In this document: positions 1 to 64,000 of the stretch, in pieces | Numbering within the stretch: position 1 is the stretch's first letter | Layout of the letters: the number at the start of each line of letters is the position of its first letter | NCBI RefSeq assembly: GCF_003985155.1 | Contig: NZ_ML133697.1 | Coordinates: 124,001-188,000 of the forward strand | Origin: Rhizobium vallis | Lineage (GTDB): Bacteria; Pseudomonadota; Alphaproteobacteria; Rhizobiales; Rhizobiaceae | DNA length: 64,000 nt | Direction: 5' to 3' | The notes under the pieces: generated by a model | The model's database searches: none | The model's input: the letters and a program-made list of their open reading frames with translations, nothing else | Told to the model about the DNA's origin: nothing | Position numbers and translations under genes: made by a program

Positions 1-909
1 CAGGATCGGCACCAGGTCGTCATAACGCGAAATGTCGTCGAAGAAGGTCGTCTCGGATGAAACGCTCTTGGCCGCATCGTTGAGATGCACTTCGCGGTCG
101 TCGATGCCGCGCGACAGCCGGGCAAGCCGCTGGCCGATGCTGCCATAACGACGCATCAGGTCGTTCTCCTCCATCTGCTGCAACTGGCCGATGGTGCGGA
201 TGCCGTCCGCCTCCAGCGCTGCCGCAAAGGCCTTGCCGACGCCCCAGATGGTGGTGACGGGACGCGGTGCCAGGAATTCGACCGCTTCCTCGCGGCCTAT
301 AACGGAAAAGCCCCGCGGCTTCTGCAGGTCGGAGGCTACCTTGGCGAGAAACTTGCAATAGGAGAGCCCGACCGAAACGGTGATGCCGATCTCCTTTTCG
401 ATGCGTCGGGCGAATTTGGCGAGCGTGCGCGCCGGGGGATCGTGATGCAGCCTCTCGGTGCCGCCGAGCTCCAGGAAGGCTTCGTCGATCGACAGCGGCT
501 GCACTAGCGGCGTCAAATCCTGCATCAATGCCCGCACCTGGCGCCCGACCCGGACATATTTCTCCATGTCGGGGCGGATGACGATCGCCTGAGGGCATGC
601 CTCCAGCGCCTTGAACATCGGCATGGCCGAACGCACGCCGTGGATGCGGGCGATATAGCAGGCGGTGGAAACCACGCCGCGTGTGCCGCCGCCGATGATG
701 ACGGGTTTATCGGCAAGCTCCGGATTGTCGCGTTTTTCGACGGCCGCGTAGAAGGCATCGCAATCGATATGCGCAAGCGTCAAGCCGTAGAGTTCGCGAT
801 GGCGCACGAGCCGCGGGCTGCCGCACGAAATGCAGCGGCGCGCCTCGCCCTTCTGCTCGGCAAGGCAGTCGCGACAGAAGCCGGGTGTCTTGTCGGGCGC
901 GGGCGTCAT
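1..909 (-). CDS. dinB: DNA polymerase IV (DinB), 3' end cut off by the window edge
   Basis: The frame stays open from the ATG at 909 down to base 1 (303 codons), so only the N-terminal part is present. It is a Y-family translesion polymerase. The catalytic acidic residues are visible as HIDCDAF (Asp49, Asp51) and SIDEAFLEL (Asp142, Glu143). Before the polymerase domain lies an unusual N-terminal stretch with two CxxC pairs (Cys12/15 and Cys26/29), which looks like a small zinc-binding knuckle absent from the E. coli enzyme. No strong ribosome-binding site precedes the ATG. It is divergent from the acetyltransferase gene. Family assignment is firm; the zinc role of the extension is inference. 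Confidence 0.93.
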
Positions 910-970
910 GATGAGAACAAAGATTGAACGCTGCGAGGTTACGCTTTAAGCTTCCGAGTCACAAGAGAGC

Positions 971-1573
971 GTGGGAGCTTTGCCTTTGGATAACGAACTT
1001 CGTTTCGAGCCGGTGGTGCCGGAACGCTGGGGCGACTTCGAAATCCTGTTCGGTCCGCAGGGTGCTTTCTACAATTGCTGGTGCGTCGCGCTGCGCCTGC
1101 CGCATGCGGTGAGGACTGGGATGGCGGCTGAGGAGCGCAAGGCGCATATGCGGGAGCGGATCGAGACGGGGCCGCCGCCGGGCATCCTCTGTTATGCCGA
1201 GGGTGCGCCGGTCGCCTGGGTACAGGTCGGGCCGCGCCATGACGTGCCGCAGTTCAATTCGCCGCGCACCGTCTCGCGACCGCTGGAGGAGGGCGATGCG
1301 CATGATTCATCGATCTGGGCCGTCAGCTGCTTTTTTCTGCTGCCTAGACTGCGCGGCAAGGGGATGAGCCATCGCCTGCTTGCCGGCGCGATCGACCACG
1401 CGCGGCGAGAGGGAGCGCGGCTCCTCGAAGCCTGTCCCATCGATCACGTCAAGCAGTCGAAATCCGTCACACTTTGCATCGGGTCGACGGCGATTTTCGA
1501 TGCGGCCGGTTTCGAAACTGTGGCAAGGCGCAAGGACGGCCGTCCGCTCATGCGGCTGGAACTGCGCGACTGA
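971..1573 (+). CDS. GNAT-family N-acetyltransferase
   Basis: A 200-residue protein with a GNAT fold. The acetyl-CoA-binding loop is visible as LRGKGMSHRLL near residues 119-129, followed by a helix and a C-terminal strand typical of the family. An NCWC sequence near residue 36 is notable. The substrate cannot be read from the sequence. The start is uncertain: a GTG at 971 gives the longest frame, while a TTG at 986 has a GGGAG ribosome-binding sequence at a better distance. It is divergent from dinB, and its 3' end overlaps the tail of the convergent HAD gene by 26 bases. Confidence 0.82.
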   Translation: MGALPLDNELRFEPVVPERWGDFEILFGPQGAFYNCWCVALRLPHAVRTGMAAEERKAHMRERIETGPPPGILCYAEGAPVAWVQVGPRHDVPQFNSPRTVSRPLEEGDAHDSSIWAVSCFFLLPRLRGKGMSHRLLAGAIDHARREGARLLEACPIDHVKQSKSVTLCIGSTAIFDAAGFETVARRKDGRPLMRLELRD

Positions 1574-2228
1574 ACGTGCCGGAAAGGAAATGTGACTCGA
1601 TAAGCTCGGCCGCATGCGCCCAGTCGGTGGCGCGGGTGATGTCGTCGGCCGCTGCCGGAGCAAAACGATGGACGGGCGAGTTCGGCATCAGGTGAATGAG
1701 CAGGCAATCGGCGACATGATCCCTGACAGAATGCAGGTTGCGCGCCATATCATCGATGAAGACGACAGGAAGGGAGCGGCTGGCATGCAAGGCGTGGACG
1801 ATTGGCCCCTTGGGCTGCTCGGTGGCAAGCAAAGGAAAGAGCAGGCCCATCCTGTCGAGCAGGCGGCGGCGCTGGTCCTGGAACCGCGGCTGCATGGCGG
1901 TCAGGAAAAGGACATCCGCCTCGTCCGAAAGCCGGCCGAGCGTTTCAACGACGCGGTCGAGCGGTATCTGCCACTGCTCTTGCGCCTCGAAGAATTCGTC
2001 GATCAGCCGGCTGACCTGTTGGTCCGCGATCGCAGCCCCGTCCGCCTTCGAGACGATGTTGCCGTGAAGCCGGAACGAGCGCGGCAGAAATTCATGCCCC
2101 TGGCTTTGAAGGAAAAGCTGGAAGGGGCCGATGAACTGCAACACGACGTCGTCGACATCGCAGACGATCAGCGGCCGTTCGCCGAGGCGGATGTGCGAAA
2201 TGTCGAATTCGCAGGACGTCACCGTCAA
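1548..2228 (-). CDS. HAD-like hydrolase/phosphatase, unknown substrate
   Basis: About 226 residues. Motif I of the haloacid dehalogenase superfamily is seen as CDVDDVV near residue 24 (DxD), motif II as LFLTAM, and a motif IV-like VFIDDMARN near residue 175. The enzyme is therefore likely a small-molecule phosphatase, but nothing identifies the substrate. The start at 2228 is a TTG whose codon overlaps the TGA stop of the upstream DUF3572 gene (ATATTGA), suggesting translational coupling. A GTG at 2222 is the alternative. A GGAGA sequence sits just upstream of the TTG. Confidence 0.78.
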   Translation of the reverse strand: MTVTSCEFDISHIRLGERPLIVCDVDDVVLQFIGPFQLFLQSQGHEFLPRSFRLHGNIVSKADGAAIADQQVSRLIDEFFEAQEQWQIPLDRVVETLGRLSDEADVLFLTAMQPRFQDQRRRLLDRMGLLFPLLATEQPKGPIVHALHASRSLPVVFIDDMARNLHSVRDHVADCLLIHLMPNSPVHRFAPAAADDITRATDWAHAAELIESHFLSGTFSRAVPAA

Positions 2229-2533
2229 TATTCTCCGGAATCGAGGCCGGGCGAGGAGAAATGCCGCCAGGCGGCGGTCACCGTCTCGGGGCTGATGCCG
2301 CTCGCAGTGCAGAAGGCCATTGCGGTCGGTTCGTGGTTCATCAGGAAATCCATCATGCCGGCGAGAAAACCGGGATCATTGACGGCGCTGCGCACCTGGG
2401 CGGGCGCTACGCCGGTGAGCGCGAGGAAACGGCCGAACATTTCGGGATCGTCGGCAAGCCAGCCGAGCACGGCGATCGCCGTTTCGTGTGGGTCGGCCGC
2501 TGCTTGTTTAGAAGTCTTGAAGTTGCTTTGCAT
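2225..2533 (-). CDS. DUF3572 family protein
   Basis: A 102-residue all-helical small protein matching the DUF3572 family known from alphaproteobacteria (inference from recognisable sequence such as FLALTGV and the overall length). No signal peptide, membrane segment or catalytic motif is visible. It forms a two-gene unit with the HAD-like gene downstream, the stop overlapping the next start. It is divergent from divK, so the 133-base gap 2534-2666 must hold promoters for both directions. Function unknown. Confidence 0.75.
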   Translation of the reverse strand: MQSNFKTSKQAAADPHETAIAVLGWLADDPEMFGRFLALTGVAPAQVRSAVNDPGFLAGMMDFLMNHEPTAMAFCTASGISPETVTAAWRHFSSPGLDSGEY

Positions 2534-2666
2534 TTCGACGGGTAAGTTACCTTTTCTTCAACCAAATACCGCTAGCGTGCGCTATCGGTTTTACGGAGCT
2601 TTTTGTCCGCATGTGCCTTTCTCATGGGACGAACCGCTGCGCGAACGGACGTAGGGACAGCTTGCA

Positions 2667-3038
2667 ATGCCCAAACAGGTGATGATTGTAGAAGATAACG
2701 AGCTCAACATGAAGCTCTTTCGCGACCTCATCGAGGCGTCAGGCTATACCACGATCCAGACGAGAAACGGCATGGAGGCGCTCGATCTGGCGCGCAAACA
2801 TCGCCCCGATCTCATCCTCATGGATATTCAGCTTCCCGAGGTCTCCGGTCTCGAAGTCACAAAATGGCTGAAGGAAGACGACGAGCTGCATGTGATTCCG
2901 GTCATCGCCGTCACCGCCTTCGCGATGAAGGGCGACGAGGAGCGCATTCGTCAGGGCGGCTGCGAAGCCTATGTTTCCAAGCCGATTTCGGTTCCGAAAT
3001 TCATCGAGACGATCAAAACCTATCTGGGCGATGCCTGA
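2667..3038 (+). CDS. divK: Single-domain response regulator DivK
   Basis: A 123-residue stand-alone receiver domain with no output domain. The phosphoacceptor is Asp53 ([11 protein letters not shown]). The acidic pocket is at Glu9-Asp10, and the conserved Lys is in SKPIS near residue 105. In Caulobacter, DivK links the PleC/DivJ kinases to the CtrA pathway and so controls cell division and polarity; the same role is expected in rhizobia. It lies 18 bases upstream of pleD, the classical divK-pleD pair. The ATG at 2667 is preceded by only a weak ribosome-binding sequence. Confidence 0.95.
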
Positions 3039-3056
3039 CGCATCGGAAAGACGCTT

Positions 3057-4430
3057 ATGACTGCGCGAATACTGGTGGTTGACGATATCCCGGCCAACGT
3101 GAAGCTGCTCGAGGCGCGGCTGCTTGCGGAATATTTCGACGTGATGACCGCAGCCGACGGCTACGAGGCGCTGGCAATCTGTGAGCGGAACCAGGTCGAT
3201 CTGGTCCTGCTCGACATCATGATGCCCGGCATAGACGGTTTCGAGGTCTGCGAGCGGTTGAAGGCCAGCCAGAAGACCGCCCATATTCCCGTCGTCATGG
3301 TCACCGCGCTCGACCAGCCGGCCGATCGCGTGCGCGGCCTGAAGGCCGGCGCCGACGACTTCCTGACCAAGCCCGTCAATGATCTGCAGCTGATTTCGCG
3401 GGTGAAGAGCCTGCTGCGGCTGAAGACGTTGAGCGACGAGCTGCGCATCCGCGCCGACACCGCCCATACGATGGGCATGGACCACCTCACGCGGGCAGGC
3501 GAGGGCCGCGCCGACGAGACCGGCCAGGTCCTGCTCGTCGATGGCCGCGCCAATTCGCAGGAGCGCATTATCAGGGCGCTGAAGCCGGTCGCCGACGTGC
3601 TTGGCCTTTCCGATCCGCAGGCCGCTCTCTTCGAGGCCGCCGAGAGCGCATTCGACCTCGTCATCGTCAACGCCAACTTCGACGATTACGATCCGCTTCG
3701 CCTGTGCTCGCAACTGCGCTCGCTCGAGCGCACGCGTTTCCTGCCAATCCTGATCATCACCGAGCAAGGTGCCGACGAGATGGTCGTCCGCGCGCTCGAC
3801 CTCGGTGTCAACGACTACATCGTCCGTCCGGTCGATCCCAACGAGCTGGTTGCCCGCAGCCTGACGCAGATCCGCCGCAAGCGCTACAACGACCGCCTGC
3901 GCAACAGCGTCAAGCAGACGATCGAGCTTGCGGTGACCGATCCGCTCACCGGTCTCTACAACAGGCGCTATCTCGACAATCACCTGAACGTGCTCTTCAA
4001 CCGCTCGATGGCCCGCGGCCGGCCGCTTTCGGTGCTGATCACCGATATCGACCGCTTCAAGCAGGTGAACGACACTTACGGCCATGACGGCGGCGACGAG
4101 GTGCTGCGGGAATTCGCAAACCGAGTCCGTTCGACCATCCGCGGTGCCGATCTCGCTTGCCGTTATGGCGGAGAGGAATTCGTCGTCGTGATGCCCGACA
4201 CGTCGCCGGAGGTTGCCGCCGCAGTTGCCGAACGCCTGCGCACGGCGGTCGAAAGCACTTCTTTCGCGTTGAAGCATTCCGGTCAGGCACTGAGCGTCAC
4301 CGCTTCCTTCGGCATCGCCTCGCGTATTACCTCGGTCCTGACCCCCGACCAGTTGATGAAGCAGGCGGATCTGGCTCTCTACGAAGCCAAAAATACGGGC
4401 CGCAACCGTGTGGTCGCCGCGGCGGCCTGA
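3057..4430 (+). CDS. pleD: Diguanylate cyclase response regulator PleD
   Basis: 457 residues: receiver domain 1 (about 1-122, phospho-Asp53 in LLDIMMPGIDG), receiver-like domain 2 (about 157-275), and a GGDEF domain (about 290-455). Domain 2 has Asn where a phosphorylatable Asp is expected (VIVNANF near residue 205), so it is probably an adaptor for dimerisation. The active site is GGEEF at 371-375. The product-inhibition site RxxD is intact at Arg362-Asp365, exactly five residues before it. It makes cyclic di-GMP at cell poles in relatives and is probably co-transcribed with divK. The stop is followed by a weak terminator at 4475. Confidence 0.95.
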   Translation: MTARILVVDDIPANVKLLEARLLAEYFDVMTAADGYEALAICERNQVDLVLLDIMMPGIDGFEVCERLKASQKTAHIPVVMVTALDQPADRVRGLKAGADDFLTKPVNDLQLISRVKSLLRLKTLSDELRIRADTAHTMGMDHLTRAGEGRADETGQVLLVDGRANSQERIIRALKPVADVLGLSDPQAALFEAAESAFDLVIVNANFDDYDPLRLCSQLRSLERTRFLPILIITEQGADEMVVRALDLGVNDYIVRPVDPNELVARSLTQIRRKRYNDRLRNSVKQTIELAVTDPLTGLYNRRYLDNHLNVLFNRSMARGRPLSVLITDIDRFKQVNDTYGHDGGDEVLREFANRVRSTIRGADLACRYGGEEFVVVMPDTSPEVAAAVAERLRTAVESTSFALKHSGQALSVTASFGIASRITSVLTPDQLMKQADLALYEAKNTGRNRVVAAAA

Positions 4431-4474
4431 CGAATCATTCGCCGCCAGAGGCGCGACATCAGAGTTTTCCACTG

Positions 4475-4500
4475 CGGTAAGTAAATTATTACCGATTTTT
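4475..4500 (+). terminator. Weak intrinsic terminator after pleD
   Basis: CGGTAA (4475-4480) can pair with TTACCG (4489-4494) across an 8-base loop, followed by ATTTTT. The stem is short and AT-rich, so efficiency is doubtful. The position 45 bases after pleD fits. Confidence 0.45.
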
Positions 4501-4892
4501 AATGCCCGCTTGCGCTACGCACGGTGAAAATTTCGCAGCTTAATAGCCCAAAAATGGTCTTCCCGCATTGCTGGGAATGTGCCGACATTCGACAGTCTCG
4601 AAGACGTTAGGTCGTCGCCAGGGTCGAAATGGAGACTATAAAAAAGCCTGGCGCCAACAGGGTGCAAATAGAGTGCGCCGTCGTCACCTGACGTAGGGGA
4701 AGGGGAGGCGTAAGTTATTAGGTTATATTGTCGAATTTCTTCAGCGGTTCATGCATTGAGTTTCAAGCCTAAGCAAAGCCGCTAAATCTTTGTATGTCCC
4801 AAAATTGGACTTTTAACCATAGAATCAAGCTCGGAAAAATCACCATTAAGAATTTGTTGATTTTCTTTCATTTTTGCGCAAATTATCGGCTC
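4501..4892. other. Gene-free, AT-richer stretch between pleD and the RNA candidate
   Basis: No convincing reading frame or tRNA is visible. The base composition is clearly more AT-rich than the flanks. It contains TTAA-N7-TTGA at 4846-4860, one mismatch from the CtrA consensus TTAA-N7-TTAA. It also holds an inverted repeat GCCAGG/CCTGGC around 4618-4655. The only other signal is the promoter-like pair listed separately. Confidence 0.6.
4857..4886 (+). promoter_or_regulatory. Candidate sigma-70 promoter for the small RNA
   Basis: TTGATT (4857-4862) and AATTAT (4881-4886) with an 18-base spacer predict a start near 4893. The -35 hexamer overlaps the second half of a CtrA-like site (TTAA-N7-TTGA). 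Recognised by eye only. Confidence 0.4.
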
Positions 4893-5079
4893 ATAAGAGA
4901 AGCGCTCCCGAGAGGAGTTGTCGATACCCCATGATGCTCAGGTCCGCCGCATCTCCTGGGTCGTGGGGTCGGTCGGCTAGTAGGCAAGCTATAACGGTTC
5001 CTCGTGCCGTTTTGCATGCTGGCCGACCCCCTTTTAAGAAAACGCCGCCACTTCCCGAAGATGGAAGGGCGGCGTTTTT
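4893..5079 (+). ncRNA. Candidate structured small RNA, unidentified family
   Basis: No protein frame explains this block, yet it is rich in nested complementary segments. A small hairpin CTCC/GGAG lies at 4906-4918. A stem ACCCC (4926-4930)/GGGGT (4965-4969) encloses GATGC/GCATC (4933-4937/4949-4953). A long hairpin GGGGTCGG (4965-4972)/CCGACCCC (5023-5030) encloses AACGG/CCGTT and is followed by CTTTT. The GGGGT segment takes part in both larger pairings, so they exclude each other. A second strong terminator follows at 5039-5079. Lengths of about 140 or 187 nt are possible. It lacks the SRP RNA tetraloop region, and I cannot assign it to 6S or any named rhizobial RNA. Confidence 0.5.
5039..5079 (+). 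terminator. Strong intrinsic terminator (works in both directions)
   Basis: AAAACGCCGCC (5039-5049) pairs with GGCGGCG plus T5 (5068-5079), extended by an inner TTCC/GGAA. The A-run on the left makes it usable on the minus strand too. On the plus strand it closes the RNA candidate. Confidence 0.8.
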
Positions 5080-5121
5080 CTGTTTGCGCTATCATCTTCA
5101 ACGACGATCCAATCCGGACAA

Positions 5122-5156
5122 CAAAAAACGCGCAACCCGAGGGCGCGCGCTTTTTC
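5122..5156 (-). terminator. Intrinsic terminator after rpmG
   Basis: Read on the minus strand, a GCGCGC...GCGCG stem with a CCTCGGG-type loop is followed by six Ts, beginning 22 bases after the rpmG stop. Flanking A and T runs make it bidirectional. Confidence 0.75.
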
Positions 5157-5177
5157 GAAATCCCGGAGACCAAGTGA

Positions 5178-5345
5178 TTACTTGATCTTGGTTTCCTTGA
5201 ACTCGACGTGCTTCTTTGCAATCGGGTCGTACTTCGTCTTCGTCATCTTGTCCGTCATCGTACGGCTGTTCTTCGTCGTGACGTAGAAGAAACCGGTGTC
5301 GGCTGTCGACAGCAGCTTGATCTTGATTGTTGTAGCCTTGGCCAT
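5178..5345 (-). CDS. rpmG: 50S ribosomal protein L33
   Basis: A 55-residue protein with the L33 signature ([21 protein letters not shown] at the start, then a TKYDP turn and a basic tail). It lacks the CxxC zinc pairs found in the zinc-binding form of L33, so it is the zinc-independent type usual in proteobacteria. The ATG at 5345 is preceded by AGGCAGGACG, an acceptable ribosome-binding sequence. It has its own promoter inside the end of the MFS gene and a hairpin in its leader, so it is probably expressed separately from the upstream gene. Confidence 0.97.
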
Positions 5346-5372
5346 GGTCGTCCTGCCTTTAAGAAAATGAAA

Positions 5373-5401
5373 GCCGTGGAAGCCGGATGAGGCTCCACGG
5401 C
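5373..5401 (-). promoter_or_regulatory. Hairpin in the rpmG leader (terminator or attenuator)
   Basis: GCCGTGGA...TCCACGGC with an inner GCC/GGC gives an 11-bp stem with one bulge. On the minus strand it is followed by the T-rich TTTCATTTTCTT and lies between the likely rpmG promoter and the rpmG start. It could end MFS-gene transcription or modulate rpmG. Confidence 0.55.
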
Positions 5402-5414
5402 AAATTCTGGCGCG

Positions 5415-5442
5415 AAACTACGAATCCAGCCCGAAAAGTCAA
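5415..5442 (-). promoter_or_regulatory. Candidate promoter for rpmG
   Basis: On the minus strand CTTGACT (-35, TTGACT at 5442-5437) and TAGTTT (5420-5415) are 16 bases apart. The -35 overlaps the stop codon of the MFS transporter gene. Confidence 0.5.
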
Positions 5443-6623
5443 GCCCGTTTTCGAATGAACATCAGCCTGATACCCGAAAGTAGGGCATAGAGGCCGAAGA
5501 AAGCGGCGATCGCCCAGGCAAAACCGTTGTTGCCGGCGACGTCGATCGCCGCTCCGATCACCTGCGGCCCTGCGACCGTTCCCATCGCATAACAGAAGAC
5601 GAAGGCGGCATTGGCCGCCGCAAGGTCGGAGCCTGTCAGCCGCGAGCCGAGATGGCTGAGGCCGACCGTATAGAGGCCGGAGACGCAGCCGCCCCAGAAA
5701 AGCAGGATACCGGCCATCAGCAGCCAGTTGTTGACCAGCACCGGCAACATCATCGATCCGACAAAGCCCATCAGCGCCATGCCGGCGAGAAGCGGCCGCT
5801 TGTCGCGGATACGGTCGGAGAGCAGGCCGAGCGGGATCTGGAAGATGACATTGCCGACGCCCATCATGGTGAGCAGCAGTGCCGCCTGCGATTCGGTGAA
5901 ATGCGCACGCACGGCAAAGATCGGAAAAAGCGACAGCCCGCCTGCCTCGACCGCGCCGAAGATGAAGACAGCGGCCGTCGCCGTCGGCACCAGGAAGACG
6001 TAGCGCATGAAATGCAGCTCCGGTTTTTCCTCGAGTGTCGGGCTTTCGTCACGGGCGATGAAGATCGGAATGGCCGCAAGCAGGATGGCGGCGGCGCCGA
6101 TCAGGAAGGGAAAGATGCCGTCACTGCCGAGCAGCGAAAAGAGCAGGGGTCCTGCCGCAAAGCCGAGGGAAAGCACCGTCGCGTAGATGCCGAGCACGAA
6201 GCCGCGCTTGGAGGGCGGCGAGGCGGCGTTGATCCAGAATTCCGAGAGGATGAACAGCGTCGTCGTCGCGCCATGGAAGGCGAAACGCAGCGGAAACCAC
6301 ATCCAGAAGTCCTGGGCGTAGTAGAAGCCAAGCGCGCTCAGTGCCGAAATCAGCACGGCCCAGAGCATTGTCGGCGCCACGCCGTATTTATGGGCGAGCT
6401 TGGTGGTGACGGGTGCCGCGGCCATCGCCGCGATCCCGGCCATCGCCGTGTTGAGCCCAATCAGGGTGGACGAGATGCCGCGTTTTTCCAGGATGATGCT
6501 GAGGAGGGGCAGTCCAAGGCCGATTGCTATGCCGACGGCTGAAATGGACGAGATGGCTGCCACCAGAGAAGGCCAATGGATTTCCTCGACATCGCCCGGT
6601 GTGCCGTTTCTCGGCTGAGACAT
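5439..6623 (-). CDS. MFS transporter (YcaD-like)
   Basis: 394 residues with about 12 hydrophobic segments and the loop signature LGLLSDRIRDKRP near residue 270, typical of the major facilitator superfamily. The N-terminus (about 20 residues) is cytoplasmic. The family includes YcaD-type permeases whose substrates are unknown, and the sequence does not reveal one. The ATG at 6623 follows a weak AAGGATTG sequence. It sits between the topA-rnr-DUF983 series and rpmG on the same strand but is separated from the DUF983 gene by 258 bases, so it is probably a separate unit. Confidence 0.88.
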   Translation of the reverse strand: MSQPRNGTPGDVEEIHWPSLVAAISSISAVGIAIGLGLPLLSIILEKRGISSTLIGLNTAMAGIAAMAAAPVTTKLAHKYGVAPTMLWAVLISALSALGFYYAQDFWMWFPLRFAFHGATTTLFILSEFWINAASPPSKRGFVLGIYATVLSLGFAAGPLLFSLLGSDGIFPFLIGAAAILLAAIPIFIARDESPTLEEKPELHFMRYVFLVPTATAAVFIFGAVEAGGLSLFPIFAVRAHFTESQAALLLTMMGVGNVIFQIPLGLLSDRIRDKRPLLAGMALMGFVGSMMLPVLVNNWLLMAGILLFWGGCVSGLYTVGLSHLGSRLTGSDLAAANAAFVFCYAMGTVAGPQVIGAAIDVAGNNGFAWAIAAFFGLYALLSGIRLMFIRKRA

Positions 6624-6881
6624 TTATCAATCCTTAGAAAGCTGCGCGAGCGAATCGGCCGGCCGCATCACACAGAAAGACACAGGCGTGCCAAATCCAG
6701 GTGACGAGCAGCGTTTCGCAGTATTTCCGATGTGCGTGACCATCCGCGGAATGTAAAGCCTGTTCGGACAAGAAAAGCTTACCATGTCAAGCCGTTGAAG
6801 ATGGTCGACTCCCGCGCGTGTCGGTGGTGATCGGTGGAGGGCTGGCACTACACGTTAAATATGTCTGGAAGGTGAAGGCGC

Positions 6882-7334
6882 TCAATCCGGCCGACGAGGA
6901 AGGTCGTAATCGTCGGGACTGTCGCTCTCTCCGCCGAATCCATGCATGCGTAGCGCCCACTGCAGACCGATAACTCCGCCCTTGATCGGCTGGATCGAAG
7001 CCAGCGCGGTGATGACCGTAACCGGCGCCCAGATGGCAAGATGGACCCAGACCGGCAGCACGAAGGTCATGTCGGTCAGCATATAACCGCCGACCACGAC
7101 GTGGCCGAGGACGAGAATGACGATATAGGGCGGGAGGTCGTCCGAGCGTTGGTGATGCATCGCCTCGCCGCAGGCCGCGCAATGATCGACCGGCTTCAGG
7201 AAAGCGCGAAAGAGCTTACCGTTGCCGCAGGCCGGGCAGCGGTTCATCAGTCCGCGCATGATGGAGCGCCCAATCGGACGCTCGACCTCGGGCGTGTCCC
7301 CATAGCGGACGACCGGATCGGTCGGTGTGCTCAT
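6882..7334 (-). CDS. DUF983 family zinc-ribbon membrane protein
   Basis: 150 residues from the ATG at 7334, which has GAGGAAG just upstream; a longer start at 7367 is less likely. The N-terminal cytoplasmic part carries two CxxC pairs (CPACGNG and CAACGEA), a zinc-ribbon pattern. Two hydrophobic membrane segments follow (near residues 70-120), then a polar tail. DUF983 proteins are conserved in alphaproteobacteria beside rnr, as here (58 bases downstream of it). Function is unknown. Confidence 0.85.
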   Translation of the reverse strand: MSTPTDPVVRYGDTPEVERPIGRSIMRGLMNRCPACGNGKLFRAFLKPVDHCAACGEAMHHQRSDDLPPYIVILVLGHVVVGGYMLTDMTFVLPVWVHLAIWAPVTVITALASIQPIKGGVIGLQWALRMHGFGGESDSPDDYDLPRRPD

Positions 7335-7391
7335 CGCATCTTCCTCTTTCGGACCGGAGTATTGCATCGTTCCCTCAATCGGGTCCGATCC

Positions 7392-9764
7392 CTAGCGGCG
7401 CCCGCGCGGAGGTCGCGTTCCCGGTTTCTTGCGAACCTGGCCCCTGTCGCGGCGGCCGGCCTTGTGGAAGGAGCGCACGGCCGTCGGCATCTCGCGCCCT
7501 TCGCTCAGCATTTCGAAACGAAGCGCGCCGGCAAGCGGGATCGCTTCGGCAAGCTTCACGGTGACGCTGTCGCCAAGGCGATAGCCAAGCCCCGTCCTTT
7601 CACCCGAGAGCGCCTGGTGCGCCTCGTCATAGATGAAATAGTCGGTGCCGAGCGTAGATATAGGGATGAAACCGTCGGCGCCATAGTCCGGCAAGGCGAT
7701 AAAAAGCCCCGATTTCGTAACGCCGGAAACACGGCCGGCAAATTCCTCGCCGACTCGGGTGCTCAGGTGATGCGCGATCAGCCGGTCGATGGTCTCGCGC
7801 TCGGCGGCCATGGCCCGGCGCTCGAAGGTCGAGATTTCGGCGGCGATATCGTCGAGAACCGCTTCTTGATCGGTCGTGATACCGCCTTCGCCGAAGCCGA
7901 GGGAACCGACAAGGGCGCGATGCACGATGAGATCGGCGTAGCGGCGGATCGGTGAGGTGAAGTGGGCGTATTTCATCAGGTTGAGGCCGAAGTGGCCGAT
8001 ATTCTCGGGGCTGTAGATCGCCTGGCTCTGCGAGCGCAGCACCATCTCGTTGACCATGGTCTGGTGCGCCGTGCCTTCCGCCTTCGCAAGGATGCCATTG
8101 AAGCTGTTGGCGCGCATGTTGCCGCCCTTGGCGAGCGCGATGCCGAGCGTGGCGAGGAACTCACGCAGGATTTCCTGCTTGGCAAGCGTCGGACCGTCGT
8201 GAATGCGGTAAACCAGCGGCTGGCGCTTCTTTTCCAGCGTCTCGGCGGCGCAGACATTCGCCTGGATCATCATCTCTTCGATCAGCTTGTGCGCATCGAG
8301 CCGCGGCGGCACGAAGACACGGTCGACCGTGCCGTCGGGCTTCAGGAGGATCTTGCGCTCCGGCATGTCGAGTTCCAGCGGCTGGCGTCGGTCGCGTCCG
8401 CGCTTCATCACCCCATAGGCGTGCCAGAGCGGTTTCAGGATCGGCTCGAGCATCGGCCCCGTCTTGTCGTCCGGATTCCCGTCGATCGCCGCCTGCGCCT
8501 GCTGGTAGGAGAGCTTTGCCGCGCTCTTCATCATGATGCGATGAAATGTGTGGCCGATCTTGCGGCCTTCCCCTGAGAAGCTCATGCGCACGGCGAGCGC
8601 CGGGCGGTCGACGCCTTCCTTCAGCGAGCAGAGATCGTTGGAGATCCGCTCCGGCAGCATCGGCACCACCCGATCCGGGAAATAGACCGAATTGCCGCGC
8701 TTCAGCGCCTCGCGGTCGAGCGGCGAATTGGGGCGGACATACCAGGAGACGTCGGCAATCGCCACGGTGACGATGACGCCGCCCGGATTGTCGGGCGAGG
8801 GGTCGAGTTCGGCATAAACAGCGTCGTCATGATCCTTGGCATCTGCCGGATCGATGGTGATCAGCGGCACGTCGCGCCAGTCCTCGCGGTGCGACATCGT
8901 CGCGGGCCTTGCTTCTTCGGCCTCCGCGATGACCGCAGGCGGGAAGACATGCGGGATGCCGTGAGCATGGATCGCGATCATCGAGATCGCCTTTTCCGAA
9001 GCGACCGAGCCGACCACGGAAAGAACCTTGGCGCGCTGTAGACCGAAGCGGCCAAGGCGGGCGATTTCGACCTCGACCAGGTCGCCGTCCTTGGCGCCGC
9101 CGGTAAACTCGGGATCGATCACCATCTCCTCGCCGCGCCGTTCGATCGGCAGCAGGCGACCGGCGCCGCCAGGCGCTGCGCGGAAGACGCCCATCGATGC
9201 GCCGCGGCGCCTATCGATCACCTTGATGATGCGTGCCGTATAGGCAGGACCGCCGCGATCGACGGCCGGGAAGATCTTTGCCAGGATGCGGTCGCCGAGG
9301 CCGGCGACAGGGGCCTTGCCCTTGCCCTGCCGACCTGCCGGCGATTGCTGGCGGATCGCGACGGCGGGTGCCACGCCCTGGTCTTCAGGCCATTCCGCCG
9401 GTCGTCCGATCAGGTCGCCGTCCTTGTCGCGCGTCGTGATATCGAGAACGGTGACAGGCGGGAGCGCGCCGGGACGGATCAGCGACTTGCGGCTTTTTTG
9501 CAGCATCCCTTCCTGTTCGAGCTCCTGAAGCATGTGCTTGAGCTCGACGCGACTGTCGCCCTTCAGCCCGAAAGCCTTGGCGAGCTCACGCTTGGAGGCC
9601 TTCTGCGGATGATCGGCGATGAAACGCAGGATCACCTCGCGCGAAGGCAACGCGCCGTGGACGATGTTCAACGGCTCGACGGCGGGAGCATCCTTGCCCG
9701 CGCGGCCGAGCTTGCCCGGGCGCTTGCCCGCAGGGTTCGTTCTGTCGCGCGATATCCTGCTCAC
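7392..9764 (-). CDS. rnr: Ribonuclease R
   Basis: 790 residues. Order of parts: N-terminal winged-helix region (about 35-110), cold-shock-like RNA-binding domains (about 170-260), RNB catalytic domain with the metal-binding DPADAKDHDDAV motif (near residue 305), a C-terminal S1 domain (about 640-730), and a strongly basic tail. It is a processive 3'-5' exonuclease that degrades structured RNA and takes part in rRNA and tmRNA quality control. The start is GTG at 9764, only two bases after the topA stop, so translation is probably coupled to topA. Confidence 0.96.
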   Translation of the reverse strand: MSRISRDRTNPAGKRPGKLGRAGKDAPAVEPLNIVHGALPSREVILRFIADHPQKASKRELAKAFGLKGDSRVELKHMLQELEQEGMLQKSRKSLIRPGALPPVTVLDITTRDKDGDLIGRPAEWPEDQGVAPAVAIRQQSPAGRQGKGKAPVAGLGDRILAKIFPAVDRGGPAYTARIIKVIDRRRGASMGVFRAAPGGAGRLLPIERRGEEMVIDPEFTGGAKDGDLVEVEIARLGRFGLQRAKVLSVVGSVASEKAISMIAIHAHGIPHVFPPAVIAEAEEARPATMSHREDWRDVPLITIDPADAKDHDDAVYAELDPSPDNPGGVIVTVAIADVSWYVRPNSPLDREALKRGNSVYFPDRVVPMLPERISNDLCSLKEGVDRPALAVRMSFSGEGRKIGHTFHRIMMKSAAKLSYQQAQAAIDGNPDDKTGPMLEPILKPLWHAYGVMKRGRDRRQPLELDMPERKILLKPDGTVDRVFVPPRLDAHKLIEEMMIQANVCAAETLEKKRQPLVYRIHDGPTLAKQEILREFLATLGIALAKGGNMRANSFNGILAKAEGTAHQTMVNEMVLRSQSQAIYSPENIGHFGLNLMKYAHFTSPIRRYADLIVHRALVGSLGFGEGGITTDQEAVLDDIAAEISTFERRAMAAERETIDRLIAHHLSTRVGEEFAGRVSGVTKSGLFIALPDYGADGFIPISTLGTDYFIYDEAHQALSGERTGLGYRLGDSVTVKLAEAIPLAGALRFEMLSEGREMPTAVRSFHKAGRRDRGQVRKKPGTRPPRGRR

Positions 9765-9765
9765 G

Positions 9766-12414
9766 TCAGCCCTTTTTCGATTTTGCGGGGGCTTTCGCCT
9801 TGGTTGCCTTCGGCTTGGCCACCGTCTTGGTGGTTTTGGCTTCCGCCGCCTTCGGCTTGGCCTTTGCCTTGGCCGTCTTGCCGGCAGGCGCCTTGCCCGC
9901 CTTCTCGGCGATCAGCGCCAAGGCTTCCTCGACGGTGATCGCCTGCGGATCCTTACCCTTTGGCAGCGTCGCGTTGACCTTGCCCCAGTTGACATAGGGG
10001 CCGTACTTGCCGTCGCGAACGGTGATGGCGCCGCCATCAGGATGATCGCCGAGTGTCTTCAGCGCTGCCGGTGTGCCACGCGCGCCCCGGCCCGGTGCCT
10101 TGTTCGCCTTTTCGGCGATAACAGTCACGGCGCGGTTGAGGCCGACCGAAAACACGTCCTCGACGGTCTCCAGATTGGCATAGGAGCCGTCATGCAGGAG
10201 GAAGGGCCCGTAGCGGCCGATGCCGGACGAAATCATCTTGCCCGTTTCGGGATGTTTGCCGATATCGCGCGGCAGCGAGATCAGCGCCATCGCCTTCTCG
10301 TAGTCGATGTCTTCGGGCTTCCAGCCTTTCGGCAGCGAAGCGCGCTTGGCCTCCTTGCCGTCGCCGCGCTGGATATAGGGGCCGAAGCGCCCGGAGCGCA
10401 GCGTCAGTTCCTCGCCGGTCGTCGGATCGGTGCCGAGGTTCTTCGGCTCGTTGAGCGCCACCCCTTCCGCCTCCCCGCCGTTTTCGGAGGAGAGCTGGCG
10501 GGTGTAATTACATTCGGGATAATTCGAGCAGCCGACGAAGGCGCCGTATTTGCCGAGCTTCAGCGACAGGTTGCCGGTGCCACAGACCTGGCAGATTCGG
10601 GGATCGCTCCCATCCTCCCGTTTCGGGAAGACGAGCGGCGCCAGCGCCTCGTTCAGCGAATCGAGCACGTTGGTAACACGCAGTTCCTTGGTGTCCTCGA
10701 TCTGGGCGAAGAAATCCTTCCAGAAATCGCGCAGCACCTGCTTCCAGTTCAACTCGCCGGCGGAAATCCGGTCGAGCTTCTCTTCGAGGTCGGCGGTGAA
10801 GTCGTATTCGACATATTTGGTGAAGAAGCTTTCGAGGAAGGCCGTCACCAGCCGGCCCTTGGCCTGCGGGATCAGCTTACGCTTGTCGATCGTCACATAA
10901 TCGCGGTCGCGCAGCGTCGCGAGCGTCGCGGCATAGGTGGAAGGGCGGCCGATGCCGAGCTCTTCCATCTTTTTGATCAGCGAGGCTTCCGAATAACGCG
11001 GCGGCGGCTCAGTGAAATGCTGGGTCGAATTGATCTTCTGCTTGGCAAGGTTCTCGCGCGCATTGATCTCCGGCAGGCGGCCGTCCTCGTCGCCGTCATC
11101 GCTCTGTTCGCCGTCCTCCTTCTGGTCGGTATAGGCGGCGATGAAGCCGTCGAAGCGGATGACCGAGCCGACGGCGCGCAGGCCGGCCTTCTCGCCCTTG
11201 TTGTCGGCGGTGATCTCGGCCGTGGTGCGCTCGATTTCGGCCGACGCCATCTGGCTGGCGATGCCGCGCTTCCAGATCAGGTCATAGAGGCGGATCTGGT
11301 CGGCATCGAGGAATTTACGCACACGGTCGGGCGAGCGATCGAAATCGGTCGGACGGATCGCCTCGTGCGCCTCCTGGGCGTTCTTGGCCTTGGTGGAATA
11401 GAAACGCGGCTTCTCCGGCATGTAGCGCTCGCCGAACTGGTCGACGATGGCGCGCCGCGCCGCGTCGATCGCCTCCGGCGCCATCTGCACGCCGTCGGTT
11501 CGCATATAGGTGATGAGACCGACCGTTTCGCCGCCGATATCGACGCCTTCATAAAGCTTCTGGGCAACCTGCATGGTGCGCGAGGCGGAGAAGCCGAGAT
11601 TGGAGGAGGCGGCCTGCTGCAGCGTCGAGGTGGTGAAGGGCGGTCCCGGATTGCGCTTGACCGGTTTTGCTTCGACCGAGTCGACGATAAAGGTCGCGCC
11701 TTCGAGCAACGCCTTCAGGCGGCTCGCCTCCTCGCCGTTGCCGATTGCCCGCGGCGGCAGCCGTTTGCCGTGGGCCGAAACCAGCTTCGCTTCGAACTCC
11801 TCGCCGCGCGGGGTTTTCAGCAGCGCGGAGATATTCCAATATTCTTCCGTGATGAAGCGCTCAATCTCGGATTCGCGGTCGCAGACTAGGCGAAGCGCCA
11901 CCGACTGAACGCGGCCGGCCGAGCGCGCGCCGGGCAGCTTGCGCCACAGGACCGGCGAAAGATTGAAGCCGACGAGATAATCGAGCGCGCGGCGGGCAAG
12001 ATAGGCGTCGACCAGCGGCACGTCGATGTCGCGCGGGTCGGCCATCGCGTCGAGCACCGCCTTCTTGGTGATCGCGTTGAAGACGACGCGCTTGACCGAC
12101 TTGCCGTTCAACACGCGCTTCTTGTTCAGCATGTCGAGGACGTGCCAGGAAATCGCTTCGCCTTCGCGATCCGGGTCGGTCGCGAGAAAGAGGTTGTCGG
12201 AGGATTTCACCGCGTCGGCGATGTCCTTCATCCGCTTGGCGGAGGCGCCGTCGACCTCCCAAAGCATTTCGAAATCCTGATCGGGGAGGACTGAGCCATC
12301 CTTGGCAGGCAGATCGCGCACATGGCCGAAGGAGGCGAGCACCTTGTATCCCGAACCCAGATACTTGTTGATCGTCTTGGCCTTGGCAGGCGATTCCACC
12401 ACTACAACATTCAT
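9766..12414 (-). CDS. topA: DNA topoisomerase I (type IA)
   Basis: 882 residues. The Toprim domain begins at once (VVVESPAKAKTINKYLG), and the active-site Tyr lies in GLITYMRTDG near residue 300. One four-Cys zinc finger (CQVC...CSNYPEC) is near residues 600-630. Two or three topoisomerase C-terminal repeats follow (K/RYGPYV-type motifs). The end is a long Lys/Ala/Pro tail of roughly 60 residues, likely for DNA binding. It relaxes negative supercoils. It lies in the same-strand series with dprA upstream and rnr immediately downstream. Confidence 0.97.
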   Translation of the reverse strand: MNVVVVESPAKAKTINKYLGSGYKVLASFGHVRDLPAKDGSVLPDQDFEMLWEVDGASAKRMKDIADAVKSSDNLFLATDPDREGEAISWHVLDMLNKKRVLNGKSVKRVVFNAITKKAVLDAMADPRDIDVPLVDAYLARRALDYLVGFNLSPVLWRKLPGARSAGRVQSVALRLVCDRESEIERFITEEYWNISALLKTPRGEEFEAKLVSAHGKRLPPRAIGNGEEASRLKALLEGATFIVDSVEAKPVKRNPGPPFTTSTLQQAASSNLGFSASRTMQVAQKLYEGVDIGGETVGLITYMRTDGVQMAPEAIDAARRAIVDQFGERYMPEKPRFYSTKAKNAQEAHEAIRPTDFDRSPDRVRKFLDADQIRLYDLIWKRGIASQMASAEIERTTAEITADNKGEKAGLRAVGSVIRFDGFIAAYTDQKEDGEQSDDGDEDGRLPEINARENLAKQKINSTQHFTEPPPRYSEASLIKKMEELGIGRPSTYAATLATLRDRDYVTIDKRKLIPQAKGRLVTAFLESFFTKYVEYDFTADLEEKLDRISAGELNWKQVLRDFWKDFFAQIEDTKELRVTNVLDSLNEALAPLVFPKREDGSDPRICQVCGTGNLSLKLGKYGAFVGCSNYPECNYTRQLSSENGGEAEGVALNEPKNLGTDPTTGEELTLRSGRFGPYIQRGDGKEAKRASLPKGWKPEDIDYEKAMALISLPRDIGKHPETGKMISSGIGRYGPFLLHDGSYANLETVEDVFSVGLNRAVTVIAEKANKAPGRGARGTPAALKTLGDHPDGGAITVRDGKYGPYVNWGKVNATLPKGKDPQAITVEEALALIAEKAGKAPAGKTAKAKAKPKAAEAKTTKTVAKPKATKAKAPAKSKKG

Positions 12415-12662
12415 GATGATTCTCTAAAAAAACAGCTACGCCGGCGTTGAAGCCAGCGCAACACACACCGCAACTTGGATACCGGCCCTCCGACATGGAC
12501 AGGGAAATCGCCGCGGTCAAGGGGTTTGCTACAATTTTACCTCTTGCGTACGGTGCAATCGAAGGGAGATTGTGGACGAAATGCTATTCCAGGTAGTAGA
12601 GCCACCGGATTCGACACGCGGCTCCTGCAGTTTGCCAAGCCACTCCCGATATCGCGCAAGTT

Positions 12663-13805
12663 TCAGTCGGAAAGCGAAACGAAGCCGCCCTGATGTCGAT
12701 GCAGCCTGCCCGATATGTCGAGTTCCAGAAGAACGAGATAGACGGCTGATGCCGAAAGACCGGTATGGCGGATGACGTCATCAACCTCGACCGGTGTCGG
12801 GCCGAGCGCCTCGATGATACGGTGCCGGTCGGAATCGCCGGGCGGCATCGTCATCACCTTGCCGTCACGTGCCGGTTCTTCCGCCAGCGATGGCGGGAAG
12901 AGGTCGAATTGCGCAAGCGGCGCCAAGGCCTCGACGACATCGGCAGGTGCGGTGACGATCGAGGCTCCGTCTTTCAGCAAACCGTTGGTGCCGTGGCAGC
13001 GCGGATCGAGCGGTGAGCCGGGCACGGCAAACACAAGCCGGCCGAACTCCCCTGCAAGTCGTGCGGTGATCAGCGATCCCGAGCGCTCTGCCGCTTCGAC
13101 GACCACGAGGCCGAGCGCAATGCCGGCAATCAGCCGGTTGCGGCGCGGGAAGTCGCGGGCGCGGGGCTCCCAACCGAAGGGCATCTCGCTCACCGCCAAG
13201 CCGTTGCTGCCGGTGATCTCCTCGAGCAAGCCGATATTCTCCGGCGGGTAGGGCTGGTCGAGGCCACCGGCGAGGGCTGCGATCGTGCCGGTATCCAGGC
13301 TTGCCCGGTGCGCTGATGTGTCGATGCCGCGTGCGAGGCCGGAAACCACGTTGTATCCCGCCCGGCCGCAGTCGCGGGCCACCATTGCCGCGAATTTGGC
13401 GCCGACGACCGAGGCATTGCGGGAGCCGACGATGCCGACGGCCGGCTGTCTGGCGGCCGAAAGGGCGCCCTTGACGGCAAGGAGCGGCGGCGCGCCATCG
13501 ATCTGCTTAAGTGCTTGCGGGTAGTCCGGCTCGCCAATGCCGACGAAGCGGGCGCCGAAACGATGCGCCGCTTCCAATTCCCGATGAGCCTCCCCCTCGC
13601 TGGCGACGCGGATTGCCCGCGTGGCGCCGCCGCGCGCCGAAAGCTCCGGCAGCGCCGCGAGTGCAGCTTCAGCCGAACCGAAATGATTGATGAGGTCCCG
13701 AAAGGTCGCTGGGCCGATATTGTCGGAGCGGATGAGGCGAAGCCAGGCAATTCTCTGCCGCTCGGTCAGCACAACGCCTTTTGGTGCCGCGCTCAGCGCA
13801 TCCAT
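12663..13805 (-). CDS. dprA: DNA-processing protein DprA (Smf)
   Basis: 380 residues from the ATG at 13805. An N-terminal SAM-like helical domain (about 15-85) is followed by the DprA Rossmann fold (about 100-310) with VGSRNAS, SGLARGIDTSAH and NRLIAG motifs. A C-terminal winged-helix domain (about 320-378) follows. DprA loads RecA on incoming single-stranded DNA during natural transformation; in non-competent bacteria its role is unclear. The start codon overlaps the plsY stop (TAATG), indicating coupling. Confidence 0.95.
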   Translation of the reverse strand: MDALSAAPKGVVLTERQRIAWLRLIRSDNIGPATFRDLINHFGSAEAALAALPELSARGGATRAIRVASEGEAHRELEAAHRFGARFVGIGEPDYPQALKQIDGAPPLLAVKGALSAARQPAVGIVGSRNASVVGAKFAAMVARDCGRAGYNVVSGLARGIDTSAHRASLDTGTIAALAGGLDQPYPPENIGLLEEITGSNGLAVSEMPFGWEPRARDFPRRNRLIAGIALGLVVVEAAERSGSLITARLAGEFGRLVFAVPGSPLDPRCHGTNGLLKDGASIVTAPADVVEALAPLAQFDLFPPSLAEEPARDGKVMTMPPGDSDRHRIIEALGPTPVEVDDVIRHTGLSASAVYLVLLELDISGRLHRHQGGFVSLSD

Positions 13806-14425
13806 TATCCCTTCGCCCCGATCTTGCTTTCCGTCCCGCCCATCAGGCGCGAAATATTCGCCTTGTGTTTCCAGTAGGAAATCAGGGTCATGATCGCCAT
13901 GACAGCCGCTACCTTTTCGTTGCCGAGGATCCACAGGGCGATGGGGATGACGAGCATGGCGACCAGCGCCGACAGCGAGGAGTAGCGGGTGGTGAAGGCG
14001 ACCGCCAGCCAGACGACGGCAAAGAGCAGGACCATGATCGGCGCGACGCCGAGCAGGGTGCCGATATAGGTGGCGACGCCCTTGCCGCCTTTGAAGCCGA
14101 TCCAGACCGGGAAGAGGTGGCCGATGAAGGCGAAAAAGCCGGCGATGATCGCGGCCTCCTCACCGAGGAAATAGCCCACGACCCAGGCCGCGGCCGATGC
14201 CTTCAGCGCATCGAGCAGCAGCGTCGCAGCCGCGAGTTTCTTGTTTCCGGTTCTCAGCACATTGGTCGCGCCGATATTGCCGGAGCCGATGCTGCGCACA
14301 TCGCCAAGGCCGGCGGCGCGCGTGAGGATCAGGCCAAAAGGAATGGAACCGAAGAGATAGCCGATGACGGCGGCGGCAAGCGCGATCGGCAGCGTGATCT
14401 GCCATGACATGAGATTGGATAGCAT
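13805..14425 (-). CDS. plsY: Glycerol-3-phosphate acyltransferase PlsY
   Basis: 206 residues with about five membrane segments. The PlsY signatures are visible: [11 protein letters not shown] near residue 47 and [13 protein letters not shown] near residue 105, which bind glycerol phosphate and acyl-phosphate. It performs the first acylation step in phospholipid synthesis using acyl-phosphate made by PlsX. I chose the ATG at 14425, preceded by GAGGGG; upstream in-frame sequence is not membrane-like. Its stop overlaps the dprA start. Confidence 0.95.
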
Positions 14426-14466
14426 ATGTCCCCTCAGCCCTCCGTGGCTTATCAGTCCAGCCTTTC

Positions 14467-15756
14467 CTAGAGTGCGTGGACAAGCTTTCCCGACACGTAT
14501 GTCGCGACTGCCCGCCCGCTGAAGCGCGCATCTTCGAACGGCGTGTTCTTCGATCGCGAGAGAAGCATGTCTTTGGCGACAAGCCAAGGCTCATCGAGAT
14601 CGATCAGTGCGATATCGGCCGCAGCGCCAGGCTTAAGCGTGCCGGCAGCGAGGCCGAAGATTTGTGCGGGTCTGGTCGACATGGCATCAACGAGGCGCAT
14701 CAGGCTCACCTGGCCGCCATGATGAAGCCTGAGGGCCGCCGCCAGCATTGTTTCGAGGCCGATCGCCCCATCCTCCGCCTCGCCGAAGGGCAGGCGCTTC
14801 GTGTCGACGTCCTGCGGGTCGTGCGAGGAGACGATGATATCGATTGCGCCGCTGGCGAGCGCCTCTGCCATCGCCACCCGGTCGTCTTCCGGGCGCAGCG
14901 GCGGATAGAGCTTGAAGAAGGTGCGGTATTCGCCGATGTCGTTTTCGTTGAGCGCCAGATTGTTGATCGAGACGCCGCAGGTGACCTTGGCCCCACGGCT
15001 GCGGGCGCGCTCGATCGCTTCCACCGATTCCGGCACCGAGATCATCGCGGCATGATAACGGCCGCGCGTCAGCTCTGCGATCCTGAGATCACGTTCGAGC
15101 GGAATGAGCTCGGCTTCCTTTGGAATGCCGGAAAGCCCAAGCCAGCTGGCAAAAAGCCCCTCATGCATGACGCCGTTGGCGCCGAGATATTTGTCGCGCG
15201 TTTCGCAGGAGATGACAGCGCCGAATTCGCGCGCATAGGTCATGATCCGGCGTAGCACCTGCGTATTGTGGACGCTGGAATGGGCGTCGGTAAAGGCGAC
15301 GGCTCCCGCCTGCATCAGGAGGCCGATTTCCGTCATCTCCTCGCCGGCAAGGCGCTTGGTAATAGCGGCTGCCGGATAGACGTTGACGGCGGCCGTATCC
15401 CGCGCCGTCTTCTTGACGAATTCCACGAGCGCGATGTCGTCGATGACGGGATCGGTGTCCGGCATCATGATGATCGAGGTGACGCCACCGGCGGCTGCCG
15501 CACGGCTTGCCGAAGCGATCGTCTCGCGGTGTTCGCCGCCGGGTTCGCCGATATGGACGCGCGCATCGACGAGGCCGGGCGTTGCGACAAGGCCAGTGCA
15601 ATCGCGGATATCAGCGCCATCAGGCGCCCCCTGGTTCTGCGCATCGTGACCTGCGGCAAGGATCACGCCACCTTTGGCGATGATCGTCCCGATCTCGTCG
15701 AGGTTGCGCGACGGGTCGACGATGCGGACATTCTTGAGGACGATCGGTTTGCTCAT
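14467..15756 (-). CDS. pyrC: Dihydroorotase-family protein next to PyrB; probably non-catalytic (PyrX type)
   Basis: 429 residues with the class I dihydroorotase fold. The metal and substrate residues are badly eroded. The usual DxHxHLREPG is [10 protein letters not shown] (first His is Arg66; the substrate Arg is Gly70). MPNTNP is MPDTDP. The HxED-type His is replaced in SCETRD (about 183-188). The second His of HxxHxST is Met238. The DHAPH-type Asp is Ser311. Asp157 is kept. In pseudomonads such inactive homologues (PyrX) scaffold aspartate carbamoyltransferase while an active PyrC lies elsewhere. The start overlaps the pyrB stop (ATGA). Loss of catalysis is inference from motif reading. 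Confidence 0.88.
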
Positions 15757-16709
15757 GCCATCATTCCATCGGTTCGGGGACCCTGGTTCTGCGAGACGAG
15801 TAGCGTCTCCATAACAGCCATGCGCACCGCAACGCCCATTTCCACCTGCTCGGCGATGACGCTCTGCGGGCCGTCTGCCACTTCCGAGGCGATCTCGACG
15901 CCGCGGTTCATCGGGCCGGGATGCATGACCAGCGCATCCTCCTTCGCCGACTTCAGCGTTTCGGCGTCGAGCCCGTAGAAGTGATAGTATTCGCGCACCG
16001 AAGGCACGAAAGCGCCGGACATGCGCTCGCGCTGCAGCCGCAGCATCATTACGACGTCCGCATCCTTCAGCCCTTCCTTCATCGAATGGAAGACCTCGAC
16101 ACCCATATCGGCGATGCCGGCGGGCAGGAGGGTGGCGGGCGCGACGACGCGGACGCGCGCGCCCATCGCATTGAGCAGCAGGATATTGGAGCGCGCCACG
16201 CGCGAGTGCAGCACGTCTCCGCAGATCGCCACGATGATGCGTGACAGCTTGCCCTTCGCGCGGCGGATCGTCAGCGCGTCGAGCAGGGCCTGGGTCGGAT
16301 GTTCGTGCTGACCGTCGCCGGCATTGACGACAGAGCAGGAGACCTTCTGGGCGAGAAGGGCGGCGGCCCCCGCGCTCGAATGGCGGATCACCAGCACATC
16401 AGGGCGCATCGCATTCAGCGTCATCGCCGTATCGATCAGCGTTTCGCCTTTTTTCACCGAGGAGTTGCCGACCGACATGTTCATGACGTCGGCGCCGAGC
16501 CGCTTGCCGGCAAGCTCGAAGGAGGCCTGCGTGCGGGTCGATGCCTCAAAGAAGAGATTGATCTGCGTCAGCCCGCGCAGCGTCGACGTCTTCTTCTCTC
16601 GCTGGCGGCTGATCTTGACGGCCTCGTCGGCCTTGTCGAGAAGATAGGTGATATCCTGCTCGGTGAGGCCCTTGATGCCGATGAGGTGGCGGTGGGGGAA
16701 AAAGACCAT
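15753..16709 (-). CDS. pyrB: Aspartate carbamoyltransferase catalytic subunit
   Basis: 318 residues. The carbamoyl-phosphate loop is FEASTRT near residue 53 (the family usually has EPSTRT), followed by [10 protein letters not shown] near residue 132 and HPGPMNRG near residue 265. It joins carbamoyl phosphate to aspartate, the committed step of pyrimidine synthesis. No regulatory pyrI gene is adjacent; instead the dihydroorotase-like gene overlaps by four bases, as expected for a PyrB-PyrX type holoenzyme. I chose the ATG at 16709 because GAGGCAGG precedes it and family length matches. Confidence 0.96.
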
Positions 16710-16887
16710 GACCCTGCCTCTTGCTGTCTCTGGCGGGTCTATAAAGAGTGCGGCCCGCCGGGGCAAGCATGCGCTGTGGGCAAAGGCTTATGTCCCCATG
16801 CATTTTCGCCGGAATTCCGCTAGAGCAGAATGAGCGAATCATAACTTCCGGTTTCCTTTTGCCGGGTTCTTGCACTAGAAGCGAACA

Positions 16888-18546
16888 ATGACCTCCGCCA
16901 ACCGGACTGACGACAAACTCGCAGAACTCAACCAGCCGAGCCTGTGGTCCGGCATCAATGCCTATCGATCCGATCCGCTGATCGTCGATCTGACGGCGGC
17001 GTTGCCGCGCGGCATCCGCGAGGACCTGGAAAACATGGGCCGCTACGTCACCTCGCCGGAAGCGCAGGAACTGGCGCGCATGGCGAACCAGGGCACGCCG
17101 CAGCTGCGCACCCACGGCCCGCGCGGGGAGCGCCTCGACGTTGTCGAATTCCATCCCGCCTGGCACGCGCTGATGCGCCGTTCCATGTCGGTTGGCCTGC
17201 ATTCCTCCGTCTGGGACCCGCAGGCCGATACCGAAGCCAAGGATGAGGCTCACAAGGTCCGCGCCGCGCGCTTCTATCTGATGGCGCAGCTGGAATCCGG
17301 TCATCTCTGCCCGCTGACCATGACGAGCGCATCCGTTGCAGCACTGTCGGCTTCGCCTGCGGTACAGAAGGACTGGGCCCCGAAGATCCTGTCGCGCAAA
17401 TATGATTCGTCGAATAAGCCTGCGATGCAGAAATCCGCCGTGACCATCGGCATGGGCATGACGGAAAAGCAGGGCGGCACTGATGTGCGCGCCAACCGGA
17501 GTGCGGCCGAAAAGGTCAGCGAAGGCATATACCGGCTGTCGGGCCACAAATGGTTCATGTCCGCTCCGATGAGCGACGCCTTCATCATGCTGGCGCAGAC
17601 GAAGGAGGGCATGGGCTGCTTCCTGGTGCCGCGCCTTCTGGAGGATGGTTCCGCCAACGGCCTGCAGTTCCAGCGGCTGAAGGACAAGGTCGGAAACCGC
17701 TCCAACGCCTCTTCCGAGGTGGAATTCTCAGACACGTTCGGCTTCCTGCTCGGAGGCCCGGATGCCGGCATCCGCACCATTCTCGATATGGTGACGCTGA
17801 CGCGGCTCGACTGTGCGCTGGCCTCGTCTGGCATCATGCGTGCTTCGCTCGCCGAGGCCGTGCATCACACGCGCGGGCGCAGCGTCTTCGGCAAGATGCT
17901 CGTCAACCAGCCGATCATGACGCGCGTGCTTGCCGACATGGCGCTCGATGTCGCCGCCGCGACGGCGCTCTCCTTCCGTCTTGCCGACGCTTTCGACAAG
18001 GCCCGCGGCAATGCCGAGCAGGCGGCCTATGCCCGTGTCATGACGCCGGTCGCCAAATACTGGTGCTGCAAGATCGCACCCGCGTTGATCTACGAGGCGA
18101 TGGAATGCATCGGCGGCAATGGCTACATCGAGGAGCGCCCGATCGCCCGCCATTACCGCGAGGCGCCGGTCAATGCCATCTGGGAAGGTTCCGGCAACGT
18201 CATGGCGCTGGATGTGCTGCGCGTGCTCAATCGCGGCAAGGACCTGTTCGAAACGGTATTTGCCGGCCTAGCCCGTGATCTCGGCCCCGCAGGCAAGAAG
18301 ACGATCGACGTGCTGCGCGCCGCAATCGCGCTCTGCGAACAGGACGAAGGGGCAGCGCGTCTGCTCGTCGAGCAACTGGCGCTTGCGGCCGGCGCCGCCG
18401 AACTCTATCGGCTCGGGGCAGGGCGCATTGCCGATGCCTTCATCGAGACGCGCCTTGCCGGCGGCTGGCGCTCCACCTACGGCATGCTCGATTCCCGCTT
18501 CGACGCCAGCTATATCGTCGATCTGCTCTACCCGCCGGCCGCTTGA
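16888..18546 (+). CDS. aidB: AidB-type acyl-CoA dehydrogenase
   Basis: 552 residues, close to the 541 of E. coli AidB, with which it shares FHPAWHALM near residue 91 and SGHLCPLTMT near residue 138. The acyl-CoA dehydrogenase FAD-binding core follows (MTEKQGGTDVRAN, GHKWFMSAPMSDAF), then the conserved CIGGNGYIEE and APVNAIWEGSGNVMALD. AidB is an adaptive-response flavoprotein thought to protect DNA from alkylation; an isovaleryl-CoA dehydrogenase label is also used. It stands alone, 178 bases from pyrB in the opposite direction. No Ada operator was identified. Confidence 0.85.
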   Translation: MTSANRTDDKLAELNQPSLWSGINAYRSDPLIVDLTAALPRGIREDLENMGRYVTSPEAQELARMANQGTPQLRTHGPRGERLDVVEFHPAWHALMRRSMSVGLHSSVWDPQADTEAKDEAHKVRAARFYLMAQLESGHLCPLTMTSASVAALSASPAVQKDWAPKILSRKYDSSNKPAMQKSAVTIGMGMTEKQGGTDVRANRSAAEKVSEGIYRLSGHKWFMSAPMSDAFIMLAQTKEGMGCFLVPRLLEDGSANGLQFQRLKDKVGNRSNASSEVEFSDTFGFLLGGPDAGIRTILDMVTLTRLDCALASSGIMRASLAEAVHHTRGRSVFGKMLVNQPIMTRVLADMALDVAAATALSFRLADAFDKARGNAEQAAYARVMTPVAKYWCCKIAPALIYEAMECIGGNGYIEERPIARHYREAPVNAIWEGSGNVMALDVLRVLNRGKDLFETVFAGLARDLGPAGKKTIDVLRAAIALCEQDEGAARLLVEQLALAAGAAELYRLGAGRIADAFIETRLAGGWRSTYGMLDSRFDASYIVDLLYPPAA

Positions 18547-18715
18547 CCGGAAGCGGGCGATGATGGCTCTTCACGCGCCCTTTTGAACCAGGCGATATCG
18601 AAGCGCTCCATGCCAGTTGGCGTGCGATCGGCGAAGCATTCTGCCTCCGCTAATTAGAACCGTTGACAATGGTCATCGTCCGATCGGATCGGCGGGGACG
18701 CTTGTCGCCAGAAAC

Positions 18716-18745
18716 AAAAATCCGGCCGTGTCGCCACGGCCGGAC
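18716..18745 (-). terminator. Intrinsic terminator after rne
   Basis: On the minus strand TCCGGCCGTG and CACGGCCGGA form a perfect 10-bp stem with a four-base loop followed by five Ts, about 30 bases after the rne stop. Confidence 0.85.
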
Positions 18746-18773
18746 TTTATCATTTACGTCCAAAAATCAGCGT

Positions 18774-21656
18774 TCAGAAGAAGCCACGGCGTTGCCACCA
18801 GCCGGCTTTCTTCGGCTTGCCGTCTTCGCTTTCGGCATTTTCGCTGCGGGTGGATTTCACCGTCGGCTCGGAGGAGGAGATGTTGGATTCGCGGTTGGCG
18901 CGAACCGGCTTTGCCTCTTCCTGGGCTGATGTCTCGAGATCGGCGGAGGCCTCGACCACCTCCGGCTCGGCTTCGACGACAGGCGCTTCTTCCGCTACCG
19001 GTTCTTCGATCGGCGCTGCGGCGGGTTTGCGGCGGCCGCGGCCACGGGCAGGCTTCACATCCTCGGTGACGACGGCAGCACCTTCGACAGCCGCCGCTGC
19101 GGCCTGGCCTTCGCCAGCCGGTTCGGCGATCGTCTCGACAAGTTCGGCTTCAGCAGGAGCGACGTCATCCGAAGCATCGTCGCCTTCGTCTTCGTCGCCG
19201 CCATTGCCTTCGCCAGCTTCATCATCAGCCGTCAGTTCGGAGCCGTCCTCGGCGCGATTGCGGCGGCCGCCGCGCTTGCCGCGACGGCGGCGCTTGCGGC
19301 GCTGCGATTCCTCGCTTTCGGCACGGGCTTCGGGCGTGGCGGCAGCGTTTTCATCGCCTTCGCCACCCTCGTCCTCGCCGTCCTCTTCTTCGTCGCCGGC
19401 TTCGCCCGCGGCTGATGCCGGCTGCTCAGCATTGCCGTTGCGGCCGCGACGGCGCCTGCGGCGCTTGCGCTTGCGGTTGCCGTCAGCTTCGCCTTCAGAG
19501 CGCACTGTGGCAGCACGTTCGGCCGCTGCCGGCTTTTCTTCGAGCTCTTCGTCTTCGTCCTCATCTGCCTCGATGACGATATCGTCGTCATCGTCCTCAG
19601 GAATGGCTGCGAAGTTGAAGAGGCTTTCGATCTTGACCGGGTTTTCGACGGGTTCGCCGCGGTCGATTGCAAAGTGCTGCGCACCAACCGAACCATCCGC
19701 ATCGATGATGATCGCCACGCCGAAGCGAGCTTCGTAATCGACGATCGTCTGGCGCTTGTGGTTGAGCAGGTAGAGCGCGATATCGGGCGTCGTGCGCACG
19801 GTGATGTTGTGCGTCGTGTTCTTGAGCAGATATTCCTCGATGCCGCGCAGCACGTGCAGGGCGACGGAGGACTGCGAACGGACGTGGCCGGTGCCGCCGC
19901 AATGCGAGCAGACCTGGGTGGTCGATTCGAGAACGGAAGCGCGGATGCGCTGGCGCGACATTTCGAGCAGGCCGAAATGCGAGATCCGGCCGACCTGGAT
20001 GCGGGCGCGGTCGTTCTTCAGGCATTCCTTCAGCTTCTTCTCGACAGCGCGGTTGTTGCGCTTCTCTTCCATGTCGATGAAGTCGATGACGATCAGGCCG
20101 GCAAGGTCGCGCAGGCGAAGCTGGCGGGCGATTTCTTCCGCGGCTTCGAGATTCGTCTGAAGAGCGGTGTCCTCGATCGAATGTTCGCGCGTCGAGCGGC
20201 CGGAGTTGACGTCGATCGAAACCAGCGCTTCCGTCTGGTTCATGATCAGATAACCGCCGGAACGCAGCGTCACTTGCGGCTGCAGCATACGGTCGAGCTG
20301 GGCTTCGATGCCGGAACGCGAGAAGATCGGGTGGATGTCGCGATAGGGCTGAACCACCTTCGCGTGGCTCGGCATCAGCATCTTCATGAAGTCTTTCGCT
20401 TCACGATAGCCTTCCTCACCGGCAACGATGATCTCGCCGATATCCTTGTTGTAGAGGTCGCGGATCGAGCGCTTGATCAGCGAGCCTTCTTCATAAACAA
20501 GGCAGGGAGCGGTGGAGGCAAGCGTCAGCGTGCGCACGTTCTCCCACAGACGCATCAGATATTCGAAGTCGCGCTTCACTTCGACCTTGGTGCGGTTGGC
20601 ACCGGCCGTGCGAAGGATGACGCCCATGCCCTGCGGCACTTCGAGCATGCGGGCGATTTCCTTCAGGCGCTTGCGGTCCTGCGGATTGGTGATCTTGCGG
20701 GAAATGCCGCCGCCACGCGCTGTGTTCGGCATCAGCACCGAGTAGCGGCCTGCGAGCGAGAGATAGGTGGTAAGCGCTGCGCCCTTGTTGCCGCGCTCCT
20801 CCTTGGCGACCTGCACGAGCAGGATCTGGCGGCGCTTGATGACTTCCTGGATGCGGTACTGCTTGCGCGGCTTGCGCTGCACACGGTCCGGCACCTCTTC
20901 CATCGCGTCTTCGGCGCCGACGGATTCGATGACTTCCTCTTCGCCGTGATCGTCATCATCGTCGTCATCGTCGTGGCGACGCTTGTTGGTGTCGACGTCC
21001 TCGGAGATCGTGTCGGTTTCAACCATTGCAGCCATCGTGCCGCCGGTCGAACCGTCATCCTCGTTATCTACACTCGAAGCGCCTGCGGCTTCGACATCTG
21101 TCGGAACGGCATCTTCGGTCGGAGTCGTTTCGGCGACCTTCTTGCGGCTGCGGCGCGGCCTTGCCTTCTTCGCCGGCGCTTCCTCGGCGACCTCGGGCGA
21201 TGCCGGGGCTTCCGCCGTCGCAGCAACCTCTTCCGTCGCGGCCTCGGCCGCTACGGCAGCCGGTTCCGGCGCCTCGGCCGGAACGATGCCGACATCCGGC
21301 TGGTCCTGGGTCGAAAGGTCGACCATCGGCGCGGTTTCGACGTGTTCGACGTCCTCGTCGCGACGATGCTCCTCTGCCTCGGCCCGAAGCAGCGCCTGAC
21401 GGTCGGCGAGCGGTATCTGGTAATAGTCGGGATGGATTTCGGCGAAGGCCAGGAAACCGTGACGGTTGCCCCCGTAATCGACGAAGGCGGCCTGCAGCGA
21501 GGGTTCGACCCTCGTAACCTTTGCGAGATAGATGTTGCCGCGGATCTGCTTCTTGTGCTGAGACTCGAAGTCAAATTCTTCTATGCGGTTCCCGCGAACG
21601 ACAACGACGCGCGTCTCTTCCTCGTGAGACGCATCGATAAGCATTTTGTCTGCCAT
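18774..21656 (-). CDS. rne: Ribonuclease E
   Basis: 960 residues. The S1 RNA-binding domain is split: its first strands lie at about 38-80 and the rest after about 265. Between them is a low-complexity insertion of about 180 residues rich in Ala, Glu and Pro, with a run of eight Asp at 229-236. The catalytic core keeps the metal Asp residues (SIDVNSG, Asp482; VIDFIDME, Asp525) and the zinc-link CSHC at 583-586. The C-terminal third is acidic/basic and disordered, for degradosome assembly, ending GWWQRRGFF. The endonuclease initiates mRNA decay and rRNA processing. A long leader precedes it. Confidence 0.97.
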   Translation of the reverse strand: MADKMLIDASHEEETRVVVVRGNRIEEFDFESQHKKQIRGNIYLAKVTRVEPSLQAAFVDYGGNRHGFLAFAEIHPDYYQIPLADRQALLRAEAEEHRRDEDVEHVETAPMVDLSTQDQPDVGIVPAEAPEPAAVAAEAATEEVAATAEAPASPEVAEEAPAKKARPRRSRKKVAETTPTEDAVPTDVEAAGASSVDNEDDGSTGGTMAAMVETDTISEDVDTNKRRHDDDDDDDDHGEEEVIESVGAEDAMEEVPDRVQRKPRKQYRIQEVIKRRQILLVQVAKEERGNKGAALTTYLSLAGRYSVLMPNTARGGGISRKITNPQDRKRLKEIARMLEVPQGMGVILRTAGANRTKVEVKRDFEYLMRLWENVRTLTLASTAPCLVYEEGSLIKRSIRDLYNKDIGEIIVAGEEGYREAKDFMKMLMPSHAKVVQPYRDIHPIFSRSGIEAQLDRMLQPQVTLRSGGYLIMNQTEALVSIDVNSGRSTREHSIEDTALQTNLEAAEEIARQLRLRDLAGLIVIDFIDMEEKRNNRAVEKKLKECLKNDRARIQVGRISHFGLLEMSRQRIRASVLESTTQVCSHCGGTGHVRSQSSVALHVLRGIEEYLLKNTTHNITVRTTPDIALYLLNHKRQTIVDYEARFGVAIIIDADGSVGAQHFAIDRGEPVENPVKIESLFNFAAIPEDDDDDIVIEADEDEDEELEEKPAAAERAATVRSEGEADGNRKRKRRRRRRGRNGNAEQPASAAGEAGDEEEDGEDEGGEGDENAAATPEARAESEESQRRKRRRRGKRGGRRNRAEDGSELTADDEAGEGNGGDEDEGDDASDDVAPAEAELVETIAEPAGEGQAAAAAVEGAAVVTEDVKPARGRGRRKPAAAPIEEPVAEEAPVVEAEPEVVEASADLETSAQEEAKPVRANRESNISSSEPTVKSTRSENAESEDGKPKKAGWWQRRGFF

Positions 21657-22279
21657 GTAAGCTGTGCTCCTCGGCGTGGCCGCGAGAGCGCATTCCCGAC
21701 TGCTGTTGAAACAGAAAGAATGCGGTCCACCGTGGCCGCGCCGGATAATGAAAGTCGCGCCTGGCGCGAAGAGGAGAGCAGCAGCCAGACCGCAGCCGGA
21801 ACCGTTTCGGTCCGGGGCCTGTACACTTCAGATAAAACCTGCTGCGAAACCATCAACAACCAAGCGTGATCGACAAATACGAAGACCCGTTTTGGGTCCG
21901 ATGAGTTTGCTCCCTGAGAGCGTGGTGGCTGATCCACCAATGAAGTTCCGACAAAAGCCGGAAAATCAGGATCCAGTTCTCGGGTGGAAACGCATGAGAC
22001 GGCGGACGATGACCGATGTGGCGCCAGGTCCTGATCTGGCTGGCAGCCTTGCGGCGACTCTATCCCGTCAGCACTTCTACCCTAAAATTCGTTGTATGTT
22101 TTCTCTGTCACAATAGCAAGGGAAAAGCCAAATGTGCCATAATATTGATGGATTTCGAAACGCATAGAAGCTGGGGATCAAGTGACTGCGATTCGGCAGG
22201 TGGCAAAGGTGTTTCGCTCCAGGGCGTCTGCTCCGGCCACGGCCAGTCCATCGCGATATAAATAGGATGTGGCGGTTTA
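21657..22279. other. Divergent intergenic region holding the long rne leader
   Basis: No gene is visible. If the promoter at 22119-22091 is used, rne has a leader of roughly 430 nt. This fits E. coli, where RNase E regulates its own mRNA through a 361-nt leader. The remaining part toward 22279 would hold the amidase promoter, which I could not pinpoint. Confidence 0.6.
22091..22119 (-). promoter_or_regulatory. Candidate rne promoter
   Basis: On the minus strand TTGCTA (22119-22114) and TACAAC (22096-22091) are 17 bases apart. This was chosen by eye as the best sigma-70-like pair in the divergent region. Confidence 0.4.
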
Positions 22280-23539
22280 TTGTTTAAGAGGGCTCGGATC
22301 GCGGCGAAATCCGCAACGCGGCGATCGACAGTCGCAAGGCGGATTGTGGCGGCGGCGCTTGTCACCGCCTGCCTCCTGCCCGAGGTCGCGGGTTCCGCCG
22401 AGACCCGGGATCCGCTGCTTGCCTATGGCGCGCGCATTATCGGCGATGACGCCAGAACCCGCATCGTCATCGATTTCGACCGCGAACCGCGCTTCTCCGT
22501 CCACTATATCGCCAATCCGGAACGCATCGTCGTCGATCTGCCGGCGACCGCCTTCGGGTTTCCGGCGAAGGATCTGGCCGCCCGCGGCCTCTTCAAGGAC
22601 ATCCGCTACGGCAAGATGGACGAGGGGAGCGCCCGCATCGTTCTGACGGCGGCAAGGCCGGTGAAGCTCTCGCTCGCCAAGGTGCAGGCCGACGAGGCCG
22701 GCAAGGGTCATCGTCTCGTGCTCGATGCCGAGATGATCGACAAGCAGGCCTTTGCCGACCTGGTCAAGACACAATCCTGGAAAGATCAGGCCGAGGCGGT
22801 TCAGACGACGAGCGCCATTCCGGCACCGGAAAAGACCGCCCCCGGCGATTTCGTCATCGCCGTCGACGCCGGCCACGGCGGCATCGATACCGGGGCGATC
22901 GGTGTCGATACCAAGACCGAAGAAAAACAGGTGACGCTCGCGTTCGCCAAGGCTTTGACCGACCGGCTGAACAAGGAGCCTGGCATCAAGGCCTTCCTGA
23001 CGCGCGAGGACGACGAGTTCCTGTCGCTTTCGCAGCGCGTGCTGATCGCCCGTCAGAACCATGCCGGCCTCTTCATTTCTCTGCATGCCGACACGCTGAA
23101 ACAGAAGGATATCCGCGGGGCCACTGTCTATACGATCTCTGATAAGGCATCCGACAAACTCGCCGCCGACCTCGCCGAACGTGAAAATCTCTCCGACCAG
23201 ATCGCCGGCAAGGAGACGGTCGCCGAGCCGCCCGAGGTGGCCGACATTCTGCTCGATCTGACGCGGCGCGAGACGCAGGCCTTCTCGATCTCGCTCGCCG
23301 AGAGCGTACTGAATTCCTTCAGGGATCAGGTCGGCACCATCAACAATCCGCACCGCCATGCCGGCTTCCGCGTGCTCCAGGCCCCCGACGTGCCGTCGAT
23401 CCTTCTCGAACTCGGCTTCCTGTCGAATGCCGAGGACGAGAAACGGCTTCTCGACGAGACCTGGCGGGGCAAGATCGCCGATCTCCTCACCGAGGCGGTG
23501 AAGCGATACCGCACCGCCGTCATGGCGAATGGCGGCTGA
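22280..23539 (+). CDS. amiC: N-acetylmuramoyl-L-alanine amidase, AMIN + Amidase_3 (AmiC type)
   Basis: 419 residues. A hydrophobic export segment lies at about 22-38. An AMIN domain (about 45-150) targets septal peptidoglycan. The Amidase_3 zinc domain (about 195-410) has ligands in DAGHGGIDTGA and SLHADT and the catalytic Glu in LLELGFLSN. It cleaves the amide between MurNAc and the stem peptide to separate daughter cells. The start appears to be TTG at 22280, the only start codon after the in-frame stop at 22259 that keeps the export signal; AGGA lies 12 bases upstream. It is followed by the PBP1A gene. Confidence 0.92.
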   Translation: MFKRARIAAKSATRRSTVARRIVAAALVTACLLPEVAGSAETRDPLLAYGARIIGDDARTRIVIDFDREPRFSVHYIANPERIVVDLPATAFGFPAKDLAARGLFKDIRYGKMDEGSARIVLTAARPVKLSLAKVQADEAGKGHRLVLDAEMIDKQAFADLVKTQSWKDQAEAVQTTSAIPAPEKTAPGDFVIAVDAGHGGIDTGAIGVDTKTEEKQVTLAFAKALTDRLNKEPGIKAFLTREDDEFLSLSQRVLIARQNHAGLFISLHADTLKQKDIRGATVYTISDKASDKLAADLAERENLSDQIAGKETVAEPPEVADILLDLTRRETQAFSISLAESVLNSFRDQVGTINNPHRHAGFRVLQAPDVPSILLELGFLSNAEDEKRLLDETWRGKIADLLTEAVKRYRTAVMANGG

Positions 23540-23899
23540 TCCGCCGCTCGGAATACGGAGCGGCTTTGAGACGGCAGTTTATCTGAAAAACAAACACTTA
23601 GGCGCGCTGCATGAATCAAGTCCTGAACAAGCGCTTCATACTGGCGGCGGGAAGGGGCGTTGCTTGTATGTGACACTGCTGATGAAACGCTGATGGATCG
23701 GTGAATGCGGCGGGAAGAGCCCTATTTTCCTCACATTCGCGCCGTTACTCCGGCTTATGTTTCGTAAGCCTTGAACGCGGAAACGGCTTGTGGCGGTAGC
23801 GCTCATGGAGTAAGCCGCGCGCAACGTGTAAATTGCCTTGATCTGTGCAATCGTTGCGTCCGCGCCGATTGAAGATCGAAGAGACCGGTAGCTGAAAAT
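23540..23899. other. Intergenic region between the amidase and PBP1A genes
   Basis: No gene visible. It contains a perfect six-bp inverted repeat GGCTTA/TAAGCC at 23752-23770 with a seven-base loop and no T-run. No promoter pair stood out. Confidence 0.6.
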
Positions 23900-26359
23900 A
23901 TGGTTAGACTTCTTGGATATTTCTTCGGAATGGCCTGCGTCCTGTTTCTGGTCGCGGCGGCGGGTATTGCCATCTATCTCGCCAATGTCGCGAAGGATCT
24001 CCCGGACTATGCCGTTCTGAACAGCTATGCGCCGCCGGTGACGACCCGCGTCCATGCCGGCAACGGCGCTCTGATGGCCGAATATGCCAAGGAAAAGCGC
24101 CTCTTCCTGCCGATCCAGGCCATTCCCGACCGCGTGAAGGCAGCTTTTCTCTCGGCCGAAGACAAGAATTTCTACAATCATCCGGGCGTTGATCTCACCG
24201 GCCTTGGCCGCGCAATCCTCGTTAACCTGCAGAATTTCGGCTCCGGCCGCCGCCCGGTTGGGGCCTCCACAATCACCCAGCAGGTGGCCAAGAACTTCCT
24301 TTTGAGTTCGGATCAGACGATCGACCGCAAGATCAAGGAAGCGATTCTCTCCTTCCGCATCGAGCAGGCCTACAGCAAGGACAAGATCCTCGAACTCTAT
24401 CTGAACGAGATCTTCTTCGGCCTGAATTCCTATGGCATCGCCGGCGCAGCACTCACCTATTTCAACAAATCGGTCACCGAGCTGACCGTCGCCGAGGCTG
24501 CCTATCTGGCGTCGCTGCCGAAGGGGCCGGCCAATTATCATCCTTTCCGTCACCCCGAAGCCGCGCTCGAGCGCCGCAACTGGGTGATCGACCGCATGGT
24601 CGAGAACGGCTATGTCAGCCAGAGCGACGGCGATGAAGCCAAGAAGCAGCCGCTCGGCGTCACCGCCCGCACGACCGGCCCCTCGCTCTTCGCTTCGGAT
24701 TATTTCGCCGAAGCCGTGCGCCGCCAGCTGATCGACCAGTATGGCGAGAAGGTTCTCTACGAGGGCGGCCTTTCGGTGCGCACCTCGCTCGATCCGCAGC
24801 TGCAGCTTGCTGCCCGCAAGGCGCTGCAGGATGGTCTCGTCACCTATGACGAGCGCCGCGGTTTCCACGGCCCGATCAAGCAGATCGACGCAAGCGGCGA
24901 TTGGGGCAAGGCGCTTGCAGATGTTCCGGCACTTTCGGATGTGCCGGAGTGGCGGCTCGCCGTCGTGCTCGCCGTCTCCGACAGCAATGTCGACATCGGC
25001 CTGCAGCCGGCCAAGGATGGCAGCGGCAAGGTTGCGACTGAGCGCCAGCGCGGCACGATCGACGCCAAGAATATGCAATGGGCCTTCCGTTCGGCTGACA
25101 GCACCCGCAAGTCGACGAAGTCGCCGGTTGGCGCCGTCGCTCCTGGCGACGTCGTCTATGTCGAGAAGCTCGGCGACGACGCTTCCACCTCCTATCGTCT
25201 GCGTCAGCCGCCGAAGGTGCAGGGCGGCCTCGTTGCCATGGATCCCAAGACCGGCCGCGTGCTCGCCATGGTCGGCGGCTTCTCCTATTCCCAGTCCGAA
25301 TTCAACCGCGCCACCCAGGCGATGCGCCAGCCGGGCTCCTCATTCAAGCCCTTTGTCTATGCCGCGGCGATGGACAATGGTTATACGCCGGCCTCCGTCA
25401 TCATGGATGCCCCGATCGAGATCGTCTCGGGCGGCCAGGTCTGGAAGCCGGAAAACTACGGCGGCGAAGTCGGTGGCCCGTCGACGCTGCGCTCGGGCAT
25501 CGAGCACTCACGCAACCTGATGACGGTGCGCCTCGCCAACGATCTCGGCATGAACATCGTTGCCGAATATGCCGAGCGCTTCGGCATTTACGATCACATG
25601 CTGCCGGTTCTCTCCATGTCGCTCGGCGCCGGCGATACGACGGTGCTGCGCATGGTTTCGGCCTATTCGGTCATTGCCAATGGCGGCAAGCAGATCAAGC
25701 CGACATTGATCGACCGCATCCAGGACCGCTATGGCAAGACGATCTTCAAGCACGAGGAGCGCCTCTGCGAGGGCTGCAATGCCGGCGACTGGCAGAACCA
25801 GGAAGAGCCTAATGTCGTCGATAACCGCGAAACCGTTCTCGACCCGATGACCGCCTACCAGATCACCTCGATGATGCAGGGCGTCATCCAGCGCGGCACT
25901 GCCGCCGGCAAGGTCGATCTCGGCGGCCGCGACGTCGCCGGCAAGACCGGCACCACCAATGATGAGAAGGATGCCTGGTTCGTCGGTTTCACGCCGGATC
26001 TGGTCGCCGGCCTCTATATGGGCTTCGATACGCCGGCCCCACTCGGCCGCGGCGGCACCGGCGGTGTTCTCTCCGCCCCGATCTTCAACGAATTCATGCA
26101 GGCTGCCGTCAAGGACATGCCGGAATCGAAGTTCGTCATTCCATCAGGCATGAATCTGATCCCGATCGACCGCAAGACCGGCATGGCCGCCGTCGATGGC
26201 GATCCGAACACGATCATCGAGGCCTTCAAGCCCGGCACCGGCCCAGCCGACAGCTTCTCCGTCATCGGCATGGACAGCACCATGGCGCCGGAAGAGATCC
26301 TGAAGACCTCGCCGCAGGCCAACCAGGCCGTCCAGACCGGCACGCCCGGCCTGTTCTGA
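23900..26359 (+). CDS. mrcA: Penicillin-binding protein 1A (bifunctional)
   Basis: 819 residues. It has an N-terminal membrane anchor (about 5-30). The GT51 glycosyltransferase domain (about 55-230) has EDKNFYNHPG, GASTITQQ and the KIKEA/LNEIFFG motifs. An OB-like insertion follows. The transpeptidase domain has SxxK at Ser480-Lys483 (GSSFKP), the SxN element in EHSRNL near residue 537, and KTGT at Lys682. It polymerises and cross-links peptidoglycan in the periplasm. Pairing with the amidase upstream groups wall synthesis and splitting. The ATG at 23900 lacks a strong ribosome-binding sequence. Confidence 0.96.
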   Translation: MVRLLGYFFGMACVLFLVAAAGIAIYLANVAKDLPDYAVLNSYAPPVTTRVHAGNGALMAEYAKEKRLFLPIQAIPDRVKAAFLSAEDKNFYNHPGVDLTGLGRAILVNLQNFGSGRRPVGASTITQQVAKNFLLSSDQTIDRKIKEAILSFRIEQAYSKDKILELYLNEIFFGLNSYGIAGAALTYFNKSVTELTVAEAAYLASLPKGPANYHPFRHPEAALERRNWVIDRMVENGYVSQSDGDEAKKQPLGVTARTTGPSLFASDYFAEAVRRQLIDQYGEKVLYEGGLSVRTSLDPQLQLAARKALQDGLVTYDERRGFHGPIKQIDASGDWGKALADVPALSDVPEWRLAVVLAVSDSNVDIGLQPAKDGSGKVATERQRGTIDAKNMQWAFRSADSTRKSTKSPVGAVAPGDVVYVEKLGDDASTSYRLRQPPKVQGGLVAMDPKTGRVLAMVGGFSYSQSEFNRATQAMRQPGSSFKPFVYAAAMDNGYTPASVIMDAPIEIVSGGQVWKPENYGGEVGGPSTLRSGIEHSRNLMTVRLANDLGMNIVAEYAERFGIYDHMLPVLSMSLGAGDTTVLRMVSAYSVIANGGKQIKPTLIDRIQDRYGKTIFKHEERLCEGCNAGDWQNQEEPNVVDNRETVLDPMTAYQITSMMQGVIQRGTAAGKVDLGGRDVAGKTGTTNDEKDAWFVGFTPDLVAGLYMGFDTPAPLGRGGTGGVLSAPIFNEFMQAAVKDMPESKFVIPSGMNLIPIDRKTGMAAVDGDPNTIIEAFKPGTGPADSFSVIGMDSTMAPEEILKTSPQANQAVQTGTPGLF

Positions 26360-26377
26360 CCCCCATCGAATTTTTGA

Positions 26378-26415
26378 ACGCCCGCCGCGGCTCTTTACTT
26401 CAGCGGCGGGCGTCT
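26378..26415 (+). terminator. Hairpin after mrcA
   Basis: ACGCCCGCCGC (26378-26388) and GCGGCGGGCGT (26403-26413) form a perfect 11-bp stem with a 14-base loop. No uninterrupted T-run follows (CTCTATT), so it may act as a weak terminator or an mRNA-end protector. Confidence 0.6.
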
Positions 26416-26459
26416 CTATTCACCAGCTTTGACGAAGACCGTTACAGAAAAGCAGGAAA

Positions 26460-27591
26460 ATGCGAGCCGAAATCGAAAACGTGGTCGATGAAACCAAGCA
26501 GGCTATCACCCTGCTGAGGAGGCATCTTTGACTGGGACCAGGCGATAAGACGACTGGACTGGTTAAACAACAAGGCAGAGGACCCGAACCTCTGGAACGA
26601 CGCCTCCGAAGCTCAGAAGCTGATGCGCGAGCGCCAGCAGCTCGATGACGGCATTACTGGCGTCAGGCAGCTCGAACAGCAACTGAACGACAATATCGAG
26701 TTGATCGAACTCGGCGAGGAAGAGGGCGACGATGGCGTCGTCAAAGAAGCCGAGGATACGCTGAAGGCCCTAAAGGCCGAGGCTGCGCGCCGCCAGGTGG
26801 AGGCGATGCTCTCCGGCGAGGCCGACGGCAACGACACCTATCTCGAAGTCCATTCCGGCGCCGGTGGCACCGAAAGCCAGGACTGGGCAAACATGTTGCT
26901 GCGCATGTACACCCGCTGGGCCGAGCGTCAGCGTTTCAAGGTCGAGCTTCTCGAAGTCCACGACGGCGAAGAGGCGGGCATCAAATCCGCCACTCTGCTC
27001 GTCAAGGGTCACAATGCCTATGGCTGGCTGAAGACGGAATCGGGCGTGCACCGGCTGGTGCGCATCTCGCCCTACGACAGCAACGCACGTCGCCACACCT
27101 CCTTTTCGTCGATCTGGGTCTATCCCGTTGTCGACGACTCGATCCAGATCGAGATCAACGAGAGCGACTGCCGTATCGATACCTACCGCTCGTCGGGCGC
27201 CGGCGGCCAGCACGTCAACACCACCGACTCGGCCGTACGCATCACGCATATCCCGACCGGCATCGTCGTGCAGTGCCAGCAGGAGCGTTCGCAGCACAAG
27301 AACCGTGCCAAGGCCTGGGACATGCTGCGCGCCCGCATGTACGAAGCGGAACTGAAGAAGCGTGAGGACGCTGCCAATGCCGAAGCCGCCTCGAAGACGG
27401 ATATCGGCTGGGGCCACCAGATCCGCTCCTACGTGCTGCAGCCCTACCAGCTGGTCAAGGATCTGCGCACCGGCGTTGCCAGCACTGCGCCGGACGATGT
27501 GCTCGACGGCGAATTGAACGAGTTCATGGAAGCGGCACTTGCCCACCGAATCAGCGGCGCCGCCGATGCGGTGGTCGACGATGTCGACTGA
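26460..27591 (+). CDS. prfB: Peptide chain release factor 2, with programmed +1 frameshift
   Basis: The 376-residue product needs a +1 shift. The ATG at 26460 opens 23 codons ending CAT CTT then TGA (26529-26531). Reading resumes at GAC (26530) and runs to 27591. AGGAGG at 26517-26522 lies three bases before CTT, the same arrangement as the E. coli frameshift site, so RF2 shortage promotes its own synthesis. The stop-codon recognition tripeptide is Ser-Pro-Tyr (203-205), where E. coli has SPF. The peptidyl-tRNA hydrolysis motif GGQ is at 248-250. It is not a pseudogene. Confidence 0.97.
26517..26532 (+). promoter_or_regulatory. prfB programmed frameshift site
   Basis: Internal Shine-Dalgarno AGGAGG (26517-26522), spacer CAT, slippery CTT (26526-26528), in-frame TGA (26529-26531) followed by C. 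All elements and spacings match the autoregulatory site known in E. coli prfB. Confidence 0.96.
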
Positions 27592-27614
27592 CGGGTAGAA
27601 GCAGAATCGAGACT

Positions 27615-27644
27615 GAAAAGCCCGGGAAACGGGGCTTTTCTTTC
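27615..27644 (+). terminator. Intrinsic terminator after prfB
   Basis: GAAAAGCCC (27615-27623) pairs with GGGCTTTTC (27632-27640), then TTTC. The A/T arms make it usable for the convergent hydrolase gene too. Confidence 0.85.
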
Positions 27645-27646
27645 AC

Positions 27647-28666
27647 TCAGACTATTCCGGTGATGTTACCGCTTTGAAATAGCGCAGCCGAAAGATCGGC
27701 AATCTCGTCATGAACGGCCGCGCGCTCGATGCCGGCGGGATCGGTGAAGAGCTCGGCCGCAAAGGCAAGGCCGAGTCCGGTTCCCTCCGGCAGAAAGACA
27801 TAGTGCCCGAGGCCGCCGCTGAAGATTTTAAGAGCGCTACGTTTCAGCCGCGCATGCAGCCATGACGAACATTCCTCAGCCGGCGCCGCCCTGTCGGCAT
27901 CGCCGACCAGGATAAGGGCGGGCGAATCGACCGCTTTCAGGCTCTCTTCACTGAAACCGAGAATCGATCGACCCGGCGCGCAGACGAGTGCGGCCTTGAT
28001 TCTCTCGTCTCGATAGGAGTTCGATACGCGCGACCATGAATTGCGAAACACGGCGCTGGTGCGAAGCAGGGTCGGAATGTGATCGGCGAGATCCGGAAAT
28101 TCCCTTGGGCCGCGCACGCCACCCGGTTTTAGCCTTGATGGTTCGAATTGCGAGAACCGGGCGATGGCGCCAAGCAGCAGCATGACGCTATAGGCGCCGG
28201 CCGAAAATCCTGCGGCGAACACACGTGATGGATCGATATGGCCTGAAAGGTCGCCCAGCCAGTCGTTGGAATGGTCGAGCATGTGGCTGAGGTCAGGCGC
28301 CCGCTCCCAAAGACAGGCGAAGCCTTCGGCGCGATAGGGCTCGCCGCCGGTATTGCCGTGATGGTTGACGCCAAGCGCTGCAAATCCACGATGGACCAGG
28401 CGCCGCGCCAGCCACTCCAGCCCGGCGGCGGATCCGCCGGTACCATGCGATAATAGGACGAGGGGATAGGGTATGGCATCCGGCCGGATGGGTGCATCCC
28501 GGGCGACGGTCGCCCTCTGGAACCAGCTTCTTTCCGGGATATCGCTTTCCAGCGCCTCTTCGGCGGCAGGATACCACAGGGACCAACTGATGGGTCTCGG
28601 GCCATTTGCGTCCCAGTTCGACCTTTTCTCGTCGTAGAGGACGCCGTCGCGAAAGCCGAGTTTCAT
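27647..28666 (-). CDS. Alpha/beta hydrolase, dienelactone-hydrolase-like
   Basis: 339 residues. The nucleophile elbow is visible as AAGFSAGAY near residues 151-159 (GxSxG), the oxyanion-hole strand as VLLSHGTGG near residue 70, a likely acid in ILVGDADRAAP near residue 252, and a catalytic His in GGLGHYVFLP near residue 287. No signal peptide is evident. The family includes dienelactone hydrolases and platelet-activating-factor acetylhydrolase-like enzymes; the substrate cannot be told. It lies 34 bases downstream of the small secreted-protein gene on the same strand. Confidence 0.82.
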   Translation of the reverse strand: MKLGFRDGVLYDEKRSNWDANGPRPISWSLWYPAAEEALESDIPERSWFQRATVARDAPIRPDAIPYPLVLLSHGTGGSAAGLEWLARRLVHRGFAALGVNHHGNTGGEPYRAEGFACLWERAPDLSHMLDHSNDWLGDLSGHIDPSRVFAAGFSAGAYSVMLLLGAIARFSQFEPSRLKPGGVRGPREFPDLADHIPTLLRTSAVFRNSWSRVSNSYRDERIKAALVCAPGRSILGFSEESLKAVDSPALILVGDADRAAPAEECSSWLHARLKRSALKIFSGGLGHYVFLPEGTGLGLAFAAELFTDPAGIERAAVHDEIADLSAALFQSGNITGIV

Positions 28667-28700
28667 CTCCCGGGCGCCTCTCCAAACGGTTCCTTACCGT

Positions 28701-29201
28701 TCAATTGGTCGCCTTCTCGACTGTTATATCGCCGAATTCGTCGATCAGCACGGTCCAGCCGTCCGGCTCTGCCGCGGGATCGGTCTTGAGATAGACGGTG
28801 GCGAAGAGCCCCGGTTCTTTGATGATGCCGTTCGAATTTTCGGGGCGGATATCGGTGACGAAAGGCTTCAGGTCGCTGAATTCCTGCAGTTCGATCGTCG
28901 AGACGATCGCCGGATCAGTTCCGGTCTGGGCAATCTGCTGCAGATAGATCTTCGAGGTCCTGTCCGCCTGGCGGACGGCGAACAGCTTGTAGTAGCCGTG
29001 GCGCTGCGCGGCCTCGGGGTTGGCGACAGCCTCGGCGGTGGGCGCCCGCTCGACCGCCGGCGATTTGCCGTCGTCCTCCCAATAGCCGGTGCTGGTCGCA
29101 AAAATCACCGATGCCGGCAGGATGGCATCCTGTGCCGGGGCGGCTGCTACAGACCATCCCAGAAGAAAAACCGTTGTCATCAATATCTGTCGCATTGCCA
29201 T
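28701..29201 (-). CDS. Secreted protein of unknown function
   Basis: 166 residues with a clear signal peptide: MAMRQ, a hydrophobic core, then an AAAPAQD-type cleavage region near residue 23. The mature part (about 143 residues) has no cysteine, membrane segment or catalytic motif that I recognise, so it is predicted to be soluble and periplasmic. It starts four bases after the nadK stop, so it is likely translated from the same mRNA. The link to NAD metabolism is positional only. Confidence 0.75.
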   Translation of the reverse strand: MAMRQILMTTVFLLGWSVAAAPAQDAILPASVIFATSTGYWEDDGKSPAVERAPTAEAVANPEAAQRHGYYKLFAVRQADRTSKIYLQQIAQTGTDPAIVSTIELQEFSDLKPFVTDIRPENSNGIIKEPGLFATVYLKTDPAAEPDGWTVLIDEFGDITVEKATN

Positions 29202-29205
29202 CGTC

Positions 29206-29979
29206 TCAATCCTTGAACTGCTCGGCGAGAATACGGTCGGACCACGAGCGGTCGGGATCGGAAAGGATGCGCGCCGTCATATGCTCGGATTGGGCGATGC
29301 GGACATGCAGCACCGATTTGACCTCGGTGTTGTCGGCCACCGCATTCACCGGCCGTTTTATCGGCTCGAGAACGTCGATATCGACGGTCACCTTGTTCGG
29401 AAGCAGCGCGCCCCTCCAGCGCCGCGGCCTGAAAGCGCTGACCGGCGTCATGGCGAGCAACGGCGCCTCGAGCGGCAGGATCGGTCCATGGGCGGAGAGA
29501 TTATAGGCTGTCGACCCGGCAGGGGTCGCCACCATCAGCCCGTCGCAGATCAGTTCCTCCAGACGCACGCGCCCGTCCACCACGACCCTCAGATTGGCGG
29601 CCTGATAGGATTGGCGGAACAGATAGACTTCATTGATGGCGAGCGCCGTCGTGTTGGTGCCGTCGGCATTGGCCGTCGTCATCTTCAACGGCCGGAAGGC
29701 GTTTTCGACGGCCACACAGATCCGCTCCTGCAGCTTGTCGGTGCGGTAATCGTTCATCAGAAACCCGACAGACCCGCGATTCATGCCATAGACCAGCTTG
29801 CCTGAGTTCATGGTGCCGTGCAGCGTCTGCAGCATGAAACCGTCGCCGCCGAGCGCGACGATGACGTCGGCTTCGTCAGCCGGCACGTCGCCATAGATGC
29901 GAATCAACTCTTCGCGTGCTGCGAGCGCCTCCATCGACGGCGAGGCGAGAAAGGAAAGCGTCTGAAATGAACGGCCCAT
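29206..29979 (-). CDS. nadK: NAD kinase
   Basis: 257 residues, in the short form common in alphaproteobacteria. The diagnostic GGDG lies at 44-47 (VALGGDGFML). The NE motif is in AINEVYLFR near residue 115, and the substrate loop is in DGLMVATPAGSTAYNLSA near residue 145. It phosphorylates NAD to NADP in the cytoplasm. The ATG at 29979 has AAGGG seven bases upstream. It appears to be the first gene of a unit with the secreted-protein and hydrolase genes. Confidence 0.95.
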   Translation of the reverse strand: MGRSFQTLSFLASPSMEALAAREELIRIYGDVPADEADVIVALGGDGFMLQTLHGTMNSGKLVYGMNRGSVGFLMNDYRTDKLQERICVAVENAFRPLKMTTANADGTNTTALAINEVYLFRQSYQAANLRVVVDGRVRLEELICDGLMVATPAGSTAYNLSAHGPILPLEAPLLAMTPVSAFRPRRWRGALLPNKVTVDIDVLEPIKRPVNAVADNTEVKSVLHVRIAQSEHMTARILSDPDRSWSDRILAEQFKD

Positions 29980-30186
29980 GCAATGCCCTTTGTGAAGCTG
30001 TTCTAGCTAAAGGATAAAGGGCTGGTGCGACAAGGACTTTCGCATTGGGAGCTTTTGGTCGATGCCGATCGTCAACCACAATAGGTCAAGCGGGCGACCG
30101 ATAGCTGCCGCTTAGCGCAGGCTGCAGTCCCCAGGAATGGATTTTTTCTTTACAGAATCGCAGAATCTGTTAGTTGGGCAGCTATT

Positions 30187-30262
<76 letters not shown>

Positions 30263-30487
30263 GCCTACGCTCTATGAGCTTCGGCTCGGCGAGCCGAAGA
30301 GAGCAACGCCATCTTTTCCCCGCGATAGCGCCTTTCCAAATCTTAGGTTCGATCTTGCTTCGCGCGATCGTACCAGCAGATTCCAAATAGCCCGCATCGC
30401 TTGATGAACCGCGTGTGAAGCACTGCTTCAGCGCCAATTCAGCCGCGCCCGCTTATCTTGTCCTCATCATCAAATGAGGAAACAGCC

Positions 30488-30844
30488 ATGAGGCTCGCAC
30501 ATCTCTTTCTCGCCGCAACCATTTCCGTCGGTGCGGCTCTCGCATCCGTCGCCCCGGCGGTTGCCATGTCGGCCGAGCGGCCGGCGGTAACGGCGCGAGG
30601 CGATATCATTCAAATTCGTGATGGCTGGCGAGGTGATCGCGACCGTGACGACCGTGACGACCGTGGCTGGCGCGATGAGCGCGATTGGCGCGGGTCCGAC
30701 TGGCGCGATGATCGCGATTGGCGCCGGTCCGACTGGCGCGATGATCACCGTTACTGGCGGCGGTGGCGTGCCGAGCGTTGGCAGGAGCGTCGCGAGTGGC
30801 GCGACCGCGATCGCGGCATGCCGTTCTGGCTCTATCGCGGCTGA
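30488..30844 (+). CDS. Secreted Arg/Asp/Trp-rich repeat protein
   Basis: 118 residues from the ATG at 30488, which follows GAGGAAACAGCC. A signal peptide (about 1-27, ending AVAMSA) leads into a mature part dominated by short imperfect repeats of the form DWRxSDWRDD/RDRDDRDD, then WRRWRAERWQERREW. It is highly charged, Trp-rich and likely disordered or envelope-bound. Similar small secreted Arg/Trp-rich proteins occur in rhizobia, but I know of no assigned function. A hairpin terminator follows immediately. A second start 30 bases upstream is less likely. Confidence 0.78.
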   Translation: MRLAHLFLAATISVGAALASVAPAVAMSAERPAVTARGDIIQIRDGWRGDRDRDDRDDRGWRDERDWRGSDWRDDRDWRRSDWRDDHRYWRRWRAERWQERREWRDRDRGMPFWLYRG

Positions 30845-30850
30845 CGTTAT

Positions 30851-30876
30851 GGCCCGGATCATCCGGGCCATTATTT
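30851..30876. terminator. Terminator shared by two convergent small genes
   Basis: GGCCCGGAT (30851-30859) pairs with ATCCGGGCC (30861-30869) across one base, followed by ATTATTT. It lies between the repeat-protein gene (plus) and the 45-residue gene (minus). Confidence 0.65.
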
Positions 30877-31013
30877 CAATGGGTGACAGGTTCGTTGACG
30901 CTCGCTTCGATCCTGTCGCCATTGCCGGTCTGGCCGGCGCCGGAAGGCGACAGCATCGCTATGCTGAGCACGGAGGCGACCATGAAGGCGATGACGGCAA
31001 TCATTATGCGCAT
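30876..31013 (-). CDS. Small membrane or secreted peptide (45 residues)
   Basis: The frame opens with ATG at 31013 and codes for a 20-residue hydrophobic segment (MRIMIAVIAFMVASVLSIAM) and then a polar tail of 25 residues. GAGGA lies about ten bases upstream of the ATG. The layout suggests either a one-pass membrane peptide or a signal peptide with a tiny mature part. It faces the repeat-protein gene across a shared terminator. No family recognised. Real coding is supported only by this structure, so confidence is moderate. Confidence 0.5.
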   Translation of the reverse strand: MRIMIAVIAFMVASVLSIAMLSPSGAGQTGNGDRIEASVNEPVTH

Positions 31014-31077
31014 GGGCGTTCAATCCTCGTTCGGTTACGGGATTAACGCGTGATGGTGGTCCGCGTTCCTGCCTGTC

Positions 31078-31236
31078 CTATTGCATCGTTCCCGGCGTCG
31101 CAGGGCCGGGCGCTGTTGGCGACAGGGGATCAGGCTGGTGGATGGGGTGCGATGTATCCACCCATATGATGCTGAGAATGATCCCCACGAAGACCGCGAT
31201 GAAGAGGACACCGAAAATCAGTGGTCGAATGGCCAT
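31078..31236 (-). CDS. Small one-pass membrane protein (52 residues)
   Basis: From the ATG at 31236, placed at good distance from AAGGAGGA. Residues about 6-26 form a single membrane segment (LIFGVLFIAVFVGIILSIIW). A Pro-rich tail without charge clusters follows, ending ATPGTMQ. A start further upstream at 31350 would add a non-membrane extension without a good ribosome-binding sequence. Function unknown; the strong ribosome-binding site supports translation. It is tandem with the 45-residue gene on the same strand. Confidence 0.65.
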   Translation of the reverse strand: MAIRPLIFGVLFIAVFVGIILSIIWVDTSHPIHQPDPLSPTAPGPATPGTMQ

Positions 31237-31439
31237 GGGGCGGATGCTCCTCCTTGCCTCTGATCGGTTGCTACAATCGGCCGTCGTCCGATCATAGTGC
31301 GCCGGAGCATCTTTCCAAGGTAAAAATCGATTTCTCCCGGCATTGACCAAGCATTGCGCGATCGCGGCCGCCGCTTTCCATCTGTCGTACCGGCTCGAAC
31401 CGTGTCAGAGATACCGGAAACATTGGGGGAGGCGGGAAT

Positions 31440-32183
31440 ATGATGAAACGGGCGGTCACTTCATTGGTTATCGTAGTGGCATTCATTTCTGTTGCCGGTG
31501 CATCGGAAATCGCAGCGCATTTCGACCGGCCGGTGAAAGTGGACGTCGTGCCACTTCCCAGGGACGAACTTAACCCCGATGCGAAGCCGAAGATCACCTG
31601 CAGCCGTTATCCCACCTTCACAGTTAAAGAGGTCGATCTCGGGGAGGTCGGCGCTGAAAAGCTGGCGCTGCTCGCGGCCGACGCGCCCTGCGAGCGCGCC
31701 GGTGAGCGCGAGCGGGTGATCGAGGATGACACCGCTGGTTATGTCATGGGCGTCAGCGGCGGTTTCGTCTTTTTCCGCGCTGCTGACGGATGGAACGGCG
31801 GGTTGCCGTTCGTCGTCTATGATGCGGCGACGGGCGAGCGGCTGCTCAATGATTCCCTTGAGGGTGATGGTTTTGCCGCGATCACGAGCGGGAAGGGGAA
31901 GTTGACCCTCGATTTCCGCCGCGTCTACACGGCTTCCTGCTCGCTTTATATGGAGAGCGCTGCCTGTGCGAAGGCGATCGGCGACGATACCGGTCTGCAG
32001 CCAAAGCAATTGCCGGACTGTGCCGCCGCCTACAAGGCGGAGATGAAGCGTAGTCCTGAGAACGCCGAGGCAATTGAAAAACTGCCGAGCGTGATCGTCT
32101 ATCCAGTCGAGCTGGCCTATGCGGCCGGCGATATGGCGCGCAAGCCGATGGGCGAAGCGACCGCCTGCCTGACACCGAGCTGA
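31440..32183 (+). CDS. Secreted protein of unknown function
   Basis: 247 residues with a signal peptide (MMKRAVTSLVIVVAFISVAGA, cleaved near residue 22). The mature protein has several Cys that could form disulfides (near 57, 83, 166, 174, 195 and 242) and no recognisable enzymatic motif. A GGGGGAGGCGGG stretch precedes two adjacent ATG codons (31440 and 31443); either may be used. It converges with the inhibitor-like gene. Likely periplasmic; no family identified. Confidence 0.72.
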   Translation: MMKRAVTSLVIVVAFISVAGASEIAAHFDRPVKVDVVPLPRDELNPDAKPKITCSRYPTFTVKEVDLGEVGAEKLALLAADAPCERAGERERVIEDDTAGYVMGVSGGFVFFRAADGWNGGLPFVVYDAATGERLLNDSLEGDGFAAITSGKGKLTLDFRRVYTASCSLYMESAACAKAIGDDTGLQPKQLPDCAAAYKAEMKRSPENAEAIEKLPSVIVYPVELAYAAGDMARKPMGEATACLTPS

Positions 32184-32207
32184 TTGGGCCGCGCCGTCAT
32201 TTTCGAA

Positions 32208-32900
32208 CTATTGGCGCACGAGTGAAAGCGGCTTGCCGCCTTCCTCCTTCGACTTGTCGAAATTGCCGTCGGCACGCATGTCGAAGGCAAGCGATGAACC
32301 ATCATGGCCCATCAATGTGAGGCCGAACCCCTCGACATGCCAGACCGCGAGCTTGAGCGTGGCGACGTTGGCAGCGCAGTCACCGGAAAGTGACAATGGC
32401 GCATTGCCATCCGCCTCGGCATTTCCTTTGAGCGTGACGCCGCAGAGCTTTTCGCCGTCCGGCCTTTGCATCGTCCATGTCCCGGCAAGGCTTCCGAAGG
32501 TCGGCAGGCGGTCGATGCCGTTAGGCGCTGCGATCAGCAGGAGCGGCACGCCGTCTTCCGTCTTCATCGGAGAGCCCTCGTTCTCGACGAAGCGGGCGAG
32601 CACCTTGCGCGTCGCATCGATCAGGATGATGCCGCCATTGCCGTCGAAATTCCAGGCAGCGGCTTCGGCAAGCGTCGGCATCGGTTTGGCGCAGGAATCC
32701 TGGCCGGAAAGCGAATGGCCGCCGATCGCCATATCGGTTTCCAATGTTATCCGGCATCCGGCTGCACCGTCCTGAGGGGCCACGAGATAGGTTCCCGCCT
32801 GCACCTTAATAATATCGGGATCGATGTCCTGCCCGTATGCCGCGCCGCAGATAAGGAGCGTCGCCGCCGAAGCGGCGAGCCGAAGAACGAAACGGATCAT
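32208..32900 (-). CDS. AprI/Inh-family protease inhibitor-like secreted protein, two domains
   Basis: 230 residues with a signal peptide (about 1-23, ending AAYGQ). The mature part reads as two copies of the AprI/Inh metalloprotease-inhibitor beta-barrel. Each copy has a Cys after the G-x-W/Y strand (AGCRITL and KLCGVTL) and a partner Cys about 20-25 residues later (DSC and GDC). A central GSLAGTWTMQRPDGEKLC stretch marks the start of the second copy. Known members protect the periplasm from secreted metalloproteases, but no protease gene is nearby. The domain duplication is an inference from the repeated pattern. Confidence 0.7.
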   Translation of the reverse strand: MIRFVLRLAASAATLLICGAAYGQDIDPDIIKVQAGTYLVAPQDGAAGCRITLETDMAIGGHSLSGQDSCAKPMPTLAEAAAWNFDGNGGIILIDATRKVLARFVENEGSPMKTEDGVPLLLIAAPNGIDRLPTFGSLAGTWTMQRPDGEKLCGVTLKGNAEADGNAPLSLSGDCAANVATLKLAVWHVEGFGLTLMGHDGSSLAFDMRADGNFDKSKEEGGKPLSLVRQ

Positions 32901-32937
32901 GACAATTCCCCCTTTGTCCGGTCCGCCTGTGGACCAC

Positions 32938-33828
32938 TTATGCTTTCAAATAGAGCCGCGCCGCGTAAAGCGCGATCGCCGCCGCATTCGACACGTTCAG
33001 CGACTTGATTGCGCCGGGCATGTCGAGACGGGCGAGCGCATTGACGGTCTCGCGCGTCTTCTGCCGCAGCCCTTTGCCCTCGGAACCGAGCACCAGCGCC
33101 ACCTTCTCGCCCGAAAAGGTGCCCTCGAGCGGCGCCGGCCCTTCCGAATCGAGGCCGATGGTGGAGAAGCCGAGCTTGTGCAGTTCACCGAGTGCATCGG
33201 CGAGATTGGTGATCTGTATATAAGGTATCAGTTCCAGCGCGCCGGAGGCGGACTTGGCGAGCACGCCTGACTCGGTCGGGCTATGTCTCTGGGTGGTGAT
33301 GACGGCGCCGGCGTTGAAGGCGACGGCCGTGCGCATGATCGCCCCGACATTGTGGGGATCGGTGACCTGGTCGAGGACGAGCAGGAGAGGGCTGTCCTTC
33401 AGCGCTTCGAGCCGGCGTACCGGAAGCGGCCGTGTTTCCAGCATCACGCCCTGATGGATCGCCTCGGGGCCGAGCACCTTGTCGATATCCTGCGGCGAGA
33501 CGAGTTCGACGGGAATGCCAAGCGTGTCGGCGTCGATTTCGAGGCGGGCAAGCGCGTTCTGCGTCACGAATAGCTTGATCTTTTTACGCTCAGGATTGCC
33601 CAGGGCGGCGCGCACTGTATGCAGGCCGTAGAGATGCACCTGGTCCGGGGCGAGCGCCGGCGGTTTCCAGTCCTCGCCGCCGCGCTTGCGCTTCTGAGGC
33701 TGTGGCGTCGGGATCTCGCCGCGCTCGCGCTTGGCGTCACGGTGTGCCCTGCGCAGATTAGCGTAGTGGGTGTCCTTGGCGGATGGTTCTGTCGCGGCCG
33801 TGCCGCCGGATTTCTTGTCTTTGCTCAT
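32938..33828 (-). CDS. rlmB: TrmH-family (SpoU) 23S rRNA 2'-O-methyltransferase, RlmB-like
   Basis: 296 residues. A basic N-terminal extension (about 1-60) is followed by a substrate-binding domain (about 62-135) and the SPOUT knot domain (about 145-295). The SAM-binding motifs are DPHNVGAIMRTA near residue 157, LVLGSEGKGL near 242, and LNVSNAAAIALY near 277. The family methylates ribose in 23S rRNA (G2251 for E. coli RlmB). It is divergent from the tRNA-Tyr/tRNA-Gly/tuf unit, so it sits naturally beside translation genes. Confidence 0.92.
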   Translation of the reverse strand: MSKDKKSGGTAATEPSAKDTHYANLRRAHRDAKRERGEIPTPQPQKRKRGGEDWKPPALAPDQVHLYGLHTVRAALGNPERKKIKLFVTQNALARLEIDADTLGIPVELVSPQDIDKVLGPEAIHQGVMLETRPLPVRRLEALKDSPLLLVLDQVTDPHNVGAIMRTAVAFNAGAVITTQRHSPTESGVLAKSASGALELIPYIQITNLADALGELHKLGFSTIGLDSEGPAPLEGTFSGEKVALVLGSEGKGLRQKTRETVNALARLDMPGAIKSLNVSNAAAIALYAARLYLKA

Positions 33829-33930
33829 GCGGCTTTATAGCCAGGGCGCTCGCCGCCGCATAGGCCCTCTTTCATGTGCCGGCTTTCGGCGACGAATGAA
33901 ATTTTTCGTGTTTTTTCCGTTGTCATCGTG

Positions 33931-33959
33931 TTGACAGACTGAAATGCTCCGGTCATATA
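33931..33959 (+). promoter_or_regulatory. Promoter of the tRNA-Tyr/tRNA-Gly/tuf unit
   Basis: Consensus TTGACA (33931-33936), 17-base spacer, CATATA (33954-33959). This is the best sigma-70 match in the window, and it sits about 70 bases before tRNA-Tyr. Confidence 0.8.
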
Positions 33960-34030
33960 CGCGGCGCAGACGACGGGCGGCAACGCTTCGAAGTCTGACG
34001 AACTTGGTCTTCAAGATCCGGACGAAAACT

Positions 34031-34115
34031 GGAGAGATGCCCGAGTGGTTAAAGGGGACGGACTGTAAATCCGTTGGCTCAGCCTACGTTGGTTCAAATC
34101 CAACTCTCTCCACCA
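34031..34115 (+). tRNA. tRNA-Tyr (anticodon GTA)
   Basis: 85 nt with the long variable arm expected for tRNA-Tyr. Acceptor GGAGAGA/TCTCTCC, anticodon GTA in GACTGTAAATCC, T arm GGTTCAAATCC, and an encoded CCA (34113-34115). Confidence 0.97.
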
Positions 34116-34140
34116 TTCGTCATCGGATCTGACCAACCCC

Positions 34141-34214
34141 GCGGGTATAGCTCAATGGTAGAGCAGCAGCCTTCCAAGCTGAATACGCGGGTTCGATTCC
34201 CGCTACCCGCTCCA
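34141..34214 (+). tRNA. tRNA-Gly (anticodon TCC)
   Basis: Acceptor GCGGGTA/TACCCGC, anticodon TCC in CCTTCCAAG, T arm GCGGGTTCGATTCCCGC, encoded CCA. It lies 25 bases after tRNA-Tyr and is probably on the same transcript as tuf, as tyrU-glyT precede tufB in E. coli. Confidence 0.97.
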
Positions 34215-34468
34215 GCTTCTTGCCCAACCTGTCCATACTGATCGCCGCGCCTGATATCCGTAAATATCCCCGTTTTCTCTTGGATTTCAGCGATTTTCGA
34301 GGAGGCTTCGGCGAATCACCTTGCAGGCGGCGAATTGTCTCCCATATGCGCTGTCACACCAAGAATGGCGTCTGCAATTAAGTCTTGCGCAATTTCGCCG
34401 AAAGCCTTAAACGGCGGCACTAAACCGGTTCGCCGGGGCCCACCATTTCGTTCACAGGAAGCATTCAA

Positions 34469-35644
34469 ATGGCAAAGAGTAAGTTTGAGCGCAACAAGCC
34501 GCACGTCAACATTGGCACGATCGGCCACGTTGACCACGGCAAGACGTCTCTGACGGCAGCGATCACGAAGTACTTCGGTGAGTTCAAGGCGTACGACCAG
34601 ATTGACGCTGCTCCGGAAGAAAAGGCACGCGGCATCACCATTTCGACAGCGCACGTCGAATACGAGACGCCGAACCGCCACTACGCGCACGTCGACTGCC
34701 CCGGCCACGCCGACTACGTGAAGAACATGATCACCGGTGCTGCGCAGATGGACGGCGCGATCCTGGTGTGCTCGGCTGCTGACGGCCCGATGCCGCAGAC
34801 GCGCGAACACATTCTGCTCGCCCGCCAGGTTGGCGTTCCGGCGATCGTGGTGTTCCTGAACAAGGTCGACCAGGTTGACGACGCCGAGCTTCTCGAACTG
34901 GTCGAGCTCGAAGTCCGCGAACTGCTGTCGTCCTACGACTTCCCGGGCGACGACATCCCGGTCGTCAAGGGTTCGGCACTTGCTGCTCTCGAAGACTCCG
35001 ACAAGAAGATCGGCGAAGACGCAATCCGCGAGCTGATGGCTGCTGTTGACGCCTACATCCCGACGCCTGAGCGTCCGATCGACCAGCCGTTCCTGATGCC
35101 GATCGAAGACGTGTTCTCGATCTCGGGCCGTGGTACGGTCGTGACCGGCCGCGTCGAGCGTGGCATCGTCAAGGTTGGCGAAGAAGTCGAGATCGTCGGC
35201 ATCCGCCCGACCTCGAAGACGACGGTGACCGGCGTTGAAATGTTCCGCAAGCTGCTCGATCAGGGCCAGGCCGGCGACAACATCGGCGCTCTGGTTCGCG
35301 GTGTGAACCGTGACGGCGTCGAGCGTGGCCAGATCCTGTGCAAGCCGGGTTCGGTCAAGCCGCACAAGAAGTTCATGGCCGAAGCCTACATCCTGACGAA
35401 GGAAGAGGGCGGCCGTCATACGCCGTTCTTCACCAACTACCGTCCGCAGTTCTACTTCCGCACGACCGACGTGACGGGCATTGTGACGCTGCCGGAAGGC
35501 ACGGAGATGGTTATGCCGGGCGACAACGTCACGGTTGCCGTTGAGCTGATCGTTCCGATCGCGATGGAAGAAAAGCTGCGCTTCGCTATCCGCGAAGGCG
35601 GCCGCACCGTCGGCGCCGGTATCGTTGCCAGCATCGTCGAGTAA
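34469..35644 (+). CDS. tufA: Elongation factor Tu (first copy)
   Basis: 391 residues. The GTPase domain 1 has GHVDHGKT (P-loop, about 18-25), the switch [10 protein letters not shown], and the NKVD specificity motif. Beta-barrel domains 2 and 3 follow. It delivers aminoacyl-tRNA to the ribosome. The protein is identical to the copy at 53679. The two reading frames also look identical at the nucleotide level by eye, diverging immediately outside them. It is preceded by tRNA-Tyr/tRNA-Gly and ended by a strong terminator, so this copy is expressed with the tRNAs. Confidence 0.98.
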
Positions 35645-35670
35645 CCTTCGGGTTATCCGCAATTATGAAG

Positions 35671-35697
35671 ACCCCGCTGGAAACAGCGGGGTTTTTT
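35671..35697 (+). terminator. Intrinsic terminator after the first tuf gene
   Basis: ACCCCGCTG / CAGCGGGGT stem with a GAAA tetraloop, followed by TTTTT. A textbook structure 27 bases after the tuf stop. Confidence 0.95.
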
Positions 35698-35846
35698 CGT
35701 TTGATGGCTTCGGGTAGGTTTAACAGGTGTTGTAAAAATATCGTTAAATTGGCCTGTCACAGTATTTTGTTCATCTCACATTCAGAAACCGGTTTGTGAA
35801 TGGCCCATTTTAGTCCAGACTCCTTCTTGCAAAGAGGAGAGCCCGG

Positions 35847-35981
35847 ATGATTCCAAAGGCCACGTTCGTTGCGACGATATTCGCGATGTATGTTTTCACG
35901 ATGTTTTTCATCGCTGCAATTCCGCAAGAGGTTGTTCAGGCAGCCGGAGTGCAGCTCAATGAGGTAAGTGTCGTCAAGTGA
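35847..35981 (+). CDS. Small one-pass membrane peptide (44 residues)
   Basis: The ATG at 35847 has GAGGAG seven bases upstream. The peptide has a short N-terminus, one hydrophobic segment (about 7-25, FVATIFAMYVFTMFFIAAI), and a polar C-terminal half. It stands alone between the tuf terminator and the epimerase-like gene. No family recognised. The good ribosome-binding site and membrane pattern support it, but conservation is untested. Confidence 0.55.
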   Translation: MIPKATFVATIFAMYVFTMFFIAAIPQEVVQAAGVQLNEVSVVK

Positions 35982-36151
35982 TGACCCTTGCAGAGCATCG
36001 CAGGCTTCTGCGGTGATCGGAAATGATCGGCCAGATGCTCCCGATAGGGTGTTTCTGGCGAGGCGGGGTGAACCCCTTGCACGACGCTCGCTTGCTCTTC
36101 GCGCGGAAGCGTCTAACTATGCCTCCGGTTTCATGACGCGGAGGATATTCC

Positions 36152-37045
36152 ATGAAGAAACGTATCCTGTTCACGGGCGGTTCGGGCAAGGCAGGTCGGC
36201 ATGCCGTGCCATGGCTCGTCAATGCCGGTTACGAGGTTAACAACATCGATCTCGTGCCGCTGGATAGCCCCGGCGTTACCAATCTCATCGCCGACATCAC
36301 CGATAGCGGACAGGTCTTCAACGCGCTCTCGATGCATCGCGATTTTCCCGATCTGGATGCGGGCAGGGGTGTGCAGCCCTTCGATGCCGTCGTGCATTTC
36401 GCCGCCATCCCGCGCATCCTGATCAAGCCTGACAACGAAACCTTCCGCATCAACACGATGGGCACCTACAATGTCATCGAGGCGGCGGTGAAGCTCGGCA
36501 TCAGGAAGATCATCGTCGCATCGAGCGAGACGACTTACGGCGTCTGCTTCGCCGAGGGCCATCGCGATTTCCACCAGTTCCCTCTGGAGGAGGACTACGA
36601 CGTCAACCCGATGGATTCCTACGGTCTTTCCAAGGTGGTCAACGAGAAGACGGCCCGCGCCTTTGCTGAGCGCTCGGGCTACGACATCTACGCGCTGCGC
36701 ATCGGCAACGTCATCGAGCCGCATGAGTATGAGAGGTTCCCGACCTATTTCTCCAATCCGGAGATGCGCAAGCGCATCGCCTGGAGCTATATCGACGCCC
36801 GCGACCTTGGGCAGATCTGCCATCTCTGCATCGAGAAGGATGGACTGGGCTACCAGGTCTTCAACGCTGCCAACGACACCGTTTCGGCCAATACGCCGTC
36901 GAAGGAGCTTGCGAAGCGATTCTTCCCGAACGTGCCTTTCACCCGTGAGATCGGCGAATATGAAAGCCTGCTCTCAAACCGCAAGATTCGCGAGGTGCTG
37001 GGCTTTAGGGAAGAGCACGATTGGCGGAAATACGTGAAGGTCTGA
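36152..37045 (+). CDS. NAD-dependent epimerase/dehydratase (extended SDR)
   Basis: 297 residues. The N-terminal Rossmann motif GGSGKAGR (residues about 9-16) and the catalytic SYGLSK (Tyr and Lys of YxxxK, near 157-161) are visible, with a Ser in the ASSETTYG strand. The C-terminal half is the sugar-binding part. It resembles UDP-glucose 4-epimerase-like and uronate-dehydrogenase-like proteins; the substrate is not identifiable. The ATG follows GGAGGATATTCC. It is an unusual neighbour, sitting between a tuf gene and tRNA-Trp/secE. Confidence 0.85.
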   Translation: MKKRILFTGGSGKAGRHAVPWLVNAGYEVNNIDLVPLDSPGVTNLIADITDSGQVFNALSMHRDFPDLDAGRGVQPFDAVVHFAAIPRILIKPDNETFRINTMGTYNVIEAAVKLGIRKIIVASSETTYGVCFAEGHRDFHQFPLEEDYDVNPMDSYGLSKVVNEKTARAFAERSGYDIYALRIGNVIEPHEYERFPTYFSNPEMRKRIAWSYIDARDLGQICHLCIEKDGLGYQVFNAANDTVSANTPSKELAKRFFPNVPFTREIGEYESLLSNRKIREVLGFREEHDWRKYVKV

Positions 37046-37211
37046 CCGCGTCTGGCCACGAAGTTGACAAGCCATTTGCCCGCATATGGGGAGAATGGCT
37101 TTGAAAATCGAAAATCGTGCTTGCCAATCCCGTGTCGTCGTCTTAAAGGGTCGCCATGCTTTTCAGCAGCGATTTGCGGGCCTTGGCCCAAGCGCTGAAT
37201 GACAGGCGTGA

Positions 37212-37287
37212 AGGGGTATAGCTCAGCTGGTAGAGCGGCGGTCTCCAAAACCGCAGGTCGGGGGTTCGAGCCCCTCTGCCCCTGCCA
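37212..37287 (+). tRNA. tRNA-Trp (anticodon CCA)
   Basis: Acceptor AGGGGTA/TGCCCCT, D arm AGCTCAGCTGGTAGAGC, anticodon CCA in GTCTCCAAAACC, T arm GGGGTTCGAGCCCC, and an encoded terminal CCA. Its place just before secE-nusG is conserved widely in proteobacteria. Confidence 0.97.
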
Positions 37288-37381
37288 CTTTCCTCGATGC
37301 GGGACTGCGCGGACGTGCTCGCAGCGTTTCGGACCGGGAATAATGGGTGGCAACTAATTTCGTTAAACTTCGGTTTCCCCC

Positions 37382-37410
37382 TTGTGTATTCGGAAATCGG
37401 TGTTTATTTA
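37382..37410 (+). promoter_or_regulatory. Candidate secE promoter
   Basis: TTGTGT (37382-37387), 17-base spacer, TATTTA (37405-37410), about 70 bases before the secE ATG. Recognised by eye. Confidence 0.4.
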
Positions 37411-37481
37411 GGGTTCAACAGACACGCGGTGCGTGGGGCTGATAGTTTCAGCTTTACGCGCCGTAATTGCGTGGGCAGTCG

Positions 37482-37682
37482 ATGGCATCTAAATCCAATC
37501 CGTTTGCGTTTCTGCAGCAGGTTCGCTCCGAGACGTCCAAGGTCACATGGCCGTCGCGCCGCGAGACGATGATCTCGACGGTCATGGTGCTGGTGATGGT
37601 GGTTTTCGCCGCGCTGTTTTTCTTTGCCGCTGACCAGCTGATCGGCTGGGTTCTGAGCTTTGTGCTCAATACCGGCAACTGA
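37482..37682 (+). CDS. secE: Preprotein translocase subunit SecE
   Basis: 66 residues in the short form, with one membrane segment (about 33-60). The amphipathic helix before it carries the family motif EVRSETSKVTWPSRRE-like (here QQVRSETSKVTWPSRRE). SecE clamps SecY in the plasma-membrane translocon. I chose the ATG at 37482; an upstream TTG adds five residues. nusG follows 17 bases later, so the two are probably co-transcribed. Confidence 0.96.
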   Translation: MASKSNPFAFLQQVRSETSKVTWPSRRETMISTVMVLVMVVFAALFFFAADQLIGWVLSFVLNTGN

Positions 37683-37699
37683 TACGGGTGGAGATGAAA

Positions 37700-38230
37700 A
37701 TGGCGGCACGTTGGTACATCGTCCACGCGTATTCGAATTTTGAAAAGAAGGTGGCTGAGGACATCGAGAACAAGGCTCGCCAGAAGGGGCTTGAGCACCT
37801 GTTCGAGAAGATCCTCGTGCCGACCGAAAAGGTGGTGGAAGTGCGCCGCGGCCGCAAGGTCGATAGCGAGCGCAAGTTTTTCCCGGGCTATGTTCTCGTT
37901 CGTGCCAATCTGACGGATGAAGCCTATCACCTGATCAAGAATACGCCGAAGGTCACGGGTTTCCTCGGCTCCGACAATAAGCCCGTTCCGATTCCGGATT
38001 ATGAAGCCGAGCGTATTCTCGGTCAGGTCCAGGAAGGTGTCGAGCGGCCGAAGGCATCCATTACCTTCGAGATCGGCGAGCAGGTCCGCGTTTCTGATGG
38101 CCCCTTCGCCTCGTTCAACGGCACGGTTCAGGACGTGGACGAAGAGCGTTCGCGCCTGAAGGTGGAAGTGTCGATTTTCGGCCGCGCAACGCCGGTCGAG
38201 CTGGAATACGCACAGGTCGAGAAGGTCTGA
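37700..38230 (+). CDS. nusG: Transcription termination/antitermination factor NusG
   Basis: 176 residues from the ATG at 37700, which has GGAG seven bases upstream; GTG 37688 and ATG 37694 are in-frame alternatives. The NGN domain (about 1-115) starts ARWYIVHAYSNFE, and the KOW domain (about 122-176) contains the VSDGPFASFNG loop. It binds RNA polymerase, increases elongation and couples to Rho or the ribosome. Located between secE and rplK as in most bacteria. Confidence 0.97.
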   Translation: MAARWYIVHAYSNFEKKVAEDIENKARQKGLEHLFEKILVPTEKVVEVRRGRKVDSERKFFPGYVLVRANLTDEAYHLIKNTPKVTGFLGSDNKPVPIPDYEAERILGQVQEGVERPKASITFEIGEQVRVSDGPFASFNGTVQDVDEERSRLKVEVSIFGRATPVELEYAQVEKV

Positions 38231-38405
38231 TTGCAGAATTGGGAGGCTGGCCTTGCGGCCTGTCTCCTGCGGACGTTGTCCGCATCCGCGTGGAAGGTGA
38301 GGGGTCTTAGCCGGACCCTAACGATCCGTACCACGCAACCGCAGCCGCCGGAGAGATCCGGCATCACGGGCCGGGCAACCGGCCGTTCATGAAAGGCAGA
38401 GAGAT
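38231..38405 (+). promoter_or_regulatory. rplK leader with hairpins (possible L1 control region)
   Basis: The 175-base gap holds two clear hairpins: GGCC/GGCC inside GGAG/CTCC (38240-38263) and TGCGGAC/GTCCGCA (38264-38280). A GGGTC/GGACC pair lies further on. In E. coli, L1 represses the L11 operon by binding this leader. Whether this leader binds L1 cannot be read here. Confidence 0.45.
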
Positions 38406-38837
38406 ATGGCTAAGAAAGTTGCAGGCCAGCTCAAGCTTCAGGTCAAGGCAGGATCGGCAAACCCGTCCCCGCCGATTGGTCCGGCGCTTGGTCAGCGTGG
38501 CATTAACATCATGGAATTCTGCAAGGCGTTCAATGCCGCCACGCAGGAAATGGAAAAGGGTATGCCGATCCCGGTCGTCATCACCTATTACCAGGACAAG
38601 TCCTTCACCTTCGCGATGAAGCAGCCTCCGGTCAGCTACTGGCTGAAGAAGGAAGCGAAGATCACGTCCGGTTCCAAGACGCCCGGCAAGGGCGCCAAGG
38701 CCGGCTCCCTCACCAAGGCTCAGATCAAGTCGATCGCCGAAGCCAAGATGAAGGATCTGAACGCAGCGGATATCGAAGGTGCAATGGCGATGATCGAGGG
38801 CTCTGCCCGCGCCATGGGCCTGGAAGTGGTGGGTTAA
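38406..38837 (+). CDS. rplK: 50S ribosomal protein L11
   Basis: 143 residues, the usual length. The proline-rich N-terminal domain ([16 protein letters not shown] near 19-34) contacts the GTPase centre of 23S rRNA and is the thiostrepton-site protein. The C-terminal domain (about 75-143) binds 23S rRNA near nucleotide 1070. AGAGAGAT precedes the ATG. It is followed four bases later by rplA. Confidence 0.98.
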
Positions 38838-38841
38838 GATC

Positions 38842-39543
38842 ATGGCTGGTAAGCGCACACAGAAGATCAACGAAGGTGTTGATCCTACCAAGCTCTACGC
38901 TCTGACCCTGGCAATCGGCATGGTCAAGGAACGGGCTGTCGCAAAGTTCGACGAAACCATCGAAGTCTCGATGAACCTCGGCGTCGACCCCCGCCATGCG
39001 GACCAGATGGTTCGCGGCGTCGTCAACCTCCCGAACGGCACGGGCCGTACGGTTCGCGTTGCGGTCTTTGCTCGTGGCGTTAAGGCTGATGAAGCCAAGG
39101 CAGCCGGTGCCGATATCGTCGGCGCTGAAGAGCTCGTCGAAATCGTCCAGGGTGGCAAGATCGAATTCGATCGCTGCATCGCCACCCCGGACATGATGCC
39201 GCTCGTCGGCCGTCTCGGTAAGGTTCTCGGCCCCCGCGGCATGATGCCGAACCCGAAGGTCGGCACCGTGACCATGGACGTCGCTGGAGCTGTCAAGGCC
39301 TCCAAGGGCGGCGCCGTCGAGTTCCGCGTCGAGAAGGCTGGTATCGTCCACGCTGGCATCGGCAAGGCTTCTTTCGACGCCAAGGCTCTGGAAGAAAACA
39401 TCCGCGCCTTCGCTGATGCCGTCATCAAGGCGAAGCCGGCTGGTGCCAAGGGCAACTACGTCAAGCGCGTGGCGATTTCTTCGACCATGGGCCCGGGCGT
39501 CAAGATCGAAGTCGGCTCGGTCACCGCAGGTCCGACTGCATAA
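38842..39543 (+). CDS. rplA: 50S ribosomal protein L1
   Basis: 233 residues with two alpha/beta domains. The L1 signature ([20 protein letters not shown] region near 108-128, then [11 protein letters not shown]) is clear. It forms the L1 stalk that moves the E-site tRNA and, in many bacteria, represses its own operon. The start is four bases after the rplK stop, indicating coupled translation. A GC-rich hairpin follows the gene. Confidence 0.98.
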
Positions 39544-39872
39544 GTTATTGCCGGGCTTTTAAGCCCGGCGACTGAATTTCCGGCCTCGTAAGGGGCCGGA
39601 ATATTCCGGAGAAATCCGGAATCCTGTCCGAGATTGCAGGTGGTTTTCCCTTAATCACTTGGCCTGCATGAGACGGGTAAGACCCGAATTGCATGAAGTT
39701 CGCTTCTCGTAACTCGGTTCGAGCCTTGGATGCCTTGTGCCTCTTTAGCCTTGATTGGCGCGGGAGCGCGGGGGGACAGGATCCTCAAGCGTCGCTTGGG
39801 ATCTCGCATGATCCCAGGAGGCAAAGGCAACCCGGCGGGCCCGTTTTCGGTCCCGCCAACTGGAGATAGGCA
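39544..39872 (+). promoter_or_regulatory. rplJ leader region with L10-leader-like motif
   Basis: A 329-base gap without a gene. A hairpin GCCGGGC/GCCCGGC at 39549-39568 and a GGCC-rich hairpin at 39583-39598 follow rplA. Around 39635-39690, TGCAGGTG...CACTTGGCCTGCA followed by GAGACGGGTAAGACCCG resembles the known L10(L12)4-binding leader of rplJ mRNAs. Autogenous control by L10 is the expected role (inference). Confidence 0.6.
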
Positions 39873-40391
39873 GTGGAAAGAGCGGAAAAACGCGAATTCG
39901 TCACGGAACTGAACGAAGTCTTCAAGGCTTCGGGCTCAGTTGTCGTGGCCCACTATGCTGGTGCCACAGTCGCGCAGATGAACGATTTTCGTTCGAAGAT
40001 GCGTGCAGCTGGCGGTACCGTCAAAGTCGCGAAGAACCGCCTGGCCAAAATTGCCCTTCAGGGTACGGAAGCGGAAGGGATTACCAATCTCTTCAAGGGT
40101 CAGACGCTGATTGCATACAGCAACGATCCGATCACCGCTCCGAAGGTCGTCATGGATTTCGCCAAGACCAACGACAAGATCGTGGTTCTCGGCGGCGCCA
40201 TGGGAACAACCACGCTCAACGCCGAAGCAGTCAAGTCGCTTGCGACCCTGCCTTCGCTCGACGAGCTGCGTGCGAAGCTGCTGGGCATGATCCAGACACC
40301 GGCTACCCGCATCGCTGGGGTTGTTGCAGCACCGGCAAGCCAGCTTGCCCGCGTGTTTGCGGCCTACGCCAAGAAGGACGAAGCCGCTTAA
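39873..40391 (+). CDS. rplJ: 50S ribosomal protein L10
   Basis: 172 residues with a GTG start at 39873 preceded by GGAGATAGGCA. The N-terminal globular domain (about 1-130) binds the L11-region rRNA, and the C-terminal helix (about 130-172) carries L7/L12 dimers. In E. coli, the L10-L12 complex represses its own leader. rplL follows 58 bases later. Confidence 0.98.
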
Positions 40392-40449
40392 GGCGGTTTT
40401 TCGCTGTTTATAATCAACCGGTTCGAACCGAACAAAAGGAACTAGTAAA

Positions 40450-40830
<381 letters not shown>

Positions 40831-40845
40831 TCTTGAACTGCTTTT

Positions 40846-40869
40846 GGGAGGCAGCAACGACTGCCTCCC
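40846..40869 (+). terminator. Hairpin 1 between rplL and rpoB (attenuator candidate)
   Basis: GGGAGGCAG (40846-40854) pairs perfectly with CTGCCTCCC (40861-40869) with a six-base loop, followed by ATTTGCCGTTTTT. It probably lowers rpoB transcription relative to rplL, as known for the rplL-rpoB attenuator in E. coli. Confidence 0.75.
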
Positions 40870-40890
40870 ATTTGCCGTTTTTCTGAACGA

Positions 40891-40928
40891 ATTACCCAAA
40901 AGCCGCGTCAAAACGGCTTTTGGGTAAT
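40891..40928 (+). promoter_or_regulatory. Hairpin 2 between rplL and rpoB: perfect 15-bp stem
   Basis: ATTACCCAAAAGCCG (40891-40905) and CGGCTTTTGGGTAAT (40914-40928) are perfectly complementary around an 8-base loop. No T-run follows. It is a possible RNase III processing site, as one exists in this gap in E. coli. Confidence 0.6.
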
Positions 40929-41091
40929 GGGTTCTTCAAAAGGATAGTCTCGCACCGAGGGCAGCACAGCAATCCGAGCTGAGCGTTTTCGGGAGTCGGA
41001 CGAGATTGAACTACCCATTGATTGACGGGGTCGACTGGCCATCGGTTCCCGTCCGTTGCAGGCCCGGGTGCAAGATTTTGAAGGAGCGACG

Positions 41092-45231
<4,140 letters not shown>

Positions 45232-45421
45232 GCACTTGATAGGGCGTGCGCTGCCAATACGGCGCACGCCGGTCCCGCCGGGCGCCGTATCCGTGTCGGC
45301 CCGGAAGGGAAGTTTCGCCGCATCTTGCGGTTATTCTCGTTTAAGCGAGGGAGGCGGCTCCCGGGAAATTGCCGCCGACCATCGCATTTTGAGGGCGCTT
45401 TAGCCCATGAAGGAGACAGGC

Positions 45422-49630
<4,209 letters not shown>

Positions 49631-49654
49631 TCCGCAGCTGAAGTTCATGAATTG

Positions 49655-49686
49655 AAAACCGCCCGGAGCGATCCGGGCGGTTTTTC
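49655..49686 (+). terminator. Intrinsic terminator after rpoC
   Basis: AAAACCGCCCGGA / TCCGGGCGGTTTTT forms a 10-bp GC core plus A-T arms with a four-base loop, about 25 bases after the stop. The A-run also serves the convergent minus-strand gene. Confidence 0.93.
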
Positions 49687-49767
49687 ATTTCTGCAATGTT
49701 CTGATGGACCCGGGGGAGGGAAGGCGCTGCCTCATGCCGGTTGCGCCACCGCGGCCGGCAGTTCCCG

Positions 49768-50061
49768 TCAATTGAACCGGATGATCGCGACCTCGCCGTC
49801 GACCGCGCCCTGATAGGCCGAGGCATGCGGCTCTTCGGCCGGGATTTCGGTGAGCATGCCGATCTGGTCGAGATCGGCCTCGATGAAACCTTCCTCGGCA
49901 AGAGCGTTCAAGGCTTCACGCACAGCAGTGTCGTCGTCTGGCGCCTTCAGCAGGATGTGCAGGTCGATGCCTTCGCTGGCGTCGGACTCGTAGCCCTTGC
50001 CGATGATGATGAAGATCATCGGGCCGTCGAAATTGTTGTCGTTATCAGGTGTCGTAATCAT
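49768..50061 (-). CDS. Conserved small protein of unknown function (97 residues)
   Basis: From the ATG at 50061, placed seven bases after AAGGACAG. It starts with a polar Asn/Asp-rich segment (TTPDNDNNFDG), then a compact alpha/beta part (about 13-97) with IFIIIGKGYESD and an acidic middle. It has no signal peptide or membrane segment. A start further upstream at 50157 would add an unlikely Gln/Arg-rich extension. It is convergent with rpoC and divergent from the rpsL operon. Its consistent codon usage supports coding; function unknown. Confidence 0.7.
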   Translation of the reverse strand: MITTPDNDNNFDGPMIFIIIGKGYESDASEGIDLHILLKAPDDDTAVREALNALAEEGFIEADLDQIGMLTEIPAEEPHASAYQGAVDGEVAIIRFN

Positions 50062-50560
50062 CGCCTGTCCTTCGGCTCTTTGACGATTCGGTCGCGCGAA
50101 TCCTGCTGTGAGGGCCGCACGCCGCATTTGCTGATTCCTTAGCTGCTTTTGCTGCAATGCCCAAGTTTTTATCTTGGCGCACGGCCGCCATTTCGTCTAG
50201 AAGGATGAAATCCGGGCGTTAGGCCCGCAGATCAAGGCGATGCGGCGAGTTTATTTATTAACCGGCCTTGACGAGACGGGTGGAAACCAGTAGTACCCCG
50301 GCCATCAGATCCCATGTGAGGCTTGGCTATTCGGGGCGACGCGCCCTGGAGTTCACCTCAAACAAGGTTCTAAACGCACGTTGAAGTCATGATGCTGCAC
50401 GCATGACGCATGGTTTTATGCGTCCTCTGCTCCTTGTGGTCCATCTGCGGAAGCGGATCGGGCCATATTTTGCGCATTGACGGAAAGCGTGCGTCATTGC
50501 CGGAGACGGTGTGAGTTCAAGCCCGCCAGGGCACTGAGATAAAACGTAAGGGATGGTTGA
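50062..50560. other. Intergenic region upstream of rpsL
   Basis: 499 bases without a gene. It holds the likely str-operon promoter (50268-50296) and a leader of about 255 nt. No strong single hairpin dominates; the E. coli S7-binding site lies between rpsL and rpsG, so control need not be here. Confidence 0.6.
50268..50296 (+). promoter_or_regulatory. Candidate promoter of the str operon
   Basis: CTTGACG (TTGACG 50268-50273), 17-base spacer, TAGTAC (50291-50296). It resembles the rhizobial CTTGAC-type -35. Confidence 0.55.
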
Positions 50561-50932
50561 ATGCCTACCGTAAACCAGCTGATCCGCAAGCCTCGCCAGG
50601 CGAACGTAAAGCGTAATAAGGTTCCCGCTCTCCAGGAGAACCCGCAGAAGCGCGGCGTTTGCACGCGCGTCTACACGACGACGCCGAAGAAGCCGAACTC
50701 GGCTCTGCGTAAGGTCGCAAAGATCCGCCTCACCAACGGCTTCGAAGTCATTGGTTACATCCCCGGCGAAGGTCACAACCTTCAGGAACACTCTGTCGTC
50801 ATGATCCGCGGCGGCCGCGTGAAGGACCTTCCGGGTGTCCGTTATCACATCATCCGCGGTGTACTCGATACCCAGGGTGTCAAGAACCGCAAGCAGCGCC
50901 GCTCCAAGTACGGTGCGAAGCGTCCGAAGTAA
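50561..50932 (+). CDS. rpsL: 30S ribosomal protein S12
   Basis: 123 residues. The decoding loop [12 protein letters not shown] has Lys at both classic streptomycin-resistance positions, so it is a streptomycin-sensitive-type S12 at these sites. The second loop [13 protein letters not shown] also has the usual Lys. The C-terminal tail is basic. First gene of the str operon, with rpsG 78 bases downstream. Confidence 0.98.
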
Positions 50933-50980
50933 TTCGGTTTTCGAATAGTCCGGCGCTGCGCGAGGTCCTCCGCGTGATGA

Positions 50981-51481
<501 letters not shown>

Positions 51482-51510
51482 TTCCGAACGGTATCGAAAG
51501 GCAGTCCACA

Positions 51511-53610
51511 ATGGCTCGCGAATATAAGATCGAAGACTACCGCAATTTCGGTATCATGGCGCATATCGACGCCGGCAAGACCACGACCACCGAGCGTATC
51601 CTTTACTACACCGGCAAGTCGCACAAGATCGGCGAAGTCCACGACGGCGCAGCCACCATGGACTGGATGGAGCAGGAGCAGGAGCGTGGCATCACGATCA
51701 CGTCTGCTGCCACCACGACCTTCTGGAAGGGCCGTGACGGCAAGACGCGCCGCTTCAACATCATCGACACCCCCGGCCACGTCGACTTCACCATCGAAGT
51801 CGAGCGCTCGCTGCGCGTTCTCGACGGCGCCATCGCGCTTCTCGACGCCAACGCCGGTGTTGAGCCGCAGACGGAGACCGTCTGGCGTCAGGCTGAGAAG
51901 TACAACGTTCCGCGCATGATCTTCTGCAACAAGATGGACAAGACAGGCGCGGACTTCTACCGCTCCGTCGAGATGATCAAGACCCGTCTCGGCGCAACGG
52001 CTGTCGTCATGCAGCTGCCGATCGGTGCAGAAACCGAATTCAAGGGCGTTGTCGACCTCATCGAGATGAACGCTCTCATCTGGCGCGACGAGTCGCTGGG
52101 TGCGCAGTGGGATGTCGTCGAGATCCCTGAAGACATGAAGGCCAAGGCCGAAGAATATCGCGAAAAGCTGATCGAAACGGTTGTCGAGATCGACGAAGCC
52201 GCGACGGAAGCCTATCTCGAAGGCAACCTGCCCGACAACGACAAGATCCGCGAGCTCGTTCGCCGCGGCACGATCGACGTCAAGTTCCATCCGATGTTCT
52301 GCGGTACTGCCTTCAAGAACAAGGGTGTACAGCCGTTGCTCGACGCCGTCGTCGACTATCTGCCGTCTCCGATGGACATTCCCGCGATCAAGGGCATCGA
52401 TTTCAAGACGGAAGCTGAAATCGAGCGTCATGCCGATGACAACGAGCCGCTGTCCATGCTCGCTTTCAAGATCATGAACGACCCCTTCGTTGGTTCGCTC
52501 ACCTTCGCGCGCATCTACTCCGGCAAGCTCGAAAAGGGCGCATCGGTCATCAACACGGTCAAGGACAAGCGCGAGCGCGTCGGCCGCATGCTGCAGATGC
52601 ATTCCAACTCGCGTGAAGACATCGAAGAAGCCTTCGCTGGTGACATCGTCGCTCTCGCAGGTCTCAAGGAAACCACGACCGGCGATACGCTCTGCGACCC
52701 GCTGAAGCCGGTTATCCTCGAGCGCATGGAATTCCCCGAGCCGGTCATCCAGATCGCTATCGAGCCGAAGACCAAGGGCGACCAGGAAAAGATGGGCCTC
52801 GCGCTCAACCGTCTGGCTGCTGAGGATCCGTCTTTCCGCGTCAAGACCGACCAGGAATCCGGCCAGACCATCATTGCCGGCATGGGCGAACTGCATCTCG
52901 ACATCATCGTCGACCGTATGCGTCGTGAGTTCAAGGTCGAAGCAACCGTCGGTGCGCCGCAGGTTGCCTACCGCGAAACCATCACGCGCCAGCACGAAGA
53001 AGACTACACGCACAAGAAGCAGTCCGGTGGTACCGGCCAGTTCGCGCGCGTCAAGATCATCTTCGAACCGAACCCGGACGGCGACGACTTCAAGTTCGAA
53101 TCCAAGATCGTCGGCGGCTCTGTTCCGAAGGAATACATCCCCGGCGTTCAGAAGGGCATCGAAAGCGTTCTGTCTTCCGGTCCGCTCGCTGGCTTCCCGA
53201 TGCTCGGCGTCAAGGCAACCCTCATCGATGGTGCCTTCCACGACGTCGACTCGTCGGTCCTCGCGTTCGAAATCGCTTCCCGCGCTTGCTTCCGTGAAGC
53301 AGCCAAGAAGGCCGGCGCTCAGCTCCTCGAGCCGATGATGAAGGTCGAAGTCGTTACCCCGGAAGATTATGTCGGCGACGTCATCGGCGACCTGAACTCC
53401 CGCCGCGGTCAGATCCAGGGTCAGGAAAGCCGTGGTATCGCTGTTGTCATCAACGCCAACGTTCCGCTGGCGAACATGTTCAAGTACGTCGATAACCTGC
53501 GCTCCATGTCGCAGGGTCGCGCTCAGTACACGATGACCTTCGATCACTACGCGCCGGTCCCGTCGAACGTCGCAACCGAAATCCAGGCAAAGTATTCCGG
53601 TCAGAAGTGA
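51511..53610 (+). CDS. fusA: Elongation factor G
   Basis: 699 residues. G domain with [12 protein letters not shown] (P-loop near 18-29), [10 protein letters not shown] (switch I), DTPGHVDFT and NKMD. Domains II-V follow with the conserved GMGELHLDI near 460 and SRRGQIQG near 632. It drives translocation of tRNA and mRNA on the ribosome. It begins 29 bases after rpsG in the str operon and is followed by the second tuf copy. Confidence 0.98.
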
Positions 53611-53678
53611 CCGGAATACCAATTGACCGATAACAAGAATTAGATCCCTTCGGGGACTAGCAAAACGGAGAGCCGAAA

Positions 53679-54854
53679 ATGGCAAAGAGTAAGTTTGAGC
53701 GCAACAAGCCGCACGTCAACATTGGCACGATCGGCCACGTTGACCACGGCAAGACGTCTCTGACGGCAGCGATCACGAAGTACTTCGGTGAGTTCAAGGC
53801 GTACGACCAGATTGACGCTGCTCCGGAAGAAAAGGCACGCGGCATCACCATTTCGACAGCGCACGTCGAATACGAGACGCCGAACCGCCACTACGCGCAC
53901 GTCGACTGCCCCGGCCACGCCGACTACGTGAAGAACATGATCACCGGTGCTGCGCAGATGGACGGCGCGATCCTGGTGTGCTCGGCTGCTGACGGCCCGA
54001 TGCCGCAGACGCGCGAACACATTCTGCTCGCCCGCCAGGTTGGCGTTCCGGCGATCGTGGTGTTCCTGAACAAGGTCGACCAGGTTGACGACGCCGAGCT
54101 TCTCGAACTGGTCGAGCTCGAAGTCCGCGAACTGCTGTCGTCCTACGACTTCCCGGGCGACGACATCCCGGTCGTCAAGGGTTCGGCACTTGCTGCTCTC
54201 GAAGACTCCGACAAGAAGATCGGCGAAGACGCAATCCGCGAGCTGATGGCTGCTGTTGACGCCTACATCCCGACGCCTGAGCGTCCGATCGACCAGCCGT
54301 TCCTGATGCCGATCGAAGACGTGTTCTCGATCTCGGGCCGTGGTACGGTCGTGACCGGCCGCGTCGAGCGTGGCATCGTCAAGGTTGGCGAAGAAGTCGA
54401 GATCGTCGGCATCCGCCCGACCTCGAAGACGACGGTGACCGGCGTTGAAATGTTCCGCAAGCTGCTCGATCAGGGCCAGGCCGGCGACAACATCGGCGCT
54501 CTGGTTCGCGGTGTGAACCGTGACGGCGTCGAGCGTGGCCAGATCCTGTGCAAGCCGGGTTCGGTCAAGCCGCACAAGAAGTTCATGGCCGAAGCCTACA
54601 TCCTGACGAAGGAAGAGGGCGGCCGTCATACGCCGTTCTTCACCAACTACCGTCCGCAGTTCTACTTCCGCACGACCGACGTGACGGGCATTGTGACGCT
54701 GCCGGAAGGCACGGAGATGGTTATGCCGGGCGACAACGTCACGGTTGCCGTTGAGCTGATCGTTCCGATCGCGATGGAAGAAAAGCTGCGCTTCGCTATC
54801 CGCGAAGGCGGCCGCACCGTCGGCGCCGGTATCGTTGCCAGCATCGTCGAGTAA
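53679..54854 (+). CDS. tufB: Elongation factor Tu (second copy)
   Basis: 391 residues, same product as the copy at 34469. The coding sequences look identical by eye over the whole 1176 bases, while the flanks differ at once (upstream GAGCCGAAA here, CATTCAA there). Such identity without flanking similarity points to ongoing gene conversion. This copy belongs to the rpsL-rpsG-fusA-tuf operon, 68 bases after fusA, so it follows ribosomal-protein regulation instead of the tRNA promoter of the first copy. Confidence 0.98.
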
Positions 54855-55158
54855 TTCGTTCGGTCGCTCCGGTGGGGCGGCCGATTCGATGACATTATTA
54901 TGATGCAGGCGGCGCAAGCCGCTTGCTTATTACACAGAAATGTAGCAAATGGCGCGCGAGCGCGATTTGCGTACCGCTTTGGATAACGAAGCGGAGACTA
55001 AGCAAACAATAAGGTGGGCTAGAAGGCCCTGAAGACTGGATAGGGATGCTGTTTCGGCGCCCTCTCGATCTTTGAAACCGGTGGTCCGCCTTAGGAAGAA
55101 AGAACAACCCGTGTCTTGCCTAAAGACATGTGGAAAACAAACACAAGGATAACGTCGA
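54855..55158 (+). other. Gap between tuf and rpsJ (S10-operon leader)
   Basis: 304 bases without a gene. A hairpin GCAGGCGGC/GCCGCTTGC with a GCAA tetraloop (54905-54926), followed by TTATTA, may end or weaken str-operon transcription. The rest would be the S10 leader, which in E. coli is the L4-controlled region; no clear equivalent structure was recognised here. Confidence 0.5.
54905..54932 (+). terminator. Hairpin after the second tuf gene
   Basis: A nine-bp stem (one G-U pair) closed by a GNRA-type GCAA loop, followed by TTATTAC. A weak T-run, so partial termination at most. Confidence 0.5.
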
Positions 55159-55467
55159 ATGAACGGCCAAAATATCCGCATTCGCCTGAAGGCGTTCGAT
55201 CACCGGATTCTCGATGCTTCTACGCGCGAGATCGTGTCGACGGCGAAGCGCACCGGTGCAAGCGTCCGGGGCCCCGTTCCGCTTCCGACCCGCATCGAGA
55301 AGTTTACGGTCAACCGGTCCCCGCACATCGACAAGAAGAGCCGCGAACAGTTCGAGATGCGCACGCATAAGCGCCTGCTCGACATCGTAGACCCGACCCC
55401 GCAGACGGTAGACGCGCTGATGAAGCTCGATCTCGCCGCCGGTGTCGATGTTGAGATCAAGCTCTGA
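55159..55467 (+). CDS. rpsJ: 30S ribosomal protein S10
   Basis: 102 residues, starting [15 protein letters not shown]. The extended loop (about 40-65) with [21 protein letters not shown]-like sequence inserts into the 30S head. It is also NusE, the antitermination partner of NusB. AAGGATAACG precedes the ATG. First gene of the S10 operon. Confidence 0.98.
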
Positions 55468-55500
55468 GCTTGCTCGAGCTGAGTTGGAAGGATTGAACCG

Positions 55501-56142
55501 ATGCGTTCAGGTGTGATTGCACAGAAGGTGGGAATGACCCGCGTCTACAACGACGCCGGCGAGCATGTCCCGGTAACGGTACTGCGCATGGAGGCCGTCC
55601 AGGTCGTTGCCACGCGTACTGTCGAAAAGAATGGCTATACCGCAGTTCAGCTCGGTGCCGGCCAGGCGAAGGTGAAGAACACGTCGAAGGCGATGCGCGG
55701 CAACTTTGCTGTCGCCAACGTCGAGCCGAAGGCGAAGCTTCAGGAATTTCGTGTCTCCGAAGACAATCTTCTGGAGATCGGTACTGAGCTTAAAGCCGGT
55801 CACTTTGCAGCCGGTCAGCTCGTCGACGTGACGGGCACGACGATCGGTAAGGGTTTTGCCGGCGCTATGAAGCGTCATGGTTTCGGCGGTCTGCGCGCCA
55901 CGCACGGTGTGTCGGTATCGCACCGCTCGCACGGTTCGACCGGCTCGCGCCAGGATCCGGGCAAGGTTTTCAAGAACAAGAAGATGGCTGGTCACATGGG
56001 CCAGACGCGCGTCACGACGCAGAACCTTGAAGTGGTTTCGACCGATGAAGATCGCGGTCTGATCCTGATCAAGGGTGCTGTTCCCGGTTCCAAGGGTGCC
56101 TGGATCATCGTGCGCGACGCCGTCAAGTCGGCCGCGAAGTAA
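55501..56142 (+). CDS. rplC: 50S ribosomal protein L3
   Basis: 213 residues. The beta-barrel body and the long extension reaching the peptidyl-transferase centre are visible ([14 protein letters not shown] near 118-131, then [25 protein letters not shown]). It is required early in 50S assembly. 33 bases after rpsJ; rplD follows 13 bases later. Confidence 0.98.
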
Positions 56143-56155
56143 GGGAGCCAGATCA

Positions 56156-56776
56156 ATGGAATTGAACGTCAAGACCCTCGAGGGAAAAGACGCCGGGAAG
56201 GTTTCCCTTTCGGACGCGATTTTCGGCCTCGAGCCCCGCGAAGACATTCTCGCCCGCGTCATCCGCTGGCAGCTTGCCAAGAAGCAGCAGGGCACGCACA
56301 AGGCAAAGGGCCGCGCTGAAGTTTCGCGCACCGGCGCCAAGATGTACAAGCAGAAGGGTACGGGCCGCGCCCGCCACCATTCGGCTCGCGCTCCGCAGTT
56401 CCGCGGCGGCGGCAAGGCCCACGGCCCGGTTGTTCGCAGCCACGAGCATGACCTTCCCAAGAAGGTTCGCGCGCTCGGCCTTCGCCACGCCCTTTCGGCC
56501 AAGCTCAAGGCCGATGACGTCATCGTCATCGACAACCTGGTTGCCGCCGAAGCCAAAACCAAGGCTCTCGCGTCCGTTTTCGAGACGCTCGGCCTGACCA
56601 ACGCCCTCTTCATCGGCGGCGCAGAGCTTGACGGCAACTTCAAGCTCGCAGCTCAGAACATCCCGAACATCGATGTTCTGCCGATCCAGGGCATCAACGT
56701 TTACGACATCGTGCGCCGCGGCAAGCTCGTGCTTTCCAAGGCTGCGGTTGAAGCGCTAGAGGAGCGATTCAAGTGA
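56156..56776 (+). CDS. rplD: 50S ribosomal protein L4
   Basis: 206 residues from the ATG at 56156, preceded by GGGAGCC. The long loop lining the exit tunnel is near 45-100 ([22 protein letters not shown]). In E. coli, L4 represses the S10 operon. Its stop overlaps the rplW GTG start (GTGA), indicating coupled translation. Confidence 0.98.
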
Positions 56777-57066
56777 CCGATCTTCGCCACTACGATGTGA
56801 TCGTCTCTCCGGCGATCACCGAAAAGTCCACGCTGGTATCCGAAAACAACCAGGTTGTTTTCAATGTCGCCAAGCAGGCGACGAAGCCGGAAATCAAGGC
56901 TGCTGTCGAGGCGCTGTTCGGCGTCAAGGTTACGGCCGTCAACACTCTGCTGCGCAAGGGCAAGACCAAGCGGTTCCGCGGTTTTGTCGGCAAGCAGAAG
57001 GACGTGAAGAAGGCTGTCGTGACCTTGGCTGAAGGCCAGACGATCGACGTCTCCACCGGTCTCTGA
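56773..57066 (+). CDS. rplW: 50S ribosomal protein L23
   Basis: 97 residues with a GTG start overlapping the rplD stop. The RNA-binding alpha/beta fold contains [10 protein letters not shown] near 14-23 and [17 protein letters not shown] near 51-67. It sits at the tunnel exit, where trigger factor and SRP dock. Confidence 0.98.
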
Positions 57067-57077
57067 GGAATAAGAAA

Positions 57078-57914
57078 ATGGCATTGAAAACATTCAATCC
57101 GACGACCCCGAGCCAGCGTCAGCTGGTCATCGTTGATCGCTCCTCGCTCTACAAGGGCAAGCCGGTCAAGACGCTGACGGAAGGTCTGACCAAGAGCGGT
57201 GGCCGTAACAACCTCGGCCGCATCACGGCCCGCTTCATCGGCGGTGGTCACAAGCGCACCTACCGACTGGTCGACTTCAAGCGTCGCAAGTTCGACGTTG
57301 ATGGCACCGTTGAGCGTATCGAATACGATCCGAACCGCACGGCGTTCATCGCGCTGGTAACCTATGCTGACGGCGAGAAGGCTTATATTCTCGCTCCGCA
57401 GCGTCTCGCTGCCGGCGACAAGGTTGTCGCCTCCGAGAAGGCTGTCGACGTCAAGCCCGGCAATACCATGCCGCTGCAGTTCATCCCGGTCGGCTCCATC
57501 ATCCACAACGTGGAAATGAAGCCGGGCAAGGGTGGTCAGATCGCTCGCTCTGCCGGTTCCTACGCGCAGCTCGTCGGCCGCGACCAGGGCATGGCGATCC
57601 TTCGCCTGAACTCCGGTGAACAGCGTCTCGTGCATGGCTCCTGCCTTGCTTCGATCGGCGCCGTCTCCAACCCTGATCACGCCAACATCAACGACGGCAA
57701 GGCCGGTCGTACCGTTTGGCGCGGCAAGCGTCCGCATAACCGCGGTGTCGTCATGAACCCGGTCGACCATCCGCACGGCGGTGGTGAAGGCCGCACCTCC
57801 GGTGGTCGCCATCCGGTGACACCGTGGGGCAAGCCGACCAAGGGCAAGCGCACCCGGTCGAACAAGTCGACCGACAAGATGATCATGCGCTCGCGTCATC
57901 AGCGTAAGAAGTAA
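57078..57914 (+). CDS. rplB: 50S ribosomal protein L2
   Basis: 278 residues. The OB-like and SH3-like domains are followed by the conserved [14 protein letters not shown] segment (near 225-238), whose His is important for peptidyl transfer and subunit association. The tail is strongly basic. It lies 11 bases after rplW. Confidence 0.98.
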
Positions 57915-57929
57915 GAGAGGAAGTCTCCA

Positions 57930-58208
57930 ATGGCTCGTTCAGTATGGAAAGGTCCGTTCGTTGACGGCTATCTTCTCAAGAAGGCTGAGAAGGTTCGTGA
58001 AGGCGGACGTGCAGAAGTAATCAAGATCTGGAGCCGTCGCTCCACGATCCTGCCGCAGTTCGTCGGTCTCACCTTCGGCGTCTACAACGGCAGCAAGCAT
58101 ATCCCGGTCAGCGTCAATGAAGACATGGTCGGCCACAAATTCGGTGAATTCTCTCCGACCCGCACCTACTACGGTCACGGCGCGGACAAGAAGGCGAAGA
58201 GGAAGTAA
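57930..58208 (+). CDS. rpsS: 30S ribosomal protein S19
   Basis: 92 residues beginning [18 protein letters not shown]. The conserved [10 protein letters not shown] and [13 protein letters not shown] segments are present. It binds the head of the 30S subunit next to S13. AGAGAGGAAG precedes the ATG. rplV begins two bases after its stop. Confidence 0.98.
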
Positions 58209-58210
58209 CA

Positions 58211-58599
58211 ATGGGCAAGGCAAAAGCCGAACGCCGGCTGAAGGACAACGAGGCGCAAGCAGTCGCCCGCACGCTCCGCGTCAGCCCCCAGAAGCTCAAC
58301 CTGGTTGCTGCGGCCATCCGCGGCAAGAAGGTCGAGCGCGCACTCGCTGAGCTGGAGTTCTCCCGCAAGCGCATCGCGGGCGCCGTCAAGAAGACGCTCG
58401 AATCCGCGATCGCCAACGCTGAGAACAACCACGATCTCGACGTCGACTCGCTTGTCGTCGCCGAGGCCTATGTCGGCAAGTCGATCGTCATGAAGCGTTT
58501 CCACGCTCGTGGCCGCGGTCGCGCGTCGCGCATCGAAAAGCCTTTCGCGCACCTGACGATCGTCGTTCGTGAAGTGCAGGCAGTAGAGGAGGCCGCATA

Positions 58600-58600
<1 letters not shown>
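58211..58600 (+). CDS. rplV: 50S ribosomal protein L22
   Basis: 129 residues. The globular domain is followed by a beta-hairpin loop (about 80-105, [16 protein letters not shown]) that lines the exit tunnel and is the site of macrolide-related changes in other bacteria; it appears unaltered here. The stop overlaps the rpsC start (TAATG). Confidence 0.98.
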
Positions 58601-59334
<734 letters not shown>

Positions 59335-59372
59335 TTAGCGCTGGCGAAAGATAAGCTCGGAGAAGTAAGAAA

Positions 59373-59786
59373 ATGTTGCAGCCAAAGCGTACTAAGTACC
59401 GCAAGCAGTTCAAGGGCCGCATCAAGGGCGTCGCTAAGGGCGGTTCCGACCTGGCATTCGGCGAATTTGGCTTGAAGGCTCAGGAACCCAACCGCGTCAA
59501 CGCGCGCGAGATCGAGGCGGCCCGCCGCGCGATCACGCGTTACATGAAGCGCGCCGGCCGTGTATGGATCCGCGTGTTCCCGGATGTTCCGGTAACCGCA
59601 AAGCCGACCGAAGTCCGCATGGGTAAGGGTAAGGGCTCCGTCGAATACTGGGCATGCAAGGTCAAGCCCGGTCGTATGATGTTCGAGATCGACGGTGTCA
59701 GCGAAGAGATCGCCCGCGAGGCGCTTCGTCTGGGCTCTGCCAAGCTCTCGGTCAAGACGCGCTTCGTTCAGCGCATTGCAGAGTAA
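59373..59786 (+). CDS. rplP: 50S ribosomal protein L16
   Basis: 137 residues starting [16 protein letters not shown]. The family marker sequences [10 protein letters not shown] (about 47-56) and [11 protein letters not shown] (about 85-95) are clear. It is near the A site and peptidyl-transferase centre. GGAGAAG precedes the ATG, 38 bases after rpsC. Confidence 0.98.
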
Positions 59787-59798
59787 GGGATTGAGCTC

Positions 59799-59999
59799 AT
59801 GAAAGCCTCAGATGTTCGCGCGTTGACCGCCGACCAACTCAAGGACGAGCTTGCCAAGCTGAAGAAGGAGCAGTTCAACCTGCGCTTCCAGAAGGCGACC
59901 GGCCAGCTCGAAAAGTCCTCGCGCATCAACGAAGTCCGCAAGGACATCGCCCGCGTGAAAACCATTGCCCGCCAGAAGGCGGCAGAAGTTAAGGCCTAA
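59799..59999 (+). CDS. rpmC: 50S ribosomal protein L29
   Basis: 66 residues forming the two-helix bundle of the family, with [17 protein letters not shown] near 22-38. It lies at the tunnel exit next to L23. 12 bases after rplP and 12 bases before rpsQ, in the middle of the operon. Confidence 0.98.
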
Positions 60000-60011
60000 A
60001 GGAAGAAAAAT

Positions 60012-60251
60012 ATGCCAAAGCGCATCCTGCAGGGCGTCGTCGTTGGCGACAAGAACGAGAAGACGGTAGTGGTTCGCGTTGAGCGTCGTTTCGCTCACCC
60101 GCTGCTCCAGAAGACCGTTCGTCGTTCCAAGAAGTACAAGGCCCACGACGAAAACAACCAGTACAAGATCGGCGATACCGTATCCATCGAGGAATGCGCG
60201 CCGATCTCCAAGGACAAGCGCTGGACGGTGATTTCCGCCCAGGGCAAGTAA
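60012..60251 (+). CDS. rpsQ: 30S ribosomal protein S17
   Basis: 79 residues with an OB fold starting [18 protein letters not shown]. The SKKYKAHDE loop (near 38-46) and the C-terminal [10 protein letters not shown] segment match the family. It is an early 16S rRNA binder. It is the last gene of the S10 block; a 261-base gap with a hairpin follows before rplN. Confidence 0.98.
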
Positions 60252-60512
60252 CAGAATTTTGCGCGAGGCCTTGCGTCTCGCCGAAATATCTGTATGAAGC
60301 AGCGTCAGAACGCTCGAATGCCGGGCGTTCTTTTGCTTTGAGCGCACGGAAGGTCCCGTTCGGGAAACCACCCTGGCACGATCGACCCCGCGCTATTCAG
60401 CTATTGCCGTGTTTTTGCTTGCCGTTGCGGCAAGTGGCCGGCGAACATTTTCATAAGCCGGAGTAGGGGGCTTAGGCCCAACCATTCCGGTAAACCAAGA
60501 AGGCGACCTGAT
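60252..60512 (+). promoter_or_regulatory. Boundary between S10 and spc operons
   Basis: No gene visible. A weak promoter-like pair TTGCGT (60271-60276) / TATGAA (60293-60298), spacer 16, is followed by an intrinsic-terminator-like hairpin (60307-60334). Two further small hairpins are TCCC/GGGA at 60353-60364 and CTTGCC/GGCAAG at 60418-60434. A likely site of termination, re-initiation or attenuation. Confidence 0.5.
60307..60334 (+). terminator. Intrinsic terminator-like hairpin between rpsQ and rplN
   Basis: AGAACGC (60307-60313) pairs with GCGTTCT (60325-60331) around an 11-base loop, followed by TTTT overlapping the stem end and then GCTTTG. Confidence 0.65.
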
Positions 60513-60881
60513 ATGATTCAGATGCAAACAAACCTCGACGTCGCGGATAATTCCGGCGCACGTCGTGTCATGTGCATCAAGGTGCTGGGCGGCTCGAAGC
60601 GCAAGTATGCCTCGATCGGCGACGTCATCGTCGTTTCGATCAAGGAAGCGATCCCGCGCGGCCGCGTGAAGAAGGGTGACGTGATGAAGGCGGTTGTCGT
60701 TCGCACCGCCAAGGACATCCGTCGTCCGGATGGCTCCGTCATCCGCTTCGACACCAACGCAGCAGTCCTCATCGACAACAAAAAAGAGCCGATCGGCACC
60801 CGTATCTTCGGACCGGTTCCGCGCGAACTTCGCGCCAAGAACCACATGAAGATCATCTCGCTGGCTCCCGAAGTACTGTAA
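60513..60881 (+). CDS. rplN: 50S ribosomal protein L14
   Basis: 122 residues starting [17 protein letters not shown]. The family signature ([20 protein letters not shown]) and a [16 protein letters not shown]-terminal part are visible. It contacts the 30S subunit in bridge B5/B8. AGAAGGCGACCTGAT precedes the ATG. First gene of the spc block. Confidence 0.98.
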
Positions 60882-60892
60882 GGAGCGAAGCG

Positions 60893-61201
60893 ATGCAGAA
60901 GATTCGTAAAGGCGACAAGGTCGTCATGCTCGCTGGCAAGGACAAGGGCCGCACCGGCGAAGTTGTTCAGGTCATGCCGAAGGAAGATCGTGCGGTCGTC
61001 CGCGGCGTCAACGTCGTCAAGCGCCACCAGCGCCAGACGCAGACCCAGGAAGCCGGCATCATCAACAAAGAAGCCCCGGTTCACCTGTCCAACATTGCAA
61101 TCGTCGACAAGGACGGCAAGCCGACCCGCGTCGGTTTCAAGGTCGTTGACGGCAAGAAGGTCCGTGTGGCCAAGCGTTCTGGAGAAGTGATCGATGGCTG
61201 A
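60893..61201 (+). CDS. rplX: 50S ribosomal protein L24
   Basis: 102 residues with a KOW motif near the start ([20 protein letters not shown]). It initiates 50S assembly near the 5' domain of 23S rRNA. AAGGAGCGAAGCG precedes the ATG. Its last eight bases overlap the start of rplE. Confidence 0.98.
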
Positions 61202-61751
61202 GGCAAAATACGAGCCGCGGCTCAAGAAGGAATATGTCGAGCGCATCCGCAAGGCCATGCAGGAGCAGTTCTCCTACGCCAACGAGATGATGATCCCGAA
61301 GCTCGACAAGATTGTGATCAACATGGGTGTTGGCGAAGCGACCGCTGACTCGAAGAAGCCGACGGTAGCTGCCGCCGACCTCGCAGCGATCGCCGGCCAG
61401 AAGCCGGTCATCACCCGCGCACGCAACTCCATCGCAGGCTTCAAGGTCCGCGAACAGATGCCGATCGGCGCGAAGGTAACCCTGCGCGGCGCCCGCATGT
61501 ACGAGTTCCTGGACCGTCTCGTGAACATCGCGCTCCCGCGCGTTCGCGACTTCCGCGGCCTGAACCCGAAGAGCTTTGACGGCCGTGGCAACTTCGCCAT
61601 GGGCATCAAGGAGCACATTGTGTTCCCTGAGATCAACTACGATAAGGTTGATCAGATGTGGGGCATGGACATCATCGTTTGCACGACGGCGACGACCGAC
61701 GACGAAGCACGGGCTCTCCTGAAAGAGTTCAGCTTCCCGTTCCGTCAATAA
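61194..61751 (+). CDS. rplE: 50S ribosomal protein L5
   Basis: 185 residues. The conserved [13 protein letters not shown] (about 40-52) and [18 protein letters not shown] (about 89-106) are visible. It binds 5S rRNA and contacts the P-site tRNA. The ATG lies inside the end of rplX (8-base overlap), with TGGAGAAG just upstream. Confidence 0.98.
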
Positions 61752-61783
61752 CCGTAACGACGAGCGTAGAAAAGGAACCTGAC

Positions 61784-62089
61784 ATGGCGAAGACAAGCGC
61801 AGTTGAAAAGAACAAGCGCCGCCGTACTACGGTCGCCAACCAGGCCGCTAAGCGGGCTGCGTTGAAGGCGATCATCATGAACCAGGCTCTTCCGATCGAA
61901 GAGCGGTTCAAGGCCTCGATCAAGCTGGCATCCCTGCCGCGTGATGGATCGAAGACCCGTATTCGCAACCGTTGCGAAGTTTCGGGGCGTCCGCGCGCAT
62001 ATTACCGCAAACTGCGCATGTCGCGTATTGCGCTGCGTGAACTGGGCAATCTCGGCAAGGTGCCGGGCATCGTCAAGTCGAGCTGGTAA
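61784..62089 (+). CDS. rpsN: 30S ribosomal protein S14
   Basis: 101 residues, the long zinc-free form usual in proteobacteria; no CxxC pair is present. [24 protein letters not shown] (near 57-80) is the conserved RNA-binding part, and the end is GIVKSSW. AAAAGGAACCTGAC precedes the ATG. Confidence 0.98.
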
Positions 62090-62101
62090 GGAGCAGGTTA
62101 G

Positions 62102-62500
62102 ATGACAATGACTGATCCGTTGGGCGATATGCTCACCCGTATCCGTAACGGCGCTTCCCGCCGCAAGTCGTCGGTTTCGACGCCTGCGTCCAAGCTCCGT
62201 GCACGCGTTCTCGATGTCCTGCAGTCCGAAGGCTACATCCGTGGCTATTCCGTTGTCGATTTCGGCAATGGCAAGTCGGAACTCAGCATCGAGCTGAAAT
62301 ATTATGAAGGCGCATCGGTGATCCGTGAGATCGGCCGTGTGTCCAAGCCGGGCCGCCGGGTTTATGTCTCGGTCAAGTCCATTCCGCAGGTCGCGAACGG
62401 CCTCGGCATCACCATCCTTTCGACTCCGAAGGGTGTGATGGCCGATCACCAGGCTCGCGAACAGAACGTTGGTGGCGAGGTTCTTTGCTCGGTCTTCTAA
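62102..62500 (+). CDS. rpsH: 30S ribosomal protein S8
   Basis: 132 residues starting [17 protein letters not shown]. The C-terminal [23 protein letters not shown] segment is the family signature. It binds the central domain of 16S rRNA and, in E. coli, represses the spc operon at the rplE start. AAGGAGCAGGTTAG precedes the ATG. Confidence 0.98.
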
Positions 62501-62542
62501 GATCGGGCAAGGATCTCCATAGCGAACAGACAGGATTGAAAC

Positions 62543-63076
62543 ATGTCTCGTATCGGTAAGAAGCCCGTTCAGGTGCCTGCTGGGATCACGGCTACGGTCG
62601 ATGGCCAGAAGGTGACTGCAAAGGGCCCGAAGGGCGAGCTGTTTTTCGTTGCTAACGACGAAATCAGCCTCAAGCTCGAAAACAACGCGGTCGTCGTGAC
62701 GCCCGTGAACCAGACCAAGGATGCGCGTTCGAAGTGGGGCATGTCCCGCACGATGATCGAAGGCATCTTCAAGGGCGTCAAGGACGGCTTTGAGCGCAAG
62801 CTCGAAATCAACGGCGTCGGTTACCGCGCCGCCTTGCAGGGCAAGAACCTGCAGCTGGCCCTCGGCTTCAGCCATGACGTGATCTATGAGCCGCCGGTCG
62901 GCATCACGATCGCCGTTCCGAAGCCGACTGAAATTGTTGTCTCCGGCATCAATAAGCAGCAGGTCGGTCAGGTCGCCGCTGAAATCCGCGAATATCGCGG
63001 TCCCGAGCCCTACAAGGGCAAGGGCGTCAAGTACGCTGACGAGCGGATCGTCCGCAAAGAAGGCAAGAAGAAGTAA
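62543..63076 (+). CDS. rplF: 50S ribosomal protein L6
   Basis: 177 residues with two related alpha/beta domains. The C-terminal [15 protein letters not shown] (near 153-167) is the L6 signature. It sits near the sarcin-ricin loop and the factor-binding site. 42 bases after rpsH and 12 before rplR. Confidence 0.98.
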
Positions 63077-63088
63077 GGATCACGCGAA

Positions 63089-63451
63089 ATGGCTAGCAGG
63101 AAAGAAGCACTTGCACGTCGTGCCAACCGCGTGCGCCGTCATCTCAAGTCGGTGGCCAATGGCCGTCCGCGCCTGTCGGTTCATCGCTCCTCGAAGAACA
63201 TCTACGCCCAGGTCATCGATGATGTGGCCGGCAAGACGCTTGCGTCTGCCTCCACCCTCGAGAAGGATCTGCGCGGTTCTCTGAAGACCGGTGCCGATAC
63301 CGCTGCCGCCGCCGTCGTAGGCAAGCTCGTCGCCGAGCGCGCCTCCAAGGCCGGTGTTACGGAAGTCGTGTTCGACCGTGGCGCCTTCATCTATCACGGC
63401 CGCATCAAGGCTCTCGCCGATGCTGCCCGCGAAGGCGGTCTCACCTTCTGA
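63089..63451 (+). CDS. rplR: 50S ribosomal protein L18
   Basis: 120 residues. The basic N-terminus ([14 protein letters not shown]) and the 5S-rRNA-binding fold with [17 protein letters not shown] (about 29-45) are clear; the end is [11 protein letters not shown]. It binds 5S rRNA with L5. rpsE follows 130 bases later. Confidence 0.98.
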
Positions 63452-63581
63452 TCAGTTTCCGGCCGGACGCCTCAAGCGCCGGCCGGATTTTCGCCGGACC
63501 GCGGCACTCTCCGAAAGGGGAGGCTGATGCGGTCCACATTTGTTTGCCGATTGCACCCGGAAAAGAAAAAGGAAGAGGACA

Positions 63582-64000
63582 ATGGCACAGGAAAGAAGGC
63601 CGCAGCGGGAAGACCGCCAGAGCCGTGAAGAGCGCGATAGCGAATTCGTCGACAAGCTTGTCGCGATCAACCGCGTCGCCAAGGTCGTCAAGGGCGGCCG
63701 TCGTTTCGGTTTCGCAGCACTCGTCGTCGTTGGCGACCAGAAGGGCCGCGTCGGCTTCGGCCATGGCAAGGCACGTGAAGTGCCGGAAGCCATCCGCAAG
63801 GCAACCGAAGCCGCCAAGCGCGAACTGATCTTCGTACCGCTGCGTGACGGCCGTACGCTGCATCACGACGTTCATGGCCGCCATGGCGCCGGCAAGGTTC
63901 TGCTGCGTTCGGCCAAGGTCGGTACCGGCATCATCGCCGGCGGTCCGATGCGCGCCGTATTCGAAACGCTCGGCATGCACGACGTCGTCGCCAAGTCGAC
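63582..64000 (+). CDS. rpsE: 30S ribosomal protein S5, cut by the right window edge
   Basis: About 139 codons are present with no stop before base 64000. The N-terminal extension is basic and Arg/Glu-rich. The double-stranded-RNA-binding domain contains [18 protein letters not shown], and the C-terminal fold contains [14 protein letters not shown]5 helps decoding accuracy and unwinding at the mRNA entry. GGAAGAGGACA precedes the ATG. Confidence 0.97.

Follow-up and report, generated by a model that had tools for sequence, protein, structure and literature searches.

The structured RNA block downstream of pleD in Rhizobium vallis is almost certainly a copy of the known small RNA EcpR1

The structured block that follows pleD in the window, a 64,000-nucleotide stretch of Rhizobium vallis DNA, is almost certainly the Rhizobium copy of EcpR1, an already described sRNA. 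In a cmscan search against Rfam 15, the family RF02500 (Atu_C6, described as EcpR1) matched positions 4924-5033 of the plus strand with 105 bits (E 3.4e-14), against a gathering score of 60, and the alignment covered model positions 1-113 of 113, the full model length. This was the only RF02500 match when the whole genome was scanned. The initial annotation had described an RNA without a known family and had itself proposed the Rfam search, noting that a hit would make the RNA known, not novel; the full-length match to EcpR1 settles that claim against it. Both the sRNA and its family are thus known, and so is its place in the genome. The main value of the result is the correct annotation of a known stress-responsive cell-cycle regulator. 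The features of the locus, in window coordinates, are as follows.

2667-3038, plus strand: DivK-like response regulator (Response_reg domain match)
3057-4430, plus strand: pleD (Response_reg and GGDEF domain matches)
4846-4865, plus strand: conserved block TTAAGAATTTGTTGATTTTC, overlapping the -35 element; 99 of 124 EcpR1 loci have TTAA-N7-TTGA upstream
4856-4884, plus strand: probable sigma-70-type promoter GTTGAT-N17-CAAATT, proposed from the conserved block and from likeness to an S. meliloti promoter
4924-5033, plus strand: EcpR1 core, from the RF02500 score and alignment
4926-4969, plus strand: predicted SL1 hairpin, with ACCCC (4926-4930) paired to GGGGT (4965-4969)
4943-4954, plus strand: SL1 loop UCCGCCGCAUCU, placed by coordinates and conservation; the mRNA-pairing (seed) region by its published function in S. 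meliloti (PMC4414408)
4971-5028, plus strand: predicted SL2 hairpin, then CCCUUUU, from folding and two-sided changes in the stem
4999-5005, plus strand: SL2 loop UCCUCGU, in conserved columns (published motif UCCUCG, PMC3927594)
5038-5079, plus strand: terminator-like hairpin and U-run (-27.6 kcal/mol, z -6.23), the likely end of a longer transcript of the 142-nt type
5178-5345, minus strand: rpmG (Ribosomal_L33 domain match), convergent with the block

EcpR1, also called SmelC291, Sra33 or SmrC10, has been characterised as a trans-acting sRNA in Sinorhizobium meliloti, where ecpR1 lies between divK-pleD and rpmG behind a sigma-70-type promoter (PMC4414408). There it is induced in stationary phase and under stress, is stimulated by ppGpp, has a predicted fold of two hairpins, SL1 and SL2, and base-pairs through the SL1 loop UCCGCCGCAUCU with the gcrA and dnaA mRNAs (PMC4414408). 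Compared with the published description of that RNA, the R. vallis block shares the locus, the predicted two-hairpin fold, the SL1 loop and the SL2 loop motif; promoter spacing is similar, a terminator lies downstream, and a gcrA leader site stands at about the same place. Relatives of EcpR1 in R. etli and R. leguminosarum have been confirmed by Northern blots (PMC3927594). ReC26 of Rhizobium etli CFN42 is named as the R. etli relative of SmelC291 (PMC3927594), and we liken it to the block by that naming; the nearest matches to the pleD of the window are in Rhizobium species.

The order divK-pleD / ecpR1 / rpmG is present in the window. The block lies on the pleD strand and downstream of pleD, as a leader, an attenuator or the pleD 3' UTR might, but we consider it very unlikely that it is one of these instead of an independent sRNA: rpmG, which follows as the next recognised gene, runs towards it, its promoter block is conserved, and ecpR1 of S. 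meliloti is published as an independent transcription unit (PMC4414408). The next recognised gene past rpmG is on the minus strand too, and five small open frames over or near the block gave no Pfam match at E <= 1. Two statements of the initial annotation, that no plus-strand gene follows and that a trans-acting RNA is likelier than a riboswitch leader, are upheld. On the minus strand at 5125-5158 another hairpin with a U-run, perhaps the rpmG terminator, can be seen by eye; the same stretch gives a sub-threshold match to Atu_C9 (14.5 bits, with 40 required).

Folding confirmed that the block is structured. Both positions 4890-5038 (-63.6 kcal/mol, z -3.94) and positions 4857-5084 (-97.2 kcal/mol, z -5.57) folded below all 200 dinucleotide shuffles. 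EcpR1 here is predicted to form two stable hairpins, SL1 and SL2. The sequence TCCGCCGCATCT stands at 4943, and the SL1 loop is unpaired in the predicted fold; across 70 aligned homologues, UCCGCCGCA within this loop was invariant and UCU was kept at 90% or more. At 4998 stands TTCCTCGT, which carries the SL2 loop motif UCCUCG.

Covariation, which had been suggested as a check on the structure, was examined in 25 family sequences of consistent register that we chose and realigned. Pair counts were left off the first alignment of 70 sequences because MAFFT had misaligned the 5' arms of SL1 in its distant members. Within this selected set of 25, two-sided changes occurred in 13 of the 16 pairs of the SL2 stem, and in 15 pairs of the whole structure, compared with a shuffle mean of 9.4 and with 3-9 when the partner was slid; 38 of 500 shuffles attained the value for further pair types, one of the five measures. 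In the apical helix of SL2, which was less well kept, 67.8% of cells were paired. Fourteen of the 15 SL1 pairs never varied in the same sequences, so that SL1 contributed no covariation signal, and for this reason 14 chosen divergent members were folded separately; an SL1-like hairpin formed in them from quite different arm sequences. The SL2 loop UCCUCGU is kept although the SL2 stem varies. We infer that this loop could act as a second seed by pairing with Shine-Dalgarno sequences; the loop changes reported in the available text of PMC4414408 concern the SL1 loop only.

The initial annotation had also proposed that the RNA may be switchable, its two folds excluding each other: GGGGT at 4965-4969 would toggle between ACCCC at 4926-4930, in SL1, and ACCCC at 5026-5030. 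Such a bistable RNA could alter seed exposure or termination. All three segments are indeed found at these positions, and the letters allow either pairing. Forcing the second fold hides part of the seed inside a small hairpin, both partners are kept in the 25 selected family members, and 96 of 124 loci have [AG]CCCCC where SL2 ends on its 3' side. The two folds are not comparable in stability, however. Forcing GGGGT onto 5026-5030 cost 7.1-7.8 kcal/mol in the four segments tested (for 4924-5036, -47.6 kcal/mol as against -55.4 kcal/mol when folded freely), and the alternative pairs had a probability of 1e-5 to 2e-5, as against 0.80-1.0 for the SL1 pairs. When 114 distinct homologues drawn from the 124 loci were folded as ensembles, using distance from the loop to assign positions, the 3' arm of SL1 formed at most 0.234 expected pairs with the tail, SL1 itself kept at least 12.3, and the mean unpaired fraction of the seed never fell below 93%. 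Thirteen of the 70 aligned members, those at greater distance, have CCAC in the tail, and SL1 would be finished before 5026-5030 is transcribed. No compensatory change was seen in the alternative helix among the 25 selected sequences, where this helix is almost invariant, so its pair count neither supports nor refutes a switch. On constrained folding, ensemble folding and pair counts the switchable RNA was rejected, and we regard a bistable RNA at this locus as highly improbable. The SL2 3' end at 5025-5031 that carries the [AG]CCCCC motif is partly unpaired in the predicted fold.

Upstream of the EcpR1 hairpins, the promoter-like pair of the initial annotation was sustained in part. GTTGAT-N17-CAAATT resembles a tested S. 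meliloti promoter, ATTGAT-N17-CAATGC (PMC4414408), and falls in a conserved block, but a scan for consensus sigma-70 promoters found none. In most family loci examined, TTAAGAATTTGTTGATTTTC is conserved beyond the needs of a -35 element. The motif TTAA-N7-TTGA was found upstream of EcpR1 in 65 of 88 representatives, with 0.4 expected from mononucleotide shuffling, the representatives having been picked by ungapped identity and many of them still being close relatives; it was missing from most order-level loci. The genome contains a single exact copy of the longer form TTAAGAA-N4-TTGATTTTC, and two other sites differ from it by two mismatches. TTAACCA occurs upstream of EcpR1 in 66 of the 124 loci. 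At window positions 4813-4820 stands TTAACCAT, which reads like a CtrA half-site and which is conserved among near relatives within an otherwise variable stretch.

It is conceivable, though doubtful, that the deeply conserved block TTAAGAA-N4-TTGATTTT over the ecpR1 -35 element, together with TTAACCAT 33 bases upstream, forms a cell-cycle regulator site of CtrA-like half-sites, and that this regulator drives or represses ecpR1 while EcpR1 acts as a repressor of gcrA, and gcrA in turn acts on ctrA, in a feedback loop. EcpR1 would then be not just ppGpp-responsive but would close such a loop. The published CtrA consensus of S. meliloti is TAA-N7-TTAAC (PMC3616915); compared by eye, TAA-N7-TTGAT here agrees with it at 6 of the 8 positions, which makes CtrA control a weak lead. 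TTAA-N7-TTAA occurs in 1 of 124 upstream regions, and GANTC sites upstream are at the level of shuffles (37 of 88, with 37.9 expected). Overproduction of PleD or DivK left the S. meliloti ecpR1 promoter unchanged (PMC4414408), and the main text of Pini 2015 contains none of pleD, sRNA and ecpR1. A network of CtrA and EcpR1 has been raised as a possibility for Methylosinus sporium (PMC12403871); the available text of the literature searched held no test of CtrA at the ecpR1 promoter. The conserved block in the ecpR1 promoter, which the published accounts of EcpR1, as far as available, leave unexplained, may be of use to specialists.

We looked for published targets of EcpR1 in the same genome. 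The gcrA leader (L131) carries ATGCGGCGGA at -109 to -100, a perfect 10-nt complement of the SL1 loop, and a run of this length was reached in 0 of 100 shuffles. The site published for S. meliloti lies at -109 to -95 (PMC4414408); the complement here is 10 nt and contiguous, whereas the published region is 13 nt. The search for GcrA succeeded in 60 of 61 family genomes, and its leader was read in 58 of them, with G075 and G103 dropped as no start was recognised. A loop complement of at least 9 nt within -125 to -81 of gcrA was present in 34 of the 50 genomes with EcpR1 and in 0 of the 8 without (Fisher p 3.8e-4, uncorrected for shared ancestry), which leaves 16 EcpR1-bearing genomes whose gcrA leader has no 9-nt run. 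Here EcpR1 was counted as present at E <= 0.001, the weakest case being G073 (9.9e-4), and three of the eight genomes without it are under 3 Mb. EcpR1 and the gcrA target site may have been lost together. The confinement of the site to EcpR1 carriers in this small sample, which may also be of use to specialists, would fit gcrA as an old target. The Pfam model of GcrA also matched the archaeal control Sulfolobus acidocaldarius over the cut-off, which was unexpected.

A clear dnaA site, in contrast to S. meliloti, was not recovered by a crude test for contiguous runs: between -300 and +120 of dnaA, with the start taken at L132:979, the longest contiguous loop complement was 6 nt, the same as in shuffles. 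Because the dnaA sites in the literature are in part interrupted or short, the lack of a run is weak counter-evidence. Under a ranking by duplex energy gcrA did not stand out (-22.0 kcal/mol, the best duplex lying within the coding region), and this ranking was replaced by the longest contiguous complement. In that ranking dnaA came near the top, at -23.8 to -25.1 kcal/mol depending on the start chosen, of 64 putative leaders with a best value of -25.2 and a median of -20.3 kcal/mol; these background leaders belong to long open frames of either strand, and many of those frames are probably not genes. GspR (SmelC775) of S. meliloti, compared by description, is likewise a trans-sRNA acting on a cell-cycle regulator, ctrA, and is identified only in Sinorhizobium according to the available text of PMC5928217.

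The strong second terminator described by the initial annotation was confirmed by folding, which revealed the hairpin at 5038-5079 and its terminal U-run; a mechanical terminator scan had not listed it. Its columns are conserved among near relatives, and the second terminator is less certain outside them. A run of five T after SL2 was present in just 52 of 124 loci. S. meliloti EcpR1 occurs as a dominant 101-nt form and as a 142-nt form that includes the terminator (PMC4414408), and the two terminator-like ends seen here appear to resemble these forms. The Rfam match spans 110 nt, in contrast to the 101 nt of the published dominant transcript.

Family membership, copy number, synteny, the predicted fold, SL2 covariation and the 10-nt complement in the gcrA leader were computed here; the S. 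meliloti experiments cover transcription, induction by stress and ppGpp, and base pairing with gcrA and dnaA (PMC4414408). We infer transcript ends, induction and regulation in R. vallis along the following lines. The sigma-70-type promoter at about 4856-4884 would give a primary transcript starting near 4890, which is probably trimmed to a core beginning near 4920, with a 3' end set by the U-run that follows SL2 (about 5035) or by the 5038-5079 terminator. The RNA would fold into SL1 and SL2 and leave the nearly invariant SL1 loop unpaired; this loop may then pair with complementary GC-rich stretches in mRNA leaders, that of gcrA above all, and in stressed or starved cells the pairing would lower the expression of cell-cycle regulators.

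We surveyed the distribution of EcpR1 in two samples of genomes that share members, counting matches at E <= 0.001 with stricter filters that can miss weak members. Among 61 genomes of relatives, the genome of the window included, 51 carried EcpR1, 48 of them over the cut-off; among 297 family genomes 243 did, 237 of these over the cut-off. RF02500 matched 0 of 14 controls in either survey. With PleD as the query 80 loci were retrieved, and a scan of the first 34 placed RF02500 downstream of pleD, with a score over the cut-off, in 25; the nearest PleD match was that of Rhizobium pisi, at 97% identity. BcKCsr2 (RF02883) overlaps the block weakly at 4931-5080, but with 26.7 bits it falls below its gathering score of 40, its alignment contains broken pairs and EcpR1 outscores it at the same place, so that membership of the block in BcKCsr2 or in some other sRNA family can practically be dismissed. 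One genome, G302, gave two RF02500 matches, the better of them at E 2.1e-5.
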